Of a DNA stretch of 64,000 nt, positions 1 to 64,000 are shown piece by piece. The position numbers were made by a program, and so were the translations under genes. The notes beneath the pieces were generated by a model. The model had not been told where the DNA came from. It ran no database searches and saw only the letters and a program-made list of their open reading frames with translations. Within the stretch, counting starts at the first letter, position 1; every line of letters begins with the position of its first letter. The stretch covers positions 1 through 64,000 of the IMG/VR virus record IMGVR_UViG_3300032731_001452; one strand, given 5' to 3'. This DNA comes from a virus.

Positions 1-2274
1 CAGCATAACCGTGAACGCTCCTATAAAAGCTAGCGCCGCCATCATTCCCAAAACGACAGCTGCCACGATCGCAAAACCTAATACTTTACCCAAGAACTTA
101 GCTAGTCCCCACCATTGAGCGGAATCCACCTCAAAAACTTTATTCATAACCCAGGCGAGCGCTTCATACAAGTGTGATGCTACTTCCGATATTCCCTTGA
201 TCATTGCGCTCCAAAATTCCTTAAAGGAAAGATCGCCAGTAAGGAATCGCACAAAATCAGAGAACATAAGCAGCAAGAGATAGACTGCCTCACCTACCGG
301 ACTCAAAATCACTGCAATTACCAACGCACCAACAGTAACGAGTAAATTCAACAGCATCCCGGCCACCAATACGATGGCGAGGAATCCTAGTTCAACCCAC
401 TTCAACAACGAACCGATAGTAGTTAATGCGTTCAGTAACCCGAGATCACTAACCTCGTCAAACATTTCATTTGTCAAACGGAAGTTGTTGGTTATCAGCA
501 TCCATAACGCCTCAAAAAACGTCTTCATCGGCCCAAATGATGTCTTAACCTTGTTGCCTATCTCACCGCTAGCTGTTGACCATTCTTGCAGACGCTTGAC
601 GACTGCCGCGATGTAAAAACCAATCCCTACGATAGCCGCGCCAACCGCCGTGATTACAGCAATTATCAAACCTAACGGCCCCAAAAAAATCAGAACAAGC
701 GCGCCGAGCGCAACGCCAAATCCCTTCAGTAGCGCAGAGTTATCTTTAACGCCTTTGTAAAACAACGCTAGTGGCGCACCAACAGCGACAAGTGCTGTAA
801 CAAACCCGAGCATTATAACAGTCACGGGCCACAGGAGCGACCACATAATACCCAACGCTAGATTCAATAAACCAATACCACCAGTCCACGCGGCGGTAGC
901 AATCGTAGCCGCCGTTTCAGCTACCACAAGCCCAGCTAAGTCTATGTTCATCATCTTCATAAAAAGTGTAACTAACGCAATCCCACCAGCAGCAAGCAAC
1001 AACGTACCGACAAACACCAACATAACCGATGCAACGAGACCTATCACAACACCTAGTTTAATCCACCCTCTATTTTTAGATAAGAACTTGTTGATGACAA
1101 CGGTAATATCGAAAATCTTACTAAAAATTTTCTCAAGGGTTGGTAACATGACTGTACCGATAATGATAGACATGTTGATGATGGAACCCTTGATACGAGT
1201 AAGCGTTCCAAGTAACGTTTCACGCATTCGTTGGGCGGCGGTGCCAACCGCGCCTTCGGAGTTCTCAAGTTCAACCATACGGGCGCGTATCGCTTTGATC
1301 CCCGTCAAGTATTCACCAGCTGACGTAATAAACGCACCCTTCAAAAGAATACTCGTACCTCTAAGACCACGCTTCGTAAAAATTTTGAGTATGTCGTTTG
1401 TACGCTCTTCCTGAGTTTTACCGAGTTTATTCCAATGCTGGTCGAGATCATCAATAACGTCGATGAAGCTACGGAACCCAGATTTTGTGTTACCGTATGC
1501 ACTAACCGTGTTGTTTGTTGCTTTCAACAACTCATCGTTATTACCGATCAGGTTTCTCATGGCGATACGCAGGGCGTTAGCGCCGGCCGCTGCGTTAAAC
1601 CCGAAGTCCTTGGACGCCGTGATAAGCGCCAGTGTTTCTTTATATGACTGCCCGAAAGCCAAGGCTTCACCAGAGATTCCAGAAAACGCCTTCTGAAGCT
1701 CGTTAAACTGAAGTAATGAAATCTGGGTCGCCCGCGTCATCATATCCGCAGCTTTACGAGCGGTACCTAATTCCTCGCCATACAGCTTCCACGCGACAGC
1801 CACGGTACCCGCGGCCTCAGCTGTTGAAATCATACCACCGGAAGCAGACGTTAAATCCAATACGACTGACGCCAAATCGTTTGAAATTTGGGCGGCGCTA
1901 AAGCCAGCTTGTCCCAAAACTTGCATAGCCTCAGCGACTTCTGTGGCCGTAAATTCTGTTTCTAATCCAAGTTGTTTAGCTAGTTCTGTTAGCTCCTCAA
2001 ACTCAATGCCTGTTGAACGTGTCACAATTCCGACGCGTTCCATGGCAAACTGGAAAGTCGTAGCGGCTTCCGCGGATTTGAAAGCAATCCCTAATCCCGT
2101 CATTCCAGCTGACAACGCGACGGTACCAGCTATCATCGTACCGAATGCACCAAACAAAGCGCTCGAAGCCTTCACGCTTCCCGCCGTGAATTGACGAAGC
2201 CCCATACTAGCCTTGCGTAACACGGGTGAGGCGAAGTCAGAAGCGAAGATGCCGAAATGGAGTCCGCCTAACAC
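1..2274 (-). CDS. Phage tail tape measure protein, TP901 type (C-terminus beyond window)
   Basis: The frame stays open from about 2274 to the left edge, at least 757 codons. It sets tail length and forms the core inside the tube. The N-terminus reads GLHFGIFASDFASPVLRKAS, then a low-complexity Ala/Gly core containing QVLGQAGFSAAQ and MTRATQISLLQF, typical of the TP901 tape-measure core. From about residue 350 there are several hydrophobic stretches (for example GVVIGLVASVMLVFVGTLLL), the membrane-active part. An in-frame TAG lies just upstream, so I place the start at GTG 2274. ATG 2204 is an alternative. It follows the two chaperone-like genes, the usual order. Confidence 0.9.
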   Translation of the reverse strand, partial: MLGGLHFGIFASDFASPVLRKASMGLRQFTAGSVKASSALFGAFGTMIAGTVALSAGMTGLGIAFKSAEAATTFQFAMERVGIVTRSTGIEFEELTELAKQLGLETEFTATEVAEAMQVLGQAGFSAAQISNDLASVVLDLTSASGGMISTAEAAGTVAVAWKLYGEELGTARKAADMMTRATQISLLQFNELQKAFSGISGEALAFGQSYKETLALITASKDFGFNAAAGANALRIAMRNLIGNNDELLKATNNTVSAYGNTKSGFRSFIDVIDDLDQHWNKLGKTQEERTNDILKIFTKRGLRGTSILLKGAFITSAGEYLTGIKAIRARMVELENSEGAVGTAAQRMRETLLGTLTRIKGSIINMSIIIGTVMLPTLEKIFSKIFDITVVINKFLSKNRGWIKLGVVIGLVASVMLVFVGTLLLAAGGIALVTLFMKMMNIDLAGLVVAETAATIATAAWTGGIGLLNLALGIMWSLLWPVTVIMLGFVTALVAVGAPLALFYKGVKDNSALLKGFGVALGALVLIFLGPLGLIIAVITAVGAAIVGIGFYIAAVVKRLQEWSTASGEIGNKVKTSFGPMKTFFEALWMLITNNFRLTNEMFDEVSDLGLLNALTTIGSLLKWVELGFLAIVLVAGMLLNLLVTVGALVIAVILSPVGEAVYLLLLMFSDFVRFLTGDLSFKEFWSAMIKGISEVASHLYEALAWVMNKVFEVDSAQWWGLAKFLGKVLGFAIVAAVVLGMMAALAFIGAFTVML

Positions 2275-2291
2275 AGCTTTCTTCGCTTTCT

Positions 2292-2316
2292 AAAAGTTTG
2301 CGGCTTGCAAACTTTT
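2292..2316 (-). terminator. Dispersed hairpin repeat, copy 1
   Basis: A 10-bp stem (AAAAGTTTGC with its complement) closes a 5-nt loop that reads GGCTT on the plus strand. It lies 5 nt after the stop of the 2322-2507 gene and just before the tape measure start. The A-tract/stem/T-tract form looks like a weak, bidirectional intrinsic terminator or attenuator. Copies recur at 21216, 29416, 44928, 54130 and (variant) 62712. Confidence 0.6.
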
Positions 2317-2321
2317 CAAAA

Positions 2322-2507
2322 TCACTTCGAGAATCGCGGACGACTCGGGCTCGATCCGCCACCCTTCGGCATGTTGTTCTGCTGCTTCTCGTTCTGGTCG
2401 TTCAGTTCACGCAGATACCAATCACGCTCCCACTCCGGAAGCGCGTCGGCGTCCCGGGGCGACATCCCCAATCCTTCGGGATGAATGAGTACGAAGTTCT
2501 GCTTCAT
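2322..2507 (-). CDS. Small tail-assembly-chaperone-like protein
   Basis: 61 aa, placed directly before the tape measure gene. The middle (DALPEWERDWYLRELND) resembles the 'P-x-W-E-x-x-Y/W-Y-L-x-x-L' end of tail assembly chaperones, and the C-terminus is Pro/Gly/Ser-rich. The ATG lies 8 nt beyond the stop of the upstream gene, so translation is probably coupled. No clear slippery heptamer joins it to the preceding frame, so I treat it as a separate gene rather than a frameshift product. The role is inferred from position and this short motif. Confidence 0.6.
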   Translation of the reverse strand: MKQNFVLIHPEGLGMSPRDADALPEWERDWYLRELNDQNEKQQNNMPKGGGSSPSRPRFSK

Positions 2508-2515
2508 GAGGGCTT

Positions 2516-3349
2516 CTATTCCTTCTTCGCTTGCCCCCGCAGCAAAAAATCCAAGATGTCAACCTGGACATCCACGCTACGATTGCAAGCGGAACACTTG
2601 CCTTTTTCAGCCAGATCCGGTCCGGCTTTATGCTTTTCGATCGACTCCTCGAAGAAGCTCAAGTACGGCGCCTCGAAAATCTCTAGATCTTCGCGGTCAA
2701 TTGAGTGGCCGTTCACTTCCATGATCATCGCTAGAAGCATGTCGTCGTTCATTTCAATCGGATTCGCTTCCATCCGACCCTGTTGCGAGTACTTGAGCGC
2801 GATGCTTTCGAAGTCACCGCCCAAGAGGTAGTGGAATTTTACCTCTACGCCAAGCTCTTCACTCTTCTCGGTGAAGGTAGGTAAACCCTCTTGCCATTCC
2901 GGATCGACTCGAACAATTTTTACTTCGTCGAGATCGACGGTAAAATCGGATTTCTCACCGCAATCGGCGTGCTGGCATTCCGAGGTAGCTACCATGGTAT
3001 GCGCGTCGGGCCACGTTTGCTTCCGAATTTCCAAGAGCAAGAAGTTACGGTCCGGTTCCGATAGACGACGCAAAAGCGGAACGGTGGGGCGTTCGCCACC
3101 AAGCATTTCAACGCACCGTGAAAGAAACGCCGTGGTGATATGCGCGCCGCTACGACGCGCCTTACCGGCCGCGGCTGCCTTTCGGTCGCCACCGTTTGAC
3201 GCGCGAACCGTCGCGGTTGTGATGAGCGTACCGTCTTCCTTCGTAAGGCCGACAGGTAAAATAAGTTCTTCTGAAGCCGTGGGTTCGGGCAACCCGATGC
3301 GGGCGCGTCGTTCGGCTGGGGTGAGATTCGTCTTACGTTTCTTAGCCAC
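2516..3349 (-). CDS. T4 gp26-like baseplate hub/tail assembly chaperone family protein
   Basis: 277 aa. The pattern is that of the T4 gp26-like family found between tube and tape-measure genes: a Pro-rich N-terminus, then DRNFLLLEIRKQTWPD, a Cys/His pair region (SECQHADCGEKSDF), a VDLDEVKI strand, VKFHYLLGGDFES, and a second zinc-type pair CSACNRS near the C-terminus. The four Cys/His positions suggest a structural metal site. It probably chaperones tape-measure and tube assembly. The family is assigned from layout and motifs, not from a search. Confidence 0.65.
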   Translation of the reverse strand: MAKKRKTNLTPAERRARIGLPEPTASEELILPVGLTKEDGTLITTATVRASNGGDRKAAAAGKARRSGAHITTAFLSRCVEMLGGERPTVPLLRRLSEPDRNFLLLEIRKQTWPDAHTMVATSECQHADCGEKSDFTVDLDEVKIVRVDPEWQEGLPTFTEKSEELGVEVKFHYLLGGDFESIALKYSQQGRMEANPIEMNDDMLLAMIMEVNGHSIDREDLEIFEAPYLSFFEESIEKHKAGPDLAEKGKCSACNRSVDVQVDILDFLLRGQAKKE

Positions 3350-3428
3350 GTTAGTTCTCCTCCGCCCTCTGGATAGCTTCTAAATTGAGCTAGCGCCAAA
3401 GCGGCCGAAGTGGGTTAAATCAATTCGT

Positions 3429-3977
3429 CTAAGCCGGTCCAAGCGTCATGCCGGCGCGCTCAACAGCCATCTCAACGCGCTCGAACCAAACATCCGAAGC
3501 GGTTCCGTCGAGATCTGAATGCTCGTAGATCGCGGGCCACACCGCGTCGTATTCGTACTCAAACGCATGAGCTGCGTTAGAATTCACGGCGCCGCCACCG
3601 CGAGGGAACACCTCAACGGTCATGCGACCGCGAAGATCCTCTTCAGTCAAGCTTTCGCCGTCAAAGTAAAGCGACGAAATTTGCTTACGCCACTCGAGCA
3701 ATACGTTAGCTCCGCGTTCACCCGCGTCGACTAGAAGCTGGCCGCGCTCCAGTACGATGTTGTCGTACGTGGTGAGTCCCGGAATCTTGCGAACAGATCC
3801 TAGCTCATCGCCGTCGCGGTATTCAACCTGCTCCGTCTCTTCACGCAAACCGCTAACTCGTTGACACCCGATGGTGACAGCGGTCCCGTTAAGAACGGTC
3901 GCGGGTGGGTATAAACGAACACGGAATTTAAACCCCCGAAGAGGATCGTGTCGAGTACCACCGGCAAGAATAGCCAT
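3429..3977 (-). CDS. Tail tube protein, T4 gp19 family
   Basis: 182 aa, the right size for a gp19-type tube subunit that stacks as hexameric rings inside the sheath. The signature is clear: FKFRVRLYPP, QRVSGLREETEQVEYRDG, then VRKIPGLTTYDNIVLERG. This matches the family's beta-strand, 'VSGL', 'EYREG' and 'LPG...LKRG' positions. It follows the sheath gene with a 2-nt gap and is followed by the gp26-like gene. The start ATG has the site GGAGGTTAATC just upstream. Confidence 0.93.
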   Translation of the reverse strand: MAILAGGTRHDPLRGFKFRVRLYPPATVLNGTAVTIGCQRVSGLREETEQVEYRDGDELGSVRKIPGLTTYDNIVLERGQLLVDAGERGANVLLEWRKQISSLYFDGESLTEEDLRGRMTVEVFPRGGGAVNSNAAHAFEYEYDAVWPAIYEHSDLDGTASDVWFERVEMAVERAGMTLGPA

Positions 3978-3979
3978 GA

Positions 3980-5998
3980 TTAACCTCCAGTTATACCGAA
4001 GTCGCCGCTAATGAGCGCCAAGTTGAAGAGAATGAACTCGGCCGGCGGTACCGGTCGAATGCCCATGTCGCAATGCAGGTTACCCAGCTCGATTTCGGAC
4101 GGTGGGTTGTTTTCCTCATCGCACTTGACGTAGTACGCGCCGTTGATGGCTTCCGTAGAAGCTCCCGGCGGCGTGTACAACGCTCCGTCACGATACAGCC
4201 CGCCAAGGAACGAACGAACCGAGAGGTACAGGCTGCGTCGCGTGGTGTAGTCGTTGGGCTCGAAGACCACCCAACCCGTGCTGTTGAGAATCCCAACGCG
4301 CACGTACGTCATGACGCGCCGAATGTTGATGTAGTGCCGTCCGTCGGCGACGGTCCACATCGTACGCGCACCCCAAATCCGGAACCCCCGCTCCGCAAAG
4401 TTGCGGATGACGTTGACACCGAGCGGGTTCAGTAACCCTTGTTCAGCGTCTTGAACGTCGACGGTAAGCCCCAGGATGTTGTTCAGCACCGGGACGTTAG
4501 CCGGCGCCTTGCGAATACCAAAGTTTTGCGTGCTATCCGACCACGCGCCTTGAACCGCTCCATCGGGCGGGATATCGATCGTTAAACCATCGTTATCCGG
4601 ATCTGCGATTTGCACCCAGGGGAAGTACAGCGCGCAATAACTAGAATCGATACCGACGGTGTACCGTCGATATTCATCAGCGGCCAGTACCGTATTCACG
4701 GTTTCTGGTGTGTGCGCGATGTAAATCGTATCGGCGCGGTTCTCGGAATACGCCGCTGCAGCTTGATCTACCGCCACAATGTCGGCGTCGGGGATAGACC
4801 AGAAGTTCATGGCGCCGCGACCCGCGAAATCGAACAGGTACATCCCCGTTTTTCCGGTAAAGTCGTTGATGCCGATAAAGTTCGCGGCGGCAAGTGCCGC
4901 GTCTACGCCACCCGCCAGATTGGTTTCGACGGTGTCGATCGGCGCAAATTGACCATCCGTGAACGGACCCGCTGTACTAGCTCCGACACCCGTCGAAGCT
5001 GAGATGAGAATGCTTTCATTAGTCGTTCCGGTCAATCGCGTAGCGATTGCGTCAGCTGAGTTCGCTGAGAAGCTGAGGAACTCATGCGTTTCTACGATGG
5101 CGTTGTCTTCGTAGACGACCATGTCGAATTCTTCACTGACCACAACGGCGCCGATAATCAACGCGTTACCTAAGTTAGTGGAGAAGGTAAGGGTATTACC
5201 GCTGATCGACAACACCTCGAGAAACTCGAAAGCCGTCGCGACCGAACCGTAAAGACCAACGCACATGCCAACTTCGAATCGGGTAGCGTCAGCGACGATA
5301 ACATCCGCCTGAGCGGCAGCGGCAGCAACCGCAGCTGTCGTTGAAGCACGATGCTTGCTGGCGGTCGTCAGGTTCACACCATCACTGCAGATAGCTCCAG
5401 CTATAGGATCTGCAAGAGAAAACGTGCTTGTTGTGTAGTTAATGGCGTAGATGTATCCGTACTTGGTGGTAGCCAAAACCGGATCGACGGCGCGAACTAC
5501 ATCACCAATCTCAAATCCGCTGACATCATCCACGATGACGTCAGCGATAGCGAGTGCGGGCCAGGTAGCCGGGTCGTTAATGGTCGTGGAACGCTTGAGG
5601 TTGGATACCCCCAAGAAGTTACCGCCCTCACCCTCACCAATCGCGAGAACGTTCATGCCAACTGCGGGAATGAGTACGGAGTTGTTGATGTCCAAGGTCC
5701 CGCGGTTACCCGGCGTTGCGGTACCCGCGGTGGTTCGTGAAATCCAGCACGCCGAACCACCATTCTCGAAGAATTGCTTGACGCAGAATGGAAGAAACAA
5801 ATCGCCGTAAACCGAGCTGTTGAAAACGCCGCCGTACAGCCGGGTAAACTGAGCCCAAGACGTGACGAAGCCGAGTTGATCGTCAACCCCTCTCCTCGTC
5901 AATCCTTCGAACGCACCGATATCCGAAGCTGGCGCCGTGATGAGCGGGATTCCACCCTGTTCGGTGAAATAGAGACCGGGGAAGGTCAGAATAGGCAT
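3980..5998 (-). CDS. Contractile tail sheath protein
   Basis: 672 aa. The N-terminus MPILTFPGLYFTEQGG followed by GAFEGLTRRGVDDQ and QFFENGGSACWISR is the conserved sheath N-terminal fold; VNVIRNFAERGFRIWGARTM and GILNSTGWVVFEPND are the conserved C-terminal sheath blocks. Between them lies a long Ala/Asp/Val-rich insertion (about residues 100-330), making it longer than Mu-type sheaths and nearer T4 gp18 in size. It contracts on infection to drive the tube through the envelope. It sits directly upstream of the tube gene. Confidence 0.95.
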   Translation of the reverse strand: MPILTFPGLYFTEQGGIPLITAPASDIGAFEGLTRRGVDDQLGFVTSWAQFTRLYGGVFNSSVYGDLFLPFCVKQFFENGGSACWISRTTAGTATPGNRGTLDINNSVLIPAVGMNVLAIGEGEGGNFLGVSNLKRSTTINDPATWPALAIADVIVDDVSGFEIGDVVRAVDPVLATTKYGYIYAINYTTSTFSLADPIAGAICSDGVNLTTASKHRASTTAAVAAAAAQADVIVADATRFEVGMCVGLYGSVATAFEFLEVLSISGNTLTFSTNLGNALIIGAVVVSEEFDMVVYEDNAIVETHEFLSFSANSADAIATRLTGTTNESILISASTGVGASTAGPFTDGQFAPIDTVETNLAGGVDAALAAANFIGINDFTGKTGMYLFDFAGRGAMNFWSIPDADIVAVDQAAAAYSENRADTIYIAHTPETVNTVLAADEYRRYTVGIDSSYCALYFPWVQIADPDNDGLTIDIPPDGAVQGAWSDSTQNFGIRKAPANVPVLNNILGLTVDVQDAEQGLLNPLGVNVIRNFAERGFRIWGARTMWTVADGRHYINIRRVMTYVRVGILNSTGWVVFEPNDYTTRRSLYLSVRSFLGGLYRDGALYTPPGASTEAINGAYYVKCDEENNPPSEIELGNLHCDMGIRPVPPAEFILFNLALISGDFGITGG

Positions 5999-6001
5999 CT
6001 A

Positions 6002-6226
6002 CTAGCCCTCCAGTGCCGCGCTTGCCGGCTTGTTCTTTTTCGAGGTTTTCTTCTTGGGGGCATCCACGATAATCAGACGTGGCTTCCGGAGATTCGCGGC
6101 GCGATAAAAATAAACGCCCTCCGCAATTTCGTCGGTAACGGAGATTGTGGCATTAGGCTTAATGGAGATACCCGACACGGGGTCTACCCATCGTCGCCGT
6201 GGGTTCAAGTTGGTTACTAGCTTCAT
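6002..6226 (-). CDS. Small basic protein next to tail sheath
   Basis: 74 aa. A short predicted beta segment (ISIKPNATISVTDEIAEGVYFYRA) is followed by a Lys-rich tail (KKKTSKKNK). It lies 3 nt upstream of the sheath and overlaps the stop of the 6223-7911 gene by 4 nt (ATGA-type coupling). Small proteins of this kind occur just before sheath genes in Mu-like phages, but I cannot assign it to a named family. Confidence 0.75.
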   Translation of the reverse strand: MKLVTNLNPRRRWVDPVSGISIKPNATISVTDEIAEGVYFYRAANLRKPRLIIVDAPKKKTSKKNKPASAALEG

Positions 6227-7911
6227 GTCTCAACACCTCGCATAAAGGGTAACGCGCGTAAGCTGGGAAGTAACGCGCGAACTTGACTTTTTTGGGTTAA
6301 TTGACGGTCTATCCACCGTATACCTGTACTGCCTGATTGCAAACGCTTGATTTGCAATCCTTGATGGTGTTCAGAAGCCACTTCAGAGGGAAGCATATCA
6401 TTCACTTGCCAAACGTAGCCAGTTGCGTCTGAAGCGAATCCGTCATCAAACGCTCTACGCACCATTTCAGCCATTCTCGCCGCCTTGGCTACGTCGTTTG
6501 CTACGCAAAAAGCTTCCCATTCGAACGTATCGTAGTTCGGCGCCTCTTCGACCCAACAAAGCCCTAAACTCCTGTTAGTAAAGGTACTTAGGGCGCCTCC
6601 ATGACGAATGTCATGGTTAACTACAGGGAACGTTAAGTCGATTTCTGGAACTTCCGGATCCACTAAAAACGGGTCCGAGCTAATCTTCACGGTTACATTT
6701 GCTTTATAGTGTACAACTACTTTTTGAGCGCCTGCTACAACAACAGTTGTAGTTATCGCCGCCCCGGACTGCGATGAAAAGATATCGGTTGTAGTATCTA
6801 CGTCTTGCATACCGCCTACGTAAACGTGTTCTACAACAGGGCTTTGTAATTTAGTTCGCAGCGTTATCTGATTCGTTCCATCGCCAGCTTCCAAGGCGCG
6901 ATAATATATATCACCAGTTCGTAAAAACCTTACAAGCGAACGCTTTAAATCATTTTCAAGGTTTACTTGTTCGATAAAGTCTACGGCACACACGACGCCG
7001 TACGCTTTTGGAGTTTGCGTATTATCGGTAGAAGCAACCAACTTACAACGAGTAGACCACGTCATATGGTCGTCGTAATCAGACGGAACTAGTAGACTGA
7101 TATAACGCTCGATTACCTGATGATGCGTCCATTCATCAGTAACCCACGCGGTACCATCCCACCCCAACCAACTCGTACCGTTATCTAACGATACTTGCCA
7201 CAATACTTCACCACCAACGGAAGCTGTTCGATTAAACCACGAATTCCCAACGTAGAAAGAAGCGGTGACGGCTGCCGGAAATGTTGCCTCGATATAAACC
7301 GTGTCAACTTTTGTTTCGTCAAAAGTACCAGTAGTACTAGTTGGTTTATCTATCTCAACTAAGATAACGTTCCAGTTATCCGTCAACGGAGAAAATACTT
7401 CGTACCGCGCAGAATCGCCGTCGCTGTCGTGTAGCTCAACAGAAAGTGTTACGGCGTTACTTGGGATGAATACATGAAATTCAAGCGTGTCGCTCTCAAG
7501 CAAGTTCCAAGCAACGGTTCGATAACAGCGCGCTGTTATAGAAGACGCGTCTTTTGTAACTTTCATTTCGGTACCGTACGTTCGGTACTCAAGTGAATGA
7601 CTAATCGTGACGGCGGCACTTCCAGGTGTCCAGTCCGACCAATTCGCAAATTGCTCGTCTTCGACCACGAATTCTTGATCAAACTCAACAGCCGGCTCGA
7701 AGGTATACGGTGGAAGTTGAAGCGCCCACCCAGAGAACTCAGGGAAGGTTAAGACGCCATCATCTTCGTACGGATCGACGGGGTTCCAAGCCAAAGCGGC
7801 TTGAACCCGCTTTAACGTAGCAACTTGCCCTTCCGAATCGCCTAGATCTCGCGAGATGACAACGTCGTCATCTACAGTGGCGTCGCGAATGGAATGGTCA
7901 AGAAACGGCAT
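6223..7911 (-). CDS. Large virion protein of the neck/tail-completion region
   Basis: 562 aa from ATG 7911 (MPFLDHSI), which follows the stop of the upstream gene by 2 nt. A longer reading from 7989 would overlap that gene by 75 nt, so I reject it. The sequence is beta-rich with repeated short strands (VEFHVFIP-like, VVVHYKANVTVKIS) and has a basic C-terminal tail. Its place between neck genes and sheath suggests a tail terminator, collar or accessory structural role. I do not recognise the family. Confidence 0.75.
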   Translation of the reverse strand: MPFLDHSIRDATVDDDVVISRDLGDSEGQVATLKRVQAALAWNPVDPYEDDGVLTFPEFSGWALQLPPYTFEPAVEFDQEFVVEDEQFANWSDWTPGSAAVTISHSLEYRTYGTEMKVTKDASSITARCYRTVAWNLLESDTLEFHVFIPSNAVTLSVELHDSDGDSARYEVFSPLTDNWNVILVEIDKPTSTTGTFDETKVDTVYIEATFPAAVTASFYVGNSWFNRTASVGGEVLWQVSLDNGTSWLGWDGTAWVTDEWTHHQVIERYISLLVPSDYDDHMTWSTRCKLVASTDNTQTPKAYGVVCAVDFIEQVNLENDLKRSLVRFLRTGDIYYRALEAGDGTNQITLRTKLQSPVVEHVYVGGMQDVDTTTDIFSSQSGAAITTTVVVAGAQKVVVHYKANVTVKISSDPFLVDPEVPEIDLTFPVVNHDIRHGGALSTFTNRSLGLCWVEEAPNYDTFEWEAFCVANDVAKAARMAEMVRRAFDDGFASDATGYVWQVNDMLPSEVASEHHQGLQIKRLQSGSTGIRWIDRQLTQKSQVRALLPSLRALPFMRGVET

Positions 7912-7913
7912 TG

Positions 7914-8138
7914 CTAGTAGGAACCCTTCTTGAAGCGTCGTACGATTTCGTCGAACTGATAGTACTCGCTTAGAAGCCACTCGTTCCACAAATCATCTCC
8001 GTCAGGACATTCTTCATGAAGATGGACGGTGAACCGCGAACGACCACGGCTGAGTTTTTTGCTCGTAACCAAACACCCCTTCACCAACGAAGCGAATGCC
8101 GCACAACCAAGATCTATGGTGACGTACGTGTCGCTCAT
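7914..8138 (-). CDS. Hypothetical protein of the neck region
   Basis: 74 aa, acidic middle (EECPDGDDLWNEWLLSEYYQFDEIV) and short basic C-terminus. It lies 2 nt from both neighbours in the head-tail operon and so is probably translated with them. No family recognised. Confidence 0.7.
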   Translation of the reverse strand: MSDTYVTIDLGCAAFASLVKGCLVTSKKLSRGRSRFTVHLHEECPDGDDLWNEWLLSEYYQFDEIVRRFKKGSY

Positions 8139-8140
8139 GG

Positions 8141-8938
8141 CTAACAGTCCACCTTGGCGCCGCGGATACCACGCTGAACTTCCGTGTTCTGTACAGACTT
8201 CTTGGTCGTCTCGAACCGCGTCATTTTAACCCGCTTACTCAATCCAACCGGAGGAATTCTCATGGTTGTGATCTTGTTCGCGGCTTCTACAGCTTGATTG
8301 TAAACTTTTTCAATCTCTTTCGACGAGTCCATCACACCAGCGCGGAGAAAATCTCGACCGGGCGTAATCTTCGTAAGTCCAATTCGTGGCGCTACTAAAT
8401 TGTTTGCGCGAAGCATTCGAATCCATGGCTTATGCCGTTCGTCGTACGTTTGCGTGTAACCTTTAATAATCCTCGCGGCGCGTTGTTGAAGCGCTGGGTT
8501 ACCTTTGATCGTTACGTCCACGATTTGTAAAGGTCGCCCCCTAGAATCACTACTATGCTTGACTCGCGGTGATTCCGCCTTAACGCGAATGGATCTAGAG
8601 AGTGTTCCGGCGCCCTGGAACGGTGCCTGGCTTACCCGTCCACCACGCATTACTCGCATAGACTGTGTTACACCGCTACCGGCTTTAGCGATTTCGACGG
8701 ATTTAGAGCGACCCGTTTCTAACACTTTTTGAACGGATCTGCGAACGATGTTCTCTATCTCACTTTTTCGCTTATCGAACTCTTTTTCAGCCGTCGAATT
8801 CCATAACGCAATCGCCGCCATCGTGTCCCTGACTCCGGTGATGTCGATATGCAGACGGTTATGGACGTTACGGCCGTACTTGGACGCAATCGTACGCCCG
8901 CCGCGGTTTGGTCGTCGAATAGGAATAGCTGACGCCAT
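8141..8938 (-). CDS. Neck/tail-completion protein, HK97 gp10-like
   Basis: 265 aa, strongly basic. The N-terminal helix (KEFDKRKSEIENIVRRSVQKVLE) followed by TLSRSIRVKAESPRV resembles HK97 gp10-type tail-completion proteins, where a long helix is followed by 'G.LR.SI' and a beta hairpin. It overlaps the previous gene by 1 nt (TAATG). It is located between the head-tail connector and tail genes, as gp10 is. The assignment is tentative. Confidence 0.55.
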   Translation of the reverse strand: MASAIPIRRPNRGGRTIASKYGRNVHNRLHIDITGVRDTMAAIALWNSTAEKEFDKRKSEIENIVRRSVQKVLETGRSKSVEIAKAGSGVTQSMRVMRGGRVSQAPFQGAGTLSRSIRVKAESPRVKHSSDSRGRPLQIVDVTIKGNPALQQRAARIIKGYTQTYDERHKPWIRMLRANNLVAPRIGLTKITPGRDFLRAGVMDSSKEIEKVYNQAVEAANKITTMRIPPVGLSKRVKMTRFETTKKSVQNTEVQRGIRGAKVDC

Positions 8939-9417
8939 TACCTTGGCGTCCTAGACCCGGATCGATCTTGCGAGTTGTGCTGGAAGTAAGCCGCAGTCAT
9001 CGCGGGCTCCGAGTCAACGTTCTGCCCCCCACCCATCCAAGCTACGGGTCGTACTTCGATGATGAGCAAATCAACCGTTCGACTCCCAACCAAAATGATA
9101 CGATCGCCATTCTCGAGCTGCGTCAACCCCTTCGCAATTAGCAAACGATCGAGTTCCGTTGTTTTGAAAACGATTCGACCGTGAGTCGGTTTCGTATCAC
9201 CGCCGAAAACAGAGATGTGTTTTTCGTATTTCTCAAAGAAAGGTTGGCCCTTCAGGTCGACCGTGAAGCTTGTTCGTTCGTACGGACCGGTCTTATCGAG
9301 GAAATCTTCGTCGAGAAGTTCTTCGCTAACGTCACCCGTGCGCTTCAACGGTTCAACGCGCACGGTCGTGGGGTTGAACTTGCAGGGGAAGTTAGCGTTG
9401 CCTTTCCACCACACCAT
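8938..9417 (-). CDS. Virion protein between connector and neck genes
   Basis: 159 aa from ATG 9417 (MVWWKGNANF). This start shares bases with the upstream stop (TGATG) and has GGGGA before it. The longer reading to 9492 overlaps the upstream gene and is not favoured. Beta-rich with segments RIVFKTTELDRLLIAKGLTQLENGDRIIL quoted in part as RIVFKTTELDR and NGDRIILVGSR. Position suggests a head-closure or neck component. No family recognised. Confidence 0.7.
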   Translation of the reverse strand: MVWWKGNANFPCKFNPTTVRVEPLKRTGDVSEELLDEDFLDKTGPYERTSFTVDLKGQPFFEKYEKHISVFGGDTKPTHGRIVFKTTELDRLLIAKGLTQLENGDRIILVGSRTVDLLIIEVRPVAWMGGGQNVDSEPAMTAAYFQHNSQDRSGSRTPR

Positions 9418-10316
9418 CAGATCATCCCCACGTACTGTGGCCGACGATACCGATGTAACCCTTCGTCGATCATGGCCACGCCGGTCCACCAATCACCGCC
9501 GGACATTCCAAACTCGGATGGTGAAAACTTCTCGTACTCGTACATGTCCGTTTGTTCACGCTTCAACCACGGACAGTTCGCGGCGCCGCCGGCACCCGAT
9601 CCCATGTAAAGCGCCTCGATGACGAAATCGCGAACGCCGCCCGGTACTTGTCCCCAACGAGTAAACGTGGCACCTATAGCCGCCGTCGTCAGTAAGAAAT
9701 CGCCGCCTTCGACCGTAATTCTACTGTTCGGGGCGTCAACCGCCACCACCGTCAGGACCGTGCCGTCCGGCATTGTCCCAACGTCGTTACGGCGCAACGC
9801 GGCTACCGACGATAGATTCAAGTACGTATCGCCGTTAAGAAATTCAACCGTCAAGGTGTACTCGACCTTGTTTACTTGTTCCATCCAACCCCACACCGCA
9901 TCAACCGAATAGTTATGCGACCCCTCATACCAGTTACCGAAATGCTTATCGATACGTCGGCGAGGGTGGTTGGTATCCAACGAGAAATCAGTCGTGGCGA
10001 TTGTCTGCGTCGACGCCGCCATCTGAACCCAATCGGCTACGCGGTAGCGGCGGGTTCGTTCCGTTTGAAGTGCAATGGTAATGTCCGCTTCAGCCGACAG
10101 AATCGGCCAAAGGTCAGGATGCTGAAGGATCCGATGATCCTGACCGTCAAGGAAGATCTCTTCGTCGCGCGGGTAGTAAATCTGTAGGTTCTGACTTTCT
10201 ACCCAACGACTCACTTCGTCCAGGGCTTGCCTGACCGACGCATCGTCAACAACCGCTTGCGGGATACCCCGGTCGCGAATGTCTTGAACCGTTGCGTACC
10301 TTGGCGGAAAGGCCAT
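9417..10316 (-). CDS. Head-tail connector-like (adaptor) protein
   Basis: 299 aa. The N-terminus (YATVQDIRDRGIPQAVVDDA, then VRQALDEVSRWVESQNLQIYY in the next stretch) resembles gp6/gp15-type adaptor proteins: helices that dock under the portal, opening with 'T..Dvr..gip...vsd..v..ai..as..ie'. It lies downstream of the capsid gene, the usual place for an adaptor. The rest is beta-rich and longer than simple adaptors. Confidence 0.6.
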   Translation of the reverse strand: MAFPPRYATVQDIRDRGIPQAVVDDASVRQALDEVSRWVESQNLQIYYPRDEEIFLDGQDHRILQHPDLWPILSAEADITIALQTERTRRYRVADWVQMAASTQTIATTDFSLDTNHPRRRIDKHFGNWYEGSHNYSVDAVWGWMEQVNKVEYTLTVEFLNGDTYLNLSSVAALRRNDVGTMPDGTVLTVVAVDAPNSRITVEGGDFLLTTAAIGATFTRWGQVPGGVRDFVIEALYMGSGAGGAANCPWLKREQTDMYEYEKFSPSEFGMSGGDWWTGVAMIDEGLHRYRRPQYVGMI

Positions 10317-10333
10317 CGATCACCTTCGCGTTT

Positions 10334-11056
10334 CTAGGCGTCGGGGTTGTACTCAGGGCTGTCCGGATTCTTCTTGCACCAGCGGTTCTCGTGCATGAGC
10401 CGGCCCTTTTGGTTATGAAGCTTTCGACCGCAGTAACGACACTGCGACTTCGACACCTCAGCGTTCTCAACCGGTACGGCTGGTTTAGCCGGTTCGGTTT
10501 CCACGGGGTTGTCAGGCGTTTCGTCGACTTGCTTCAAGACAGGCGCGGGCTTCACTTCGACCGCAACCTTCTTCTTCGGCGGTCCGGTCTGATCAGCCAT
10601 CGGCGCCGTAGTCGCCGACAAATCACCAGCGGAAATCTTGGCATTCAGGGCTCGCAAATCCTGCGAATCCTTCGTACCAACACCTTCCTTGGCGAGACCC
10701 TTTGCGGAAACTCCGTCAGCTTCCTTCTTCTTGGCGTCGTTGAAAAGATCGCGGCGGCGTTCCGCCCGATCAAGCTGATGCTGTGACGGTGGCGGGAAGG
10801 TTCGCGCCGTTTTTCCGGTTTCCGTATAGGACACCGGACGCTTCTTCGCGGCTAGTTCGGCCGCGGTTGCCTGCGGCTTGCCCTCTTCGCGTAAATCCGG
10901 ATGGGTGCGGAAAAACTTGATGTCGATAGCGTTGATTACCGGCGCTGTTTTTTCGCTGTTTTTGAAGTGGTAACGCTTGCCGCTCTGGCCAGCCAGCGTC
11001 ATAGATGCGGTCTTGCTGAAAAAAACAATACCGCGTGTGATGGGTAATTGAGCCAT
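10334..11056 (-). CDS. Capsid-adjacent protein with C-terminal zinc knuckle
   Basis: 240 aa. A beta N-terminus (ITRGIVFFSKTASMTLAGQS) is followed by a charged, disordered middle rich in Ala/Lys/Pro. The C-terminus has CRYCGRKLHNQKGRLMHENR then W-C, a C-x2-C...H-x3-C arrangement that should bind zinc. The first gene after the capsid gene in many phages is a decoration or completion protein. A zinc finger here is unusual, and its partner (nucleic acid or capsid) is unknown. Good site: GGAGGGCTACAA before ATG 11056. Confidence 0.75.
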   Translation of the reverse strand: MAQLPITRGIVFFSKTASMTLAGQSGKRYHFKNSEKTAPVINAIDIKFFRTHPDLREEGKPQATAAELAAKKRPVSYTETGKTARTFPPPSQHQLDRAERRRDLFNDAKKKEADGVSAKGLAKEGVGTKDSQDLRALNAKISAGDLSATTAPMADQTGPPKKKVAVEVKPAPVLKQVDETPDNPVETEPAKPAVPVENAEVSKSQCRYCGRKLHNQKGRLMHENRWCKKNPDSPEYNPDA

Positions 11057-11089
11057 TTGTAGCCCTCCTTGAACTCGGGCACCGGTTAA

Positions 11090-11114
11090 GGGCGGGGGCG
11101 TTATGCCCCCGCCC
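11090..11114 (-). terminator. GC-rich terminator/attenuator after the capsid gene
   Basis: Perfect 10-bp stem GGGCGGGGGC with its complement around a 5-nt loop, followed on the minus strand by TTAACC rather than a long T-run. It lies between the major capsid gene and the next gene, where partial termination would raise capsid mRNA relative to neck and tail mRNA. Confidence 0.7.
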
Positions 11115-11148
11115 CACCGATACGCTATGGGTTTACAACCCTAGTGGC

Positions 11149-12450
11149 CTACAGCAGCTGCCGACGACGGACGTTGGTCAGCTTCACGATGCGGTTCTTG
11201 TCCTCCACGACGAAATCGTGGAAAGAGTAAGTCGTGAACTCCATGCGGTCACGATCCTTGTTGAACTCGGTGAACAGCGCGGTCTGGAGGGTCATGATCC
11301 AGACGAAGTTCTGCGGGTTCAGGTACCACACGAAGGTGCCCTCGGGCACGTTGCCGGCAACGCCATCGGCGCTACCGAGGGTCACGCCAACCGTGAAGCC
11401 CATCAGGCTGTAGGGGTTGTTGGCGACGGCCTGGATATCCACCTCGGAGGCGGCACCCTCGGTGGCCGACTGCAGAATCAGACGGCCGTAACCGTCGGCG
11501 TAGGAGACGTCAGCACCGATGGCGGTGTTGATCTCAGCGGAAATCTCGTGCGCGTAACGCAGACCGGAGGTCAGCGTGATGCCCACGGCGCCAGCGTTGT
11601 CGTAGTCGAGCAACATCTGGTCATTGGTACCCGTGGTGATCTCCCAGGGGTCCAGCTCGTCACTCGCGACGGCTGCCGGGGTGGCTGCGGTCACGGAGAG
11701 GGCCTTGGCAGCCGGAATGAGCGGGATCGTGGTCACGGGGCGACCCAGGAGCCGCTCGATGACGCCTTCGACGTTGACGCGGTCGCCACCGGCCGTAGCG
11801 CGGGAGCCGTACAGGTCGACGTAGTCGGTCAGCGTGTTGGGGTTGATGAGCCACTTGAGGTCGGGATCGTTCTGCTGGTCGGCGGGCATGGCGCGAGCCG
11901 CAGCGGCGAACATCTCACGAGCCACTTCCTGGCCACCCGCGTTCACGATGTGGCAGTCGTCGGTCAGGAGATCAAAACCGTCATTGGCCTGCAGCAGCAG
12001 TCCGATGTCGTCGGTGGTACCGGCGAAGGTGGTTTCGTCGCCCTGGATCCCGAGGTACTCCATATCCGTCTTCATACGAGCGGACATGGTGTCCACCAGG
12101 GTATTCTCGAAGTTACCCTGCTCGATGTTCTGGATCATGGTCTCACGAGTCACGGCCCAGTCGCTCCGCATCTTTTTCGTGAGGATGTTGAGACGGTCGA
12201 ACTGAGGCTTGCTCTGCTTGATCGGCAGGGTGTCTTCCTCAGCGTAGGTGGTGATCGGAGCACCGATGTGCAGGCGATCAATCGTGCCCTGGAGCTGCCG
12301 CAGCGTCTCGAAGCGCACGATGTTCAGCAGACCGTCGTACTCCCGCAGGCGGAGCGCAAACTGATTCTGCTGCTCGGGGTTCAACTCACCGCCCAAAAGC
12401 AGATCGCTCTGCTGGATGGTGGTTTTGATGATATCGGTATTTGCGTCCAT
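11149..12450 (-). CDS. Major capsid protein (HK97 fold)
   Basis: 433 aa. The N-terminal part has the RLREYDGLLNIVRFETLR / PITTYAEEDTLPIKQ segments and KMRSDWAVTRETMIQNIE, followed by MKTDMEYLGIQGDETT and a helix with 'WLINPNTLTDYVDLYG', all like the P-domain and spine of phage HK97-fold capsids. After residue 250 there is an Ala/Thr/Gly-rich part before the C-terminal TFVWYLNPQNFVWI block. It comes right after the protease/scaffold gene, as expected. Base use is visibly more GC-rich than neighbours, fitting high expression. Confidence 0.88.
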   Translation of the reverse strand: MDANTDIIKTTIQQSDLLLGGELNPEQQNQFALRLREYDGLLNIVRFETLRQLQGTIDRLHIGAPITTYAEEDTLPIKQSKPQFDRLNILTKKMRSDWAVTRETMIQNIEQGNFENTLVDTMSARMKTDMEYLGIQGDETTFAGTTDDIGLLLQANDGFDLLTDDCHIVNAGGQEVAREMFAAAARAMPADQQNDPDLKWLINPNTLTDYVDLYGSRATAGGDRVNVEGVIERLLGRPVTTIPLIPAAKALSVTAATPAAVASDELDPWEITTGTNDQMLLDYDNAGAVGITLTSGLRYAHEISAEINTAIGADVSYADGYGRLILQSATEGAASEVDIQAVANNPYSLMGFTVGVTLGSADGVAGNVPEGTFVWYLNPQNFVWIMTLQTALFTEFNKDRDRMEFTTYSFHDFVVEDKNRIVKLTNVRRRQLL

Positions 12451-12468
12451 GGTTTCCTCGTGTTCGGG

Positions 12469-15159
12469 CTACTCGCCCGAGTTAGCTTTCTCGTTTTCGA
12501 TCTTCTGCTTCAAGCCGGCGAACTTGGGACCGAAGATGCCAGTGAAACCCTTGTTGGTTTCTTCCGGCTCTTCAGCAACGTCTTCATCGACGATCGGAAT
12601 CTGCTGTGACATGCCAGACGCCTTCACCATTTTCGCGAGGTGTTGCCGAGCCTCACGAAGGCTGTCTTCCAGGTTCTTGACCCGGTCGGCCAATGCACCA
12701 CTATCCTCGTCGCCCTCCTTGAAGGCTTTGAGTTCGGTACCAAGTCCGTCAACCCGCCCCTGCAGTTCTTTCACGAGGTTCTTGACCTCACCGAGCTGTT
12801 CCGCAACCTGTTTCTGCGCCGCCTCTTCGGTCGACATTGCAAACGGGTTACCGTCGCTGAACATCTTGAAGGCGCGCTGGACGCGAGCCTTGTCCGATTC
12901 GCTGAGTTTCAGCTCATTGGACTTGTAAGCGACGACGGTGTCTTCAACCGCTTTGCGAGAAACGACGGGGGAATCGTCGATAACGTCGTACAGGGGGTTG
13001 CTGTAAGACGCGAGGCTCTTGACCTCTCCCTCAAAGTGACCAAAGAAACCCTTGAACTTGCGCCAGTCCATAGACTTCTTCGAGCCGCTGCTATCAGAGC
13101 TGCACAGGGCGCGAAGGTTATGAATGGCTTCTTCTTCGTCGAGAATCTCCACGGTTTCCGCGGGGGTTCCACGCTGAAGCTGACCAAGCAATCCGGCCAT
13201 ACGGCGTACGTCCGGCGATTCTAGCTTGAGGAGCTTGCCGAGTTCTTCGATGATTCCGAACTGAGCTTCCGAATCGACCGCTGGCTCCTCGTCGACAACC
13301 GGCGCGGCTTCAACTTCCGGCTCTTCATCGACCACCGACTCTTCAACTTCCGGTTCCGGCTCAGGTTCGCCGTCATCGGTGGCTTCCGGCTCTTCGTCAC
13401 CTTCCGGAGTATCCGCTTCCGGCTCGTTTTCAGGCTCGTCGCCAACCGCTGGCTCTTCATCGGCTTCCGGCTCGTCTTCAACGTCCGGTTCAGCTTCCGG
13501 TTCAGCTTCCGGCTCCTCTGCAACTTCCGGTTCATCTTCTACCGGCGGTTCGGCGTCCTTGTTGGTTTTCAAACCCTTGTCGTCACCCTCGGAGGAAGCA
13601 TCCTCCGCGGGGGCGTCCACGGTGACATTACCGTCCTGCTCTTCCACTGTCGTATCCTCCTCGAATGGGTTGTCGGCATCTGGATCGATTTGCCGAAGGT
13701 GGGAAACCAGATGCCGTTGAACTTCTTCGAGTTCATCGTCCGGAATACCCAGGTTATCATCGGAATCTAACAACATCTTAACGGCTTTATCCAAGCCGAT
13801 TTGATTCAGCGTTAGCGCGCTATCTTCCACCTGATGGTGAAGGAGCAAGAAGACGGACTTGTCGCTTTCTTCGTCGTCGTCGTCAACGGCTAGCTCGTAC
13901 CAACTGAAAGCCAGCGCAAACGTATCCCAGTCAATCACGTCAACATCACCGGAGCCGTCCGAAGAAGCCCACTTACGCAAATCGTCAACCACATCCGAGC
14001 TATCCCAATCCTCTTCATCAGAGATGGGCGTTTCATGCTCCGGAAGCGCCCGGCGTAGGTAAAGGGCGACGTCTACGTAATCATCGCCGAGCGCTTTTAC
14101 CTCGTCGTAAACCAGTCGCGGTCGAACTTCGATTGAATTTTCGAAGGTGAAAGCGACGCCATCGGCGGTGGCGTAATTCGCCTTGTAGTACTTGTCGTTT
14201 TCGGGATTGTAAACCACCACATCGCCGTCGAAAACCGTCTCGAGATAGAGGGGATACCACCAGTCGCGGTCGATAGGCCCGAAAATCCCCGTCTCTTCGG
14301 CGGCTTCAACCGAAGCGGCCCAGATGTTGTTCATGAACGTACGCATGTCCATGTCGTGTAGGTCCACCGACTTGCTGCAACGAACGCTGAGCGCTTCTTT
14401 CAGCTCTGCAGCGGTGGAATACGACGCGATGCTACGCAACTTGTGGGGATTCGCCGTTGAGCTAGTTGTCTCGTCCGTCATCGCTTCCGCCTCCTTGGTG
14501 GTCGCCGCTTCGCCGAAGAAATTAGAGGAAAGTTCGGGGGGCGTTCCCTTAGCGACGTAGCTGTCTTGCTCGTGCGCTACGATACCGAGATCCTTCAAGC
14601 TCTTGAACTCTGAGAGTTCGCCGGCCTTTTCAGCTGCCATACGATACATCTTCGTGTACCACTCGATAGCTCGGGCGCGACGGTTGCACGGAATACCGAC
14701 GACCGAAACTTCGTAAATAAGGAAGTCGAGAATGCGGCGGATCGTTCGACCCGCTTCCTCGTTGAATTCAGACACGACCTCGAGTAAGCGTCCGCCAACC
14801 GAAAAACCGCTCAACGTTCCGTCGGCGATGAACTGGCGAATTTCCGCCGCTTGCTTCGAAACGAAAACCTTGATCTTGACGCCCCAACCACCACGTTCAT
14901 TCTTCTCGACTGCAGCTTCTACGACGCGACCTACCGGAGCGCCGTAGTTGTGGTTGTAGAAAACGGTAGGGGAAAGAAGCAAACCCTTCGCCATACCTTC
15001 CATGGCGCTACGGTCAAAAACGTCAAACTCGAAATCAACATCGTCCGAAGTTGCCCACGCGTCGACGTAAAATTCTTCGGCGTTTACGTCTAATTCCTTG
15101 CGAACAAATTGGAATCCAACGCGGGCTTGGTACGATGAAAATTGTCCGGTAGCTTCCAC
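12469..15159 (-). CDS. Prohead protease fused to scaffold, with long acidic linker
   Basis: 896 aa. Residues 10-170 are a phage prohead protease of the HK97/U35 type: FYNHNYGAPVGRV (His70), GTLSGFSVGG (Ser117), LIYEVSVVGIPCN (Glu150). Residues 380-510 and 680-790 look like two copies of one domain: SSDGSGDVDVIDW..F in the first, SSDSSGSKKSMDW..F in the second, each followed by D-x-NPF. Between them lies a Pro/Glu repeat linker (about 533-625). The end (about 790-870) is a coiled coil like a scaffold delta domain. One chain thus supplies scaffold and protease, and is probably cut out of the prohead by self-cleavage. Confidence 0.85.
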   Translation of the reverse strand: MEATGQFSSYQARVGFQFVRKELDVNAEEFYVDAWATSDDVDFEFDVFDRSAMEGMAKGLLLSPTVFYNHNYGAPVGRVVEAAVEKNERGGWGVKIKVFVSKQAAEIRQFIADGTLSGFSVGGRLLEVVSEFNEEAGRTIRRILDFLIYEVSVVGIPCNRRARAIEWYTKMYRMAAEKAGELSEFKSLKDLGIVAHEQDSYVAKGTPPELSSNFFGEAATTKEAEAMTDETTSSTANPHKLRSIASYSTAAELKEALSVRCSKSVDLHDMDMRTFMNNIWAASVEAAEETGIFGPIDRDWWYPLYLETVFDGDVVVYNPENDKYYKANYATADGVAFTFENSIEVRPRLVYDEVKALGDDYVDVALYLRRALPEHETPISDEEDWDSSDVVDDLRKWASSDGSGDVDVIDWDTFALAFSWYELAVDDDDEESDKSVFLLLHHQVEDSALTLNQIGLDKAVKMLLDSDDNLGIPDDELEEVQRHLVSHLRQIDPDADNPFEEDTTVEEQDGNVTVDAPAEDASSEGDDKGLKTNKDAEPPVEDEPEVAEEPEAEPEAEPDVEDEPEADEEPAVGDEPENEPEADTPEGDEEPEATDDGEPEPEPEVEESVVDEEPEVEAAPVVDEEPAVDSEAQFGIIEELGKLLKLESPDVRRMAGLLGQLQRGTPAETVEILDEEEAIHNLRALCSSDSSGSKKSMDWRKFKGFFGHFEGEVKSLASYSNPLYDVIDDSPVVSRKAVEDTVVAYKSNELKLSESDKARVQRAFKMFSDGNPFAMSTEEAAQKQVAEQLGEVKNLVKELQGRVDGLGTELKAFKEGDEDSGALADRVKNLEDSLREARQHLAKMVKASGMSQQIPIVDEDVAEEPEETNKGFTGIFGPKFAGLKQKIENEKANSGE
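13265..13560. repeat. Simple repeat coding the Glu/Pro linker of the scaffold
   Basis: On the plus strand the hexamer-like unit ttccgg(c/t)tc recurs many times with small changes. On the coding minus strand this gives repeated EPE/EPEAE/DEEPE. Such tracts change length by slippage, so the linker length is expected to vary between relatives. Confidence 0.75.
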
Positions 15160-15170
15160 GTCAACTCCAG

Positions 15171-16592
15171 TTACTCAGAAATAATGTGAGTTTCAACGAC
15201 TCGATCGGACAGATTTCCATCAGCACGGCGCCACCGAACGAGCGCCGCGCCATCTTCTTGAAGACTCTTGTTTGTAATCCGAATCACTTCGTCATGACCG
15301 CTCTTTTGCGCTCGCGGAAGGTGCTTCAACACGGGCGTTGTCGAACCAGCCAAGAGCTTCTCCATCTGACGGCGCCGTTCCATCGCGCTTACGTCCTGAA
15401 GCGAGCCGTCGAGAAACACGCAGTCCTCAACGTAAAAAGCAGCGCCGCCGTCATTAATGCTACCGTCCAAGATACCTTGGATAGTTTGGGCACCTTCGCT
15501 TTTTTCGAATCTACTTGTGACGTTCCCGGTCAAAATAACACGACCGACCGACCGAAACTCCATCACCTTCAAAGAGTCGTGTACACGTTTGAACAAACGC
15601 GTAACGTCTTTACCCCGTAAGTAAAGATGGATGATTGGCTCGGCTTGCGTTACCTCTACATGAGCTTCCAGCTCATCACCCGGGAACCATGAAGTGATGA
15701 GTACATCGGCGTTTTTAGTTTCCCACGTCTTCCAAGCCTTTTCCGCGGATAACGCGCGCGTAATCTGGGATGGAACTGATACCGGGTTACCAAACGCAAC
15801 CTTCAACGCTTCAGCGGAAGGCGGGGTGGATTTAGGGGAGGCTTGCCTAGATGGCGTTTCAGTTTCACGATGTCGTTTAGTTACTGTATTTGAAGATGAC
15901 GATTTACTCTTGTCGGTTGGGTTTAATAACGCGTCGAACATTTCCGACAAGTTCGGAATCTCTTGGTAATCGTCATCATTTACGGAATGAACGTGACAAT
16001 CAGCTTCTGATAGCGACCACTCTACTATTGTATGAAGATGACCGTTATTAAAAGTTGTAACGCCGTTACCCTTTGCTGAATCCAGAATCACGACGTTGTG
16101 TGAATGAGTTTCTTCTACACTTGTTTTCGCAACGGTAAGTAAGGAGCTACGAGAAAACGAACTAAATAGCGCGTCGCTAAATAACAACGCTGTAACCGAG
16201 TCGCTCTGTGATTCGGTTATCTTAAATGGAATCGTTAACTTGTGAGCGTGAGACGCGGAATTGAGAATTCGACCGTTACGAATCATGTGGTAATGACCTT
16301 CAACAGGGTCGGTAAAACCACTACCGTTACGGTTTATCATTGAGGCGTGACGGTGCTTTTGCTCTTTTTCTGTTGTAAGCTCGAAATCAGATATACTAGC
16401 CGTCTTCTTGTCTAAAGCGTCATTGACGTGATGAATAAGTGAACGTTCATCCAAAACCGCCAACACTTCGGCGTGATACCAAGACAAAAACTCTTCGTCT
16501 ACATCCCCCAATACGCCATGCAAACTATCATGCAATGACCAAAGTGCGCCGTCGGGGAGGGATTGTAGTCGAGAGAGTGTGGGGAATTGCAT
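15171..16592 (-). CDS. His-x-His repeat protein with degenerate ligase-like domain
   Basis: 473 aa between portal and protease genes. Six H-x-H pairs occur at about residues 80, 100, 115, 163, 185 and 200 (HRH, HYH, HAH, HSH, HLH, HVH), spaced as in beta repeats and able to bind metal. Residues 290-415 read like the adenylation domain of ATP-dependent DNA ligases: LYLRGKDVTRLFKRV matches the ligase 'sR.G.dvT..fp' block and FYVEDCVFLDGSLQDVSAME matches 'f.vFD.lyldG.dl...pl..R'. The motif-I lysine (K-x-D-G) is not visible, so catalysis is unlikely. Probably an internal head protein; its function is inferred only. Confidence 0.65.
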   Translation of the reverse strand: MQFPTLSRLQSLPDGALWSLHDSLHGVLGDVDEEFLSWYHAEVLAVLDERSLIHHVNDALDKKTASISDFELTTEKEQKHRHASMINRNGSGFTDPVEGHYHMIRNGRILNSASHAHKLTIPFKITESQSDSVTALLFSDALFSSFSRSSLLTVAKTSVEETHSHNVVILDSAKGNGVTTFNNGHLHTIVEWSLSEADCHVHSVNDDDYQEIPNLSEMFDALLNPTDKSKSSSSNTVTKRHRETETPSRQASPKSTPPSAEALKVAFGNPVSVPSQITRALSAEKAWKTWETKNADVLITSWFPGDELEAHVEVTQAEPIIHLYLRGKDVTRLFKRVHDSLKVMEFRSVGRVILTGNVTSRFEKSEGAQTIQGILDGSINDGGAAFYVEDCVFLDGSLQDVSAMERRRQMEKLLAGSTTPVLKHLPRAQKSGHDEVIRITNKSLQEDGAALVRWRRADGNLSDRVVETHIISE

Positions 16593-16642
16593 AGAAGAAG
16601 AACCACCTTCGAGGCTGATTCTTCTACTACTTTAGGAATCTG

Positions 16643-18385
16643 TCAAGAAGAAGGTTTCTGAATTCCTAATCCAAAAATACCAAGATCCTTGACCAAGGAG
16701 GGCATGTGGTGACGCATGACCTGCGCAGCCGCTTCTTGTTCCTTAGACTCGTCATCATCATCTTCGGGCGGTTCTTCACCATCTTCTTCGAAATCACCGG
16801 GTAATCCAAGATCATCCGGTTCCACTCGCAGCTTGAGAATCCCGAGGGTGATAAACAACGGTAGCTCAGCCCACGCACCCTCCCACAACGCCAGGTTAAA
16901 CCCTTGCGTATTGAGGTAACGCCGAATGTCGTTGGGGCTAAACGCGCCACCCTGGATGTAACGGCTAATCAGCTGCGATTGCTCGATCTCGTCGGCGGCT
17001 GGTGGACGAATCATCTTGAACTGCACGATGATGTCTTTTTCGTCAATACCGTGCGATTTGAGAACGTCGAAGATGATGCTGTTGTTGATGACGTATTCCA
17101 GCTCTTCCGTCTCAGGTTTGAACGCTTGTTCAATCGTGATGTGCCGCGCAACGGCCGCGGACGCACGATTCGTTCCTTCAGTCGAACCGTAGAAGAGCGC
17201 AGCCAGCCCAAACGCCTCGCGAATTTCTTCGTTATTGGCGTCGCGATACTTCTGGAAGGTTGCGTCTTCGCCGCTGGCGATAGTGAGCGGAATTACCTTG
17301 ATCTCAGGCGAAACGTTAGCCGCTGGTCCAGCCTTCTGAACGGATAGCACCATGACGCGATTGCTTCGCATATCGTCGGTGTTTCGCGCGCCAGCGTTCA
17401 AGAAACGATGAATGGACTTCTCTGACTCTGACGTCAGCGTACCACCGCTTACCGTGATAATGGCCCGCGGCATCGCGTCGGTGATTTGCGTGTTACGGTT
17501 TCGCTGCGCTGAATACCAGTTCCCGCTAACCGCCATCGCCGCCGAAGCGTGCGGGGGCGCGCCGACCTTCTCGAGATCGGAGCTGTACTCGATGAAGGTG
17601 AATAACTCGGTCGCGCGAAGGCTGACATCCAGCGCGCCGTCCTTCGCGCCATCATGGATTTTCCCGGTTTCGGCGTTGACGACGAGCGTGTCGCCAAACT
17701 CCTTGAAGTACTTCTTCCGAGCTGAACCTGTAGTCGACCCGGCAGTAGACCCGCCAGAAATATGCTTCTTCTGAATCCAACTTGGAGTGTCGCGCTTGAG
17801 GGGGTAAATATCTTTCGATTGAGCGTGATACAAGCCGTCGATTTCGCTCACGACATCGCGCGTAACTTCCACGTGACCCTTACCGGTTGCCTTTCGATCG
17901 TACCAGCAACGATACAAAAGGGTGCTCAATGGCCACTTAGGATTCGGGCGCCCCAGGAGATTCATTACAAGCGCTTGTTGACGTTCGAATTCTTCCATCT
18001 GTTCGCCGGCCATCGTCGCTTCGTTGATGGTTGGCGACAAAATCCATCGAAGGCCAGCAACGTTTTGTGCAACGATACGACAGCTCGTACGTACGCGCGT
18101 GTTCATCTCGGGCGTCTTAGCCCAGTACGTAGGATCGTAATCGGGGTAAAGAATCTCTTCGAAAAGCGTCTTCCCAAACCTCGCCTTAGCGTCCGTATCG
18201 CTGAGCTGCTGCGAACGAGCGGAACCGTCTGGAAACATCAATTCTTTGATGGCAAAGTCGCCACCCTGATCGAACAAGCCGTAAAAGTTGACGCCTAAAT
18301 CAGCGTCGGTCGAAGGTGGTCCAGCATCAACCGCGCCGTCGATAGCCTGTACGGAATCGGAAGTGTTTAACTCTTCTTTTGGCAT
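16643..18385 (-). CDS. Portal protein
   Basis: 580 aa, a normal portal length. It has the PBSX/phage portal plan: RVRTSCRIVAQNVAGLRWIL helix, PKWPLSTLLYRCWYDRKATG with GKGHVEVTRD, then NRNTQITDAMPRAIITVSGG and the EIREAFGLAALFYGSTEG segment before the crown helices. The C-terminus is Asp/Glu-rich. It forms the dodecameric DNA gate at one capsid vertex, docking the terminase and then the connector. It lies just upstream of the head genes. Confidence 0.9.
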   Translation of the reverse strand: MPKEELNTSDSVQAIDGAVDAGPPSTDADLGVNFYGLFDQGGDFAIKELMFPDGSARSQQLSDTDAKARFGKTLFEEILYPDYDPTYWAKTPEMNTRVRTSCRIVAQNVAGLRWILSPTINEATMAGEQMEEFERQQALVMNLLGRPNPKWPLSTLLYRCWYDRKATGKGHVEVTRDVVSEIDGLYHAQSKDIYPLKRDTPSWIQKKHISGGSTAGSTTGSARKKYFKEFGDTLVVNAETGKIHDGAKDGALDVSLRATELFTFIEYSSDLEKVGAPPHASAAMAVSGNWYSAQRNRNTQITDAMPRAIITVSGGTLTSESEKSIHRFLNAGARNTDDMRSNRVMVLSVQKAGPAANVSPEIKVIPLTIASGEDATFQKYRDANNEEIREAFGLAALFYGSTEGTNRASAAVARHITIEQAFKPETEELEYVINNSIIFDVLKSHGIDEKDIIVQFKMIRPPAADEIEQSQLISRYIQGGAFSPNDIRRYLNTQGFNLALWEGAWAELPLFITLGILKLRVEPDDLGLPGDFEEDGEEPPEDDDDESKEQEAAAQVMRHHMPSLVKDLGIFGLGIQKPSS

Positions 18386-18388
18386 TTC

Positions 18389-18754
18389 TTATTCCAGGGG
18401 CTTGAAACACCCGTCTTGATAGGGCGCGTCGGAAGCGTTTACGGAAAACCCAGTTTCCACGCAGAGGTTACCATTCCGATCGCGACACGCACCACATGTT
18501 TCTTCTTCGTACTCGGTGGTGTTCGCGAGCGCCGTCATGTCCATGCACCAATACGCGATACCTTGATCTACCGTGATGAGCACCCACCCTTCGTTCGCGA
18601 TTCGGTTTAGCGCATCGGTGGATGACTCAAGATCAACGAGTTCGGTTTCTTCCTCCATGACGAGCGCGGACGTCGTCATGTAGGCGAAGTTCGGAAGCGA
18701 TCTATCAAACGCCTCTTCTTGTTGATCGTTAGCTGCCAAGGATACGCTTTTCAA
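18389..18754 (-). CDS. Cys-rich hypothetical protein before portal
   Basis: 121 aa. The C-terminal part has a C-x2-C-x5-C...C spread (TCGACRDRNGNLCVETG, then DGCF), which may bind zinc. It ends 3 nt before the portal start. No family recognised. Confidence 0.7.
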   Translation of the reverse strand: MKSVSLAANDQQEEAFDRSLPNFAYMTTSALVMEEETELVDLESSTDALNRIANEGWVLITVDQGIAYWCMDMTALANTTEYEEETCGACRDRNGNLCVETGFSVNASDAPYQDGCFKPLE

Positions 18755-18914
18755 TTTGGTTGATGTTCTGCAACATGATCGTCGCTTCGTCGCCAGGCTG
18801 CGTCATAATCATGACGAACTTCTTGATGAGACCGCAAATCATGATACCGTCACGTTTGGTCAAAGGTTTGTTGGCTACTTCTTCGGGAATCGTTACACCA
18901 GTAGGTTGCACCAT
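18729..18914 (-). CDS. Small hypothetical protein
   Basis: 61 aa, mostly helical, with a hydrophobic middle (GIMICGLIKKFVMIM). It overlaps the start of the next gene by 26 nt and follows the exonuclease gene by 1 nt. A good site (AAGGAGATTTAAG) precedes ATG 18914. No family recognised. Confidence 0.7.
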   Translation of the reverse strand: MVQPTGVTIPEEVANKPLTKRDGIMICGLIKKFVMIMTQPGDEATIMLQNINQIEKRILGS

Positions 18915-18915
18915 C

Positions 18916-19617
18916 TTAAATCTCCTTGGTTAAATCGTGCCACGGCGTGTTTGTTTTCTTGCCGGCACGGCGAATCTTGATTCGCTTTTCGTGTTGTAAC
19001 GCTAGCGCTACCTGACGATCCCAAAACGCCTGGTAGCTAACGTCTTTCTTTAAGAACCTAGGGAAAAGCACCTCGAATAACAAGCGCGCTGTATCTTTCA
19101 CGTCTTGTAATGCGCGGTGATTAGGGTTGTCTTCGTCGAACAAGCCAAGTCGTTTAAGGACGTTCGTTTGTTTGTAACCACCGCGTAAGTTCGGCAAAAT
19201 CTGTCGAGCCAAGACCAACGGATCGGCACCAAAAAACGCGCCCCAAGGCTTTCCTAGCCGCTTCGCTTCGTTCAGAAGAATGAAGTGGTCGAACGACATG
19301 TTGTAGGCAACCAGCGTATGTCCGCGAAACCGTTTTGCGATTTGGTTGTAGAGATCGTCGTCAAAAACAGGCGCGTCTTTAACCATCTTATCGCTGATCT
19401 TATGAACCTTCTGAGCACCTGTCGGAATAGGCGTTTGCGGGTTCACGAGCGTAGACCATTCATCCAGCTGAGTACCGTCCTTGTCGAACTGAACGATGGC
19501 GATCTCAACGAGTCGAGCGTCACGATCAACGCCCGTTGTTTCGGTGTCGTAAACCGAAAAGGGTCGAGAGCGCCAATCAGCGTCTGCGTCTAAGTTACTC
19601 GGTAATTCGAACGGCAT
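18916..19617 (-). CDS. DnaQ-like 3'-5' exonuclease (DEDDh)
   Basis: 233 aa. All DEDDh motifs are visible: Exo I FSVYDTETTG (Asp/Glu), Exo II VAYNMSFDHF (Asp), and Exo III HRALQDVKDTARL (His and Asp). Length and motifs match stand-alone epsilon/RNase T-type exonucleases that trim single-stranded 3' ends in repair or proofreading. It lies among small conserved genes upstream of the portal rather than beside a polymerase, so its role may be end trimming or host DNA degradation. Confidence 0.92.
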   Translation of the reverse strand: MPFELPSNLDADADWRSRPFSVYDTETTGVDRDARLVEIAIVQFDKDGTQLDEWSTLVNPQTPIPTGAQKVHKISDKMVKDAPVFDDDLYNQIAKRFRGHTLVAYNMSFDHFILLNEAKRLGKPWGAFFGADPLVLARQILPNLRGGYKQTNVLKRLGLFDEDNPNHRALQDVKDTARLLFEVLFPRFLKKDVSYQAFWDRQVALALQHEKRIKIRRAGKKTNTPWHDLTKEI

Positions 19618-19924
19618 CGATCAACCTCTTCAGTTCCTGAACCATCATCGAGCCCGACAGCTTCGTTTCGGTTTCAGCCTTCTCTACGGGGACGGCTTTC
19701 AACTGAACCTTCAGTTGCAAGTTATAGCTCTCGGAATGCAACTGATCGTCTAAAGGAGCTGATTCCAACTCCACGGTCTCGATCGCAGCTAACGCGTGCG
19801 CCGTCGCCAACAGATCGCGAACTGTACAGCTTTCTACGGGACTGACAAATTGGAAGGTATGGACAAAGGTTCCTTTGAGGGGATTGGTTGAATCATGAGA
19901 ATTCCTCGTGCGTTTACGTTCCAA
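19595..19924 (-). CDS. Hypothetical protein
   Basis: 109 aa from a TTG at 19924; no ATG or GTG is available near the start. It overlaps the upstream gene by 91 nt and the exonuclease start by 23 nt, so the N-terminus is uncertain. Predicted mixed alpha/beta with a Glu/Ser-rich middle. No family recognised. Confidence 0.55.
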   Translation of the reverse strand: MERKRTRNSHDSTNPLKGTFVHTFQFVSPVESCTVRDLLATAHALAAIETVELESAPLDDQLHSESYNLQLKVQLKAVPVEKAETETKLSGSMMVQELKRLIDAVRITE

Positions 19925-20253
19925 CTTTTAGCTACCCCTTCACGTACAGCGGACTCAGCGATAAACAACTGGCCGATACGTTCTTCTTCCAATAAAGCGC
20001 CTGAACGCTTTAAATCGTTCGTAGTCATGGATTGTAGCTCACCGCGCATTAACCCAAAATCTTTGTAGATGAAATGGACAACTACGGTTGAAATTGAATT
20101 AGCTTGCAGTGGCGTCAGCTCAGGAAAATGTTCTACAAGAATAGGATTTAATTGATTGCGAACGTCACCCTTTTGAACTTCACTGTTAGATAAGTTCAGC
20201 GCAGAAACAACGTCACTAATATCTTTCATTAAACGTAGCTTTAATTTCCCCAT
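19834..20253 (-). CDS. Hypothetical protein
   Basis: 139 aa from ATG 20253 (MGKLKLRLMKDIS); a GTG at 20265 is an alternative. Helical in its first two thirds, ending in a Pro/Ser tail. It overlaps the stop of the zinc protein upstream by 13 nt. No family recognised. Confidence 0.65.
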   Translation of the reverse strand: MGKLKLRLMKDISDVVSALNLSNSEVQKGDVRNQLNPILVEHFPELTPLQANSISTVVVHFIYKDFGLMRGELQSMTTNDLKRSGALLEEERIGQLFIAESAVREGVAKSWNVNARGILMIQPIPSKEPLSIPSNLSVP

Positions 20254-20765
20254 GACGACCCGCACACTTTCATGTAAATATCAAGAATGTATGGTGGCTT
20301 ACGCAACCCTATAATTAATTTTTGAGAATCTTCGATCAGATGTCTTAAATCAACTACTTCTACATCCTCTTCGTTTAAGACAGAGGTTAACATCTTTAAT
20401 TGTACAGTTACGTATTTCAATTCCGCGGAATCTTGGCCGTAATACGTCTTTACTTCGTCTCTGATTTTTCGAAGAAAGTTAGCCGGCGTGTACCCTCGTC
20501 GTTGAGAGTTGTTTTGGACCCTTTCCAAGAACACTCGTAAGGATACGTGTTCATGCCGCGCGGTCGATTCTAGCTGTAGCTGGATTTTCCGCGCGGACGA
20601 ACTCGTCTTCCCACAACCAGTGCAAGTGAAGCTTGTCCACCCCTTATCACAAGCAATCTTCAAGCATCTAGAGTTGTATAATTCGCAGTGGTCATCGCGA
20701 ACAACTAAAGACTTTTGAGTCAGATCACACGGAAAAGGACCAAGGTTTTCGGTCTCATCAGCCAT
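20241..20765 (-). CDS. Zinc-ribbon-bearing hypothetical protein
   Basis: 174 aa. The N-terminal third has Cys residues spaced as a zinc ribbon: FPCDLTQ, DDHCELYNSRCLKIACDKGW and FTCTGCGKTS. The remainder is helical. A DNA- or RNA-binding role is possible. It lies in the small-gene cluster transcribed from the CPBP end. No named family. Confidence 0.7.
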   Translation of the reverse strand: MADETENLGPFPCDLTQKSLVVRDDHCELYNSRCLKIACDKGWTSFTCTGCGKTSSSARKIQLQLESTARHEHVSLRVFLERVQNNSQRRGYTPANFLRKIRDEVKTYYGQDSAELKYVTVQLKMLTSVLNEEDVEVVDLRHLIEDSQKLIIGLRKPPYILDIYMKVCGSSWGN

Positions 20766-20768
20766 GTT

Positions 20769-21161
20769 TTAAACAGCGGGAGATTCTTTCCAAGCCTCGA
20801 TTGACGCCTGTACAGCAGGCAATTCCAGCGCCGCCATAAAAGCTTCCGGTGAAATCTCAAACAACCGCTGAATTCGCGCTAGGATTTTTTCCTGGAATAG
20901 CGCTTGATCTTCTTCGGCTAGCACCTGCTCTCGGTGCGGAACTTCACCAAGCAAGCGGCGACGGAATAGATCTCGAATTTCCTTTACGTCCATGAGACGT
21001 TCCAGATCCTCATCGGTAAGGCGAATTTCCGCCGGTTGGTGTGCCTTCTTCCCAACGGCGATGGTCACCTCGAGCACCGCTTCTGCTGAATAATGCGCTG
21101 CGTCCTTGTGCTGAACGAGCTTCCATGGACCGTCAGGGCGCTGAATGAATTGCTTTTGCAT
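20769..21161 (-). CDS. Hypothetical helical protein
   Basis: 130 aa, charged and helical (RLTDEDLERLMDVKEIRD). A strong site (AGGAGAG, 5 nt) precedes ATG 21161, which begins 1 nt after the upstream stop. No family recognised. Confidence 0.7.
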   Translation of the reverse strand: MQKQFIQRPDGPWKLVQHKDAAHYSAEAVLEVTIAVGKKAHQPAEIRLTDEDLERLMDVKEIRDLFRRRLLGEVPHREQVLAEEDQALFQEKILARIQRLFEISPEAFMAALELPAVQASIEAWKESPAV

Positions 21162-21162
21162 G

Positions 21163-21819
21163 CTAACTCTCCTGGCTTTCGCCGATAATCGAGACTACCA
21201 AATCATCACTTTCTGAAAAGTTTGCGGCTTGCAAACTTTCAGAAACCTCTTGCGTTGTTTTTCTAGGTGGCGCTTCTTTTTTGTTGGGTAAGAAACGACC
21301 AAACTTTTCATCGATACTCGACGAGTCGTCAAACGCTTCGCCGAAATCTATCTCTTCGTAATCAGACTCGTCGACCGACTCTACGGAATCATCTTCGTCT
21401 TCTTCCGGCGCGTCGTTATCTGAAACAGGCATTCTGGGCACGGGGATTTTGTCGCCTTCCGGATCCCAGTCGTCTTCATCATCCCAAGAAACTCGTTTCT
21501 CCTCGTCAGGTTCCGCGGCTTTAGCGACCACCTCGGCTACCTCAGACACCGAATCTTCGATAATCACTGAGTGGCTTGTAGGCGCGATGATTACCGCATC
21601 GTCAACTTCTAAGTCCTCTTCTGGGATTCGAACCTCGAAAGTTATGGGCGCGATTCCATACCCATTGGCTGAGATAGCTTTCCAATTACGGGAAAGATGT
21701 CCGTCGAGAGTCGTGGTCTCCGGATCGGTAGACGCTTCGCCGTATGGATTCCCACGCTCATCAATCGTTAGAAGTGCGTGAAACCGAAAAACGAGATCTT
21801 TTGACGAGCCAGAAGGCAT
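21163..21819 (-). CDS. Acidic hypothetical protein containing an in-frame hairpin repeat
   Basis: 218 aa. The middle is very acidic (DEEDEDDSVESVDESDYEE). Near the C-terminus the residues SESLQAANFSES are encoded by copy 2 of the dispersed hairpin repeat, so the element sits inside the coding frame. It overlaps the CPBP protease gene by 59 nt. No family recognised. Confidence 0.7.
   Translation of the reverse strand: MPSGSSKDLVFRFHALLTIDERGNPYGEASTDPETTTLDGHLSRNWKAISANGYGIAPITFEVRIPEEDLEVDDAVIIAPTSHSVIIEDSVSEVAEVVAKAAEPDEEKRVSWDDEDDWDPEGDKIPVPRMPVSDNDAPEEDEDDSVESVDESDYEEIDFGEAFDDSSSIDEKFGRFLPNKKEAPPRKTTQEVSESLQAANFSESDDLVVSIIGESQES
21216..21239. repeat. Dispersed hairpin repeat, copy 2 (inside a coding region)
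   Basis: Same stem and GGCTT loop as the other copies, with one base changed at the end of the T-side. Flanking bases (ttctg / cagaa) extend the stem with one bulge. It is translated in the 21163-21819 gene. Confidence 0.8.
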
Positions 21820-22237
21820 ACGCTAAACCACCTAGATTGAAAGACAAGTGCATCACCGCGCTTGTCCACCATCCAAGATATAGTAGCGACGCCGTAAGAA
21901 CCAAAGCGAAAACAAAGAAGAAAAGTGGTTTGCCGAACTGTCGATAATGCTGCCACGAAAAAACCAGCGAGCTAAAAACGGCGGCTGGCCACACCAAAAT
22001 CGACGGCAACAACAGCAACCACGAGCGATAGACGATCTCTTCTCCTATCGAAAAAACACTGACGACAGCCATGTCGCAAAGCGCAACGAAGCTCACGTCG
22101 TAACCATTCTTGAGGTATTCGTCGACGATTTTTCCTCGTTGGTTCTTGTAGAGCAACCGATCGTTGATGGTTACAACGACTCGAAACAAGAGTCCGATTG
22201 CGACGGCGATTCCAAACTTCAATAAAAGCAAACTCAT
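21761..22237 (-). CDS. CPBP-family (CAAX protease-like) intramembrane metalloprotease
   Basis: 158 aa with four or five membrane segments. All three catalytic motifs of the CPBP/Abi family are present: EEIVYR (Glu66, Glu67, Arg71), FSWQH (Phe93, His97) and HLSFN (His130, Asn134). The fold cuts peptides inside the membrane. In bacteria such proteins process prenylated proteins or peptides, or serve in bacteriocin immunity. In a phage it may alter host envelope signalling or act in superinfection exclusion; this is inference. It is the first gene of the leftward virion operon and may be translated from a leaderless transcript. Confidence 0.88.
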   Translation of the reverse strand: MSLLLLKFGIAVAIGLLFRVVVTINDRLLYKNQRGKIVDEYLKNGYDVSFVALCDMAVVSVFSIGEEIVYRSWLLLLPSILVWPAAVFSSLVFSWQHYRQFGKPLFFFVFALVLTASLLYLGWWTSAVMHLSFNLGGLAYAFWLVKRSRFSVSRTSND

Positions 22238-22243
22238 ACCGTG

Positions 22244-22271
22244 ATTGTATCTAACTTTACGTTTATGTCAA
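22244..22271 (-). promoter_or_regulatory. Strong sigma70-like promoter heading the leftward virion operon
   Basis: On the minus strand: TTGACA, 16-nt spacer, TACAAT. The ATG of the CPBP gene begins 6 nt after the -10, so transcription should start at or next to the A of ATG and no ribosome binding site can exist. Confidence 0.75.
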
Positions 22272-22348
22272 GGTTTATTCTACAGCTACATAACCGCTCA
22301 GGTTTAAAACACCTTGCGGATAACCGCCAAACCCGCATACCATAAGGC

Positions 22349-23008
22349 ATGGTTTCCGCTAGCGTTATTACCGCATCCAAGAAGCAAGCTCTTCGACTCG
22401 CCAAGACGAGCGCTGTGGAAGATCGACGTGAAACCGTCAAGCTTCTGGTCCTTACCGGCAAGCAACCAGCCAACAAGATCGCTCGACAGTTCAAGGTTTC
22501 GTTACAGACGATCTACAACGACATGGCGCTCGTTAGAGAGCGTACGCGAGACTCTCTGCAAGCCAATAAAGATGGCACGCGCGCGGAACAAGTATTACTA
22601 GACGCGCTTTCAAGTACAGACGAACGAATCAGACGTCTCTGGAACATGCTCCGGGAAAATGAAGAAGAGAAGCAAGCCATCCTTGAGGGGATCAGAGCCG
22701 GACTAGGGGATGAGCGCCCTAGCGTAAACGCCGACTACGCTAAGTCGATTCAGACCTATGACAAAAGTGCTCTGGATACCATGCGGCAAATCCGTGCCGA
22801 AGAAGACCACCAAGCAAAACTGTTACACAAGTTTGGCGTCTTACAACCTCAAGTAAACGTCAACCAAAAGGTGACTGTGCGAGATGATACCGCTATGGTA
22901 GAAGCGATGGCGAACGCTATCAATGAATCAATCAAAGACCCCAAGCAATGCGAGCGCTTAAAGAATGCCATCTTCAGACAACTTCAAGGACCAGCTGGGA
23001 CGACTTGA
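22349..23008 (+). CDS. Terminase small subunit
   Basis: 219 aa. The N-terminal half carries a helix-turn-helix (NKIARQFKVSLQTIYNDMAL) that binds the packaging site. A long charged helical region follows for oligomerisation, ending in a flexible Gln/Pro tail. It overlaps the large subunit start by 44 nt, the classic terS-terL coupling. It recognises concatemer DNA and loads it on the large subunit. The start ATG has only a weak AAGG site. Confidence 0.85.
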   Translation: MVSASVITASKKQALRLAKTSAVEDRRETVKLLVLTGKQPANKIARQFKVSLQTIYNDMALVRERTRDSLQANKDGTRAEQVLLDALSSTDERIRRLWNMLRENEEEKQAILEGIRAGLGDERPSVNADYAKSIQTYDKSALDTMRQIRAEEDHQAKLLHKFGVLQPQVNVNQKVTVRDDTAMVEAMANAINESIKDPKQCERLKNAIFRQLQGPAGTT

Positions 23009-24812
23009 TAATAGCCAGCTAAGACAACTTTACGACCGAATCATTACAGTTAAAGGCGGTCACGCCGAATGGGAATTCGATCCCGCCGAACCACTTCAAT
23101 TTATCAACAGTCGTGATTACTGCGGTCTTAAACGTGAATGCGCTTCTGTAATTAAACGTGAGTTTTGTAAGTTGTTCGAAGGCGAACCACTTCACTGGGA
23201 CCATAACTTAGGTATTGTAGTAGGCGCTATTGGGCTTGGTAAATCTTATTTACTTAGCTTAATCATGGCTTACGTAGCCCACTGTCTTCTATGCTTACGT
23301 AACCCACCCGAATACTTCACTAGCCGCGGTCACGAAATCTCACCAGGCTCCAAGCTTTCCATCATCAACGCCTCGATCTCAAAAGAAAACGCGAAGAAGG
23401 TGGTATTCAGCGAAGTTCAAAACAAAATCGTCAACAACCCATGGTTCATGCGGAACTACCCGCCTAACGACCGCGTTACCAGCGAACTGATGTTCGACTC
23501 CGTTCCGAGAACCAACAAACTGAGGTTAGAAGATCTTGAAAACGGCGTCATCCGCAAGAATATCTGCATCACACCTGGCGGTTCGAGCATGGGCTCGATG
23601 GTTGGCTATTCAGTGTTTTGTGGAATCATGGATGAGGCGACGTTGTTTCAGTCTCGACGCGGGGACGATCTAGCTGATCTCGTCTACTCCGCAATGGATC
23701 GACGAATCTACTCCCGATTCGGGGCGAAGATGGGTATGCGCGTAATCGCCGGCTCACCGCTCTACATCGGTGATTTTCTTGAACGAAAAGAAATTGAGGT
23801 TCGAACAACAGATCTGAAAAACGTCAAGGCGCACGTCATTCGCCGACCCATTTGGGATCGAAAACTTCCGATGTGGTTTTCGCAGGGCAAGCCCGTTTTT
23901 CACGTCAATATTGAAACCGCGGAACTAGTCAAAAACCCGGAAACCTACGACCCTCCAAATAACAAATGGATAAAGGTTCCGATGGAATACTGGGATGTCT
24001 TTAAGACAAACCCTGAAGGGTCACTTCGAGATCTGGCCGCTCGACCTTCCGCTGCTATTGTTCGGTTCTTTGAAAACATCAAGATCGTGGCAAGTCTCGT
24101 CAACACGGACCGGTCAGACCCAATCGTCTACAATCGTGAGAAGCAAACTTGGGAACTTGCTGAATGGTTTAAGCCAGCGAATCCAGACCTGTGGTACGCG
24201 ATACATTTCGACGTAGCGCTTGGCGGGAAGCAGTTCCGACGCGTTGATACCGTTGAGATTGGAACTACGCGCGATCGGCAGCACGACGCCTGTGGCATCG
24301 CAATGGGTCACGTCGAAAGTTACAACGACAAAGGAAAACCGAAAATAGTTATCGACATGATGCACGCTCTGAAAGGACAGGTGGAACGCGTCGGACCTGG
24401 TGGAAAATTCGAACGCGGCGCTATCCGAATGGAGGAGTTGATTGGTTGGGTAGACGCCTTGGCTCGTCGGGGATTTCAAATCGCCGTCATAACCATGGAT
24501 GGATTCCAGAGCGCTTACTTGATGCAACAACTCGAAGATCGTTTTTACGCCGCGAAGTATCTATCGGTAGATCGAGACATCGGACCTTACATCGACTTCA
24601 AGGAAACGTTGCTGGACGAACGTCTTGACTACTACTATCACGAGCAATTCATCAACGAAGCGCAACGGCTCGAGAAGATCGCGGGTAAGAAAATCGACCA
24701 CGCGCCCGGCTCGTCTAAAGACGTTACAGACTCCGTTGCGGGTGTCGTTCACACGCTAATTCAGATCGAAGGACTAGGCGCCAACCAAGAGGTTGAGGTA
24801 AAGGTGTACTAG
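22965..24812 (+). CDS. Terminase large subunit
   Basis: 615 aa. ATPase: Walker A VVGAIGLGKSYLL, Walker B with catalytic Glu VFCGIMDEATLF, and a coupling segment near IAGSPLY. Nuclease (RNase H-like): acidic residues in AIHFDVALGG, VITMDGFQSA and SSKDVTDSVAGVV. It pumps DNA into the prohead through the portal and cuts concatemers. It lies downstream of terS and, unusually, leads into replication genes. Confidence 0.95.
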   Translation: MPSSDNFKDQLGRLDNSQLRQLYDRIITVKGGHAEWEFDPAEPLQFINSRDYCGLKRECASVIKREFCKLFEGEPLHWDHNLGIVVGAIGLGKSYLLSLIMAYVAHCLLCLRNPPEYFTSRGHEISPGSKLSIINASISKENAKKVVFSEVQNKIVNNPWFMRNYPPNDRVTSELMFDSVPRTNKLRLEDLENGVIRKNICITPGGSSMGSMVGYSVFCGIMDEATLFQSRRGDDLADLVYSAMDRRIYSRFGAKMGMRVIAGSPLYIGDFLERKEIEVRTTDLKNVKAHVIRRPIWDRKLPMWFSQGKPVFHVNIETAELVKNPETYDPPNNKWIKVPMEYWDVFKTNPEGSLRDLAARPSAAIVRFFENIKIVASLVNTDRSDPIVYNREKQTWELAEWFKPANPDLWYAIHFDVALGGKQFRRVDTVEIGTTRDRQHDACGIAMGHVESYNDKGKPKIVIDMMHALKGQVERVGPGGKFERGAIRMEELIGWVDALARRGFQIAVITMDGFQSAYLMQQLEDRFYAAKYLSVDRDIGPYIDFKETLLDERLDYYYHEQFINEAQRLEKIAGKKIDHAPGSSKDVTDSVAGVVHTLIQIEGLGANQEVEVKVY

Positions 24813-24823
24813 CGCGCGCAAGC

Positions 24824-24831
24824 GCTATTAT
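24824..24831 (+). promoter_or_regulatory. -10 element GCTATTAT before the replication genes
   Basis: The 13-mer AAGCGCTATTATC here is repeated at the sulfotransferase upstream region (36188-36201), the only other plus-strand copy. No good -35 is seen. It would start a transcript about 25 nt before the loader gene. Confidence 0.45.
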
Positions 24832-24863
24832 CTGATTGCAAACAAACTTCTCTTTAGATACCC

Positions 24864-25616
24864 GTGGCAAAGAGGGTCAAGTTGAATCACATCGATCTGT
24901 ACAAGTTACGAATCGTGCCCCTGGACGCCAAGACGCTAACGGTCATGCGGGCGTGTCCGGAAGAGGCTAAACGTTGGACGGATCCTGACGTCGAACGCAC
25001 GCTCTACGCATTCGCTATGTGCCAGATCCCAAAAAGCTACTGGTATCATAAAATTCAAACGTTGCCGTGTGGGTCTAATCAGTTCACGAATGACGTGGAA
25101 AGTTACGTTGAACATCTAGACGAGTTTATTAATAAGCAACATGTAGGATTGCTTATTTCAGGTAGTCCTGGTGTAGGTAAGACGTTTCTTGCGGCTCATA
25201 TCGCCAAACAAGCTGTCCAACAAAATTTTTCGGTTTGGTTTTACGACAACAACAACTTCACAAAAGACGTCATGGACGCCATGAGAGACAAAAGCGTAGA
25301 GCGTCGCGTCGATACCATCACCAACAAAGCTGAAGTGCTTATCATCGACAACGTTATGAATGGTTGGACTGGAAAAATCCACCCTCTTATGTGTAACAAG
25401 TTAGAATCTATTTTAGAAGCTCGTCGGGGGCGCGGCGTAACCATCTTCACTACGCTAATTCAAGAGGCAACTAACAAAGAGGAAAACCAAAAACCAATGC
25501 CGCCAAGGTTGTGGTCCCTCGTTCAAGAAGCAATGCACGTTATAAAAATCAAGGGCGTTCAAGACATGCGCCCACTCAAGGCGAAAAACGTCTTCAAGCA
25601 AGTGGTGGGCTCGTGA
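24864..25616 (+). CDS. DnaC/IstB-like AAA+ helicase loader
   Basis: 250 aa from GTG 24864. Walker A ISGSPGVGKTFLA, Walker B EVLIIDNVMN. Before them, IPKSYWYHKIQTL is the 'ip..y..a.l' segment that precedes the ATPase in DnaC-type loaders. It should open the DnaB ring onto the phage origin. The gene ends in GTGA, where the helicase starts, so the two are translated as a pair. Confidence 0.9.
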   Translation: MAKRVKLNHIDLYKLRIVPLDAKTLTVMRACPEEAKRWTDPDVERTLYAFAMCQIPKSYWYHKIQTLPCGSNQFTNDVESYVEHLDEFINKQHVGLLISGSPGVGKTFLAAHIAKQAVQQNFSVWFYDNNNFTKDVMDAMRDKSVERRVDTITNKAEVLIIDNVMNGWTGKIHPLMCNKLESILEARRGRGVTIFTTLIQEATNKEENQKPMPPRLWSLVQEAMHVIKIKGVQDMRPLKAKNVFKQVVGS

Positions 25617-26983
25617 GCACGCCTACGCCCGACGAAATCCTGATTGGCAGCGCTCTCAAAAACGCTCCCGTTCACGACTATCTCGACGAAGGCGGTCTTC
25701 CTACAGACGCGTTTGATGAACCAACCCCACACCGTATCTGGGGTTTGTTTCGTGACTACTTTCAAAAACATGGCGACATTCCAGATTTAGATCTCTTACA
25801 AGATCTGGCAACTCAAGAAATCCCGGATCACGCCGACGATATTATCGCGTACGCGCGACGTGCGCGTAACGCCGTCGAAGATCGGAATATCGACGGTTCC
25901 AAGATCGATTACTACATCCGAAGACTTCTTGACACCCACGAAGACATCGACCTTCGACGCAAGCTCGGATCTGCCATTGACATCCTACGGCAAGAAGGAC
26001 CCACGGCGTGTCTGGATTACTTGCAAGGTGCCACAACGGTCGAAGCGGCGATTACCGACACCGTCAAAACCACAGACCTCGTCGAAGACTTTGAAGAACG
26101 AGAAAAAGACGTTCTTGATCGCCGCGAAAATCCGCAAGAAAGTAACGCCATCCCGCTTGGGATAGAGCCGATCGACCGCGTGCTCAACGGTGGTCTTCTA
26201 GGCGGCGAGTTAATGGTATTCGCCGCTATTCCGGGTGGGGGAAAATCCGTCAGCCTCATGGACGTAGCTATTTCGTCCGCCGAGCAGGGTCGAAAAGTTC
26301 ATTTCTTCACGATTGAAATGGGCTTGGTTCAGACGGCGTTTCGTGGTTATTCACGTATGTCGGGTGTTTCAACGAAACACTTCCGCAACGCCGAAAATAT
26401 CACCGATCAAGATCTGGAAATGTGGCGCGCTTCCGTTAAGAAGCTACGGCAAGTCGCTGGCGCTGGCGTTAAAATTACGTCCATTCCAGAGCACGCTTCC
26501 GTCCGCTTTATGCGCGCTGAACTAGCGAGGCTTGAACGGAAAGAAGGTTGGAAACCAGACTTGATTTTGGTCGACTACGCCGGAATCATGAGGCCTTCAG
26601 GTGACGGTCAGTACAAAAACGAATCGGACTGGGCGTACGTCGGCCAGAACGTCAAAGACCTAAAGGTGTGGGCTATCAGTGCTGACATTCCCGTCATCTC
26701 AGCTGTACAGCTGTTACCAGACGCTATCGGGAAAGACTCGCTGACCTTCAAAGATCTAGGTCTGTCAAAAATCCTTATCGCGGCTACTTGCGATGTAATC
26801 GTCGCTTTCATTCCTTTGTCTCCTGAAGAACTCGAGTTTGTTGAAATACTGACTCTGCGCCTACAATGGTTGAAAGCGCGAGAAGGAACCGAGGACGAAA
26901 ACGGTAAGCCCGTGTTGTTTACCGATCTAACGCCTAACTTCAGTGAAATCAGAATCCACGCTCCATCCGGTGCGGTAGCTTAG
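25613..26983 (+). CDS. DnaB-like replicative helicase
   Basis: 456 aa from GTG 25613, which overlaps the loader stop (GTGA). Residues 1-100 resemble the DnaB N-terminal domain (EILIGSALKN, HRIWGLFRDYF). The RecA-type motor has Walker A IPGGGKSVS (206-212), FFTIEMGLVQTAFR, and Walker B DLILVDYAGIM. Length is near the 450-470 aa norm. It unwinds DNA at phage forks and recruits primase; no primase gene is visible in this window. Confidence 0.92.
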   Translation: MSTPTPDEILIGSALKNAPVHDYLDEGGLPTDAFDEPTPHRIWGLFRDYFQKHGDIPDLDLLQDLATQEIPDHADDIIAYARRARNAVEDRNIDGSKIDYYIRRLLDTHEDIDLRRKLGSAIDILRQEGPTACLDYLQGATTVEAAITDTVKTTDLVEDFEEREKDVLDRRENPQESNAIPLGIEPIDRVLNGGLLGGELMVFAAIPGGGKSVSLMDVAISSAEQGRKVHFFTIEMGLVQTAFRGYSRMSGVSTKHFRNAENITDQDLEMWRASVKKLRQVAGAGVKITSIPEHASVRFMRAELARLERKEGWKPDLILVDYAGIMRPSGDGQYKNESDWAYVGQNVKDLKVWAISADIPVISAVQLLPDAIGKDSLTFKDLGLSKILIAATCDVIVAFIPLSPEELEFVEILTLRLQWLKAREGTEDENGKPVLFTDLTPNFSEIRIHAPSGAVA

Positions 26984-26994
26984 TAGAGGAAAAA

Positions 26995-27840
26995 ATGAGC
27001 GCATCTCCAATTTTTCGTTGGGTCGGTGGGAAACGGCAACTATTGCGGAAGCTAGAACCATTCATTCCGGACGACTTCAACGTCTACTACGAACCGTTCT
27101 TCGGTGGAGGCGCGTTGTTTTTCCACCTGGAACCCCGTCAAGCTATCGTGAACGACGCGAATCGCGCACTCATGAATGCGTACCACCAACTCTCGCAAGC
27201 GCCGAATGAGTTGCTTAACCGCGTAGCTGCGACGCTGGAATCATTTACGAGCGAACAGTACTACAGCGCACGTGAACGCTACAACGATCTACGGTCGCAG
27301 CTTTATGGAACCTTCCCCGTAAACAGTTTCGACGCTGTCGAGTTAGCTTACTTGTTTATTTACCTAAACAAAACAAACTTCAATGGTTTGTGGCGGGAAA
27401 ACAAAAGCGGGGAGTATAACGCTCCAATTGGAAAGTTTGCTACAACACCAACCGTCAAGATTGCTAATACCATTGAAGCCGCTAGAATTCTTGATGGAAC
27501 CGTAATGATGTCGTGCGATTTCGAGGAAACGACTCGAGAAGCTTCTACTGGAGACCTGGTTTATTTTGACCCGCCTTACGACAAGGAAACGCCTGACGCC
27601 TTTAGCTCGTTTACGGCTGGTGGATTTTCGTCTAAAGACCAGTGTCGACTTTCTTTTGTTATGCACGAATTAGCTGATAAAGGCGTTTACGTTATTCTGT
27701 CAAATAGCGACACGTCTTTGATTCGTTCGTTGTATGATGATATGTTCATTCACGAAGTTCACGAACGACGCTCAATTAATTCAGACACTGAAAAACGCGC
27801 TGGTATAAAAACCCTCATTATTACTAACTTCGAGAACTAA
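26995..27840 (+). CDS. Dam-type DNA adenine-N6 methyltransferase
   Basis: 281 aa. Class D12 motifs: FRWVGGKRQLL (AdoMet motif X/I), YYEPFFGGGALFF, and catalytic VYFDPPYDKET (DPPY). Length matches Dam (about 270-280 aa), so GATC is the likely target. Methylation may guard phage DNA from host enzymes or, given the DnaA-like gene next door, time replication starts. Site GAGGAAAAA precedes the ATG. Confidence 0.95.
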   Translation: MSASPIFRWVGGKRQLLRKLEPFIPDDFNVYYEPFFGGGALFFHLEPRQAIVNDANRALMNAYHQLSQAPNELLNRVAATLESFTSEQYYSARERYNDLRSQLYGTFPVNSFDAVELAYLFIYLNKTNFNGLWRENKSGEYNAPIGKFATTPTVKIANTIEAARILDGTVMMSCDFEETTREASTGDLVYFDPPYDKETPDAFSSFTAGGFSSKDQCRLSFVMHELADKGVYVILSNSDTSLIRSLYDDMFIHEVHERRSINSDTEKRAGIKTLIITNFEN

Positions 27841-27841
27841 C

Positions 27842-28330
27842 ATGGTAATCTTCCCCGACAATCACGATTGCATGTCAAAAAGTACCATTCTTCAATCTCG
27901 CGATTTGGGGGCGCATACCAAAAAAAGACTCCGTATCTGTAAGGTATGCAGTAGGCTATTTTCTACGATTGAAACTTTTAAGGGAATGTCTACAGTTTCA
28001 GATGAACGGACTCAGATTGTAGTAAAAATAGACAAGATAATTCTCACGGTTTGCGAAGCGTGCGAAATAAATAGAAAAGATTTACTCGGAAAAAAACGTA
28101 ACCAACCGTTAGCTTTGATTCGACAGGTAGCTATGTATCTATGTCATGAAAGTGGATACAATTACGCTGAAATCGGCGAAGTATTTGATAGACATTACTC
28201 AACCGTTATAGGTGGGTGCAAAAGCGTCGAAGAAAGAAAAGACAGCAACCAAGCAATTAAACGTTTTTTGTTACTAGTAAAATTCTATCACGATAATGAC
28301 GATGAGCAACAAATTGCTGAAATTGATTAG
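27842..28330 (+). CDS. NrdR-like zinc module joined to a DnaA domain IV
   Basis: 162 aa. Residues 18-48 follow the second half of the NrdR zinc ribbon: QSRDLGAHTKKRLRICKVCS then RLFSTIET, compare NrdR 'DSR...(R)RRreC..C..RFTTyE'. Metal ligands may be C33-x2-C36 and C71-x2-C74. Residues 81-135 match DnaA domain IV, the double-stranded box-binding part: ALIRQVAMYLCHE and FDRHYSTVIGGC, compare DnaA 'aRqiAMYL.re' and 'fGgrdHtTV'. The AAA+ domain of DnaA and the ATP-cone of NrdR are both absent. A small origin-binding protein is likely. It begins 1 nt after the dam stop. Confidence 0.8.
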   Translation: MVIFPDNHDCMSKSTILQSRDLGAHTKKRLRICKVCSRLFSTIETFKGMSTVSDERTQIVVKIDKIILTVCEACEINRKDLLGKKRNQPLALIRQVAMYLCHESGYNYAEIGEVFDRHYSTVIGGCKSVEERKDSNQAIKRFLLLVKFYHDNDDEQQIAEID

Positions 28331-28495
28331 CTATTTTACTAAAAAGTCACCGTCCCGATTAGCCCCTCGAGTCCACGGCGGCTTTACCTCCGATTCTTTC
28401 GACGGCGTCTTCGAGACGTTTCGCCCACCTTTATAAGGCGTTTCTCCAAGATCTTCTGGGCGTTGACCCTTTTTCTTCTTAGCGTTTTCCGCCAT
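28331..28495 (-). CDS. Small basic hypothetical protein
   Basis: 54 aa, starting MAENAKKKKGQRPEDLGETP and ending DGDFLVK. A textbook ribosome site (GGAGGAAACG) precedes the ATG, so I believe it is expressed. It is convergent with the NrdR/DnaA-like gene. Lys/Gly/Pro-rich and probably disordered. No family recognised. Confidence 0.7.
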   Translation of the reverse strand: MAENAKKKKGQRPEDLGETPYKGGRNVSKTPSKESEVKPPWTRGANRDGDFLVK

Positions 28496-28633
28496 CGTTT
28501 CCTCCAGTTGTCCACGTAAATCCTAAGAACTATGTTAGTTACTTCATTTTTATGATGCAACCGAAATCGATCCGACGGTATCTTAGATTAATGGAAATGT
28601 GCAACAACGCACCTAAAATCAAGGAGATTTGAT

Positions 28634-29332
28634 ATGGGAACCCCACGCGAACAAGGTGATCTTCCTGTCGGTATGATCGGCGCGGCCGATGATACGATGT
28701 TTGTTGGTTCGCCGCACCGAAGTCACGGATACATGTACTTCAGCGGCGTCGTCGTCCAGGACGAGTTCGTCACCATCGGCGGTCGCGTCTACCAGTTCAC
28801 CGCAACTGGCGTTGTAACGGTCGCGACTTACGTGGCGGTTGACGTCGCTGCCGGTCTCACCGCTGCCATCGCTAGCGCCGCACTCGTGGCCGCCATCAAT
28901 GGCGACACTTACGCTGGCGTAACGGCCGGTCTGATGACTGGTGACACCGTTTCTCTCGTCGGTGATGACGAAACCAACATGGCTCTCGCCGAGGCGACCA
29001 CCAACGTGGACCTCAGTGCAGCGCTCATGACCAACGGCGCGGTGGATACCCAGAAGGTACTCGCCGAAGATCGTTACACGATGACTACGCAGGATCTCGC
29101 TGTCCTGGCCGTTCCTGGCGAAGTGGTCATCGGGTCCGCTACTTTCGTCGGCACCCCGCACCTGCGCGGTCTGATCATCATGGACATCAACGGCGATCTG
29201 AAGCCCGTCACCGCGACTGATGTCGCCGCCTACTGGGAGCTGGTCAGCGGCCACCTGTATCGACTGGTTGTCACGGACAACAACACGATCTTCGTGCTTG
29301 GCGACACCATCGACTGGATCGGCATCGGTTAA
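28634..29332 (+). CDS. Putative capsid decoration/virion surface protein
   Basis: 232 aa, Ala/Val/Thr/Gly-rich beta protein with no charged clusters. It has a very strong site (AAGGAGATTTGAT), biased GC-ending codons like the capsid gene, and its own strong terminator, all pointing to high expression. It stands alone on the plus strand. Such traits fit a head decoration or other abundant virion protein, but no family is recognised. Confidence 0.7.
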   Translation: MGTPREQGDLPVGMIGAADDTMFVGSPHRSHGYMYFSGVVVQDEFVTIGGRVYQFTATGVVTVATYVAVDVAAGLTAAIASAALVAAINGDTYAGVTAGLMTGDTVSLVGDDETNMALAEATTNVDLSAALMTNGAVDTQKVLAEDRYTMTTQDLAVLAVPGEVVIGSATFVGTPHLRGLIIMDINGDLKPVTATDVAAYWELVSGHLYRLVVTDNNTIFVLGDTIDWIGIG

Positions 29333-29359
29333 CCCCCAAACATCTAACTACAAACGCTC

Positions 29360-29387
29360 ACCGAGCGGCTGGAAACAGCCGCTCGGT
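29360..29387 (+). terminator. Strong intrinsic terminator with GAAA tetraloop
   Basis: Perfect 12-bp stem ACCGAGCGGCTG with its complement around GAAA, followed by a T-rich tract. It closes the 28634-29332 gene. Confidence 0.9.
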
Positions 29388-29415
29388 TAGTCGTGACTTT
29401 TTCTTTTAAAAAATC

Positions 29416-29440
29416 AAAAGTTTGCGGCTTGCAAACTTTT
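29416..29440 (-). terminator. Dispersed hairpin repeat, copy 3
   Basis: Exact copy of the repeat. On the minus strand it begins with the last base of the TGA stop of the 29440-29772 gene, so it sits directly at that gene's end, back to back with the plus-strand terminator at 29360. Confidence 0.75.
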
Positions 29441-29772
29441 CAGGAACTACAAAAATCAGGCGCGTTTGCATCGCAAACGATAGAGAACTTACTCGCAACC
29501 AAAAAAGCGGCTACGGGAAACGTTCGAATATCACCGCTAACATCTACAACGCGCGCGTGGAAGTAATAGATACCCGTTTGATCTAGATCGTCGGTAACGA
29601 TGGTATAGCTCAATTCACCGGGATTTACGACATCAACCGTGGCTGTCCACGTGTACTCCAAACCATCGGGCTTTCGCACGCGGAACTCTGTGACAGTAGC
29701 TCCGGTCAGGTCGATAAGAACGGAAGCGGTGATAACATCGCCAGTGTCGTTCAGGTAAAAAGTATCAGACAT
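29440..29772 (-). CDS. Baseplate/fibre beta-sandwich protein, BppU-like N-terminus
   Basis: 110 aa. The layout (FYLNDTGDVITASVLIDLTG, EFRVRKPDG, then QTGIYYFHARVVD) matches the small immunoglobulin-like 'linear gradient' domain at the start of phage BppU-type baseplate proteins. Last gene of the fibre operon. Confidence 0.6.
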   Translation of the reverse strand: MSDTFYLNDTGDVITASVLIDLTGATVTEFRVRKPDGLEYTWTATVDVVNPGELSYTIVTDDLDQTGIYYFHARVVDVSGDIRTFPVAAFLVASKFSIVCDANAPDFCSS

Positions 29773-29815
29773 AAGTTACCGCCAGAATTACTCTACGTGA
29801 TGTTCCCGTACATCA

Positions 29816-30205
29816 TCATTTGGTTGAATTCGCCAATGGTACAGCAGCGATCACCAATGCCGACGCCTTGCGCTTCTTGACCTTGCCCTTGTCGTCGAGG
29901 TACAGCACCTCTTGATCGGGCGGTGTGATGCCTTGCTTCGCCAGCGCGTCCCCTGCCAGCGTCGTGATCATCGCCTGCACCTGCTCGCGATACACCTCGG
30001 GCGGTCCTGTGACCTCCGGGTCAAGCGTGGCGTACTCGTCTTCCTGTTCGGCATCGGGCTCCATCAGTGCGCCAGCCTTGGTGATAGGGATTACCAGGTT
30101 CCCGGCTGGGTTGTAGAGGCCGCCATCGCCCGCTGTGTAGTCGTCGGGCACGATGTAGTCGATGTCTTTGGATGTGTCGTCAATCCACCATCTGTGTTTC
30201 TTCAT
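29816..30205 (-). CDS. Hypothetical protein of the fibre cluster
   Basis: 129 aa. Opens with aromatic MKKHRWWIDDTSKDIDYIVP, then an acidic middle and a Lys-rich end. Site AGGAGGAGACC precedes the ATG. It lies between two adhesion genes. No family recognised. Confidence 0.65.
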   Translation of the reverse strand: MKKHRWWIDDTSKDIDYIVPDDYTAGDGGLYNPAGNLVIPITKAGALMEPDAEQEDEYATLDPEVTGPPEVYREQVQAMITTLAGDALAKQGITPPDQEVLYLDDKGKVKKRKASALVIAAVPLANSTK

Positions 30206-30214
30206 GGTCTCCTC

Positions 30215-31189
30215 CTATTCGTAGACCGGCGCGTAGACACCACCGACCCCGAAAGCACTGAAGTGTCCAGAGGACGCGAATTTCAACGACTGGGCATAGG
30301 CCATGCTTGCATGTGGCGTGTCGGCAAGGTCCGCGTATGCAACGATATATGTATCAACCGCCACATCGTGATAGATATATTTACCGGTCGCGTCTGGAAC
30401 CGTGCCCGTGCTGATAGTGGCGTAAACCGTATCATGGAACTTGAGCGAGATGGTCCAATAGTCCGTCCCGTTATTTGTGCCCCATGCGTATGTGGTCGCC
30501 TTGAAGGTCCTCGCGATAAACCCAGCGGACCCATCGGGTAGGGCAATGTTTAGCTGTGTCAACGCCGTTCCGTCGATGTTGAACGGCGCGTCAAATGGTC
30601 CGGATGTTCCAATGTTCAGATCCTGCCCGACCCAATAGTCGGTACCGCCCACCGTTTCCATGTGCACAGTGACATTTTCCGTGCCGTACCAGAGTTCGTC
30701 GCCCTCAGCCACCGCGCAAAGGCTACCGTCTGCCGGGGCGTAGGTGGCTATCGCGTCGCCGCTGGCCAGGTAGATCGTGCGGCCGATACGCCAGGGGCCG
30801 GCCGTCGTGCCGGATAGCGTGACGTCGGGGTCAACTTCGAAGATCGCGCCCGCCGTCGCAGTCAGGCAAGCGGTAGCGCTCACCGTCATGCAGCCCGTCA
30901 AGCGTGCGATCTCTCCAGTCCCCGGACTCGCCACCGTGAACACGGGTCCAGCGCCAGTGCCGATCACCGGGTTGCCGATTCCATGAATAACACCGCCGTC
31001 AGGAACAGCGCCGGGGTTCTCGGCGTACGTGCCGCCGAACACCAGCACGGTCATCTGGCCCACACCCATCGCGGCAATAGCCTCTGTTACGGTGGCGAAC
31101 ATCGCCCCACCATTGGCAGAAACAGTGATCGCATTTGCCGGGACCGACCAGGGATTTGTCTGCTGACTTGAACGAGTAACACCCATCAC
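30215..31189 (-). CDS. Tail fibre/spike-like beta-helix protein
   Basis: 324 aa. Residues 20-130 have the start of a pectate-lyase-type beta helix (AMFATVTEAIAAM, MTVLVFGGTYAENPG, VIHGIGNPVI), and the remainder is a beta-rich receptor-binding type domain. Overlaps the LamG gene upstream by 4 nt. Probable host-surface adhesin. Confidence 0.7.
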   Translation of the reverse strand: MMGVTRSSQQTNPWSVPANAITVSANGGAMFATVTEAIAAMGVGQMTVLVFGGTYAENPGAVPDGGVIHGIGNPVIGTGAGPVFTVASPGTGEIARLTGCMTVSATACLTATAGAIFEVDPDVTLSGTTAGPWRIGRTIYLASGDAIATYAPADGSLCAVAEGDELWYGTENVTVHMETVGGTDYWVGQDLNIGTSGPFDAPFNIDGTALTQLNIALPDGSAGFIARTFKATTYAWGTNNGTDYWTISLKFHDTVYATISTGTVPDATGKYIYHDVAVDTYIVAYADLADTPHASMAYAQSLKFASSGHFSAFGVGGVYAPVYE

Positions 31190-33147
31190 ACGGCTCCAAT
31201 TTTCTTGACGATTGAATGGTTACCCTGGACGTCAGCGAAGGCCACCTTATCACCTGCGTCCATCTCCAGGCAGATGTAGCGCGAGGTCACAGTGGTGAGA
31301 TCAAGCGACGACCCGACGCCGCCGTCATTGATGACCCACATATCGAACATGCCAGAAACGTGTCGGTCCAGGTGGAGCAAGTACCAGTCTTCTGCGGGCG
31401 TCAACCCGATGAAATGGCCCAGCTCCGTTAGGCCACCGCCCACGCTCTCGTAGAGGTAGATCCCGTCATCGGTGTTCATGTACCGGAAGCCGTACCCGTC
31501 CTGCGTGCCAGCCTCCAGCCCGCCGATGGTGTCCGCGATGAACACCAGGTCCATGTCGTTGGCGGTGTCATCCTTCCGGACCCATATCTCCCAGGTACCG
31601 AATGCAGCTTCCTCGGTGCCCATGAACGCCAGCATGTCGACGTAGACCACGCCCGCGGTCACGCACTCGATGACCTTGCACAGCTGCCCCTCGATGGTGT
31701 CGGTGGTGATCTTGTGGGTGCCGGTGGAAACCGTGAACGGACCCAACCTTGCGCCAGCGCCGACTGACGCAGGGATCGTGACGGGCGTACCCCAATCGGT
31801 CTTGAACTGGACGGCATTGGCACCTGCCTCGTACTTGGCCAGGATTTCATCGGCGGTCAGCTTGCGCTGGTGCATCTGGATCTGGGAGATGTCCCCGTCC
31901 AGTTCATTGAAGACAACACCTGAAGCCTCTTCTCCGATCCAGACGGGGGCGGCTGAACTGAAAATTCCCCCCGTGGTGGTGGTGAAGGTGTCAGTCTCCG
32001 TGAACTGCCCATCCACGTAGAAGGACACGCTGTCTGCGGATTTGTCGTACACCGCTACGACGTGGTGCAAAACACCGTCGTTGATCAAGACGCCAGACTG
32101 GTCCGTTTCTGACTCGAAGTTTGCACCCGTCGAGGAGACCCCCAGCCCGAGTCGCCCAACGGCGAAACCGAAGGACCAGGAGCGCGCAGCACCACCCGCG
32201 TACCACTTTCCGATGATGGTCCCGCTTGCGTCAGTTGTCCGGACCCACGCTTCCCACGTCGCATCGTCCGGCACATTCATGCCGGTACCACAGAGCACGT
32301 AGCCCGCGTTCCCCACGACGTGCATGTAGTCCCCGAGCAAGTCTCTGCCGTGGTAGACGCTGCCCTCGATGGTGCCGTCGTTCCCGTTGGGGGAGGCGTC
32401 GATGAGGCGATTACCCTGGGGCCGCATGTCGTAGGCCGCTTCCAGGTCCGTTTGGTTGCCGTCGATGCTCATGATGGGCTGGATACGGGCTGTGGGCTTG
32501 GTGGGCCAGCGTTGGTCACGGGTCTCACCCATCAGGGTGTTGATCTCGGTGATGTCCAGCTCGCGGCTGACGACCTGGCAATCTCGAACTGAGCCAAATA
32601 GTCCTAGGGTGCCCGCTCCCGTACGGGATCCAACAGCGAACTCGCCCGCGAAGCTATCCCAGAAATCAGATGTGGCTGTACCGCTTCCAACGAGCACGCC
32701 GTCCAAGTAGAGCTTCTGTTCCTTGTCTGCTGCAATCACGGCAGCAACGTGGTGCCACACATTTTTATCAAATGCCGTAGTGTAGATCACAGCACTACCA
32801 GCGTCGATGTCATCGAAGATGTTGATGTTTCCACCGGACGAGATAAGCAAGCCCCAGCTATCATTAGCGTCAAACCACCTGTTAAAAACCCACTGATTGA
32901 CCCCGATGGCGTCACATTTGAACCAGCTGCACACCGTTACGGCTTGAAGGGTATTGAGCCCCGCGCCACAGTCCACCGTCTTGGTAGTACCGTTGTTGAA
33001 ATCGAGTCCGTTCCGGCCAACGAATACCGGGTCATTTACCGGCGTCCCATCGTTCCCATTCCCGCTCAGGTCGTCGGAATGACCGGATTTGTAGTCATAC
33101 CACGCCGCCAGCACGCCTTCTTCGATCAATTCTTGGAGGATGCTCAT
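31186..33147 (-). CDS. Adhesin with two LamG (concanavalin-like) domains
   Basis: 653 aa. LamG domain 1 (about 15-205) shows LSGNGNDGTPVNDPVFVG, VTVCSWFK, WHHVAAVI and KLYLDGVLVGSG; domain 2 (about 240-440) repeats them as ASPNGNDGTIEGSVYHG, TWEAWVRTTD, LHHVVAVYD and SFYVDGQFTE. The C-terminal 200 residues are another beta domain. LamG folds bind glycans, so this is likely a receptor-binding virion protein. Its ATG overlaps the stop of a short LamG fragment upstream. Confidence 0.85.
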   Translation of the reverse strand: MSILQELIEEGVLAAWYDYKSGHSDDLSGNGNDGTPVNDPVFVGRNGLDFNNGTTKTVDCGAGLNTLQAVTVCSWFKCDAIGVNQWVFNRWFDANDSWGLLISSGGNINIFDDIDAGSAVIYTTAFDKNVWHHVAAVIAADKEQKLYLDGVLVGSGTATSDFWDSFAGEFAVGSRTGAGTLGLFGSVRDCQVVSRELDITEINTLMGETRDQRWPTKPTARIQPIMSIDGNQTDLEAAYDMRPQGNRLIDASPNGNDGTIEGSVYHGRDLLGDYMHVVGNAGYVLCGTGMNVPDDATWEAWVRTTDASGTIIGKWYAGGAARSWSFGFAVGRLGLGVSSTGANFESETDQSGVLINDGVLHHVVAVYDKSADSVSFYVDGQFTETDTFTTTTGGIFSSAAPVWIGEEASGVVFNELDGDISQIQMHQRKLTADEILAKYEAGANAVQFKTDWGTPVTIPASVGAGARLGPFTVSTGTHKITTDTIEGQLCKVIECVTAGVVYVDMLAFMGTEEAAFGTWEIWVRKDDTANDMDLVFIADTIGGLEAGTQDGYGFRYMNTDDGIYLYESVGGGLTELGHFIGLTPAEDWYLLHLDRHVSGMFDMWVINDGGVGSSLDLTTVTSRYICLEMDAGDKVAFADVQGNHSIVKKIGAV

Positions 33148-33317
33148 GGCTTGTTTATCCCCCGTCGCTCGGTTTCGTAGATGTCAGCTATCTGAAGTGG
33201 TGTGAGTGCCTGTGCCCACAGCTTCACCTTGGCGATGTCACCCAGGAATGGACGACCGGGGAAGGTATCCGACCCGATGGTGATTGGATCGGCCGGAAGG
33301 GTGGACTGCACGCTCAC
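33144..33317 (-). CDS. LamG-end fragment encoded as a separate 57-aa gene
   Basis: Starts at GTG 33317, overlapping the upstream stop (GTGA), and ends in ATGA with the LamG gene. FPGRPFLGDIAKVKLWAQAL matches the last strand and following helix of a LamG domain ('f.G.ia.v.iw.ralt..ei'). Alone it cannot fold as LamG. It is either a remnant of a third domain or a separately made piece that completes a fold in trans. Confidence 0.6.
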   Translation of the reverse strand: MSVQSTLPADPITIGSDTFPGRPFLGDIAKVKLWAQALTPLQIADIYETERRGINKP

Positions 33318-33607
33318 TTGATGACCTCCACGACCTCGACGGGTTCATCCTCGATGGGGGTCAGTTCTGAGATGCGGGCACGCATGGCCTGGTGGATCAG
33401 CTTCACGTCGCTCACAGGGATGCCCACGGCCTGGGCAATCTTGAGGTACCCTTTGCTGGCCTCCACGTCCACCAGCAGCGGGATGGCCGCTTCGATGTCA
33501 GCCTTCTTCAGGTCCGGCTTGGGTGCGGTAGCAGGCTTGGCCGGTTTCGTCAGGTCTTCAAGAGCCTTCTTGTCCACCTCGGTCTTGATCAAATCTTGGT
33601 CTGCCAT
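33314..33607 (-). CDS. Hypothetical protein of the fibre cluster
   Basis: 97 aa with a Lys/Pro/Ala linker (KPAKPATAPKPDLKKADIEA) and a helical C-terminal half. Strong site before the ATG (AGGAGGACGAC). No family recognised. Confidence 0.65.
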   Translation of the reverse strand: MADQDLIKTEVDKKALEDLTKPAKPATAPKPDLKKADIEAAIPLLVDVEASKGYLKIAQAVGIPVSDVKLIHQAMRARISELTPIEDEPVEVVEVIK

Positions 33608-33616
33608 GTCGTCCTC

Positions 33617-34141
33617 CTACCACATCTTCTTGATATGCGCGGTCATCAGCGAATCACCAGCGCCAGCTGCTGTCACGTACACCAGTCGCACGTACTTGAA
33701 GGCCACAGGGGTGTCGATGACCCACAGCTCGTCCGTGTCGGTGTAGGACAACGCTCCGGTAAACGCCAGCGTGATGTCCTCGTAGTCGCACGACCCCGGT
33801 GCGGTCCCGTCGTCCTGAACCGTGGCCTCCAACGTCATGGTGATGGAGTCGGTGTTGATCGTGGGCAGCAGCTGCATACAAAGGTAACGCCACCCGTCCA
33901 TGTCCACGTACTCGTAGAACGTGGTGGCTGCTGCCAGGGCAGCGGTGTCCAGCGTCTTGCTGGAGTAATGGGCCGAGAGGGGGTCCACTTCTCCGATGCG
34001 AATGAATTTCCCCGCGGCGTCTTCATACGCGGAGCGCCAGCGCCCATACAGGTCCATCAAGGCTCTTACGCGAACACCGTCCGCAACCGCCGCTGGGAGG
34101 TTCGCCTTAGCGAGTCCACGTAATACATTGCTCATCGCCAT
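33617..34141 (-). CDS. Virion beta protein of the fibre cluster
   Basis: 174 aa. A helical N-terminus (NVLRGLAKANLPAAVADGVR) is followed by a jelly-roll-like beta region. The gene is packed between fibre genes with 9-nt gaps. Structural role inferred from context. Confidence 0.65.
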   Translation of the reverse strand: MAMSNVLRGLAKANLPAAVADGVRVRALMDLYGRWRSAYEDAAGKFIRIGEVDPLSAHYSSKTLDTAALAAATTFYEYVDMDGWRYLCMQLLPTINTDSITMTLEATVQDDGTAPGSCDYEDITLAFTGALSYTDTDELWVIDTPVAFKYVRLVYVTAAGAGDSLMTAHIKKMW

Positions 34142-34150
34142 GTCAGTCTC

Positions 34151-35635
34151 CTACAGCACGAACCAGTTAACGCCGTCATGATAAAATCCAAATTCTTCAC
34201 CATCACCCTCGATGGGCCAACTTGCGTCCTCGTCGATGGTCTGCCCGGACTCAGCGGTCACCGTGACGGCGAACACGCTGGCGTTCGCGCCCTCATCCTT
34301 CATCCGAACCAGCTTCCCTGGGATGGCTAGTAAGGCATCCATCAGCCGGACAGCACAGACACCTGTTGCGGTGCGCGTAATAGCCAAGAAGCTATCGCCG
34401 GTCGTGGTGTCATAGGTAGCCACGTTAACCACGGTACGCTTGAGATTTCCGGCACCGCCCGAGAACACGTAGTACGATACGCCGTCCGTAAGTAACAGTA
34501 TCGAGTCGCCTGGAGCATTCAGATCTGTTTGGTTGGCCGGCGCCGCTACACCATCCACATACAAGCTGTTTCCGTTGCCGTCGATGGTTACAGCGTTGGT
34601 CGCCAGCGCCCCCATGGCGATAACTGGACGCCAAAAGGTGTCTAGCAAATCCGTGGGGGTGGCCGGTAAGTCGATCTGAAATGCACCACCGGCACTGTTG
34701 GCGATGAAGGTTTTTCCTCCATCCATGTGATCCAAGGTGTGGGCACCCACCAGTACTTCATACCGCGGCGACGCAGCCCACGCTGTTGGACCAACCGTAC
34801 GCTCTTCTCCAGTGTCCCTTGCAATAACAACGGCCCCGAGCGGGTAGTCTGAATAAACCGCGCCCGTGAACGTAGCAATCCGGAACACCTGAGTCAGAAT
34901 CTCGACGTCCGAATCGGTGTCCGTCACGAACGATTCGTACGGAATAGCAGCCAAGTACCAGTGGCGGCGCATTCTGAAGTAGCACGTGGTTGCCGCGCCC
35001 ATTGTATACAGCGCCAGCGTAGCCGGCGCCGCCTTGGTACGATACACAAAGCTAATCTGAAGGTTCTCTGTTGGATTGGCGGCAACAGCATCGCCATCTA
35101 CGACGGCAGCGAGGCTCTGAACGAGGCCGAAGACCTCCTCGCCGTCATCGGTCTCGATATGGTCTCCGGTCGCCGCGTCAATCAGCTCAGCTACATTGAC
35201 GAGGGCGCCGCTTATTGCGGCCTGGGGCGTCACGCTCGGAACGGCTGTGCCGGCAACGGCAAAACCAGGATCTGTGACGGATACGTAACCGCCGATGTCT
35301 GTACTGACTTCAGCACCAAGCGACATTGTACCGGCGCCACCAGATAGAGCTGTGTCAGGGATAACGATACCTTGGACCGCACCACCCGTGGTGAATTGCA
35401 TGGTAACCGGATCGAAGGCTCCCCAAACAGCAACGGTAGGCGCACCCGCGAACGCACCTACGTACGTTATCCAGCTGAGCGGACCTCGAGTACGCATCTC
35501 GCCGGTATCGTCTGCTACGACGACGGCGCCGAGTTGGTACGAGGTGTATACCTCGCCAGCGAACGTGGCGATATGAATCGGATCGGGGTACGGGTGCCCA
35601 TTCACCCACATTGCTGGGTATCGGCGACCAGTCAT
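34151..35635 (-). CDS. Fibre protein with a duplicated module
   Basis: 494 aa. A module is repeated: IATFAGEVYTSYQLGAVVVA followed by DDTGEMRTRGPLSW near residue 22, and IATFTGAVYSDYPLGAVVIA followed by RDTGEERTVGPTAW near residue 250. The rest is beta-rich with long Ala/Thr/Gly strands. A trimeric or shaft-type fibre protein is likely. Confidence 0.7.
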   Translation of the reverse strand: MTGRRYPAMWVNGHPYPDPIHIATFAGEVYTSYQLGAVVVADDTGEMRTRGPLSWITYVGAFAGAPTVAVWGAFDPVTMQFTTGGAVQGIVIPDTALSGGAGTMSLGAEVSTDIGGYVSVTDPGFAVAGTAVPSVTPQAAISGALVNVAELIDAATGDHIETDDGEEVFGLVQSLAAVVDGDAVAANPTENLQISFVYRTKAAPATLALYTMGAATTCYFRMRRHWYLAAIPYESFVTDTDSDVEILTQVFRIATFTGAVYSDYPLGAVVIARDTGEERTVGPTAWAASPRYEVLVGAHTLDHMDGGKTFIANSAGGAFQIDLPATPTDLLDTFWRPVIAMGALATNAVTIDGNGNSLYVDGVAAPANQTDLNAPGDSILLLTDGVSYYVFSGGAGNLKRTVVNVATYDTTTGDSFLAITRTATGVCAVRLMDALLAIPGKLVRMKDEGANASVFAVTVTAESGQTIDEDASWPIEGDGEEFGFYHDGVNWFVL

Positions 35636-35636
35636 G

Positions 35637-36062
35637 TTAACGAATCCTCGTATGGTTGGCGCGGATTGCGGTTACCTTCGCGGTGATAACGTCTGTCGGG
35701 GCTCCCGTGGTGATGATTTGGATGTCTCCGTTAGCACGGATTGGCATCGGTCCTTCAAGGATGACTGAGGTAACGCCAGCCCCGAAGTTAGCCCACTCAA
35801 CGGTCAATCCGTCTTCAATGATATTTACGGTGCAAGTCGTTTGATCGCCGGGTAGGACAATCGTTATGCGCCGAATGTCCAAATCCCACCTTGCATGAAG
35901 ATGGAATAGACCAGCGACGCCCGCGACTGCTTCCGCGTACCGAACGCCGTTTGTCTCAGGCGTTGGCTCAACGGCCGGAAGTGTACCGGCCATGTTCTGG
36001 CCAGCGGCTGCGCTCTGGATAACGGTAAACGGGCGATCGAACGAGTACTGATAACGCGCCAC
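35637..36062 (-). CDS. Virion beta protein at the head of a fibre operon
   Basis: 141 aa from GTG 36062, with the site GGGAGAAGGC just before it. The stretch FHLHARWDLDIRRITIVLPG followed by TTCTVNIIEDGLTV suggests a small beta sandwich. First gene of the fibre operon running left from 36.1 kb. Confidence 0.7.
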   Translation of the reverse strand: MARYQYSFDRPFTVIQSAAAGQNMAGTLPAVEPTPETNGVRYAEAVAGVAGLFHLHARWDLDIRRITIVLPGDQTTCTVNIIEDGLTVEWANFGAGVTSVILEGPMPIRANGDIQIITTGAPTDVITAKVTAIRANHTRIR

Positions 36063-36261
36063 GCCTTCTCCCTACCGGGGTCAAAACCCCACGTTTCTCG
36101 TGCTCTGCATCAAAAAGATGCCCTAGGGACGGAATCGTCGCTAAAAACACGCTCAGAATACAACGAAAACGCGACTAGCAAGAAGCGAAAGCGCTATTAT
36201 CCATACGTAGAAGTGAAATCACGTTAACAACTTCAACCAAGAAAGAATTGTCTACAGTCAC
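36063..36261. promoter_or_regulatory. Divergent control region between fibre operon and sulfotransferase
   Basis: Contains two small hairpins (GGGGT/ACCCC around 36077-36090, GCATC/GATGC at 36108-36122) and a plus-strand -10 element GCTATTAT at 36193-36200 within the 13-mer AAGCGCTATTATC, shared with 24821-24833. Confidence 0.5.
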
Positions 36262-37329
36262 ATGACAACTGAAAACAAGCCTAAACAAATCGTAATCATC
36301 GGTTGCCCTCGATCTGGAACCAGCCTGTTGCAGGTACTGTTTGCGTACTGCTTCAAAAACTGCTGGATGCCACCGGAATTCGAACAACAGCCGTCCAACT
36401 ACTTCTGGACCAGAACGTTCCCCACGCTCGATCCAAAACCAGAAGCTATCATCTGGAAACGCCCCGAGATGCCGTGGCGGAGCCAAGAAAAATTCGACAA
36501 GCTGGTATCCGAAGGTGCACACGTCATCGGTCTCGCCCGACACCCCGCCTCCATGCTGACTAGCCAACAGAAGGGTAAGCCGTATTGGGACGAACTGGCA
36601 TTTGGAAAAGACCGTAAAACCGCCCTTGAACGATGGCAAGCCATGTCCACGTACATGATGCGGTTCGCTCAGGGTATGATCCCCAACTTCACTTTGATAC
36701 GGTTTGAGGATCTTCTGGCAAACCCGCTCAACGTACAGCGCGTCTTGAGCCGGCAGCTGGGGCTAGAATCACTATTCCCGTTCGACGAGCACCACCTCCA
36801 CGTACCGGCAGACAACGTCAATGTACACGCGATGAACGGCCTACGACCTCTAGATCCCAAACGCGCTGGTCAGCTCAGTGATGAAGACCTGCGCGAGCAA
36901 GGGTTCGAAATCCCCAGCACCATCCGAATCATGGCTCGCGGACTCGGATACGACTGTGGTCCACTGCACGAACTACCGAACGACGTCAAAATCAACAACG
37001 TTGCGTTACAGCCTTACGCTTTCGGTTGCGGCAAACTCTCGTCCAACTGGGAGTTTCATACACCCAACGACAAAGAGGGTCAGCTCGACTTGACGGCCAT
37101 GCTGAACACGGTGCTGGCAACAACAATCATGGAAAACGCCGGGGAGTCATTCAAGGTCGAAGGGCCGTGCATCCTACCGGGGCATGACCACGCGATGGTG
37201 TACCACGGACGTGGAAGCGCGCCGCTGATTGTTGGTAAGTGTGAGGAGTCGGGTGATTACGTCATGCTGCAGGCGGGGGGAAACCAGCTCGCCAAAATCA
37301 AGAGCTTGCCGGCTCCCCCCGAAGACTAG
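36262..37329 (+). CDS. PAPS-dependent sulfotransferase
   Basis: 355 aa. The 5'-phosphosulfate loop IVIIGCPRSGTSLLQ (residues 11-25) and the 3'-phosphate motif VIGLARHPASMLTS (about 88-101) are clear, followed by the RFEDLLANP segment typical of bacterial sulfotransferases. Residues 1-235 form the catalytic fold; the last 110 are an extra domain I do not recognise. It is the only plus-strand gene in the fibre block. It may sulfate host glycans or phage tail parts; this is inference. Confidence 0.88.
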   Translation: MTTENKPKQIVIIGCPRSGTSLLQVLFAYCFKNCWMPPEFEQQPSNYFWTRTFPTLDPKPEAIIWKRPEMPWRSQEKFDKLVSEGAHVIGLARHPASMLTSQQKGKPYWDELAFGKDRKTALERWQAMSTYMMRFAQGMIPNFTLIRFEDLLANPLNVQRVLSRQLGLESLFPFDEHHLHVPADNVNVHAMNGLRPLDPKRAGQLSDEDLREQGFEIPSTIRIMARGLGYDCGPLHELPNDVKINNVALQPYAFGCGKLSSNWEFHTPNDKEGQLDLTAMLNTVLATTIMENAGESFKVEGPCILPGHDHAMVYHGRGSAPLIVGKCEESGDYVMLQAGGNQLAKIKSLPAPPED

Positions 37330-37331
37330 GT

Positions 37332-39182
37332 CTAAGCCTGCGGAATTACGAAGTACAGATACGCGGTAATCGAGCCAACAGTCAGCGTACTGAGGTTGGC
37401 GCCGGTCGCTGTGATGGTGACCAACGGGGTGATGGTACCGCGGGGGAACATCGCCAGCGTTCCGTCGAATGCGTCACCAGCGGCAGCTAAGTCACCGGTT
37501 CCACCCAAGATGTCATTACCGGCATCGAGGAGCAGATCCGGGTTTCCAGTGACACCCAACTGCGCCGTGCAGGCGGTGATGGTACCACCCGCGTCGTCGT
37601 ACTGGGTTGCAACGTTGATGCGTCCACCGATAGGCATCGCGCTGGCCGGAAGTGCCGAAGCGAACGGGAGCGCGATAGCCACGCCGGCCGTCGAAGCGTC
37701 ACCGAACGGAATCACCAGCTCACGGACGAACACCGGCAAGCTCGCGAGCGTGCGGGTCGCAACGCCGCCGATGGTCGTTTGACCGGCGATGTTGCCGGTG
37801 ATGGCCAGGCGCGCACCAGCGTCCGTCAACGCACCGAGCAGATTCCCGGCATCGAACGTACAGGCCACAGCACCACCAGCGTTCACCATCACGAGGGCGC
37901 CGACCATATCCACGCCAACGAACGTCAGGACCGCGTCGCCTTCGACATCACCGGAGCCACCGATATCGCAGTTCTCCATGAACAGAGTCGCCTCGTCATC
38001 CATGTCGAAGTTGCCGACAAGATTCAATCCGCGGATGACACCGTTACCCGGGTCGTTGACGCCGTCTGCGGCCGTCGCGCCACCGTCGTAGGTGAGGTTG
38101 CCACCGATGAAGCCGCCGTACCCGCTGATGAGGCCGAGGTTGGTCGCAACCGACGGAACGTTCTGCGCCGTATCCCAGCTACCCGTCACGTTCCGAACGA
38201 TGTTGGAACGCAGATAGTTGATCTGGTTGGTATTCCAGAAGCGCAAGTCCTGACCGATGACGCAACCGTTTGCGATCTGGATGTTGACCACGTTCTCCGT
38301 GATGAGATCGCCGTAAATACCGCACTCGAGGAAGGTGATACCGGTCGTACCGAAAGCAACACCAGCGCCGACGCCAACGACCTGCGCGTCTACCACGACG
38401 CTACCGATAGCGCCGAAGATGATGTTGTGGAGCGTGACCTCGGTAGTTACGCCAGCGGCGCCGGCAACCAACTGGGCGAGGTCACCACCGACGGGCGTCG
38501 GATCCGCACCGGCAGCGCGGTACAAAGCGATGCTCGCTTCGGTTGCGTTGCTGATGATAAGGGCGGAGTTGGTCGTAGCTTCGACCATCACCTTGCCGCC
38601 GACGGCCCAGAGAATCAGGCCGCTGAAGTCGATGTCACCGTGAATCGACAAATCCTCGGTGTAGGTGTCAGCCATGATGGCGACCATGACGGGCGCGGCG
38701 ATGGTGGGCGCCAGCGCACCGGCAGCATCGATACCAGCCTGGATGGTGGCCAGCGGCTCCTTCATGTTGCCAACGTACGTGTCGTCGCCGTTGGAGCCGT
38801 CCACGTAGATGACGCGATCCGGCCAGTGACCAGCGCTCAGATCGCTGATACGCAGCCAACGACCGGCGCCGACGACCGCCGTAGGCTGAACCACGAGGTT
38901 GCCGTCATCGACGGCGACCGACGTGCTCTCGTAGTAGTACAGTCCGTGCGTTTCGACGAAGATGAGCGCCTTGTCGACGTAGTGCGTGTCCGCGCGCAGC
39001 GCCGCAACGGTCGCGACCGGGTCGAGCATGGCGTTTTCTTGGTCGTCGATGCGCGAGATGAGATCGCGCGACAACTCAGCCAGAGTCGGCCCAATACCAG
39101 ACGCTTTGGTTAGGTTAGCTCCGCCGTCGAAGTGATTGAGTAGAATGTCGGTAAGTGCATAAGGCGCTGTAGGCAAGGCCAT
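37332..39182 (-). CDS. Tail spike/fibre with right-handed beta-helix
   Basis: 616 aa. An N-terminal virion-binding part is followed by the beta-helix opening VIYVDGSNGDDTYVGNMKEP and ATIQAGIDAA, which is the 'yVd.....D..G....pfkTi..Ai..A' start of pectate-lyase-like spikes. Repeated short beta turns continue to about 500 (for example VVNIQIANGCVIGQDLRF). The last 110 residues form a beta cap. No clear enzyme residues are visible. Convergent with the sulfotransferase, with a 2-nt gap. Site CTGGAGAAAACC before ATG. Confidence 0.8.
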   Translation of the reverse strand: MALPTAPYALTDILLNHFDGGANLTKASGIGPTLAELSRDLISRIDDQENAMLDPVATVAALRADTHYVDKALIFVETHGLYYYESTSVAVDDGNLVVQPTAVVGAGRWLRISDLSAGHWPDRVIYVDGSNGDDTYVGNMKEPLATIQAGIDAAGALAPTIAAPVMVAIMADTYTEDLSIHGDIDFSGLILWAVGGKVMVEATTNSALIISNATEASIALYRAAGADPTPVGGDLAQLVAGAAGVTTEVTLHNIIFGAIGSVVVDAQVVGVGAGVAFGTTGITFLECGIYGDLITENVVNIQIANGCVIGQDLRFWNTNQINYLRSNIVRNVTGSWDTAQNVPSVATNLGLISGYGGFIGGNLTYDGGATAADGVNDPGNGVIRGLNLVGNFDMDDEATLFMENCDIGGSGDVEGDAVLTFVGVDMVGALVMVNAGGAVACTFDAGNLLGALTDAGARLAITGNIAGQTTIGGVATRTLASLPVFVRELVIPFGDASTAGVAIALPFASALPASAMPIGGRINVATQYDDAGGTITACTAQLGVTGNPDLLLDAGNDILGGTGDLAAAGDAFDGTLAMFPRGTITPLVTITATGANLSTLTVGSITAYLYFVIPQA

Positions 39183-39380
39183 GGTTTTCTCCAGTTGAGG
39201 GGTTCAACAACCCATAAAGCTCCTGTGACCGTACCACAAACCGAAAACGTCATTTCACGAATGAAACGCGCGCGTTTACAGGAAACCCCCGTACTTAGGG
39301 AGAAAACAAGGAAAATAGTTTGACTTACCGAAGTGGATTTGGCGCGAGTTACCCACGCCGCGAAGTAGGAATTAGAGTAA

Positions 39381-39560
39381 CTAGAGGCGGTGGGCGCTCT
39401 CTGGCGTGATGTTAAAATTCAAGCGGTGACTTGGTTCGGCAACAAATTCTTGAAGGGCTACCGCCATCATTGAGGCAACCAAGATCTCCACGTCTTTAAG
39501 GTTCCGCGCGCGAGGGCGTTATCCAGGCAGTCGATCAAGGGCGTCTTCTGCTTCTCCAGA
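39381..39560 (-). pseudogene. Possible frameshifted small gene
   Basis: The 390-nt gap 39183-39572 holds no intact gene. On the minus strand two frames read like one protein when joined by a -1 step near 39500: first LIDCLDNALARGTLK, then DVEILVASMMAVALQEFVA ending PESAHRL at 39381. No good start codon is present upstream. It may be a decayed gene or a base-calling error. The rest of the gap shows only a possible leader for the spike gene. Confidence 0.3.
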
Positions 39561-39572
39561 CCGAACCTGTCG

Positions 39573-39983
39573 TTACTCTTCGTCCAGCTCGCCCAGACGC
39601 TTCTTGATGTCGTCCTCGGTCATCTCGTCGAGCTTACCGTCCTGCTTCTTCTCCAGGGCGTCCAGGAGCTTCTCGCGTTCCTTGATGCGATCAGCCCGCT
39701 TCCCGGCCTTCTCTTCCTCGTCGAGCTTGATGGCGATGACGTGCTTGACTAGTTCGAGCGCGGTCTCCGCAAACGTCTGCTTGAGGCTCCGGCGCGTGGC
39801 GACGAAGCTCTCTTCGCTCATGGCCTTGAGCGCTCGGTTGACACCCTTGGCGACGGTGTCGAGGTCGAATTCATCACGGGAGCGCAGGGGCACGTCCCAT
39901 AGCTGCTCAAGGGTCAGCAGACCCTTGACGCTTGCAAACCGGATCTTGTTGCGAAGTGCGATGTCGTACATGGCGTTGTCCAT
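39573..39983 (-). CDS. Hypothetical coiled-coil protein
   Basis: 136 aa. N-terminal half with KGLLTLEQLWDVPLRSRDEF, C-terminal half a highly charged coiled coil (ALEKKQDGKLDEMTEDD). It follows the DUF2135-like gene by 15 nt with site GAGGAGAAAGAAA. The pair share GC-rich codon use unlike nearby genes, suggesting they came together from elsewhere. Function unknown. Confidence 0.75.
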   Translation of the reverse strand: MDNAMYDIALRNKIRFASVKGLLTLEQLWDVPLRSRDEFDLDTVAKGVNRALKAMSEESFVATRRSLKQTFAETALELVKHVIAIKLDEEEKAGKRADRIKEREKLLDALEKKQDGKLDEMTEDDIKKRLGELDEE

Positions 39984-39998
39984 TTTCTTTCTCCTCGA

Positions 39999-41996
39999 TT
40001 ACGCGCCGAACCGGACACGGTATAAGCGCTGGTTATTAACTCGGATGACCACGGAGTCTCGTTTAGTTGACGAGAATCCGAGGCCCGATAACTGACCCTC
40101 GGTGGGCTGGCACTTAGTCTTGTCCCCGATGACCTCGAAGACCTTGCGGTGCTGTTCCAGGCGTGGGTGCAGGAACTCGTTGTAAATGCCGCGCGTGGGT
40201 TCGTCGTTCAATGCCCCATCGAGGACGAAGAACGTGTGCTGGTTGCCCACGGCGTTGTCGCCCCAGAAGTTGGGGGAGAGGGTCACCGTATTGACCTTGA
40301 CGAAGTTCTCGGTCTTCAGCCCCCACTTCTCCTGGCCGACAGCGTTGCTGGTGATGCGGGGATCCAGCGCCTCCGTGTCATAGACAACGCCGTCCTTCAC
40401 CTGCAGCGACACGACCGGGATCTCCTGGCGGTTCATGACTTCATGCGGGAAGTTGAAGTGCGAGATACGCCCCTGGTTCTCGATCTCGATGACGAAGCCG
40501 ACGTCAACGGTCTCGCGGTGGGTGTAGTTACGCACGGAGACTTGGTAGACCCCGTCGGGCACCTGCGACCAGACGATATTCTCGACGGCCTCGCGGGTGT
40601 CTGCGCTCACGTTCATGTCGATGTCAAGCCGGCCGCCGCACCGCCCGCGCTTGTTGTTGAAGCTGATGTGGCCGCCCGGCCCGCGAACGTGGATGTCAAG
40701 GTCGTCGAGATTGAACCAGGACAAGGACGCCCGGAGTTGGACCCCTGTGACCTTGCCGCCGGCCTTGCGGACCCGCTCCTTGATCGAGTCGGCGATGTTG
40801 CCAGCGTAGGACCACGCGAAGTCGTTGCCCCAGCGAAACAACTGCTGCGGGTCCGGGTACACCGGAGCCGTCAGCGACATGAGGTTGTCCAGGTGCTCGC
40901 CCTTCAGCAGCACCTCCATGGACGTGATGTCTCCGAGCATGCCGTTGAGAAGCTGGTCGACGGGGATGTCTTCGGCCCGATCTTCCTCGTCGTCGTGGGA
41001 GCGGTGCTCTTCGACGTGGTCCATCAGCGCGTCGCCGATGCCGCCCTTCATTAACGGCTTGACGTTGTTGTCGACCCAGAGCACGTCATTGACGTTGATG
41101 TCGTCGATACGCGCGAAGCGCCGCTCCAGGGCGGGCTCCAGATCCAGATCGCCGATGGTCTTCATGGCTTCCTTGACCATGCCGGGGGTGATCAGGGCCT
41201 TGGTCCGTTTGTAGTTCTGCGGCGCCACCTTCGATTCGAACTTGCCGACGGCCTCTTCGATGGGCACCCCGTCGCTCAGGTCAGTTGCCAGCGTTCCGAT
41301 GACGGTATTTCGGAACCGCGCGGCCTTGCTGGTGCCGCGGGTCCACACGAACAGACCCTTGTCCTCGGCGGCCTGGTACTCCTGCTGGAGCTTCATGAAC
41401 GCCACCAGCGCGCCCCGGTGTTCGGCACCGCGATAGAGGTTGTTGGCGTCGATCAGCGACAGGACCGTGGCCAGCGCCTCGGGGGTCAACTCGTCGAGTC
41501 CCCGCTGGAGGACGCCGACGGTGGTGCGGTAGTCACCGCGTACCTGTTCCGGAGTGGTGGATCGAAAGCGCTTCGGGATGGGCCCGGTGTAGAAGTGATG
41601 CCAGCGCTCCACGTTTCCGTCCGGGCTCATGCCCTTGGTTATCTCGGCACCGAAGGCCCCCTCGCTAACGCGGAAGATGTCGACGATGTCGGAAGTCTCG
41701 ACCACCCCGGACAGGATAGCGGCCACTCCGTCGTATGGGTGATCGGCCCCCTCGACGCCCCAGACCGACCGGTGGTTGGCGTCGACGACGTTGCCGGCAC
41801 GACGGATGAACTGCTTGCAGCAGCTGCAGTCGTGCTCGGTGCGCTCACGGAATATGAGATTACTACCCTCGGGGAACGCCTTGAGATAGATGTCCCACAA
41901 CTCGTCGGGGTGCACATCCACGACGTAGAGATCGCCAGATGCCATCTCCTGGAATCGGTCGTGGATCAACTTCCCAAATGTCTTGAAATCGCGCAT
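39999..41996 (-). CDS. Large protein with Cys-pair N-terminus and DUF2135-like beta domain
   Basis: 665 aa. Near residue 55 there is EHDCSCCKQFIRR, a possible metal or redox site. The middle is helical. Residues about 425-525 match the DUF2135/YfaP-like beta sandwich: LRASLSWFNLDDLDIHVRGP, then GGRLDIDMN, ENIVWSQVPDGVYQVSVRNY. Related domains occur in secreted or surface proteins, but there is no signal peptide here. Two-gene operon with the coiled-coil protein, its own promoter at 42112 and a 19-codon leader reading frame. Function unknown. Confidence 0.8.
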   Translation of the reverse strand: MRDFKTFGKLIHDRFQEMASGDLYVVDVHPDELWDIYLKAFPEGSNLIFRERTEHDCSCCKQFIRRAGNVVDANHRSVWGVEGADHPYDGVAAILSGVVETSDIVDIFRVSEGAFGAEITKGMSPDGNVERWHHFYTGPIPKRFRSTTPEQVRGDYRTTVGVLQRGLDELTPEALATVLSLIDANNLYRGAEHRGALVAFMKLQQEYQAAEDKGLFVWTRGTSKAARFRNTVIGTLATDLSDGVPIEEAVGKFESKVAPQNYKRTKALITPGMVKEAMKTIGDLDLEPALERRFARIDDINVNDVLWVDNNVKPLMKGGIGDALMDHVEEHRSHDDEEDRAEDIPVDQLLNGMLGDITSMEVLLKGEHLDNLMSLTAPVYPDPQQLFRWGNDFAWSYAGNIADSIKERVRKAGGKVTGVQLRASLSWFNLDDLDIHVRGPGGHISFNNKRGRCGGRLDIDMNVSADTREAVENIVWSQVPDGVYQVSVRNYTHRETVDVGFVIEIENQGRISHFNFPHEVMNRQEIPVVSLQVKDGVVYDTEALDPRITSNAVGQEKWGLKTENFVKVNTVTLSPNFWGDNAVGNQHTFFVLDGALNDEPTRGIYNEFLHPRLEQHRKVFEVIGDKTKCQPTEGQLSGLGFSSTKRDSVVIRVNNQRLYRVRFGA

Positions 41997-42000
41997 GTTC

Positions 42001-42060
42001 TTACTCCTTCAGTGCCCAATAAGCTAGCACGATCTTTAAATCGCGGTCAATCTCGGTCAT
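42001..42060 (-). CDS. 19-aa leader peptide (MTEIDRDLKIVLAYWALKE)
   Basis: ATG 42060 has an excellent site (GGAGGTGTAGAA). The stop codon lies in the ribosome site of the next gene (AAGGAGTAAGAAC then ATG), so translating the leader should deliver ribosomes to the 665-aa gene. It may be a coupling leader or a tiny gene of its own. Confidence 0.55.
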   Translation of the reverse strand: MTEIDRDLKIVLAYWALKE

Positions 42061-42111
42061 TTCTACACCTCCACCGTGTGAACTGTCGAATAACTTAACT
42101 GAACGAAGTTG

Positions 42112-42139
42112 ATTCTAGCAAGATGGAAAGTTATTGCAA
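42112..42139 (-). promoter_or_regulatory. Promoter of the DUF2135-like operon
   Basis: Minus strand TTGCAA, 16-nt spacer, TAGAAT with an extended TGC before the -10. Lies just 8 nt-35 nt upstream of the recA stop region and about 50 nt before the leader peptide start. Confidence 0.65.
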
Positions 42140-42146
42140 GAACTTT

Positions 42147-44447
42147 CTAGCTATCTTGCAACTTATCCATGATGGTTTCGCGAAGAGACTTAACGTCGTC
42201 GGGGTGTTCGCGAAGATACTGGATGGTAGCCTCGCGACCGTTACCAATCCGATCCCCACCGTAACTATGCCAGTTACCGCTCTTCTCAATGAGATCAAAC
42301 TCAAGAGCTAAATCAAGCGTCTCACAAAGCTGATCGATGCCGCGACCGAAGATAAGATCAACCTCAGCTAGACCAAACGGCGGGGCGAGCTTGTTTTTGA
42401 CCACGCGTAACTTCAGTCGATTACCGATTCGAGTCTCACCCTTCTTGATGCCACCTAAGATACGAACGTCAATTCGAACCGACGAATAAAAACGAAGCGC
42501 CTTCCCGCCGCTGGTCGTCTCGGGATTTCCAAAACCACCCGTTCCGATCTTGAGTCGTGTTTGGTTAATGAAAATCACCATCGTTTTCGTCGTTCGCGTG
42601 TTAGCCACGAGCTTACGTAGTGCCTGACTCATCAGCCGGGCCTGTAGCCCTGGTAGGCTATCTCCCATGTCACCGGCTAATTCGGCTTTTGGAGTCAACG
42701 CTGATACCGAATCAACAACGATGATGTCAATTGCGCCGGATCGAACAAGAGTGTCGACAATCTCCAACGCTTGCTCGCCGTAATCCGGTTGGCTGATTAG
42801 CATCTCTTCGACGTTAACGCCCACGCCTTTCGCGAGCGAAGGATCGAGAGCTTGTTCGGCGTCGATAAAAGCAGCAATACCGCCCTGCTTTTGAACCTCT
42901 GCAATTGTGTGAAGTGCGAGGGTGGTATTGTGCGTCACGAATCCGTTAGCGTTAAGCGATGCGGTTTGCTCCATCGCGAAGTCAAACGTCGGTTCGGGCT
43001 CGTTCTCCGTTACGCTTTCAACCCGATCGTAGTAATACCAACGCTTACGAATCTCCGCTAATCTAGCTAAGATGATTGGATCGCCAATCTCTTTGAAAGC
43101 CTCCGAAATCAATTCAAGACGGTTGTACGTAACGAGCGCGCGTGGGGACGGCGCCATATAACAATCCATGAGGACGTTAAGCTCGCGGTTAGTCTCGGCG
43201 GAATCGTACAAATCTCGTAAAAGACCCCCTAAGCAAGGAATGGAATCATGGTTTGTTGAACCACCGTCTCCGTGTAATCGCAAAAGTTCGTCATGTTTCT
43301 TCGCTCGGGATGAAGATCTAGTTCCCACCACTTGAATGAATTTACGAGCTGCATCACCAGCCATCGTTAACTGCCAATAATTATTATTGGGGTACTCCGC
43401 AACATGTTTATCGCGCAGTAAACCAATGATACCGAATCGTAGTTGGAGTAAGAGCTTTACGTCATCCAATAATTCGCGGCTAGCCGACACGGTTTCAATA
43501 CACATCTTACTCGGGTGGATAAAACACTCACAATCAAAATACCCACGAAGTACCTCAAGAAGCGCGGCGTCATTGAGTCGACGAACTCGAGAGCCGACGA
43601 TTTTATCTGGGCTATTACAAGGTTCCCACCCCCAAGATTCGTAAAATTTCGCAGCCGCTTCTACGCTGTTGAAGTGATAATTTATCGACGCGGTGTTACT
43701 TCCGCTCGGATAAACTTTTGGCTCCACACCGAAAATCGAAGACCCTACTCGTGCAATAAACTCCTTGATATCCGGATCGTCATTTGTAAGCCCGAGTCGA
43801 ACACGATTGAAATGACCGTCCGCGAGGCTTAATCCAGCAAAATAAGCCTCGTCCGCATTACAAGCCATCATAAATTCGTGATTACGAACAATCTCACGAT
43901 CGCTCACGAGGTAATCACCAACCTCAAGTTGTTTAACTTGCTTCCATACCCAAAAACCATTCTTGCTCATAACAAGTTGCGGCTGATTAGCGGTTGGACG
44001 AATGTGAGCACCGGAGAACGAACGGATGGTAAAAGTGGGTTTACGGTTGTTGTGAGTGAAATGCGTCGTTTCTTCGATTTCACCGTTTCGGTTGTACAAA
44101 GGAAATTCCGACGCTGTCGTTCGATTGGTACAGGTTGCTTTCAAACCCTGCATTTTGAATATTTCACCGATAGTCAACAAACCATATGGAGTTCCAATTC
44201 GGGTGTCCGCGGGTAGACACTTACCGCTTGATTCTGGGCCAAATATCTCGATTACACGACCACGCGGAAACCCACCAATATGTAACTCGTGGTCAAGCTT
44301 CATTGAGCCGGTGGTTACGACGTCAACGTCCATGGGCTTATCGCCCATTTTCATAATCGCGCCCTTGCCGTACAGCTTCTCGATATCCTTCAACGCTTGT
44401 TCGTAACCAAACCCAACCGGCTTACTTTCTTTCTTTTTCTTTGCCAC
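42147..44447 (-). CDS. recA: RecA recombinase interrupted by an intein
   Basis: 766 aa precursor. Residues 1-76 and 508-766 together give a 335-aa RecA: Walker A GPESSGK then TTLALH, Walker [12 protein letters not shown]2 region [15 protein letters not shown]. After splicing it would form filaments on single-stranded DNA for repair and recombination-driven replication. The intein splits the P-loop exactly between Lys76 and Thr508. The gene starts 25 nt inside the preceding membrane-protein gene. The RecA lacks the long acidic C-tail of bacterial RecA (ends MDKLQDS). Confidence 0.96.
42927..44219 (-). mobile_element. Intein in RecA P-loop, LAGLIDADG type
   Basis: 431 aa, residues 77-507. Block A begins [19 protein letters not shown]; block B is near [14 protein letters not shown] (with a Thr/His-type block lacking the usual T-x-x-H order); the end is NGFVTHN followed by Thr. 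Cys1 and His-Asn at the end are present; the +1 residue is Thr. Endonuclease blocks: [12 protein letters not shown] (good) and [12 protein letters not shown] (Asp then Glu in place of D-A-D-G), so homing activity is plausible but weakened. Confidence 0.93.
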
Positions 44448-44637
44448 GTGCTTTCAACTCCTCGAGGTTTCGCTCTTTTTCTCGTATGTTTTTCAACAAG
44501 CTATCGAGTACATCTTCGACGGCTTGTTTCCGACTACTACCGAACGCCACGATCGCCAAGATGACGTTTACACCAGCCATCGATAAAATAATCCACCCCT
44601 GGACGGGATGAAGGTGCAAAAATACCCAAAAGCTCAT
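44422..44637 (-). CDS. Small membrane protein with coiled-coil tail
   Basis: 71 aa. One membrane segment ([20 protein letters not shown]) then a charged helix ([20 protein letters not shown]). Overlaps recA by 26 nt and the upstream gene by 4 nt. Topology would suit a holin-like or membrane-tether role, but there is no lysin next to it. Confidence 0.75.
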
Positions 44638-44897
44638 GAGTTCGATGACATTTTCTTTCGTCGATGGTCTTCGACTGCCTGTTCCAACGTCTTAGCCATC
44701 TCGTTGAATGCGTTACTCAAATTCGCCCCGTCACCTTGAAGAACGCTTTGAATCGTCGTGTATAAATTCAACGCGATATCAGCTGGAACAGGCTCTTGTT
44801 TGACCGTGTAAAGGGCTAATGTGGACGCGACGGATTGAAGGGTCGTCCGCAAAGCTGTCGTTTCCAAGCTACGCTTGGTTGGGCGTTTATGCTTCAT
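44634..44897 (-). CDS. Hypothetical helical protein
   Basis: 87 aa from ATG 44897 (MKHKRPTKRS). The -10 hexamer TATAAT ends 6 nt before this ATG and no ribosome site is present, so the message may be leaderless. Basic N-terminus and helical body. No family recognised. Confidence 0.7.
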   Translation of the reverse strand: MKHKRPTKRSLETTALRTTLQSVASTLALYTVKQEPVPADIALNLYTTIQSVLQGDGANLSNAFNEMAKTLEQAVEDHRRKKMSSNS

Positions 44898-44903
44898 TGA
44901 AGA

Positions 44904-44911
44904 ATTATAGC
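44904..44911 (-). promoter_or_regulatory. -10 element GCTATAAT, 6 nt before ATG
   Basis: Minus strand GCTATAAT-N6-ATG, directly downstream of hairpin copy 4. The -35 region is poor, so recognition would rest on the extended -10 motif. Confidence 0.55.
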
Positions 44912-44927
44912 GGTTCGACACAAAACC

Positions 44928-44952
44928 AAAAGTTTGCGGCTTGCAAACTTTT
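44928..44952 (-). terminator. Dispersed hairpin repeat, copy 4
   Basis: Exact copy. It starts with the last base of the recQ stop codon and ends before the promoter of the next gene, a terminator-promoter pair. The bases after it on the minus strand (GGTTTTGT) are shared with copy 5. Confidence 0.8.
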
Positions 44953-47894
44953 CAACTTCGACAAATATCGCACGTTCCGCACGTCCAGTCCGCCGGTTTG
45001 GATACATCACCGAAGTAGTCGAGAATCTGCTTTCGACGACACTTCGGTGTTTCGCAGAAGTCGATGATTTGCTGGACAAGCAGCTTAGCCATCCGACGTC
45101 GCTTGTCGATCTCAACCCAATCCATGGCGTCGTCGATGTCTTTCACTTCGATGAGCTTCACGCCACCGCTACGTTGCGGTGGCTTATACTCGATCGCCAC
45201 GTTATTGAGGCTCCGCAAAGCCGCGGAGACGTGCTTCTTCTCCATCTCGAGCGCCTTCGCCATGTCAATGGTAGACACCTCAAACCACACGTGCTTTACG
45301 ACACGCATTTCTTGCAGGTACTCAAGTACTTCCGCGGCTCGACCGCGGAACTTCTTCTTGGGTTCGATATGCGCCACTTCGCCGATATCGTTGGCGCGGA
45401 ACTTGCGAACCACACCAGCCTTGAGCATGAAGTTCCAAACAGCGCCGATGTGGGCGTCTTGAATCCATTCGCCGATTTCAGCGGCAAAAGCACCCTGCGA
45501 AACGAACAGCTCGCCGCTAGGAATGTTACTGAGCCGTCGAATCGTATGTTCGTAGACAGCTCGGATAACGCCGTCAGGCGGCCACGACATTGCTACGAAG
45601 AAATCCTGAAGCGAACGGTCACCCGGTCGATACAGCAACGCTACGCGAGAAGGCTCGCCGTCACGACCGGCACGACCAATCTCTTGGTAGTAAGCCTCAA
45701 CGGAACCCGGCATTTGCATATGCGCGATACCGCGGATATTGGATTTATCGACGCCCATCCCAAACGCGTTCGTGGCCACGATGAGCTGCGCTTCATCATT
45801 CATGAAAGCGTCTTGTACCGCCGTGCGTTTCTGCGCGGTCATTCCGCCGTGGTACGGTTTTGCCTTGAAGCCTGAACTACACAAAACGTCGGCGGTTTCT
45901 TCAACTTGCGAACGAGTTCCGCAGTACACAATCATCGAACCTTCGACGTTGTCGACGAACTCAAAGAGGGCGTCCAACTTCTGCGGTCCGTAAGTTTTGA
46001 TTATGTCGATCTCGAGGTTGGGCCGATCGAATCCATGAACGAGTACGTTGGCGTTCTTCATCTCGAGCTGTTCCGCGATATCTTCACGAACCACCGCGGT
46101 CGCTGTTGCGGTAACGGCGAGACAAGTGGGGTTACCAAGCTGCTTTCGAACGTTAGCTAACTGCAAATACTTCGGCCTGAAGTCGTGACCCCACTTACTG
46201 ATACAATGAGATTCGTCGATAGCTAACAGCGACACCTCAACGTCCAACTTACGCATGAACGTAGCCGTCAAACCTTCAGGTGCAATGAACAACGTCTTGA
46301 TTCTACCCTCGTTTACGTTGACGATGGTAGCTTCTCGCGTGGCGTCGTTCATGGTGCTGTTGTAAGCTGACGCTGGAATGTTCAACTTCAACAAACCATC
46401 AACTTGGTCTTTCATGAGGCTGATGAGTGGGCTGATAACGATCGTGAGACCTGGAAGCATGAGTGAGGGGATCTGGTACGTCAGAGAGTTATGTAAAACA
46501 AACTCATCAGCAACAAAACTAGCCTTAAATCCATTGTTTTGACTTTCGATAACAACGTCAAAAGTTTCTTTTTCTTCTACTGGTCCAAGATATTTTATCT
46601 CATCCCAGAAAATATCATTCTTGGATAATAAATGACATTCGAAACCTTCAATGCGACCACTTCTTTTAGCAAACATCTCGCGACTCATTCGGCGAGAATT
46701 TTTAAGATAGAAGGAACTGTCGAATACGTACGTCTTACTAAGCTTAACGAGACGCCTATCTCTATCCAACAAGTCCCAGTAGGAATAAGGAACGACATCG
46801 ACGTTGGTGTTGGACTCGCTACTCTCCAACTTTCCCCACAACGCTCGGAAAGAATGAAATTTCTTACCAACTAACCACGGTTGGATAAGTTCGTTAAAGA
46901 TTGCCAGGTCACCATGACCCGAAATAGACAAGATCCAACTATCTCTAACGCCGCCTTGATACTTAGCGAGTTTGTATCGAAAACGAGACAAAATTCCGCA
47001 TCGTAAAAACAAGTGTTGTAGTTGTTTGATTAACGCCTTAGAAGCCGATGTATATGCTACCGAATGCTCCTCAATCCACCCACCACCTGAAATTACTCTA
47101 CCTAAAAATCTACAAACCTGATCGGTAGACGTAAGAAACAATTGGCTAGGAACCACCCTGCTTGGCGAATGAACGCCTAATAATCCGTACTTTTTCAACA
47201 ACAAATTCAAAGGGTTGCTACTAGCTCCAGCTTTTCCGTCTCGTCTACCCGGACGGGTGGTTGCGGATAGCTGCATTGAGCGTCCATTATACCATGGCGT
47301 ACACCCTAAACTCGTAGTTAGGCAGCTACACAAATCCAGCAAGTCTTGATCTGCTTTGGTGTAATTAGGCGTTTGGCTGTAACGACTAGAACCATCGCAT
47401 AGCATCAATGCGATTATGTCTAATTCAACTTCTGGAATGAGTTGCGAACCATTCAGGTCAAACGAACGAGGCGTGGCTATAAGCTGACCCTCAACCAAAT
47501 CTCGAACGGTTTGTTCGCCTCGGCCTGTAAATACTCGATGCTCCAAGGAAAGCCAAGTTTTCCTCCCGGAGCGTAGCCTAATCCACTTACCTTTCTTAAC
47601 GCCACTAAGGATTACCTCCAAGGGCTTCACAATTCTTTGATATCCGCATTGATCGTGCGACACAACTTCAAACGGAATCCCAGCTTCCCATCGCCTATAC
47701 AACTCTCTGCCTGACACCACTTCGCCAGTGGATAACGGAACCTGAGCGTCGAGATGAACGCACTTTCCCGCGCCGGTTGGCGTTACAAATAACGTATCTC
47801 TACCAGAAAGAATCGACTCAATCGTTTCAAGCTGACCGTCACGGAATGACGAGAAACCAAACCACTTCTCTAGAACTTCGATAGGATCGTTCAT
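44952..47894 (-). CDS. recQ: RecQ-family helicase interrupted by an intein
   Basis: 980 aa precursor from ATG 47894 (site AAGGCGG); a GTG two codons earlier is less likely. Mature helicase of about 555 aa: FGFSSFRDGQLETIESIL (motif 0), P-loop FVTPTGAGK then SLTYQIP, DEAH-box form LLAIDESHCISKWGHDFRP, motif VI QEIGRAGRDG, and a zinc-binding part (CETPKCRRKQILDYFGD, CGTCDIC). It unwinds DNA 3'-5' in repair and fork restart. The neighbour is recA, also intein-split. Confidence 0.96.
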   Translation of the reverse strand: MNDPIEVLEKWFGFSSFRDGQLETIESILSGRDTLFVTPTGAGKCVHLDAQVPLSTGEVVSGRELYRRWEAGIPFEVVSHDQCGYQRIVKPLEVILSGVKKGKWIRLRSGRKTWLSLEHRVFTGRGEQTVRDLVEGQLIATPRSFDLNGSQLIPEVELDIIALMLCDGSSRYSQTPNYTKADQDLLDLCSCLTTSLGCTPWYNGRSMQLSATTRPGRRDGKAGASSNPLNLLLKKYGLLGVHSPSRVVPSQLFLTSTDQVCRFLGRVISGGGWIEEHSVAYTSASKALIKQLQHLFLRCGILSRFRYKLAKYQGGVRDSWILSISGHGDLAIFNELIQPWLVGKKFHSFRALWGKLESSESNTNVDVVPYSYWDLLDRDRRLVKLSKTYVFDSSFYLKNSRRMSREMFAKRSGRIEGFECHLLSKNDIFWDEIKYLGPVEEKETFDVVIESQNNGFKASFVADEFVLHNSLTYQIPSLMLPGLTIVISPLISLMKDQVDGLLKLNIPASAYNSTMNDATREATIVNVNEGRIKTLFIAPEGLTATFMRKLDVEVSLLAIDESHCISKWGHDFRPKYLQLANVRKQLGNPTCLAVTATATAVVREDIAEQLEMKNANVLVHGFDRPNLEIDIIKTYGPQKLDALFEFVDNVEGSMIVYCGTRSQVEETADVLCSSGFKAKPYHGGMTAQKRTAVQDAFMNDEAQLIVATNAFGMGVDKSNIRGIAHMQMPGSVEAYYQEIGRAGRDGEPSRVALLYRPGDRSLQDFFVAMSWPPDGVIRAVYEHTIRRLSNIPSGELFVSQGAFAAEIGEWIQDAHIGAVWNFMLKAGVVRKFRANDIGEVAHIEPKKKFRGRAAEVLEYLQEMRVVKHVWFEVSTIDMAKALEMEKKHVSAALRSLNNVAIEYKPPQRSGGVKLIEVKDIDDAMDWVEIDKRRRMAKLLVQQIIDFCETPKCRRKQILDYFGDVSKPADWTCGTCDICRS
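46488..47762 (-). mobile_element. Intein in RecQ P-loop, degenerate LAGLIDADG
   Basis: 425 aa between P-loop Lys and Ser. Starts CVHLDAQVPLSTGEVVSGRE, has block B-like SLEHRVFTG, and ends FVADEFVLHN followed by Ser. Cys1, the HN end and Ser+1 are all intact, so splicing should work. Endonuclease blocks: IIALMLCDGSS (partly normal) and FLGRVISGGGWI, where the catalytic Asp is Gly, so cutting is probably lost. Confidence 0.93.
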
Positions 47895-47914
47895 GAACAC
47901 CGCCTTCGAGGTGA

Positions 47915-47922
47915 ATGATAGC
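47915..47922 (-). promoter_or_regulatory. -10 element GCTATCAT before recQ
   Basis: Lies 20 nt before the recQ ATG, leaving room for the AAGGCGG ribosome site. A TTGACG lies 21 nt further upstream, too far for an ideal -35. Confidence 0.5.
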
Positions 47923-47985
47923 GGTTGAACGCGGAAGCAACCGTCAACTTGACAGATCTTACGGAGTGCCTATCGTTAAAAGACA

Positions 47986-48058
47986 GGGCGTGTAGTTCAG
48001 TGGAGAACGGTGGGAGTTCAGGCCCGCGTCGGTGTGGGTTCGACTCCCGCCACGCTCA
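47986..48058 (+). tRNA. tRNA with an apparent 8-nt anticodon loop
   Basis: Acceptor GGGCGTG/CACGCTC (one G-U), D-stem GTTC/GAAC, T-arm GTGGG-TTCGACT-CCCGC and discriminator A are good. The anticodon stem GTGGG/CCCGC closes AGTTCAGG, 8 nt rather than 7, and the variable loop is 6 nt. The anticodon could be TTC (Glu) or TCA. No CCA is encoded, unlike the minus-strand tRNAs. Could be a frameshift-suppressing or non-functional tRNA. Confidence 0.65.
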
Positions 48059-48073
48059 TAAGAAAGGAAATGA

Positions 48074-48298
48074 ATGCAGCTCACTTTCCGAATCGAGTGC
48101 CCCGAATGCAATTGGGGACACAAGTTTCGTGACGCCTACGTCAACGAAGGTTGGTTGAAGGGAAAGTGCCATCATTGCGGAAATATTTTCTTCTGGAAAA
48201 TTAAGGTTACAGGTGTTCAGATAGAAGTTGATCAAAACCTTCCAGAAGGCAAGCCGTGCAAAACACTGCTGGAAGCTCAAGAAGAGGAATTACCGTGA
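48074..48298 (+). CDS. Small zinc-ribbon protein
   Basis: 74 aa. IECPECNWGHKF and KGKCHHCGNIFFW give two C-x2-C pairs, a compact zinc ribbon as found in small transcription- or RNA-related phage proteins. Site AAAGGAAATGA precedes the ATG, 15 nt after the plus-strand tRNA, so they may share a transcript. Confidence 0.8.
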   Translation: MQLTFRIECPECNWGHKFRDAYVNEGWLKGKCHHCGNIFFWKIKVTGVQIEVDQNLPEGKPCKTLLEAQEEELP

Positions 48299-48390
48299 TC
48301 GGTTTTACGTGAAGATGATAACGGCGCCAGGGCTCCTCCTGTGTTGGCGAAACACCACTCGTTTCAACAACAAACCAACAGGAGAAACCC

Positions 48391-48720
48391 ATGAAGAACG
48401 AACGAATCCGTCACCTCAAGATCAAGATCGTCAACCTAGCTGATGAAGCCCGCACCATCCGTGCCGAAGAAGCGAAAACCGCCGGCATGGAGAAGTGGCG
48501 CCTACAAGACCACCGAAAAACCGTCGTCCGCGATGCCGCTAGGTGCAACCTACTAGCTTACGCATTCCTGCGAGGAATTCCATATGACTGCGTGGAGTCT
48601 CCGAACACCACTAAAGACGTCGACCTGTATCGCGTCAAGAAGATCGTCAAGACGTTCGGTGGTGACCAGGACGCTGTATTGGATTGGTTCGCCGACAGCG
48701 AGTTGAAAGAAGTGGCCTAG
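48391..48720 (+). CDS. Hypothetical protein
   Basis: 109 aa. A helical, basic first half (HLKIKIVNLADEARTIRAEE) and a region RNLLAYAFLRGIPY-like (CNLLAYAFLRGIPYDCVE). Site AACAGGAGAAACCC before ATG. Same transcript direction as the zinc-ribbon gene. No family recognised. Confidence 0.75.
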   Translation: MKNERIRHLKIKIVNLADEARTIRAEEAKTAGMEKWRLQDHRKTVVRDAARCNLLAYAFLRGIPYDCVESPNTTKDVDLYRVKKIVKTFGGDQDAVLDWFADSELKEVA

Positions 48721-48760
48721 ACGTACTCGAGGTCTGGATCGACGGGCGGCCCGTAGTGGT

Positions 48761-49024
48761 CTATGAGTCGTCCGTCGGCTTTTTCGTTGGAACTCGTTGT
48801 GACGACGAGATGTCACGGACGGGAAAATCTATCGAAAGATCGTAGATCTCTAAGACACGTCGTCCATCTGTGACGCGTTGCTTATGCCAAAGGTTGTCGT
48901 TTGGCATCACGTACGAAGGCGAAATTCTTTGGTTCGGCGACCAGTACGCAATAATCATGTGGGTGGCGCCTCTTTCAACGCCGCGTTCAAACCACGCCTT
49001 AAATTTCGGTAGTAATGATTCCAC
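48761..49024 (-). CDS. Hypothetical protein
   Basis: 87 aa from GTG 49024. WFERGVERGATHMIIAYWSP resembles small phage proteins with a 'W...G...GA.hmivv.d' pattern. Last gene of the metzincin operon. No known function. Confidence 0.6.
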   Translation of the reverse strand: MESLLPKFKAWFERGVERGATHMIIAYWSPNQRISPSYVMPNDNLWHKQRVTDGRRVLEIYDLSIDFPVRDISSSQRVPTKKPTDDS

Positions 49025-49045
49025 TTGTTGTATCTCGTTTCCGGC

Positions 49046-49669
49046 TTACCACTCGAACCGATTGATCTCTCGCATCCACTGAACTTCTTTCGGCTTCGGT
49101 AGATACACGCCATTCATCGAGTGATGCATCAACCGGTATAGTTGCGGAACGTGCCCCATCAAGAAGAAGTGTCCTAACTCGTGCGAGAGCGCACACTTCG
49201 TATCGAACTTCCCAAGATCGTCGGCGACGTAAACCTCGCCAACCCGTCTAATCAAAAACTGATCCCAGTACAAAACGCAGTCACCGTACTCATCCTGCGG
49301 CTCGCTATACGGCTTGGAGTTATGAGGCAGTAGCGCGCCTACGGGAGCCGACTCGAACCGCGGCTGTCCGAACTCAAAATGTTTCGTGCCGATTGCTAGA
49401 TCGACCAACTCGCCTTCTACGCCCGGAACGAGCACTTGTTTACCAAACAGATGGTTCCAATCCGTAAGAACGTCCCATATCCACAGCTGAATGGTGGGGT
49501 CAACGTCATGCCAGATCTTGAACGTAAACGCTTGTTTGTCAGGCGGCGCCAGAATCGCCGGCCTAGCTTTCATCGCTCGATTCCGAAGAATCGGCCGCGC
49601 CTTCAATCGTTCCGTCGCTTCGGGTGTAAGGGGAATGCGTAGTCGAACGTCAGCTGCGGTCATAGCCAT
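49046..49669 (-). CDS. Metzincin-like zinc metalloprotease
   Basis: 207 aa. LSHELGHFFLMGH (residues 162-173) gives the HExxH-x5-H spacing of metzincins, with a Met-turn candidate RLMHHSM about 10 residues on. The Gly normally at position 8 of the motif is Leu, and a Gly sits at position 10. There is no signal peptide or pro-domain cysteine switch. Substrate unknown; a role in virion maturation or host protein attack is inference. Site GAGGAGTTTCTCC before ATG; -10 GCTATCAT at 49693. Confidence 0.75.
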   Translation of the reverse strand: MAMTAADVRLRIPLTPEATERLKARPILRNRAMKARPAILAPPDKQAFTFKIWHDVDPTIQLWIWDVLTDWNHLFGKQVLVPGVEGELVDLAIGTKHFEFGQPRFESAPVGALLPHNSKPYSEPQDEYGDCVLYWDQFLIRRVGEVYVADDLGKFDTKCALSHELGHFFLMGHVPQLYRLMHHSMNGVYLPKPKEVQWMREINRFEW

Positions 49670-49692
49670 GGAGAAACTCCTCGTGTGAAGAG

Positions 49693-49700
49693 ATGATAGC
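49693..49700 (-). promoter_or_regulatory. -10 element TGCTATCAT of the metzincin operon
   Basis: Extended -10 (TGC before TATCAT) 23 nt before the ATG of the metzincin gene. Confidence 0.5.
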
Positions 49701-49737
49701 AGCTGGCGATCAAGAGGGTCGTCGAGCCGAAAGAAAC

Positions 49738-50160
49738 CTACGGGAACTCAACCAACGATCCGTCACCGAGTGGGGTCCAGTAACAGTAGAACATCACCGT
49801 GCCAGCATTTGTCGCGGAGTCTAGGGTCAAAATAATATCGCTGGCCCTCGAGATAAAAAATTCTTTTTGAATGGTCGCCGGTTCGATTTGGGCGTCCGGT
49901 GTGGCATCGTGCCACCATTCGCCAAGATCCAGGTCCGTCATGACCGTTGACGGTATGATCGCGGCCGTAGCGCCAGCGATCCCGACCTCCCCGTTGGCTG
50001 GAGCGGGAACACCGATGTTACTCACGACCACGGCTAGTAGTCGAATGTAAACATCCCCAGTTACCGTGAAGATTGTGTGCGGACCGGCTCCTAGCGCACT
50101 GAAATCTAACGGGTTACGAACAAGAAATTCACCAGGGGTAGGAATGAAGGTCAGGGTCAT
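49738..50160 (-). CDS. Putative virion beta protein
   Basis: 140 aa, beta-rich and poor in charge (HTIFTVTGDVYIRLLAVVVS), like the small structural proteins of the fibre block. It lies apart from them, between two protease genes. GGAGCTGTC precedes ATG 50160. Possibly a decoration or fibre-tip protein. Confidence 0.65.
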   Translation of the reverse strand: MTLTFIPTPGEFLVRNPLDFSALGAGPHTIFTVTGDVYIRLLAVVVSNIGVPAPANGEVGIAGATAAIIPSTVMTDLDLGEWWHDATPDAQIEPATIQKEFFISRASDIILTLDSATNAGTVMFYCYWTPLGDGSLVEFP

Positions 50161-50238
50161 GACAGCTCCCGATTTGACTTACCTAGACATGAAACAACGG
50201 TAGTGTACCACGTGTTAAACGGTTATTGGTGGTCGAAA

Positions 50239-51474
50239 CTACTCTGGGAGAAGGTGCGCCCAGTGCCACTCCTTGTCGGCGAAAACAGCTTTGGCATACT
50301 CAACGATTTCGCTGTACTCCATAGCTTGAAGCGTTTCCATGTACTTGGCGCGCGTAACTACCGGATCTTCCGCCCCCATCTCGTAGTAGTACCCTAACAC
50401 CCCGGCGTACGTCGCTACGTTTTCTTGGCTACGCGCTATGCTCGTGAGCATCGTTTCGCGCGAGATTACGAACCGATCTTCCGTAATCAGGTTTTCGAAA
50501 TCTTCCAAGATGCTTTTGATTTCAGCTTCCAGTTCTTCCATTTGATCGGGCGCAATACCCGCTTCGATGCACTTCGCGTTGTAGATCGGGTCGTTGAGAT
50601 GATAGGCGTACAAGCCGTAACAACTCATCCCCTTTTCCTTGCGAATTCGCTCAAACAGAAGCGCCGAGCTACCGCCGCCCAGCATATTAGTGACGACGTC
50701 GTCATGGACCCACTTCGCGCTATCGAATCGCTCTGCGTCCTGGAACGCCAGGAGACGACCTTCTTGAAGGTTGGGGCGTGACTTCCAACGCGAACCAATC
50801 TCAGGGCTTAACGGCGCCGCTTCCAGTTCCGCCAAAGCCTCCTTGGAATTCTCGAGGGTGGCATCCGGCATCTCTCTGAATAGCTCAGCAAAGAACGAGG
50901 GGTCGTCTTCATCCACGTCGCCAACCGCCAAGATGTACACGTTCGGCTTGCCGTACCAACGCTTACGGAAATCATCTAGAGACGCTCTATCAAATGACTT
51001 GATGCTTTCTTCGGTTCCGATAACCGAATGCATTAACGAACCGAAAACGTCTTCTGCGGTAGTTCCCCAGAAATCACCGCGAACGTTATCTAGCCCGCGA
51101 CGATATTCCGATAGGATTACATCCTTTTCCTTCAACCATTCAGCTTCCGGAATCGAAGCGTTAAGGAACATGTCAGCCAAAATTTTGGCGGCTTCTTGCC
51201 AGTTTTCATTGCGCGCGTCTACCCAGTAAAACGTATGTTGATAATTCGTTCCGGCGTTGTTGGTAGCGCCGAGTCTAGCGGTATCACGGTCGATTTCCAT
51301 ATCGTTCCGCGAAGGTGTTCCCTTAAACATCATATGCTCGAGCGCGTGCGCTAAGCCGTATTCTTCTAGACGCTCGTGCGCGGAACCTACTTTCACGCGA
51401 ACTGAAACATTGGTGAAAGGTGCGTGATGCTTGTGCAACAGAATGGGTAAACCGTCAACGTTGTGAATTTTCAT
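50239..51474 (-). CDS. M16-family zinc metallopeptidase
   Basis: 411 aa, the size of a bacterial processing-peptidase-type M16 subunit. The inverted zinc motif HALEH (His43, Glu46, His47) sits in GLAHALEHMMFKGTPSR, with the distant Glu ligand likely in VILSEYRRGLDN. Later blocks (WYGKPNVYILAVGDVDE, MLGGGSSALLFERIRKEKG, CYGLYAYHL) are the family's second domain. M16 enzymes degrade small peptides in a closed chamber. Such genes are rare in phages. Promoter GCTACAAT at 51494, site GGAGTACCC. Confidence 0.93.
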   Translation of the reverse strand: MKIHNVDGLPILLHKHHAPFTNVSVRVKVGSAHERLEEYGLAHALEHMMFKGTPSRNDMEIDRDTARLGATNNAGTNYQHTFYWVDARNENWQEAAKILADMFLNASIPEAEWLKEKDVILSEYRRGLDNVRGDFWGTTAEDVFGSLMHSVIGTEESIKSFDRASLDDFRKRWYGKPNVYILAVGDVDEDDPSFFAELFREMPDATLENSKEALAELEAAPLSPEIGSRWKSRPNLQEGRLLAFQDAERFDSAKWVHDDVVTNMLGGGSSALLFERIRKEKGMSCYGLYAYHLNDPIYNAKCIEAGIAPDQMEELEAEIKSILEDFENLITEDRFVISRETMLTSIARSQENVATYAGVLGYYYEMGAEDPVVTRAKYMETLQAMEYSEIVEYAKAVFADKEWHWAHLLPE

Positions 51475-51493
51475 GGGTACTCCAGTGGAGGAG

Positions 51494-51501
51494 ATTGTAG
51501 C
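51494..51501 (-). promoter_or_regulatory. -10 element TGCTACAAT of the M16 gene
   Basis: Extended -10 about 20 nt before ATG 51474; -35 candidate TTCCGT with 16-nt spacing is weak. Confidence 0.5.
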
Positions 51502-51541
51502 AGGTTGGCGGAGAGACGGAAGCTAACCATTGAACCAAAAC

Positions 51542-51627
51542 TGGCGGCTGGTACAAGATTCGAACTTGTGCGGGTGTCCCCGACCTCGGATTAGCAATCC
51601 GGCACCTTGCCACTCGGTCAACCAGCC
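51542..51627 (-). tRNA. tRNA-Ser(GCT)
   Basis: Acceptor GGCTGGT/ACCAGCC, loop TTGCTAA, long class-II variable arm, T-arm with TTCGAAT, discriminator G and encoded CCA. One mismatch (C-A) at 27-43. Confidence 0.92.
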
Positions 51628-51635
51628 AGAAAATA

Positions 51636-51714
51636 TGGCTCCCCAGGTCCGGTTCGAACGGACGTACTACACGGCTTAACAGGCCGCAGCTAACCCCAAC
51701 TCAGCTACTGGGGA
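51636..51714 (-). tRNA. tRNA-Asn(GTT)
   Basis: Acceptor TCCCCAG/CTGGGGA, loop CTGTTAA, T-arm GTCCG-TTCGAAC-CGGAC, discriminator G, encoded CCA. Its 5' end overlaps the end of the HNH gene by 14 nt. Confidence 0.92.
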
Positions 51715-52168
51715 ACAAACGAAAAATTTCAATCACGTTGTCATCGATTCTCTTCTGAACGTCTTTTGGAATTGGAACCTTACCTACCCCAAAATATTTA
51801 CCAGTCAAGAACAAGCCGCACGTTCTGCTACAAGACGTAAACCTTGAACCTTTTGTTAAATGGGTCTGACGGTATTCGCGCTCAAAAACACAACCGCAAT
51901 TAGGACATCGAAGCCGCGCCATTTGCCTTCCTCGCTCACGATTATGCTCGCTGTTGTGCTTCCCCTTCTTCTTCAACTCCAAATTTTCAAAACGATTATC
52001 ACGCTTGTTTCGGTTCTCGTGGTGAACCACCTCATCGCTTTTTGGCACCACCCCCGTGCGTCTCCAGTAAACCAAATGATGCTCATAGCAGTATTTTCCA
52101 CGGTACTTCTTACCTGGATATTCTTCTAGAGCGACAACTAACTCGTATTCACCATTTCTCATGGCCAT
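51701..52168 (-). CDS. HNH homing-type endonuclease inserted in the tRNA array
   Basis: 155 aa. HNH_3-type core: CYEHHLVYWRRTG, then EVVHHENRNKRDNRFENLEL, followed by a zinc-type C-x2-C (CPNCGCVFE). Such endonucleases spread by cutting uninterrupted copies of their site. The last residues (FRLFPSS and stop) are encoded within tRNA-Asn, so the gene end is fused to the tRNA. No good ribosome site. Confidence 0.88.
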   Translation of the reverse strand: MAMRNGEYELVVALEEYPGKKYRGKYCYEHHLVYWRRTGVVPKSDEVVHHENRNKRDNRFENLELKKKGKHNSEHNRERGRQMARLRCPNCGCVFEREYRQTHLTKGSRFTSCSRTCGLFLTGKYFGVGKVPIPKDVQKRIDDNVIEIFRLFPSS

Positions 52169-52203
52169 ACGTTAACAGAACTCAAAGAAATGCTCTACCT
52201 ATT

Positions 52204-52281
52204 TGGCAGGGGATACAGGGCTCGAACCCTCAACACCAGGATCTGGAATCCCGTACTCTATCCAGTTGGAGCTACTGACCC
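52204..52281 (-). tRNA. tRNA-Trp(CCA) with mismatched acceptor stem
   Basis: D-arm GCTC/GAGT, anticodon arm CGGGA-TTCCAGA-TCCTG and TTCGAGC loop are good, with encoded GCCA. But the 5' acceptor strand GGGTCAG does not pair with the 3' strand ATCCCCT, and the T-stem GAGGG/CCTGT is poor. The part 3' of the T-loop looks as if it came from another tRNA. Confidence 0.7.
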
Positions 52282-52366
52282 ATATGCTATAGTTACGACG
52301 GGTAGTAACCTACCAGTTTCGCCACTGCTTCAACGCCTCGAGCTTCGGTTCGGGGCGTTGTCGATT

Positions 52367-52445
52367 TGGTGCGGGTAGTGAGACTTGAACTCACGGCCTC
52401 CTGCTTGGCAAGCAAGCGCTCTAAAACCAACTGAGCTATACCCGC
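52367..52445 (-). tRNA. tRNA-Gly(GCC)
   Basis: Acceptor GCGGGTA/TACCCGC, loop TTGCCAA, T-arm with TTCAAGT, discriminator A, encoded CCA. Confidence 0.93.
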
Positions 52446-52454
52446 GTGTTGTTG

Positions 52455-52541
52455 TGGTACCGAGGGAGGGAGTCGAACCCTCACAGCCTCGCGGCTACTG
52501 GATCCTAAATCCAGCGCGTCTGCCAACTTCGCCACCCCGGT
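52455..52541 (-). tRNA. tRNA-Leu(TAG)
   Basis: Acceptor ACCGGGG/CCTCGGT, anticodon arm CTGGA-TTTAGGA-TCCAG, long variable arm, T-loop TTCGACT, discriminator A, encoded CCA. Confidence 0.93.
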
Positions 52542-52545
52542 TCAC

Positions 52546-52834
52546 AACACATGCATCTCTCCACCCCCGGCCGCCGCCAGGTTGGTGGGCGAACGGGGGT
52601 AACTGACTACGTACCGAGTAGCTGGAGCTGTCCTAAGAATTGGCGGGACAAGGTGTGCATGATGAGAACGTAACACGACCTCGACGTTTTTGGAAGCGAA
52701 ATCAACTTGTCTAAACCACCCAACTTGACGACGCGGTCAACTAGGCAAATTTAGTAAAGCTGGCGCCACCAAGTTGCCCTGACGGCGCCGCAACTCCTTC
52801 TACACATGGCAGGCGAGCTGGTAGAAGTATAACA
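52546..52834. other. Spacer inside the tRNA array, no firm gene
   Basis: About 290 nt between tRNA-Leu and tRNA-Val. A 6-bp GGCGCC inverted repeat lies near 52763-52795. A minus-strand frame (LGGLDKLISLPKTSRS ... QLLGT, ending near 52613) looks partly coding but lacks a start with a ribosome site. I see nothing convincing. Confidence 0.3.
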
Positions 52835-52911
52835 TGGTGGGCGGTGCCAGGATCGAACTGGCGACCTTGACCTTGTAGGGGTCCTGTTCTCCCTAACTGA
52901 ACTAACCGCCC
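52835..52911 (-). tRNA. tRNA-Val(TAC), C at position 33
   Basis: Acceptor GGGCGGT/ACCGCCC, D-stem GTTC/GAAC, T-arm GCCAG-TTCGATC-CTGGC, discriminator A, encoded CCA. The loop reads CCTACAA, so the universal U33 is C, and base pair 27-43 is mismatched. Confidence 0.85.
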
Positions 52912-53258
52912 GCGATTCTGTACCGTTCGTTCGATTTCCACGGATCTCGTACACCTCGTCCGTTGAGATGTTTCAAAGCCATCTCTTGAGCCTTCTTAGT
53001 TTCGTATCCAGGCCAGGACGTACGCCACTTATTCCTACCGAACCAGCCACCTTTGTACTCGAGCCGGAACTTCTTAGACCGAGCCCTCTTATGGTGCCAC
53101 GCTTCTTCGTAGCAACTTTCGATGGTTACGGATTGACGGACGACACGACGCTTCGTCGAAGATTCCAACCACCACGGGTCGCGGTACCAATGGTGTCCTT
53201 GGTTACGATGTTTCCGTGCGAACGCACGGGTTTCCCCATTTTGCCAGTTGACATGCAT
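52902..53258 (-). CDS. Basic aromatic hypothetical protein
   Basis: 118 aa, rich in Arg, Lys, His and Trp (HHWYRDPWWLESSTKRR, GGWFGRNKWRTSWPG), a composition that suggests nucleic-acid binding. AAAGGAGAGC lies before its ATG. Its last 3 codons overlap the 5' end of tRNA-Val. No family recognised. Confidence 0.7.
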   Translation of the reverse strand: MHVNWQNGETRAFARKHRNQGHHWYRDPWWLESSTKRRVVRQSVTIESCYEEAWHHKRARSKKFRLEYKGGWFGRNKWRTSWPGYETKKAQEMALKHLNGRGVRDPWKSNERYRIAGG

Positions 53259-53272
53259 GTGTTAGCTCTCCT

Positions 53273-53293
53273 TTACGTTGAAGCTATACACAT
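53273..53293 (-). CDS. Six-residue leader reading frame (MCIAST)
   Basis: Strong site AAAGGAGATTCACC; its stop codon touches the ribosome site of the 52902-53258 gene. It follows an 11-bp hairpin, so leader translation could set expression of the next gene. Confidence 0.4.
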   Translation of the reverse strand: MCIAST

Positions 53294-53316
53294 GGTGAAT
53301 CTCCTTTCTGAAGGAA

Positions 53317-53341
53317 GGTGGGGCGCATCCTGCGCCCCACC
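53317..53341 (-). terminator. 11-bp GC-rich hairpin in a 5' leader
   Basis: GGTGGGGCGCA pairs perfectly with its complement around a 3-nt loop, followed by TTCCTTC. It lies between the promoter at 53412 and the leader peptide, so attenuation is possible. Confidence 0.65.
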
Positions 53342-53411
53342 CGGGTTCGGGAATACCTGGCAGGGTGGTCCCGTACTCACTTGAGACTAACGTCCCGTGA
53401 TTGGCTTAGGA

Positions 53412-53419
53412 ATTATAGC
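53412..53419 (-). promoter_or_regulatory. Extended -10 TGCTATAAT
   Basis: Perfect extended -10 on the minus strand, 8 nt past the stop of the 53427 gene. It would give a leader of about 145 nt for the 52902-53258 gene. No clear -35. Confidence 0.55.
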
Positions 53420-53426
53420 AGACCGA

Positions 53427-53738
53427 CTAACTCTTTGTGGCGTCGAGATCGAAAACTGGATTACCGCTGAACTGGACGCCGGTCAAAACGATTCGCATCA
53501 AATTCTCATCGTCGTGATGGCGCGAAATACCGTAGCCGGTAAACTTCCCGTCGTACGCGAACTTTTGCCGATTCGGAACGACTCGAATCAATCCTTCACC
53601 CGGAAGATCATCGGGTAGTTCATCCATGAGGTTGACGTGCTTCACCAACTCAAGGGTGTCGCCGTTTGTCTTGACAGACTTGAATCCAACGGCCTTGCCG
53701 TTGATAGTTACCGCAAAGTTGTAACCTTTGATGATCAT
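53427..53738 (-). CDS. Hypothetical beta protein
   Basis: 103 aa from ATG 53738 (MIIKGYNFAVTING), preceded by TTGGAGATTATC. Beta-rich N-terminal half and a conserved-looking end (NPVFDLDATKS). Follows a 150-nt structured leader. No family recognised. Confidence 0.7.
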   Translation of the reverse strand: MIIKGYNFAVTINGKAVGFKSVKTNGDTLELVKHVNLMDELPDDLPGEGLIRVVPNRQKFAYDGKFTGYGISRHHDDENLMRIVLTGVQFSGNPVFDLDATKS

Positions 53739-53754
53739 GATAATCTCCAAATCA

Positions 53755-53905
53755 AAAATGAGCGCCTAACAGCTGGCACGCGGGAGAGTTGATCAAGCTC
53801 TCAGAAACAATGACCTTTACCGCGCCTGTGTCTAGGGTGGTCGAACCCTCAAGGTTCCTGGTTTGCGCTCGGTAATACGAACCCTTTTTCCATAAGTTGA
53901 TTATA
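53755..53905 (-). ncRNA. Structured 5' leader with a 14-codon frame
   Basis: Begins after the -10 GCTATAAT at 53900. An outer helix pairs TTACC and GCGC with GCGC and GGTAA near its ends, enclosing hairpin AGGGT-TCGACC-ACCCT; a second hairpin is GAGAG/CTCTC. ATG 53893, 6 nt after the -10, opens a 14-codon frame (MEKGFVLPSANQEP) that runs into the outer helix. Looks like a regulated leader or small RNA. Confidence 0.4.
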
Positions 53906-53916
53906 GCGGTTGAACT

Positions 53917-54108
53917 TTAAGATTCAGCGCAACTCGAGGGAGATACGCTGTTGTCGACGATCGTCATTACCCCACACCGTTTGCAATTTGGGGATTTTGT
54001 CGTAGGCAACACGAACACAGCCTTACTGCACGAAGGACGCCTAAAATACGAAGCTAGCGCCGGCATAAGGTCGTCTTCGTTAAACGTTTTCGTTCGCTGT
54101 TTACTCAT
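53917..54108 (-). CDS. Small protein with a C-x2-C pair
   Basis: 63 aa from ATG 54108 (MSKQRTKTFNEDD). C-terminal part has SPNCKRCGVMTIVDNS, a possible zinc site. A longer reading to 54174 would run through the hairpin repeat and is not favoured. No ribosome site is obvious. Confidence 0.5.
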   Translation of the reverse strand: MSKQRTKTFNEDDLMPALASYFRRPSCSKAVFVLPTTKSPNCKRCGVMTIVDNSVSPSSCAES

Positions 54109-54129
54109 TTCGCGATTCGGTACAAAACC

Positions 54130-54154
54130 AAAAGTTTGCGGCTTGCAAACTTTT
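54130..54154 (-). terminator. Dispersed hairpin repeat, copy 5
   Basis: Exact copy, at the 3' end of the structured RNA that follows tmRNA on the minus strand. Flank GGTTTTGT is shared with copy 4. Confidence 0.7.
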
Positions 54155-54159
54155 GAAAA

Positions 54160-54535
54160 GTGCGAGCTTTCCACTCGCTGGGTACGGAATCTCTTCCCTT
54201 TCCATGAACAATAGGTCAGGAGGCGGGTATCTAATCCGCTCTTTTATTCGAGACGTCCGTACTCTGGATGGGCCGCGGACGAGTTCTTATCCTCTTAGTC
54301 ACCACAATCGGGACTCGGGAGGTATAGAGTGCGATTTCGCCCCATCCCAGTTTCGCTGTTCGTTACTCTCATCCTGCGAAACAAAAATCGTCAGCCACGG
54401 ATAATCTTGCGTACATCCCGTTACCCCGACCGTTCCTGCTGACACTACGCTGGCGACTTTGTCCCTCTTTGCGTAGTTATCACAATTGCCAAATTATGAT
54501 GTTTGTAATCACTGTTAGCTAACTGTAATTAGTTC
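54160..54535 (-). ncRNA. Unidentified structured RNA with a 16S 790-loop-like hairpin
   Basis: About 370 nt without a credible protein gene, between tmRNA and hairpin copy 5. Perfect helices: ACTACGC/GCGTAGT (54444-54450 with 54471-54477), TTTCGC/GCGAAA (54351-54356 with 54376-54381), CGTCCG/CGGACG (54254-54259 with 54276-54281). At 54225-54237 the minus strand reads GGATTAGATACCC, the universal 16S rRNA 790-loop sequence, in a GCGG/CCGC hairpin. No other rRNA similarity is visible. Confidence 0.5.
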
Positions 54536-54877
54536 TGGTGGACTCGGCGGGAGTCGAACCCGCGTGTCACGTGTTTTCGCAAGACGTCTACGTAGTCTAG
54601 CTCATCTACCCTCAGAGCGGGGTTTGTCGGAACTTTCCCCGACGGTCAACAACTCTTTATTTCAAGGTAACTTCGGTTGCCTAAGTTTCACCTCTATCGC
54701 CGTGTCGTTATGCCTTTTCTCGCTACCCAGCGAATTCTCGCAAGAAAGACACCCGGGCTCACACGGTCCCGGGAAGCAACAGCTTACGCTGCGGCCTGAA
54801 GAGGAGTTTCGTCAACTCGTTTTCATTTTACTACGCAATCTTGGTTGCAATCACCCGATCGAAACCGTTACGAGCCC
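54536..54877 (-). ncRNA. ssrA: Transfer-messenger RNA (tmRNA)
   Basis: 342 nt. 5' end GGGCTCG pairs with CGAGTCC at the 3' end; then GTAACGGTTTCGATCGGG corresponds to the usual 'ctgATTCTGGaTTCGAcggg'. The T-arm is GCGGG-TTCGACT-CCCGC, with discriminator A and encoded CCA. The tag frame ends DETPLQAAA then TAA at 54784-54786, with GAGTT just before, like the 'UAGUC' before the resume codon. Pseudoknot-rich middle. It would rescue stalled ribosomes and tag products for decay. Confidence 0.88.
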
Positions 54878-54888
54878 ATTTCAAAGAT

Positions 54889-55002
54889 CTATCGTTCTTC
54901 CAATGTAAAGACTCTCAAGCCGATCCTCAAGGTGCTACTCGAGAAATCCCCAACGCCTTTGCCTGCCCGCTTCACGATCTCGAAAACTGTTGTCGAAACC
55001 AT
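54889..55002 (-). CDS. Possible 37-aa protein between tmRNA and large RNA
   Basis: Frame MVSTTVFEIVKRAGKGVGDF continuing to TLEER, with an open extension upstream (QLSARYLLDGPW). Composition looks protein-like but there is no clear ribosome site and it ends 11 nt before tmRNA. It could equally be RNA sequence. Confidence 0.3.
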   Translation of the reverse strand: MVSTTVFEIVKRAGKGVGDFSSSTLRIGLRVFTLEER

Positions 55003-55049
55003 CCACGGGCCATCCAGCAAATAGCGCGCGCTAAGTTGCTTGAAAGCCT

Positions 55050-55975
55050 TTAGATTGAAAGAACACGAACAATTTTTCGGCCACCCGGGACTCCCCTATG
55101 GGCGGGCGGCCACCCCAGAGAATACCCCCGGGGAATACTTGAGCAGTGTTTACAACAGCATGCTCAGGCTGGGCTCATATGCTCACGACTTTCAACTACC
55201 AAGTCTAGCAAATCTGCCAACGGTTTCCGCAATTTTTGGCAGCTACGCTTCTTCGCGTTCTTCGGTGCGCACTGGCAACCGAATTACTTGGTCGGTTTTG
55301 CCCACCCCACCGACCAAAGGGTTAAACAACTACTGAGCTTAAGAGGTGGACCAAGTTAAGCTCCGGGCAGCTCCAAGACCGTAGCCCGGGAGCGCCCCAA
55401 GATCGCTCTTGGGGGATGAAAAGTGCTGAGCTAGGTACTCAGCGTGGAGACCTTCCGTCTCTTTGGGTAGTTATACCGTATTTATTTCGTCAAAGCCCTC
55501 TACACTACCAGAGGTACTAAGCTATCTACTAGTTCATGAGGACAGTAGCTGCCCGGTGCCGGCAATCATGTGGCCTAGCCACCAGCAGGAGTTCTCATCC
55601 TACAGACCACTTACGGATGAGGTGTCTAAATTTGCCAGGTCTAGGACCATCAGCCCGGCTGAGGCGCATGCCATTATGCTAACTAGCCCTGCCTTAGTTT
55701 TCATCAACGTTAGTGTCAGCGACTAACGCAGACTACAGTCACTTTTATACCCGGTGACTACAGGCTGAACACGCATGGGGCGTGGTTCATCTAAAAACGA
55801 TTGCAGCCAGGATTTTCACCTGGAACCCAAGGTTTCCTCCGTCTTTCAACGGACTATTACTCACACGTAGCTTAGGTTTGCATCAATTCCTCCGAATTTA
55901 ATCGGTCTACAATCAAACTTCCAACGTTCACGCAACCTTTTGCGTCAACGTTTTATTATAGTTTCAAACAACTGA
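55050..55975 (-). ncRNA. Giant structured RNA of unknown class (GOLLD/ROOL-like context)
   Basis: About 925 nt with no credible gene on either strand and many perfect helices. Examples (plus coordinates): 55288-55296/55309-55317 (9 bp), 55395-55402/55407-55414 (8 bp with a GNRA loop GCGA on the RNA), 55425-55430/55438-55443, 55447-55451/55457-55461, 55594-55600/55615-55621 (7 bp), 55708-55714/55722-55728 (7 bp), 55737-55742/55754-55759. Near the 5' end, GATTGTAG (55907-55914) pairs with CTGCAATC (55799-55806), next to a T-arm-like hairpin CCAGG/CCTGG. Size, ornate folding and a place beside tmRNA and tRNAs fit the large phage RNAs GOLLD and ROOL; I cannot match it to either by sequence. Confidence 0.65.
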
Positions 55976-55980
55976 GATAG

Positions 55981-56010
55981 GTTATAGCATCGACTAGCTA
56001 GCTGCGTCAA
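55981..56010 (-). promoter_or_regulatory. Promoter of the giant RNA
   Basis: Minus strand TTGACG, 18-nt spacer, TATAAC with extended TGC. Transcription would begin near 55975. A second TATAAT at about 55960 may add to it. Confidence 0.65.
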
Positions 56011-56014
56011 GGAC

Positions 56015-56413
56015 CTAATCGTCTTTTTCTGGCCACCCCAAAGCACGCATCGCCGGACGACTCATTAGGCGGCCTTGAAGCCCGTGAATGTCGTGACAAG
56101 TCTCTTCATCATCCATCGGGTGAAGCTTCGGAAGCGCGAAGATTCGCGTAGCCGCTTCGGTAACAGCATCCAACGCTTCGATCTCTTGATCGTTCATGCC
56201 TGCGTCTTGTAAGCACTGAAGATCCTTGGGTACGCCACCTTCCTTGAGTCGAAGACGATCGTCAAGCTCGACGTAGGCTTTGATCCACGTTTCAGCCCAC
56301 TCCATCAATTCCTTACGAGCTGCGTATTGCACGTGTTCTGATTCGCGCGGCACTAACTGAAGCTTCTCGATAAGTTCGCGAAACTGGCGTAACGGTTCGT
56401 CAATGTTTCTCAT
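56015..56413 (-). CDS. Hypothetical helical protein
   Basis: 132 aa from ATG 56413 (MRNIDEPLRQF); reading further upstream would run into tRNA-Gln. TATAAT ends 6 nt before the ATG and no ribosome site exists, so a leaderless message is likely, unless it is read from the tRNA transcript. Helical throughout, with ETCHDIHG near the end. No family recognised. Confidence 0.75.
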   Translation of the reverse strand: MRNIDEPLRQFRELIEKLQLVPRESEHVQYAARKELMEWAETWIKAYVELDDRLRLKEGGVPKDLQCLQDAGMNDQEIEALDAVTEAATRIFALPKLHPMDDEETCHDIHGLQGRLMSRPAMRALGWPEKDD

Positions 56414-56419
56414 GATTAT

Positions 56420-56427
56420 ATTATAGC
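56420..56427 (-). promoter_or_regulatory. -10 element GCTATAAT between tRNA-Gln and an ATG
   Basis: Lies 3 nt past the tRNA CCA and exactly 6 nt before ATG 56413. The -35 region falls in the tRNA T-arm and has no match. Confidence 0.5.
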
Positions 56428-56430
56428 GGT

Positions 56431-56506
56431 TGGTTGGGGAGGTAGGGCTTGAACCTACAACATCTGGCTTCAAAGGCCAGTGCTCTACCAGTTGAGCTAC
56501 ACCCCA
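56431..56506 (-). tRNA. tRNA-Gln(TTG)
   Basis: Acceptor TGGGGTG/CTCCCCA (one T-T mismatch), D-stem GCTC/GAGC, anticodon arm CTGGC-CTTTGAA-GCCAG, T-arm GTAGG-TTCAAGC-CCTAC, discriminator A, encoded CCA. Confidence 0.93.
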
Positions 56507-56513
56507 ATAACCG

Positions 56514-57005
56514 TTATTCCTTCCGCACCTCTTCCGCGAACGGTGTGTTGTCGATAATGCCTACCTCAAGCTGGCGCTGGCCCGTAGCTTTGCGATATTT
56601 CTCAGCTTGAGGCTCATTCGACGAGAAAAACAAAAGATCTTCATGAACACGCGTTCTAAAAACACCCTCTCGAAACAAATCTACCAGCTGATCGCGATCT
56701 GTTTCCTCAACAACTTTTTTAGTTAAAGTCCACGCAACATCGTGGTCTGGTACGTAGTCGCGAACAACAATCTCGAAACAACCCCCTTTGTCAACGCAGT
56801 CTACTTCACGCCGGTTGAACAACGCTTCTACCACCGCTTCATGAACGTACTCAGTTATTTCACTCACGCTTCGTTTACGCTCAGCTTCCAGTACGCCACG
56901 AACGAACGTGGACGTTGAAACATTTTGCTCGTCAACCTGTTTTTCAATCCAAACCGCCAGTTCCAAAGGAATTCGTACCGACATCATTCTGTCATTCGGG
57001 CTCAT
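56514..57005 (-). CDS. Ribbon-helix-helix protein A
   Basis: 163 aa. Residues 7-45 are a RHH DNA-binding fold (MMSVRIPLELAVWIEKQVDE, then STSTFVRGVLEAE). The C-terminal 110 residues are an unrecognised ligand or partner domain. Site AGGAGGTCATC. Upstream, GTCATAC and GTCAGAC (57030-57047, plus strand) repeat with an 11-nt period, one helical turn, as expected for a RHH operator. Confidence 0.82.
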   Translation of the reverse strand: MSPNDRMMSVRIPLELAVWIEKQVDEQNVSTSTFVRGVLEAERKRSVSEITEYVHEAVVEALFNRREVDCVDKGGCFEIVVRDYVPDHDVAWTLTKKVVEETDRDQLVDLFREGVFRTRVHEDLLFFSSNEPQAEKYRKATGQRQLEVGIIDNTPFAEEVRKE

Positions 57006-57056
57006 GATGACCTCCTGGCGCCCAAGATGTCATACAAACGTCAGACAAGTCAAGAT

Positions 57057-57536
57057 CTATTCCCCCGCCAACAAATCAATCCAGTGATCGACGTACACGC
57101 GACCAAGACGACCGTCCCAAAGGTGGGGGTTGATATACATCGTCTTAGCTTCCGCCGAACCGACTTTACCCCCTGGATTAGTCGCGCCAAGCTGGTGGGC
57201 GAACTTAAGAACCGTCTCGGTCATTCGATAACAACCCTCATTCGTCATGGACACCATCAACGCCTTTTCGCCATGAAAAACACCGATAGCCGCCTGAACG
57301 CAAATTGATGTGGTTCGACCCTTTCCAAACTCATGTGATTCATACCACTCAATCATCGGCGCCAAACCAAGTTTGCGGTACGCTTCTTCTAGGCTACGAA
57401 CGCCTTGACGTTGGCGCTCAACGATAGCTGAACGGATCACGTCCGACACGGTTCCGTCCTGTAGTAGCGCTTCTTTCTCAAGCCATCGTTTGTCGCTCGG
57501 CTCGACACGAATTTCCAACCGTTCCGTTTTCCCCAT
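57057..57536 (-). CDS. Ribbon-helix-helix protein B
   Basis: 159 aa from ATG 57536 (MGKTERLEIRVEPSDKRWLE), site GGAGGTCGAA. Residues 5-45 are a RHH of the plasmid/antitoxin type (RLEIRVEPSDKRWLEKEA, TVSDVIRSAIVER). The C-terminal part differs from protein A. A perfect dyad lies just upstream of its start, so it probably represses itself. Confidence 0.82.
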   Translation of the reverse strand: MGKTERLEIRVEPSDKRWLEKEALLQDGTVSDVIRSAIVERQRQGVRSLEEAYRKLGLAPMIEWYESHEFGKGRTTSICVQAAIGVFHGEKALMVSMTNEGCYRMTETVLKFAHQLGATNPGGKVGSAEAKTMYINPHLWDGRLGRVYVDHWIDLLAGE

Positions 57537-57551
57537 TTCGACCTCCAGTTT

Positions 57552-57580
57552 GTAGTACGATCGCATTTGTACTACAAATG
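57552..57580. promoter_or_regulatory. Operator-like perfect dyad before RHH gene B
   Basis: Half-sites TTTGTAGTAC and GTACTACAAA separated by about 9 nt, between the RHH gene start and its upstream neighbour. Confidence 0.7.
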
Positions 57581-57590
57581 TACGTACGAG

Positions 57591-58142
57591 TCAACCGCCC
57601 CAAGCCGACTCGATCTCTGCCTGTTCAGCTTCTCGAGCTTCCCGTCGCTTCTCAAACTCCACGTCCCAACGATCACAAGTTTTCAAAACGGCACGAACCG
57701 CTTCTACAAAAAGTTCGCGAGCTGTAAAATCTACATCGGTTAAAGCGGACTTAGGAAGCTTATCTCGACCAATCCACCGAACCTTCTCATCGTTGAGGTA
57801 TAAACGTGGCGTTGAGTCGCCATGGGCGCACGAATCCTGGCAACCACTCTTAACTCGACACAAAGGCGACGGAGCGTAGCCTACGCCAAATTTGTGGTCG
57901 CTAGTATGAACCCAAACGCCATCACGATATAAGCCGGCGTTCCACTCCCGAAACGCTTGACCGCCAATCCGATGCTTCGCCGTTCTACTCGCTGCTATAA
58001 GCAGGGTGGTAATTTCAGAACCGTCTCGTTTGAACCTACACAACAAACCGTCTAAGAAAGCTTTGCCGCCAAGCTCCTCTTCGAGTAATTCAGCTATTTC
58101 TTCAGCAATTTTTCTATGATATTCGCGGCTGTAGATATCCAA
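57591..58142 (-). CDS. Hypothetical protein with Cys cluster
   Basis: 183 aa from TTG 58142, with site AGGGGAACGTC. LCRVKSGCQDSCAHGD holds three Cys and one His, a possible metal site. Helical ends. Second gene of the operon that starts at 58349. Confidence 0.7.
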   Translation of the reverse strand: MDIYSREYHRKIAEEIAELLEEELGGKAFLDGLLCRFKRDGSEITTLLIAASRTAKHRIGGQAFREWNAGLYRDGVWVHTSDHKFGVGYAPSPLCRVKSGCQDSCAHGDSTPRLYLNDEKVRWIGRDKLPKSALTDVDFTARELFVEAVRAVLKTCDRWDVEFEKRREAREAEQAEIESAWGG

Positions 58143-58151
58143 GACGTTCCC

Positions 58152-58349
58152 CTAGTTAATCGGCGTGTCGTCAGGTCCGTCAACTGAAATCGTGAAACTG
58201 AAACGGTTGTTATACCAACTCAACTCACGCATCTTAGCCACGACGAGGCGGACTGGCGCGTCAGGATTTATGTCAACCACAACGGTTGTTTCTTCTTCAT
58301 GTTCAGCCCCAGCTTGTCGAACTTCTTTCGCGGTGGCGTGAATCTTCAT
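58152..58349 (-). CDS. Hypothetical small beta protein
   Basis: 65 aa from ATG 58349 (MKIHATAKEVRQAG), site AAGGAAGTGACT. C-terminal strands NNRFSFTISVDGPDD. No family recognised. Confidence 0.65.
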   Translation of the reverse strand: MKIHATAKEVRQAGAEHEEETTVVVDINPDAPVRLVVAKMRELSWYNNRFSFTISVDGPDDTPIN

Positions 58350-58597
58350 AGTCACTTCCTTCAATCAAGATGTGACTATGATTTACCATCGTTAGCTAGC
58401 TACGTCAAGAAGTTTCGCTACCGCTTTTTCACCGAGCCCACGCGCTTAACCCGCAACCGTTTCCCTTTGAGCCGTTTCACCGGGAGTTTCGACTTCACAA
58501 TCTGGGGATACAGAGCTGGAACAGCGTCGCTTCTTATCGTTCCGCGCGTGGACATGCACCCATCCTACCAGAACCTGAGCGGTAATCATAACCCCAG

Positions 58598-58625
58598 TTG
58601 CCTAACTGCATCGCGGTGTTATGAT
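58598..58625 (+). promoter_or_regulatory. Plus-strand promoter TTGCCT-16-TATGAT
   Basis: Good -35/-10 spacing with extended TGT before the -10; start point expected near 58632, just before the 58646 gene. The 58350-58597 stretch before it holds no gene I can support. Confidence 0.6.
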
Positions 58626-58645
58626 GGCAAATGAAAGGACGGACT

Positions 58646-59344
58646 ATGAAGCCATACCGCATCATTCAAAACGCAGATCTAATCGAAGATCTTCTATCAA
58701 ACGCTACGTGGGGCGACGTATTCTTCCATGCTGGATGTGGACGCGTAGCGATTTGTCGCGACGCGCTCTTTCAGGACTTAGATCTACAACCGCCAACGCG
58801 GTCGATGACGTGGTTCGATCTCTGTAGGTATCTCATCGAAGCGCTTGGTTACGATCTTCCAGAAATCGAAGCTCGAGAACCTTGGGCGCGAGCGCAAGAG
58901 TACGGACGGATTCTTCAAAACCTAAGCGAATTCAACGCAACCCCCAACCTGGAGTACAGCATCGTGAGAGACATTTGGGACGGATTTTACAAGCAAGACA
59001 AGAACGTGATCATTCTCGAAGACGGCGCCATGTGGAACGTGAGCGGCCAGTTCGAGTGCTGGGATGAAGATGTGTACCACGCGCGTATGCTTGTCAACCA
59101 GCTCGACCCCATGGGTAACGAACGTTGGGGCTTGCTCTCAGTAGACGCGCCAACCGACGACCCAACGCTGGGTAACATGCGGTTCAAGCCGCTGGATGAG
59201 TGCGTCGCTAGGGGGCTTTACGTCAACGACGTGTCCGATCTGGTTGGTCAAGCGGTCGCAACGGTCGACGACACCAAGAAGAAGCTTGTGGATGAACGCG
59301 ACGGATTCTTCGCGAGTAAGACGGTCGTTCCGGGAGAAGCGTAA
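58646..59344 (+). CDS. Hypothetical protein
   Basis: 232 aa from ATG 58646 (MKPYRIIQNADLIEDLL), preceded by AAAGGACGGACT. A shared-looking core PTRSMTWFDLCRYLIEALGY and a charged C-terminus (DDTKKKLVDERDGFF). Single plus-strand gene in an otherwise minus block with its own promoter. No family recognised. Confidence 0.75.
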   Translation: MKPYRIIQNADLIEDLLSNATWGDVFFHAGCGRVAICRDALFQDLDLQPPTRSMTWFDLCRYLIEALGYDLPEIEAREPWARAQEYGRILQNLSEFNATPNLEYSIVRDIWDGFYKQDKNVIILEDGAMWNVSGQFECWDEDVYHARMLVNQLDPMGNERWGLLSVDAPTDDPTLGNMRFKPLDECVARGLYVNDVSDLVGQAVATVDDTKKKLVDERDGFFASKTVVPGEA

Positions 59345-59346
59345 AA

Positions 59347-59411
59347 GACCGTCCCGCCTTTTGGTTGTGAGGGAGTTGGGGGAAAACGATGAACCACCAG
59401 CAGGACGGTCT
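59347..59411. terminator. Inverted repeat between convergent genes
   Basis: AGACCGTCC and GGACGGTCT are 47 nt apart, with a third AGACGGTCT a little further on. Likely a two-way transcription stop, though the loop is long. Confidence 0.45.
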
Positions 59412-59423
59412 AAGAACAGCTTC

Positions 59424-59906
59424 TCAGAGACGGTCTGGGATGTAAACGGTTAATTCTCCCTTGAACGATTCGGCCTTTACTCCATTCCGTTTAAACCAGG
59501 CGGCGATGCGTCGTTCGATCAAACCCGCGTCCGGTTTCTTCTCTTTTAGAATTTCTATCGGAAGACTCTTGAGATTGAAGGTAGTCTTCTCGCAACCGTG
59601 CGACGCGTCCACAAGAACCTGATCGATAACGGAAACAATGCACTCCGATAGGTAGTTTTCATCAAAATCAACCTCAGCGCGAAGACGAGCCTCTATTAAC
59701 CGAAGGCGTAACGGTTGTTCATGGCTCTTAGGCGACTCAGGCATCGGCTCAGGCTCGGTGATGCCCTTTAGGAGTACCTCGACCGCTGCGTCGGGTCCGC
59801 CGAGCTTCAGCGCGTCGATAGCGTCGCCCAGAAGCCGTCGCATCTTGATTTCACGGTCAGAAGGTTCAGAAGCGGGCGTGTCTTCAGATTTCTTGAGTTG
59901 TTCCAC
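59424..59906 (-). CDS. Hypothetical protein
   Basis: 160 aa from GTG 59906 with site AAAGGAGAACAAAC. Helical; C-terminal IERRIAAWFKRNGVKAESFK. No family recognised. Confidence 0.7.
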   Translation of the reverse strand: MEQLKKSEDTPASEPSDREIKMRRLLGDAIDALKLGGPDAAVEVLLKGITEPEPMPESPKSHEQPLRLRLIEARLRAEVDFDENYLSECIVSVIDQVLVDASHGCEKTTFNLKSLPIEILKEKKPDAGLIERRIAAWFKRNGVKAESFKGELTVYIPDRL

Positions 59907-59920
59907 GTTTGTTCTCCTTT

Positions 59921-60370
59921 TTAAGATTCGACTAAAACGAATTTGTTGCCGCGGTTGAATGGGAGTAGATCATTAAGCCTCAAAACCTCAAAAGAGGAAC
60001 ACTCGAGTCTTATCTGATATCCAGCGTTTTCATCTAATCCCCAGTGCATGGTTGCGTAGTACATAGCGTCAAAGACCGTCGTTTCATCATCTACTTTGTA
60101 CTGAAAGAGTTGATCGCTAAGTTGACGACGAATCAAAACGTGACGTTCCGACGTTACGCTTCGAGCGTTAGACAGCTTTTTTACCTTCATAACCGCTAAG
60201 GCTGCCTCGCAAATCGCTAAATTCAACTCAGGATCTAGTAATGACGTCGAATCCTGAAGAACGTCGCGTACGATTCCGAAGGCATCTTCTGTTAACTGAT
60301 CTACGCGTTTATGAATATCGTTCATTTTCAGTCCAATGCGTTTCGAAATGTGGAATCCAAACAACTTCAC
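59921..60370 (-). CDS. Hypothetical protein
   Basis: 149 aa; an internal ATG at 60325 (MNDIHKRVDQL) may be the true start since the first part overlaps the upstream gene by 62 nt. Helical with a beta C-terminus. No family recognised. Confidence 0.65.
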   Translation of the reverse strand: MKLFGFHISKRIGLKMNDIHKRVDQLTEDAFGIVRDVLQDSTSLLDPELNLAICEAALAVMKVKKLSNARSVTSERHVLIRRQLSDQLFQYKVDDETTVFDAMYYATMHWGLDENAGYQIRLECSSFEVLRLNDLLPFNRGNKFVLVES

Positions 60371-60854
60371 GTTTACGAAGGTACTCCATGGTTTCCAGTG
60401 AACGAACCGCTCGACTCAACCGCTCAATCTTTTCTCGTTGCGGCGTCACAACTCGTTCAAGACGTAATAGCTCTTCCGCTACCAGCTGCGCACGCTTAAA
60501 CCATTCCTCAGTCGCGCGAAGAGCTAGGTAAACCACGTGATGGTCGAGTACAAGCGGTTTTCGATGCCCTTCCCGATGATGTACCGAGGAGCTAACCGGC
60601 AAAATACTGAGTTTACGAGCCGCTTCATCGCTAGCTAAACACCGCGCGATCTCTCTGATGTATCGAATCCCTCGCGAATCATGAACGATGAGGTCTGCGC
60701 CTTGGACAAGGGCGCCCGCGGCTGCCGCTGTCGTGTGACCCACAGCTGAAGGCGCTGTATGCAAAAGATGCAGAAGATCAACAGCTGGATGTGGAAAAGG
60801 AGTTGACGCAAACCGAACGGCGTCATCGCGAATCGTGGGTTTACAACCGTCCAT
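60309..60854 (-). CDS. Hypothetical protein
   Basis: 181 aa. His/Ala-rich N-terminus (HTAPSAVGHTTAAAAGAL), then AEEWFKRAQ-like helices (ALRATEEWFKRAQLVAEELL) and a basic end. ATG 60854 is 2 nt after the previous stop. No family recognised. Confidence 0.65.
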   Translation of the reverse strand: MDGCKPTIRDDAVRFASTPFPHPAVDLLHLLHTAPSAVGHTTAAAAGALVQGADLIVHDSRGIRYIREIARCLASDEAARKLSILPVSSSVHHREGHRKPLVLDHHVVYLALRATEEWFKRAQLVAEELLRLERVVTPQREKIERLSRAVRSLETMEYLRKREVVWIPHFETHWTENERYS

Positions 60855-60856
60855 GA

Positions 60857-61138
60857 TTACAAGACAGGGCGGATCTCTTCCGCCAACTTACGCTTGTTCA
60901 TCTTACCGCGACCCACGACCTTTTGCTTCTTCGCGAATTCAAGGAGAGCGTTACGATCGTAAGCTTCGCAGAGTTCGTCAACCGTCATGGGGCGCTGATC
61001 TTCAAGGTTCGCGTCAATCGCTGCTTGCTTAGCCGCCTCTTCGCTTTTCAACCACCCGTTTTCACGGGCGCGGCGCCTTCCCAGCCTCATCGACAGCATA
61101 TCACCATCAACCATTTTGTAATAACGATGCATCTTCAT
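60857..61138 (-). CDS. Small basic protein with SAP/Rho-N-like end
   Basis: 93 aa. The C-terminal half (LLEFAKKQKVVGRGKMNKRK then LAEEI) has the helix-extended loop-helix look of SAP or Rho-N-terminal motifs that touch nucleic acid. Site CTGGAGAAAACAA. Assignment tentative. Confidence 0.65.
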   Translation of the reverse strand: MKMHRYYKMVDGDMLSMRLGRRRARENGWLKSEEAAKQAAIDANLEDQRPMTVDELCEAYDRNALLEFAKKQKVVGRGKMNKRKLAEEIRPVL

Positions 61139-61186
61139 TTGTTTTCTCCAGGTTTAGCTAACTTGTACCACGGTTAGATGATTAAA

Positions 61187-61501
61187 TCAACCGTTTATTG
61201 AGATAGCGTGCGCGGCGGCCTTAGTGAAGAATACAGCTTCATCTTCACGCTTCAATCCACGAAACAATCCGAGTTGCATCTCCAACGCTGTATCCAGGTC
61301 GAGATCATACTCCTTCATTGTTGAATCCAAGAGTTGGATTTGAGGGTCGAGCTTCTGAAACATAACCTCACCAAACGTCTTGGTGGGCTCAACCTCTACT
61401 GATCCGCTCGTTGCTTGACGCATCAACTCTAGAATTAAATCGTTGTAACACTGTATTGGCAACATTCCTTTAATTTGTTTGAGCCGCTCTTGTTCGTTCA
61501 T
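61187..61501 (-). CDS. Hypothetical protein
   Basis: 104 aa, helical and acidic. Its ATG overlaps the stop of the upstream gene by 4 nt. No family recognised. Confidence 0.65.
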   Translation of the reverse strand: MNEQERLKQIKGMLPIQCYNDLILELMRQATSGSVEVEPTKTFGEVMFQKLDPQIQLLDSTMKEYDLDLDTALEMQLGLFRGLKREDEAVFFTKAAAHAISING

Positions 61502-61719
61502 GTTGTTGTTTCCGTTTCGAGAAAAGCTACAACAGAAAACGTTTCGCCGCCTTCGATTTCACCCTCTACAATCGTACCGTTGCACCGAACAATCAAGTTA
61601 GCTTCGGGTGGGATACCAGCATCTTGTAAGACCTGAAGACGATAAATACCGATCAACTCAGCCAACGAAACGGTTTTTCGCCACGTTCGTTTTCTAATGT
61701 TGACTTCGTCACATCTCAT
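61498..61719 (-). CDS. Hypothetical small beta-grasp-like protein
   Basis: 73 aa. KTVSLAELIGIYRLQVLQDA then NLIVRCNGTIVEGEIEGGET has a ThiS-like strand-helix-strand order, but no C-terminal Gly-Gly. Weak evidence. Confidence 0.6.
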   Translation of the reverse strand: MRCDEVNIRKRTWRKTVSLAELIGIYRLQVLQDAGIPPEANLIVRCNGTIVEGEIEGGETFSVVAFLETETTT

Positions 61720-61727
61720 CGTTTGAT

Positions 61728-62282
61728 CTACTCGCTCTTGATAACGACGGAAGGCTTGGCACCAGGCTGTGGCGACACGAGATTCTTCTCATAGTCCACG
61801 AAGACGGGGAACGGGTAAGTGGTCACCTTGCTCTCGACGTAGACTGGCGTGACTGCGCCGTCGTAGACGCACCGAACCCACGTGGCGATCGAATTTTTGG
61901 AGGAGTACAAACCGTTAGGCTCAGCCTGCTCGATAACAACCGGCCCTGTTTCACGCACCAACGGATTCGTCAGGCTCGTATCGTACGGAATGGGGTAGGC
62001 GATACTCGGACAGTCGAATTCGACGATACCGGTATCACTCCGTACGACCGTCCAGGTCGACACGTTCTTGTTGCGGGCTTCGTAGAGCTGGATAGCGGCG
62101 TCCCGCTCGGTGCTGTAATCAAACCGAGGAACGGGTTGCGCGATCAGCATCTGCTCCATGGTCGTGTTGGTCTGACGACGCTCCTGATCGGCCGCGCTGT
62201 CGCAGTCGCTGTTTCCCATCGTGAAAACGATGATTGCGACGAGGCCTACAAAAGCCAACAGGGTTCGGATGGTGTACTTCAT
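61728..62282 (-). CDS. Exported or membrane-anchored hypothetical protein
   Basis: 184 aa. N-terminal signal-like segment (LLAFVGLVAIIVFTMG) followed by NSDCDSA; the Cys is not in a standard lipobox. Mature part is mostly beta with PYDTSLTNPLVRETGPV. Site TAAGGAGAACAAGACC. Paired with the next membrane protein; together they could span the envelope. Confidence 0.7.
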   Translation of the reverse strand: MKYTIRTLLAFVGLVAIIVFTMGNSDCDSAADQERRQTNTTMEQMLIAQPVPRFDYSTERDAAIQLYEARNKNVSTWTVVRSDTGIVEFDCPSIAYPIPYDTSLTNPLVRETGPVVIEQAEPNGLYSSKNSIATWVRCVYDGAVTPVYVESKVTTYPFPVFVDYEKNLVSPQPGAKPSVVIKSE

Positions 62283-62295
62283 GGTCTTGTTCTCC

Positions 62296-62694
62296 TTAGT
62301 GGTTGTTGATGAAGGTTTCTACAGATTCGGGCAGAGCGCCTTTGGGTACACGCTGAGCTTCGGTCTTGATGCGGGTCTCGAGGGCGTCACGCTGTGCCCG
62401 CTGGCCCGCGATGACAACATCGTACTGGCCGGCGTCATTGTCGGCCTGGTACTTGGCGATCTCAACGTCCAGATCGTGGTACTCGGTGACCAACTGCAGC
62501 AGCTGCGTCTCCTTGCTCTCCACGTACTGGTGACTCTCTTTGAAGGCTGCGCGTTCGAAGCCAAGGAAAGCGGGCTTGACGGATAAAATCAACAGCATGA
62601 ACAGGATCACGCACGCGGCAAAAATACCGGTGTAGATGAGGGTCTTCTTCGCCAGCCATCCGTCACTCGGGAGTTCGTCTTTCCAGTCATTCAT
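62296..62694 (-). CDS. Membrane protein with coiled-coil exterior
   Basis: 132 aa. One membrane helix (IYTGIFAACVILFMLLILSV, residues about 20-40) then a long charged helix. Site AAAAGGTAAAGACG. An inner-membrane partner role, for example a spanin-like or envelope-tether function, is possible but unproven. Confidence 0.7.
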   Translation of the reverse strand: MNDWKDELPSDGWLAKKTLIYTGIFAACVILFMLLILSVKPAFLGFERAAFKESHQYVESKETQLLQLVTEYHDLDVEIAKYQADNDAGQYDVVIAGQRAQRDALETRIKTEAQRVPKGALPESVETFINNH

Positions 62695-62711
62695 CGTCTT
62701 TACCTTTTCTG

Positions 62712-62734
62712 AAAGTTTGCACGGTGCAAACTTT
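62712..62734 (-). terminator. Dispersed hairpin repeat, variant copy 6
   Basis: Stem AAAGTTTGCA with its complement, loop CGG instead of GGCTT. Starts within 2 nt of the stop codon of the 62736 gene. Confidence 0.6.
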
Positions 62735-62735
62735 T

Positions 62736-62843
62736 TTACTCACCAAAACATCCCCACATTTTCGCAAACCAAAGAAGCCAAACGGCAATCGCCGGCCCCA
62801 TAATGATAGCGGTCCCCACCCACTTCCGTATATCGGTTACCAC
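62736..62843 (-). CDS. 35-aa single-span membrane protein
   Basis: GTG 62843 shares its G with the upstream TAG stop (TAGTG). Membrane segment GTAIIMGPAIAVWLLWFAKM. Followed at once by a hairpin terminator. A small membrane effector or spacer protein; function unknown. Confidence 0.55.
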   Translation of the reverse strand: MVTDIRKWVGTAIIMGPAIAVWLLWFAKMWGCFGE

Positions 62844-63991
62844 TATTCCGGCTTGTAGAATCGAATCGCGTACGTCCCGACGGGAATGTGTACATCCACG
62901 CCAGGCGACACGTCATCGAACTCGACGGTTTTCGGAATCACGCTCACCTTCGGTTCCTCTTTCGGAACCGTACCGCCGAAGTACTCTTCAATTTGCAATG
63001 GAACGGGTACGCCAAGCGCGCGAAGTTGTTCCGCCGCCTTGAACATCTCGACGTCCTTATCGGTGAGGCCGCTCACGAAGGCAATCTTGACGTCGGTAGA
63101 GACCGAGCTTGGCTTCGTCGCTCCTTCCGTTACCATCCGAGCCCGCGGCTTCAGGGGTTTAGGCGGAGCGGCAATAGGCGCGGTTTCTTCTTGGCGCTCA
63201 CGCGTCTCCTTCTTCCACCGTGCGGTCGTTCGTAAAATCGCCTCCAAACTCGCGTCTTTCAGATATTCTGCCGTTCCTTCTTCCAACTTATGAGCCCACT
63301 TAGCCGCTCTGCCGATATGATTCCCGGTTTCACGATCCATATCCGAATAATTGATGACACCAACAGCCTTAGCCGCCGCGAAGTATGCCGTAAGGACTTG
63401 TCGTGTTTTTTGTATCACCTTCTTGCTAACTACCTGCTTACGCCGCGGCTTCTTCTTCCGCTTCGGCGGGGTAGGTGATTTCTCCTCTAGTTTTTTCGAC
63501 GCTTTCGGCCACACGTCCTCCATTTTGGCGTCCATCTTTTTCCTCAATTCTTTGTTTTGTGTTTTTAAACGTCGCGACGCTATCCCACGACCAAAGATTG
63601 CCTTCGCGGCTTTTTGGATCTCAACGATTGTTGGGACTTTACCCTTCTTACTAGCAGCGTCTTGAGTCCAACGGTTTAACCACTGATGCTGAATTGCATG
63701 GAGCGCCTTCAAGCGTTCATAAGGCTCGCCGTACGGCGCGCACTTTGCGCCATCTTCAAACCACGCCTTCTGGATTTTACGAGCTTCTACGCGAACGAGA
63801 TTCTTGACGTCGAAAACCGATTTCCCTTCATCGCCACAAAGACCCGTAACGCGTTCGATCAACACGTCTGGTTGCAAGACGAGTTCCGGTCGTTCTTCGA
63901 GAATGAGAAGCGTCGCGTCGGTCACCTGTTGAATCGCAGACTTCTGCGCATCGCCATTGGCCTTCACAGCTGCGCGGTTAGCCACCGCCAA
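62843..63991 (-). CDS. Large basic hypothetical protein (start may lie beyond window)
   Basis: 382 aa from GTG 63991 (AAGGG before it); the frame stays open to the right edge. Lys/Arg-rich middle (PPKRKKKPRRKQVVSKKV) and an acidic, beta C-terminus (VDVHIPVGTYAIRFYKPE). Nucleic-acid binding is plausible. No family recognised. Confidence 0.7.
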   Translation of the reverse strand: MAVANRAAVKANGDAQKSAIQQVTDATLLILEERPELVLQPDVLIERVTGLCGDEGKSVFDVKNLVRVEARKIQKAWFEDGAKCAPYGEPYERLKALHAIQHQWLNRWTQDAASKKGKVPTIVEIQKAAKAIFGRGIASRRLKTQNKELRKKMDAKMEDVWPKASKKLEEKSPTPPKRKKKPRRKQVVSKKVIQKTRQVLTAYFAAAKAVGVINYSDMDRETGNHIGRAAKWAHKLEEGTAEYLKDASLEAILRTTARWKKETRERQEETAPIAAPPKPLKPRARMVTEGATKPSSVSTDVKIAFVSGLTDKDVEMFKAAEQLRALGVPVPLQIEEYFGGTVPKEEPKVSVIPKTVEFDDVSPGVDVHIPVGTYAIRFYKPE

Positions 63992-64000
63992 CCCTTTGGC

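Follow-up and report, generated by a model that had tools for sequence, protein, structure and literature searches.

What does a tailed phage do with a 162-residue protein in which the DNA-binding domain of DnaA appears to be joined to an NrdR-like zinc segment? The gene lies in a 69,217-base virus record carrying tail sheath, portal, head protease, and terminase genes, and "the window" here means the whole stretch of 64,000 nucleotides of that record that was analyzed. An earlier note, made by reading the sequence alone, had placed the open reading frame at 27842-28330, called it a chimera of an NrdR-like segment and DnaA domain IV lacking both the ATP-cone and the AAA+ part, and proposed that it is either a minimal initiator serving a DnaC/DnaB pair or a protein that represses dnaA or nrd genes of the host. 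The coordinates are confirmed, and so is the chimera, its DnaA_C part at full length and its likeness to NrdR real but partial. We also agree on the missing parts: there is no Pfam match in the protein to an ATP-cone, to an AAA+ domain, or to DnaA domain I, so that it does not qualify as a full initiator (DnaA). The gene, its parts, and its upstream neighbors are listed in Table 1.

Table 1. The DnaA-IV gene, its predicted modules, and the genes upstream of it (positions in the window).
Feature	Position	Strand	Content or basis
Whole gene	27842-28330	+	162 aa: NrdR-like ribbon, linker, DnaA domain IV, C-terminal helix
Putative NrdR-type zinc ribbon, residues 7-46 (approximate)	27860-27979	+	Sub-threshold PF22811, local profile, motif, AF2 strands
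DnaA domain IV (DnaA-box-binding helix-turn-helix fold), residues 63-129	28028-28228	+	PF08299, PDB 1j1v, structure
Base-reading N-terminus of recognition helix, R117-H118-Y119-S120-T121	28190-28204	+	Alignment to E. coli DnaA
C-terminal helix, residues 137-158	28250-28315	+	AF2 model
DnaC/IstB-like AAA+ helicase loader	24864-25616	+	PF01695 E 8.8e-12; PF00308 Bac_DnaA ATPase E 3.2e-7; phrog_50, phrog_3277 DnaC-like loader
DnaB-like replicative helicase	25613-26983	+	PF03796 E 8.6e-20; phrog_19 E 2.4e-53; GTG start at 25613 inferred from the relative L001
D12-class (Dam-like) N6-adenine methyltransferase, directly upstream	26995-27840	+	PF02086 E 1.6e-49

Domain composition of the 162-residue protein

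From its sequence we read the protein as a DnaA domain IV with a degenerate NrdR-type zinc ribbon and no nucleotide-binding engine, with strong confidence for the C-terminal part and moderate confidence for the N-terminal part; as its parts imply, it is most likely a sequence-specific DNA binder. The DnaA family PF08299 (Bac_DnaA_C/DnaA_C) is matched over profile positions 1-69 of 69 with 72.5 bits (E 2.9e-20), against a curated cut-off of 31.5 bits that the match exceeds in a genome search as well. The absence of such a match, which the earlier note had named as grounds for giving up the idea, was thus not what we found, although the domain occupies residues 63-129 and not the 80-140 suggested there. 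PDB entry 1j1v is matched by sequence (E 3.4e-9), and the AlphaFold2 (AF2) model, with pLDDT of 81-95 across most of the region and <50 beyond residue 152, superposes on the DNA-bound domain IV of E. coli and M. tuberculosis DnaA (1j1v and 3pvp) with Z scores of 16.0 and 16.6 and an rmsd of 1.2-1.4 over 92-94 residues, at 21-34% identity.

Base-specific contacts of DnaA are made by R399, residue 423, and residues at 432-435 and 438-439 (PMC5043019, PMC7561715). DNA binding is probably retained in the phage protein, because alignment to E. coli DnaA shows K397, R399, R407, and Q408 kept as K84, R86, R94, and Q95. The loop R432-D433-H434-T435-T436 has become R117-H118-Y119-S120-T121, and of the base-reading set R399, D433, H434, and T435 the first is kept (R86) and the other three are H118, Y119, and S120, which is not the set for canonical DnaA-box reading. 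The R-H-Y-S-T loop is identical in a relative described below, and since the same substitutions occur there it is natural to infer that DNA specificity has changed. These residues also bear on whether the protein could compete with host DnaA at host DnaA boxes (e.g., TTATCCACA; in oriC or the dnaA promoter) and block host replication. In the 1j1v and 3pvp crystal structures domain IV needs no other part of DnaA to bind a DnaA box, and the equivalents of R399, R407, and Q408 are in place; however, the box-reading D433, H434, and T435 are H, Y, and S in both viruses, and the gene belongs to a replication and packaging cluster, not to a group of small host-takeover genes, so we consider such competition improbable.

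For residues 13-44 the best zinc family is the NrdR ribbon PF22811, at 14.1 bits and below its cut-off of 27.2 (E 0.047 against all of Pfam, 5.6e-4 in a six-frame search of the genome). The second knuckle, CKVCSRLFSTIE, is intact, with C33-x2-C36 followed by F-S-T-I-E; the first is degenerate, N7-H8-D9-C10 replacing C-P-x-C in this protein and in its relative. The N-terminus carries the motif C-x2-C-x3-F-x-T-x-E after a basic cluster, and S-R-D and the basic cluster accompany the motif at NrdR-like spacing. A search of 14 whole bacterial genomes, both strands included, turns up 19 copies of this motif: each genome has one in its nrdR gene, 14 in all, and the five others correspond to a background of ~0.007 per 69 kb; the motif can be taken as nearly diagnostic of NrdR. 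A local profile built from 14 NrdR proteins scores 11.8 and 12.9 bits for the two phage proteins, against a maximum of 8.4 in 5000 shuffles of the N-terminus, and hhalign against NrdR gives 67%, where 100 column shuffles give at most 4%. The full-length AF2 model has three strands here (14-23, 26-33, and 39-45), and NrdR chains align to residues 7-47 at 25-32% identity with Z of 4.2-4.5, tied with unrelated rows.

The N-terminus might instead owe nothing to NrdR and be an unrelated single zinc knuckle or a chance likeness, which would make the protein an ordinary stand-alone phage DnaA-IV protein with a variable N-terminus; N-termini do vary widely among such proteins. Besides the sub-threshold PF22811 score, Ogr_Delta follows only 1 bit behind at 13.1 bits, and a PDB profile search with the N-terminus places two unrelated zinc proteins slightly above NrdR, all of them weak. 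Folded in isolation the N-terminus reaches a pLDDT of 58, too low for a search, and has no clear match: NrdR comes up at Z 2.3, level with unrelated entries. Against this, a motif nearly specific to NrdR stands at the right spacing from S-R-D and the basic cluster, shuffles never reach the profile score, and a true phage NrdR ribbon also cross-matches Ogr_Delta. We therefore think it likely, with some room for doubt, that the N-terminus is a degenerate NrdR-type ribbon, and that a separate origin is unlikely but deserves to be taken seriously; this weighing concerns the origin of the N-terminus and is independent of our judgment of the functional readings. The protein does not belong to NrdR itself, as its ribbon is under the cut-off, it has three cysteines and possibly H8 in place of four cysteine ligands, and the ATP-cone is absent. 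Any zinc that the protein binds would be coordinated by C10, C33, C36, and perhaps H8.

Conservation and distribution of the fusion

Another IMG/VR contig, L001, encodes at 8001-8489 an 84%-identical protein of equal length and arrangement. The order of loader, DnaB, Dam, and DnaA-IV genes is the same there; the three proteins compared are 84-88% identical between the two viruses, and the terminase and helicase are each 88% identical to those of the phage. For the whole gene pN is 0.101 and pS 0.853, with synonymous sites saturated; the values are 0.123 and 0.906 for the N-terminal part and 0.089 and 0.823 for the C-terminal part. Judged by these values both modules are under purifying selection, because pS is saturated while pN is ~0.10 in each half. 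Directly after the DnaA-IV gene, L001 carries a TnpB/OrfB_IS605 gene (Cas12f1-like_TNB, OrfB_IS605; L001:8495-9712, minus strand), which looks like a recent insertion since it is absent from the window.

The earlier note had called for a search of phage genomes for the same fusion, which yields this one relative and no other true case in viral contigs. Pattern scans of the viral contigs with three spacing ranges returned L001 only; these scans demand an R-[QH]-x2-M-Y core, which divergent fusions could escape. Matches on L056, L058, and L123-L126 arose by chance, being out of frame, interrupted by stops, or in other proteins. A scan of genome contigs yielded only DnaA and AAA-less DnaA-like proteins; among these L088, with a seeming match to residues 8-130, has no ribbon. 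A helicase search for further related phages again recovered L001 alone. Of seven "phage" DnaA matches that we inspected, six turned out to be DnaA of the bacterial type, AAA+ part included, on unverified contigs.

Gene neighborhood, candidate targets, and role

Upstream and in the same direction lie, in order, an HTH protein in the small-terminase position, the large terminase, the loader, the DnaB-like helicase, and the methyltransferase; Pfam and phrog profiles bear out the placement after loader, helicase, and Dam given in the earlier note, and the 162-codon frame starts one base past the Dam stop codon. The cluster is not purely a replication operon, because it also includes terminase genes. 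GATC is slightly over-represented in the window (320 against 288 expected, sd 15), and the phage carries the Dam-like gene. Elsewhere in the window are RecA and RecQ-like helicase genes (42147-44447 and 44952-47900, both on the minus strand), both with LAGLIDADG-domain inteins, an M16 (insulinase-type) peptidase gene (50239-51474, minus strand), and, among the structural genes and on the strand opposite to its neighbors, a gene for a sulfotransferase family protein (36262-37329, plus strand).

The reading we tentatively favor, without giving it even chances, is that the protein binds phage-specific sites and marks the phage origin, with the adjacent loader supplying the AAA+ function; it is favored because of the gene order. 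Domain IV would recognize sites that have departed from the canonical DnaA box, and the ribbon would dimerize the protein or provide a second DNA contact. The bound protein would then mark the origin, and the DnaC/IstB-like loader would contribute in trans what DnaA's AAA+ part does on the same chain, delivering the DnaB helicase. In NrdR the ribbon serves dimerization and forms part of the DNA-binding portion. The smallest unit of NrdR is a dimer formed through the zinc ribbons (PMC12051234), and if the ribbon acts here as it does there, the phage protein is probably dimeric as well. The full-length DnaA_C match, the kept DNA-contact residues, the gene order shared with L001, purifying selection, and the replication or recombination genes near other phage DnaA-IV genes all support origin marking; the shared cluster with terminase genes speaks against it, as does the lack of an origin signature (DnaA boxes, iterons, or GC skew) within the searches made.

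Those searches gave the following results. DnaA boxes (TTWTNCACA) are not enriched, with one against 3.66 expected, and TTATNCACA with one mismatch has 27 sites, the same number as the reversed control. The minimal initiator for a DnaC/DnaB pair is plausible by gene order, but no binding sites for it emerged from these searches. There is no GC-skew switch near 28 kb, and neither iterons nor repeated operators were found in the neighboring spacers, nor tandem repeats near the gene. The repeats at 13.3-13.5 kb were rejected as an origin, since they are inside a coding region. The DnaA-IV gene, at 37.6% GC, is clearly more AT-rich than its neighbors in the window, and no other 100 bp there are as rich in AT as 28251-28350 (28% GC), which overlaps its 3′ end; we discarded this segment as an unwinding element or origin, as the equivalent site in L001 is not AT-rich and is followed by the TnpB gene.

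Almost as likely is a role in transcription: the protein would be a dimeric phage regulator of zinc-ribbon/helix-turn-helix type, acting at phage promoters and switching gene sets, with candidate sites such as the divergent spacer 22238-22348 and the conserved spacer 28496-28633. Both modules come from proteins with a regulatory role (NrdR always, DnaA also), the spacers flanking the cluster are conserved with L001, and regulation accounts nearly as well for the failure to find an origin-like sequence; co-transcription with terminase genes is equally odd for a pure replication factor and for a regulator. However, the gene comes directly after the loader and helicase and is not placed next to a divergent regulator promoter, and no repeated operator was found in those two spacers. 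A small basic protein encoded at 28331-28495 on the minus strand is, like the spacer that follows it, conserved in L001, and that spacer may form a hairpin, GTGCAACaACGCACC, ahead of the gene at 28634.

Control of ribonucleotide reductase genes in the manner of NrdR seems to us very improbable. The ribbon does resemble that of NrdR, but the ATP-cone is absent and the first knuckle lost. In the phage record no site lies within three mismatches of the NrdR-box consensus, and the ribonucleotide reductase families PF02867 and PF00268 have no match. On DNA, NrdR is an ATP/dATP-loaded tetramer on paired boxes (PMC12051234). Repression of dnaA or nrd genes in the host and the DnaA or NrdR targets proposed in the earlier note are thus unsupported: the box-reading loop is changed, DnaA boxes are not enriched, and the ATP-cone, the first knuckle, NrdR boxes, and ribonucleotide reductase genes are all missing.

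A bolder version of origin marking, which we rate as unlikely, is a split DnaA in which an origin-reading protein and the AAA+ loader are encoded in one cluster, with a changed box and with an NrdR-derived ribbon as a dimerizer replacing the oligomerization domains of DnaA; if true, two proteins jointly do DnaA's single-chain job. DnaC-type loaders can generally be expected to match the DnaA ATPase profile, and the PF00308 match of the loader is by itself no evidence for a split DnaA.

Phages often carry a lone DnaA domain IV, whose function seems not to have been tested; the library searched yielded no relevant paper on such proteins or on an NrdR/DnaA fusion. The present case is informative since a loader and helicase adjoin the gene and the base-reading loop is naturally altered, and its binding sites would show whether orphan domain IV proteins serve as origin markers in phages or act on transcription. 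Should the ribbon be an NrdR-derived dimerizer, two unrelated DNA-binding modules would have merged into a new regulator.

Comparison with known systems

Being phage-encoded, small, and endowed with domain IV but no AAA+ part, the protein falls among the stand-alone phage DnaA-IV proteins, which are numerous and annotated as "DnaA-like domain-containing protein"; those of Rhizobium phages RHph_N28_2 and RHph_TM3_3_3, Microcystis phage Mae-JY35, and Phage C72C1 are likewise small and free of AAA+. Nine that we inspected have no zinc-ribbon N-terminus, and most have a loop of the R/K-D-H-[ST]-T type in contrast to the R-H-Y-S-T of the 162-residue protein. Their genes too are often near replication or recombination genes, such as a replisome organizer in MW202613 and Sak and SSB in C72C1. 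The AAA+-less DnaA-like proteins of Alphaproteobacteria (NCBIfam NF004686-NF004688, PRK06030) also consist of domain IV alone, but they have no ribbon and an R-D-R-[ST]-T loop, and our protein scores far under the cut-offs of their models (34 against 181 bits).

DnaA itself (TIGR00362) shares the domain IV fold over 92-94 residues at a Z of 16, whereas domains I-III are missing and base-reading residues substituted in the phage protein. NrdR (PF22811 plus ATP-cone) has the second knuckle, F-x-T-x-E, the S-R motif, and the basic cluster at similar spacing; its CPxC first knuckle is N-H-D-C here, and its ATP-cone is replaced by DnaA domain IV. Synechococcus phage S-SRP02 (QTP86384.1; L021:2986-3585) likewise has, in a phage replication region, an NrdR ribbon separated from the ATP-cone, although that ribbon is intact (39.3 bits) and joined to another domain. 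The lone phage DnaA domain IV is thus already known, and what is new, from two related viruses, is its combination with an NrdR-like ribbon and an altered reading loop.

What the first reader, a model, noticed from the sequence alone, without database searches (positions are those of the whole stretch)
55050..55975. Undescribed giant structured RNA next to a phage tmRNA
Nearly 1 kb with no gene but more than ten perfect 5-9 bp hairpins, one with a GNRA loop, behind a good promoter. Known giant phage RNAs (GOLLD, ROOL) lie near tRNAs and tmRNA in the same way and form large cages. This may be one of them or a new class.
Basis: partly seen in the sequence, partly recalled or inferred. Interest (0 to 1): 0.85.

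Follow-up and report, generated by a model that had tools for sequence, protein, structure and literature searches.

The report
Giant structured RNA around phage tmRNA
A virus of bacteria carries about 1.8 kb of gene-free, heavily folded RNA sequence wrapped around its tmRNA gene; it fits no known RNA family and is a new candidate for the giant phage RNAs whose purpose nobody knows, but no relatives were found, so the claim rests on one sequence.

Summary
In this 69-kb phage contig, coding signal is absent from about 53,780 to 56,015. On the minus strand the block holds an ~890-nt ornate stretch (RNA1, 55955-55064), a strongly self-paired 167-nt domain (55062-54896), a one-piece tmRNA (54877-54536) and a ~400-nt structured trailer (RNA2, 54530-54128) that ends at a terminator-like hairpin the phage reuses elsewhere. 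RNA1 folds better than its shuffles (z -3.8 to -5.2), as well as a real ROOL RNA (z -4.6) and better than 14 same-size windows of the phage. The 167-nt domain is exceptional and strand-specific (z -6.5 minus, -1.2 plus). GOLLD and ROOL covariance models do not match; a ROOL positive control does. No homologue turned up in phage records, IMG/VR, GTDB contigs or plasmids with the searches available, so covariation, the decisive test, could not be run. Best reading: a stable-RNA precursor in which a giant structured RNA of no described class is made together with tmRNA. Transcription, processing and any particle are inferred, the last only by analogy.

The parts
55955..55960 (-). TATAAT, -10-like box without a -35 box; possible start of the unit
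   Evidence: sequence; not reported by the consensus scan
55064..55955 (-). RNA1: ~890-nt noncoding structured stretch (the finding)
   Evidence: z -4.6, hairpin excess, no coding signal, robust helices listed
55799..55914 (-). Closed multi-branch domain of RNA1: 8-bp closing stem, three arms, one with a GAAA loop
   Evidence: fold z -3.38, 0 of 200 shuffles as good
55352..55462 (-). Run of four strong hairpins in RNA1, one with a GCGA loop (55414-55395)
   Evidence: fold z -3.32
55078..55133 (-). Two G+C-rich hairpins near the 3' end of RNA1
   Evidence: the 79-nt stretch containing them folds with z -2.17
54896..55062 (-). 167-nt closed domain with a terminal stem of 24 pairs in 25 positions, directly 5' of the tmRNA; candidate processing stem
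   Evidence: z -6.51 on minus, -1.20 on plus; lowest of 386 sampled windows elsewhere -5.4
54536..54877 (-). One-piece tmRNA
   Evidence: RF00023, 56.1 bits, model positions 1-374
54784..54822 (-). tmRNA tag frame KRVDETPLQAAA*
   Evidence: translation; frame chosen by eye
54128..54530 (-). RNA2: structured trailer
   Evidence: z -4.02 on minus, -4.45 on plus; 49% of nucleotides in pairs of probability >=0.85
54129..54155 (-). Terminator-like hairpin at the 3' end of the unit, a dispersed palindrome of this phage
   Evidence: structure excess stops here (z -1.17 beyond it)
54995..55017 (-). 5' arm of a possible long-range helix across the tmRNA (partner 54264-54286); competes with the 167-nt domain
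   Evidence: 0 of 300 shuffles as good, but 2 of 73 genomic controls: suggestive only
54264..54286 (-). 3' arm of that possible long-range helix

Best explanation
The minus strand from about 55,950 to 54,128 is one noncoding transcription unit of the phage. It carries a giant structured RNA (RNA1), a long self-paired domain, an intact-looking tmRNA and a structured trailer (RNA2), and ends at a phage terminator-like hairpin. Most likely mechanism: (1) the unit is transcribed during infection as one precursor; (2) the 24-bp stem of the 167-nt domain just 5' of the tmRNA is cut by a host double-strand nuclease such as RNase III, which separates tmRNA from RNA1, and tmRNA then works with host SmpB; (3) RNA1, possibly with RNA2, persists as an abundant folded RNA that works like GOLLD and ROOL, which occupy the same niche next to tRNA genes in phages. 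Shown here: noncoding status, structure beyond chance, the strand of the 167-nt domain, the tmRNA and a terminator-like end. Inferred: transcription, processing, persistence of RNA1 and any particle.
For: No coding signal from 53,780 to 56,015. RNA1 z -3.8 to -5.2 against -3.1 to +0.3 in 14 control windows. By the same script a genuine ROOL locus gives z -4.6 and RNA1 -4.6; 54896-55955 together gives -6.9. The 167-nt domain is strand-specific, z -6.5 against -1.2, on the strand of the tmRNA, of six tRNAs and of the flanking genes. RNA2 z -4.0, and the excess stops at the terminator-like hairpin. Full-length tmRNA match; no SmpB in the record. Rfam gives no match to rRNA, introns, riboswitches, GOLLD or ROOL.
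Against: No homologue, hence no covariation. RNA1 and RNA2 fold as well on the plus strand as on the minus, so for them the strand rests on the neighbours. The promoter is only a -10 box. Parts of RNA1 (about 55,450-55,700) show no excess in 150-nt windows. No expression data.
Confidence: 0.55

Rival explanations
1. RNA1 and RNA2 are only the leader and trailer of the tmRNA precursor: an elaborate processing or regulatory 5' region that is discarded after tmRNA maturation, with no function as a free RNA.
For: Same strand, contiguous with the tmRNA; the strongest structure is the stem domain directly 5' of it; no independent terminator between RNA1 and tmRNA.
Against: About 890 nt of structure upstream of that stem is far more than processing needs (inference from known tmRNA precursors), and it folds as well as a ROOL RNA.
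Confidence: 0.2
2. RNA1 is a divergent member of GOLLD or ROOL, too far for the Rfam models.
For: Phage, tRNA and tmRNA neighbourhood, size, GNRA hairpins, equal folding excess.
Against: No match at E<=10 to RF02032 or RF03087 or in permissive scans; ROOL control works. No GOLLD positive control was run.
Confidence: 0.08
3. The block acts as DNA: a replication origin, packaging or recombination site rich in hairpins, or a spacer that stays because it holds such signals.
For: RNA1 and RNA2 have equal folding excess on both strands; no -35 box.
Against: The 167-nt domain is strongly strand-specific through G-U pairs; no iterons or tandem direct repeats, only short scattered two-copy matches; a tmRNA sits inside the block.
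Confidence: 0.09
4. Decayed genes (old tRNAs, tmRNA copies or proteins) with chance structure.
For: tRNA-rich region, HNH endonuclease nearby, no homologues.
Against: RNA1 against tmRNA alignment is at chance level; no tRNA remnants in permissive Rfam scans; z -6.9 for 54896-55955 is not expected of decayed sequence.
Confidence: 0.08

Closest known systems
GOLLD RNA (Rfam RF02032)
   Same: Giant noncoding RNA of phages and prophages, often near tRNA genes, many members over 800 nt; tRNAs sometimes lie in its linker (PMC12286853)
   Different: No match to the covariance model in this record up to E=10; the neighbour here is a tmRNA; no covariation or cage evidence
ROOL RNA (Rfam RF03087)
   Same: Large ornate RNA of phages and prophages near tRNA islands, also on the megaplasmid pMP118; single-sequence folding excess the same (z -4.6 and -4.6)
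   Different: No match up to E=10, whereas the true ROOL on pMP118 is found with 130 bits; RNA1 is longer and tmRNA-linked
Phage-encoded tmRNA (RF00023), e.g. phage Melnitz (PMC9004378)
   Same: A phage with its own tmRNA, an uncommon feature (2.3% of phage genomes in that survey)
   Different: Melnitz has a two-piece tmRNA with a glutamine riboswitch; here it is one piece, flanked by ~1.1 kb and ~0.4 kb of structured sequence that matches no family

Membership tests
GOLLD | Match to the GOLLD covariance model RF02032 | tested here: not met
   No match at E<=10 in G000, none in permissive scans; no GOLLD positive control was run
GOLLD | Located in a phage near tRNA-type genes | tested here: met
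   tmRNA adjacent, six minus-strand tRNAs within 5 kb
GOLLD | Covariation-supported structure and multimeric cage | not testable with these tools
   no homologues found; the cage needs cryo-EM
ROOL | Match to the ROOL covariance model RF03087 | tested here: not met
   No match at E<=10; positive control 130.4 bits in pMP118
ROOL | Stable, highly abundant RNA | not testable with these tools
   no expression data
Ornate large structured RNA (loose kind, not a family) | Long noncoding region folding well beyond shuffled sequence | tested here: met
Ornate large structured RNA (loose kind, not a family) | Covarying base pairs across homologues | not testable with these tools
   no homologues
tmRNA (54877-54536) | Full-length covariance match, tRNA-like ends with CCA, tag reading frame | tested here: met
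   56.1 bits over model positions 1-374; tag frame KRVDETPLQAAA*; ARAGORN does not call it
Ribosomal RNA, group I or II intron, riboswitch | Rfam match | tested here: not met
   permissive scans gave only chance-level hits such as c-di-GMP-I-GGC at 16.9 bits

The most novel reading that the evidence does not exclude
An undescribed class of giant phage RNA in which a tmRNA is built into the middle of a ~1.8-kb ornate RNA, so that ribosome rescue and a structural RNA particle are made, and perhaps assembled, together.
Probability: 0.25. Interest if true: 0.85.

Novelty: new variant of a known kind. Interest (0 to 1): 0.58.

Why it matters
GOLLD and ROOL are among the largest structured bacterial and phage RNAs, form RNA-only cages, and have no known function (PMC12286853). 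A third giant RNA in the same niche, unrelated by sequence and physically linked to tmRNA, would suggest that phages evolved such RNAs repeatedly around translation genes, and would point to ribosome rescue or translation as the place to look for their function.

Tried and rejected
Protein-coding: rejected by codon score and family searches. GOLLD, ROOL, rRNA, introns, riboswitches: no Rfam match. The 16S-like string GGATTAGATACCC in RNA2, noticed by eye, is part of a small hairpin with no rRNA match around it. RNA1 as a second or decayed tmRNA: local alignment to the tmRNA is at chance level. Shared segment ATAACTAC(C/G)CAAAGAG between RNA1 and RNA2: weak, 4 of 200 shuffles as good. Long-range helix across the tmRNA: only suggestive. 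Two early scripts timed out (in part, 25).

Homologue searches that led nowhere: blastn on phages and plasmids; neighbour gene, terminase, capsid, M16 peptidase and RecQ proteins in IMG/VR; terminase in GTDB contigs; translated RNA patterns in IMG/VR and GTDB; a tmRNA 3'-end pattern in IMG/VR, which gave unrelated tmRNAs and tRNAs; single-sequence covariance models of two domains over 50 held sources. The one close relative (terminase 88% identical, L035) is a 17-kb fragment that does not reach this region. L041's apparent 3.2-kb gap beside its tmRNA is probably genes that read TGA as sense, not RNA.

Full report
What was checked. The window is part of a 69,217-base virus record. The phage has tail-sheath, portal and capsid genes and no close relative among named phages; its terminase is 28.5% identical to the best listed match, a Gordonia phage. 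The finding lies between a 132-aa gene (56015-56413, minus) and a tmRNA (54877-54536, minus). ARAGORN reports no tmRNA, but the Rfam match covers the whole model, the acceptor arms pair over 7 bp with a G-U at the third pair, CCA is encoded (sequence), and a tag frame KRVDETPLQAAA* is present. The record has no SmpB gene.

Is it noncoding? A codon-usage score trained on the phage's own long genes gives 0.15-0.48 bits per codon for neighbouring and other genes, and below 0.08 for the open frames tested between 53,780 and 56,015; in sliding windows the only scores near 0.2 there are in frames with stops. The two 87-98-aa plus-strand ORFs and the others tested hit nothing credible in Pfam or PHROGs. 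The gene-free block is therefore about 2.2 kb, more than twice the finding, with the tmRNA in its middle.

Is the structure beyond chance? The reported interval has 23 perfect hairpins (stem >=5 bp) against 14.2 +/- 2.8 in shuffles on the minus strand. Its folding energy is z -3.8 (minus) and -4.1 (plus); in a rerun with fewer shuffles it was -5.2, and 14 same-length windows elsewhere in the phage gave -3.1 to +0.3. As a yardstick, the ROOL locus of pMP118, found by the same Rfam library at 130 bits, gives z -4.6 by the same script, and RNA1 trimmed to 55955-55064 gives -4.6. Windows of 150 nt show that the excess is uneven: strongest at 55,350-55,500 and 55,050-55,200, absent around 55,450-55,700.

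Beyond the reported interval. Directly upstream of the tmRNA, 55062-54896 folds into a closed 167-nt domain with a terminal stem of 24 pairs in 25 positions: -72.9 kcal/mol, z -6.51, none of 200 shuffles as good. The complementary strand gives only z -1.20, because several of the pairs are G-U. The domain was picked from the best fold of the block, so it is a selected example; but among 386 windows of that size sampled over both strands the lowest z was -5.4. This is the best single piece of evidence for selection at the RNA level, and it sets the strand as minus. Downstream of the tmRNA, 54530-54128 folds with z -4.02, with half of its nucleotides in pairs of probability >=0.85. It ends in the hairpin CAAAAGTTTGC-AAGCC-GCAAACTTTTG followed by GTTTTG. 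The 21-nt core of this hairpin occurs six times exactly and once as a variant in the phage, for instance behind RecQ. Past it the excess is gone (z -1.17), so the unit has a recognisable 3' end.

The 5' end is less certain. TATAAT is present at 55960-55955 (minus) but without a -35 box, and the consensus scan does not report it. A phage-specific promoter-like motif, CRNCYGCTATMAT, occurs four times where 0.03 are expected, always on the minus strand. One copy (56432-56420) precedes the gene upstream of RNA1 and another (53912-53900) follows the unit. RNA1 could be transcribed from its own -10 box or by read-through from 56,420.

Comparison with known families. GOLLD (RF02032) and ROOL (RF03087) do not match anywhere in the record up to E=10; the GOLLD accession in the finding is wrong. 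Permissive Rfam scans of the block give only the tmRNA, a tRNA and chance-level hits. The resemblance to GOLLD and ROOL is one of genomic niche, size and folding density, not of family. The 2025 cryo-EM paper notes that GOLLD linkers sometimes hold tRNAs and that the linker lies inside the cage (PMC12286853). A tmRNA between RNA1 and RNA2 invites the same idea, but nothing here tests it.

Homologues. All searches came back empty (listed under tried and rejected). The one close relative by terminase, a 17-kb contig 74% identical in DNA over 13.7 kb, ends before this region. The collection searches need near-exact stretches of DNA or peptide, so a homologue at 60-75% identity could be missed. 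The absence of relatives is a limit of the test, not evidence of uniqueness.

Verdict. A noncoding, strongly structured RNA unit around a phage tmRNA is well supported by sequence alone. That RNA1 is a functional giant RNA of a new class, as opposed to an elaborate tmRNA leader, is the favoured reading but not shown. Cage formation is speculation by analogy.

Noticed in passing
window 2294, 21218, 29418, 44930, 54132, 62713 and record position 67916: Dispersed palindrome AAGTTTGCGGCTTGCAAACTT, six exact copies and one variant (62713), some placed like terminators behind genes and some inside reading frames; a variant is in the relative L035 at 6483-6507.
   Followed up: partly
window 47915, 49693, 53900, 56420 (minus), also 44904: Promoter-like motif CRNCYGCTATMAT, four copies where 0.03 are expected, all minus strand, upstream of minus-strand genes.
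   Followed up: partly
window 42147-44447 and 44952-47900 (minus): Phage RecA and RecQ genes are both interrupted by inteins with LAGLIDADG endonuclease domains.
   Followed up: no
window 47986-48058 (+): The only plus-strand tRNA is given a four-base anticodon (ttca) by ARAGORN; possibly a UGA-reading or frameshifting tRNA.
   Followed up: no
window 50239-51474 (minus): Phage-encoded M16 family peptidase, with distant relatives in several other IMG/VR contigs.
   Followed up: no
window 53780-53895 (minus): Leader of the gene at 53738 holds a short ORF and a hairpin GAGGGTTCGACCACCCT behind the promoter-like motif at 53900.
   Followed up: no
L050 174-755 (minus): Unusually long tmRNA (582 nt) in a 57-kb phage contig, not called by ARAGORN.
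   Followed up: no
L041 2100-5200: Phage contig with a one-piece tmRNA whose neighbouring genes seem to read TGA as a sense codon.
   Followed up: no
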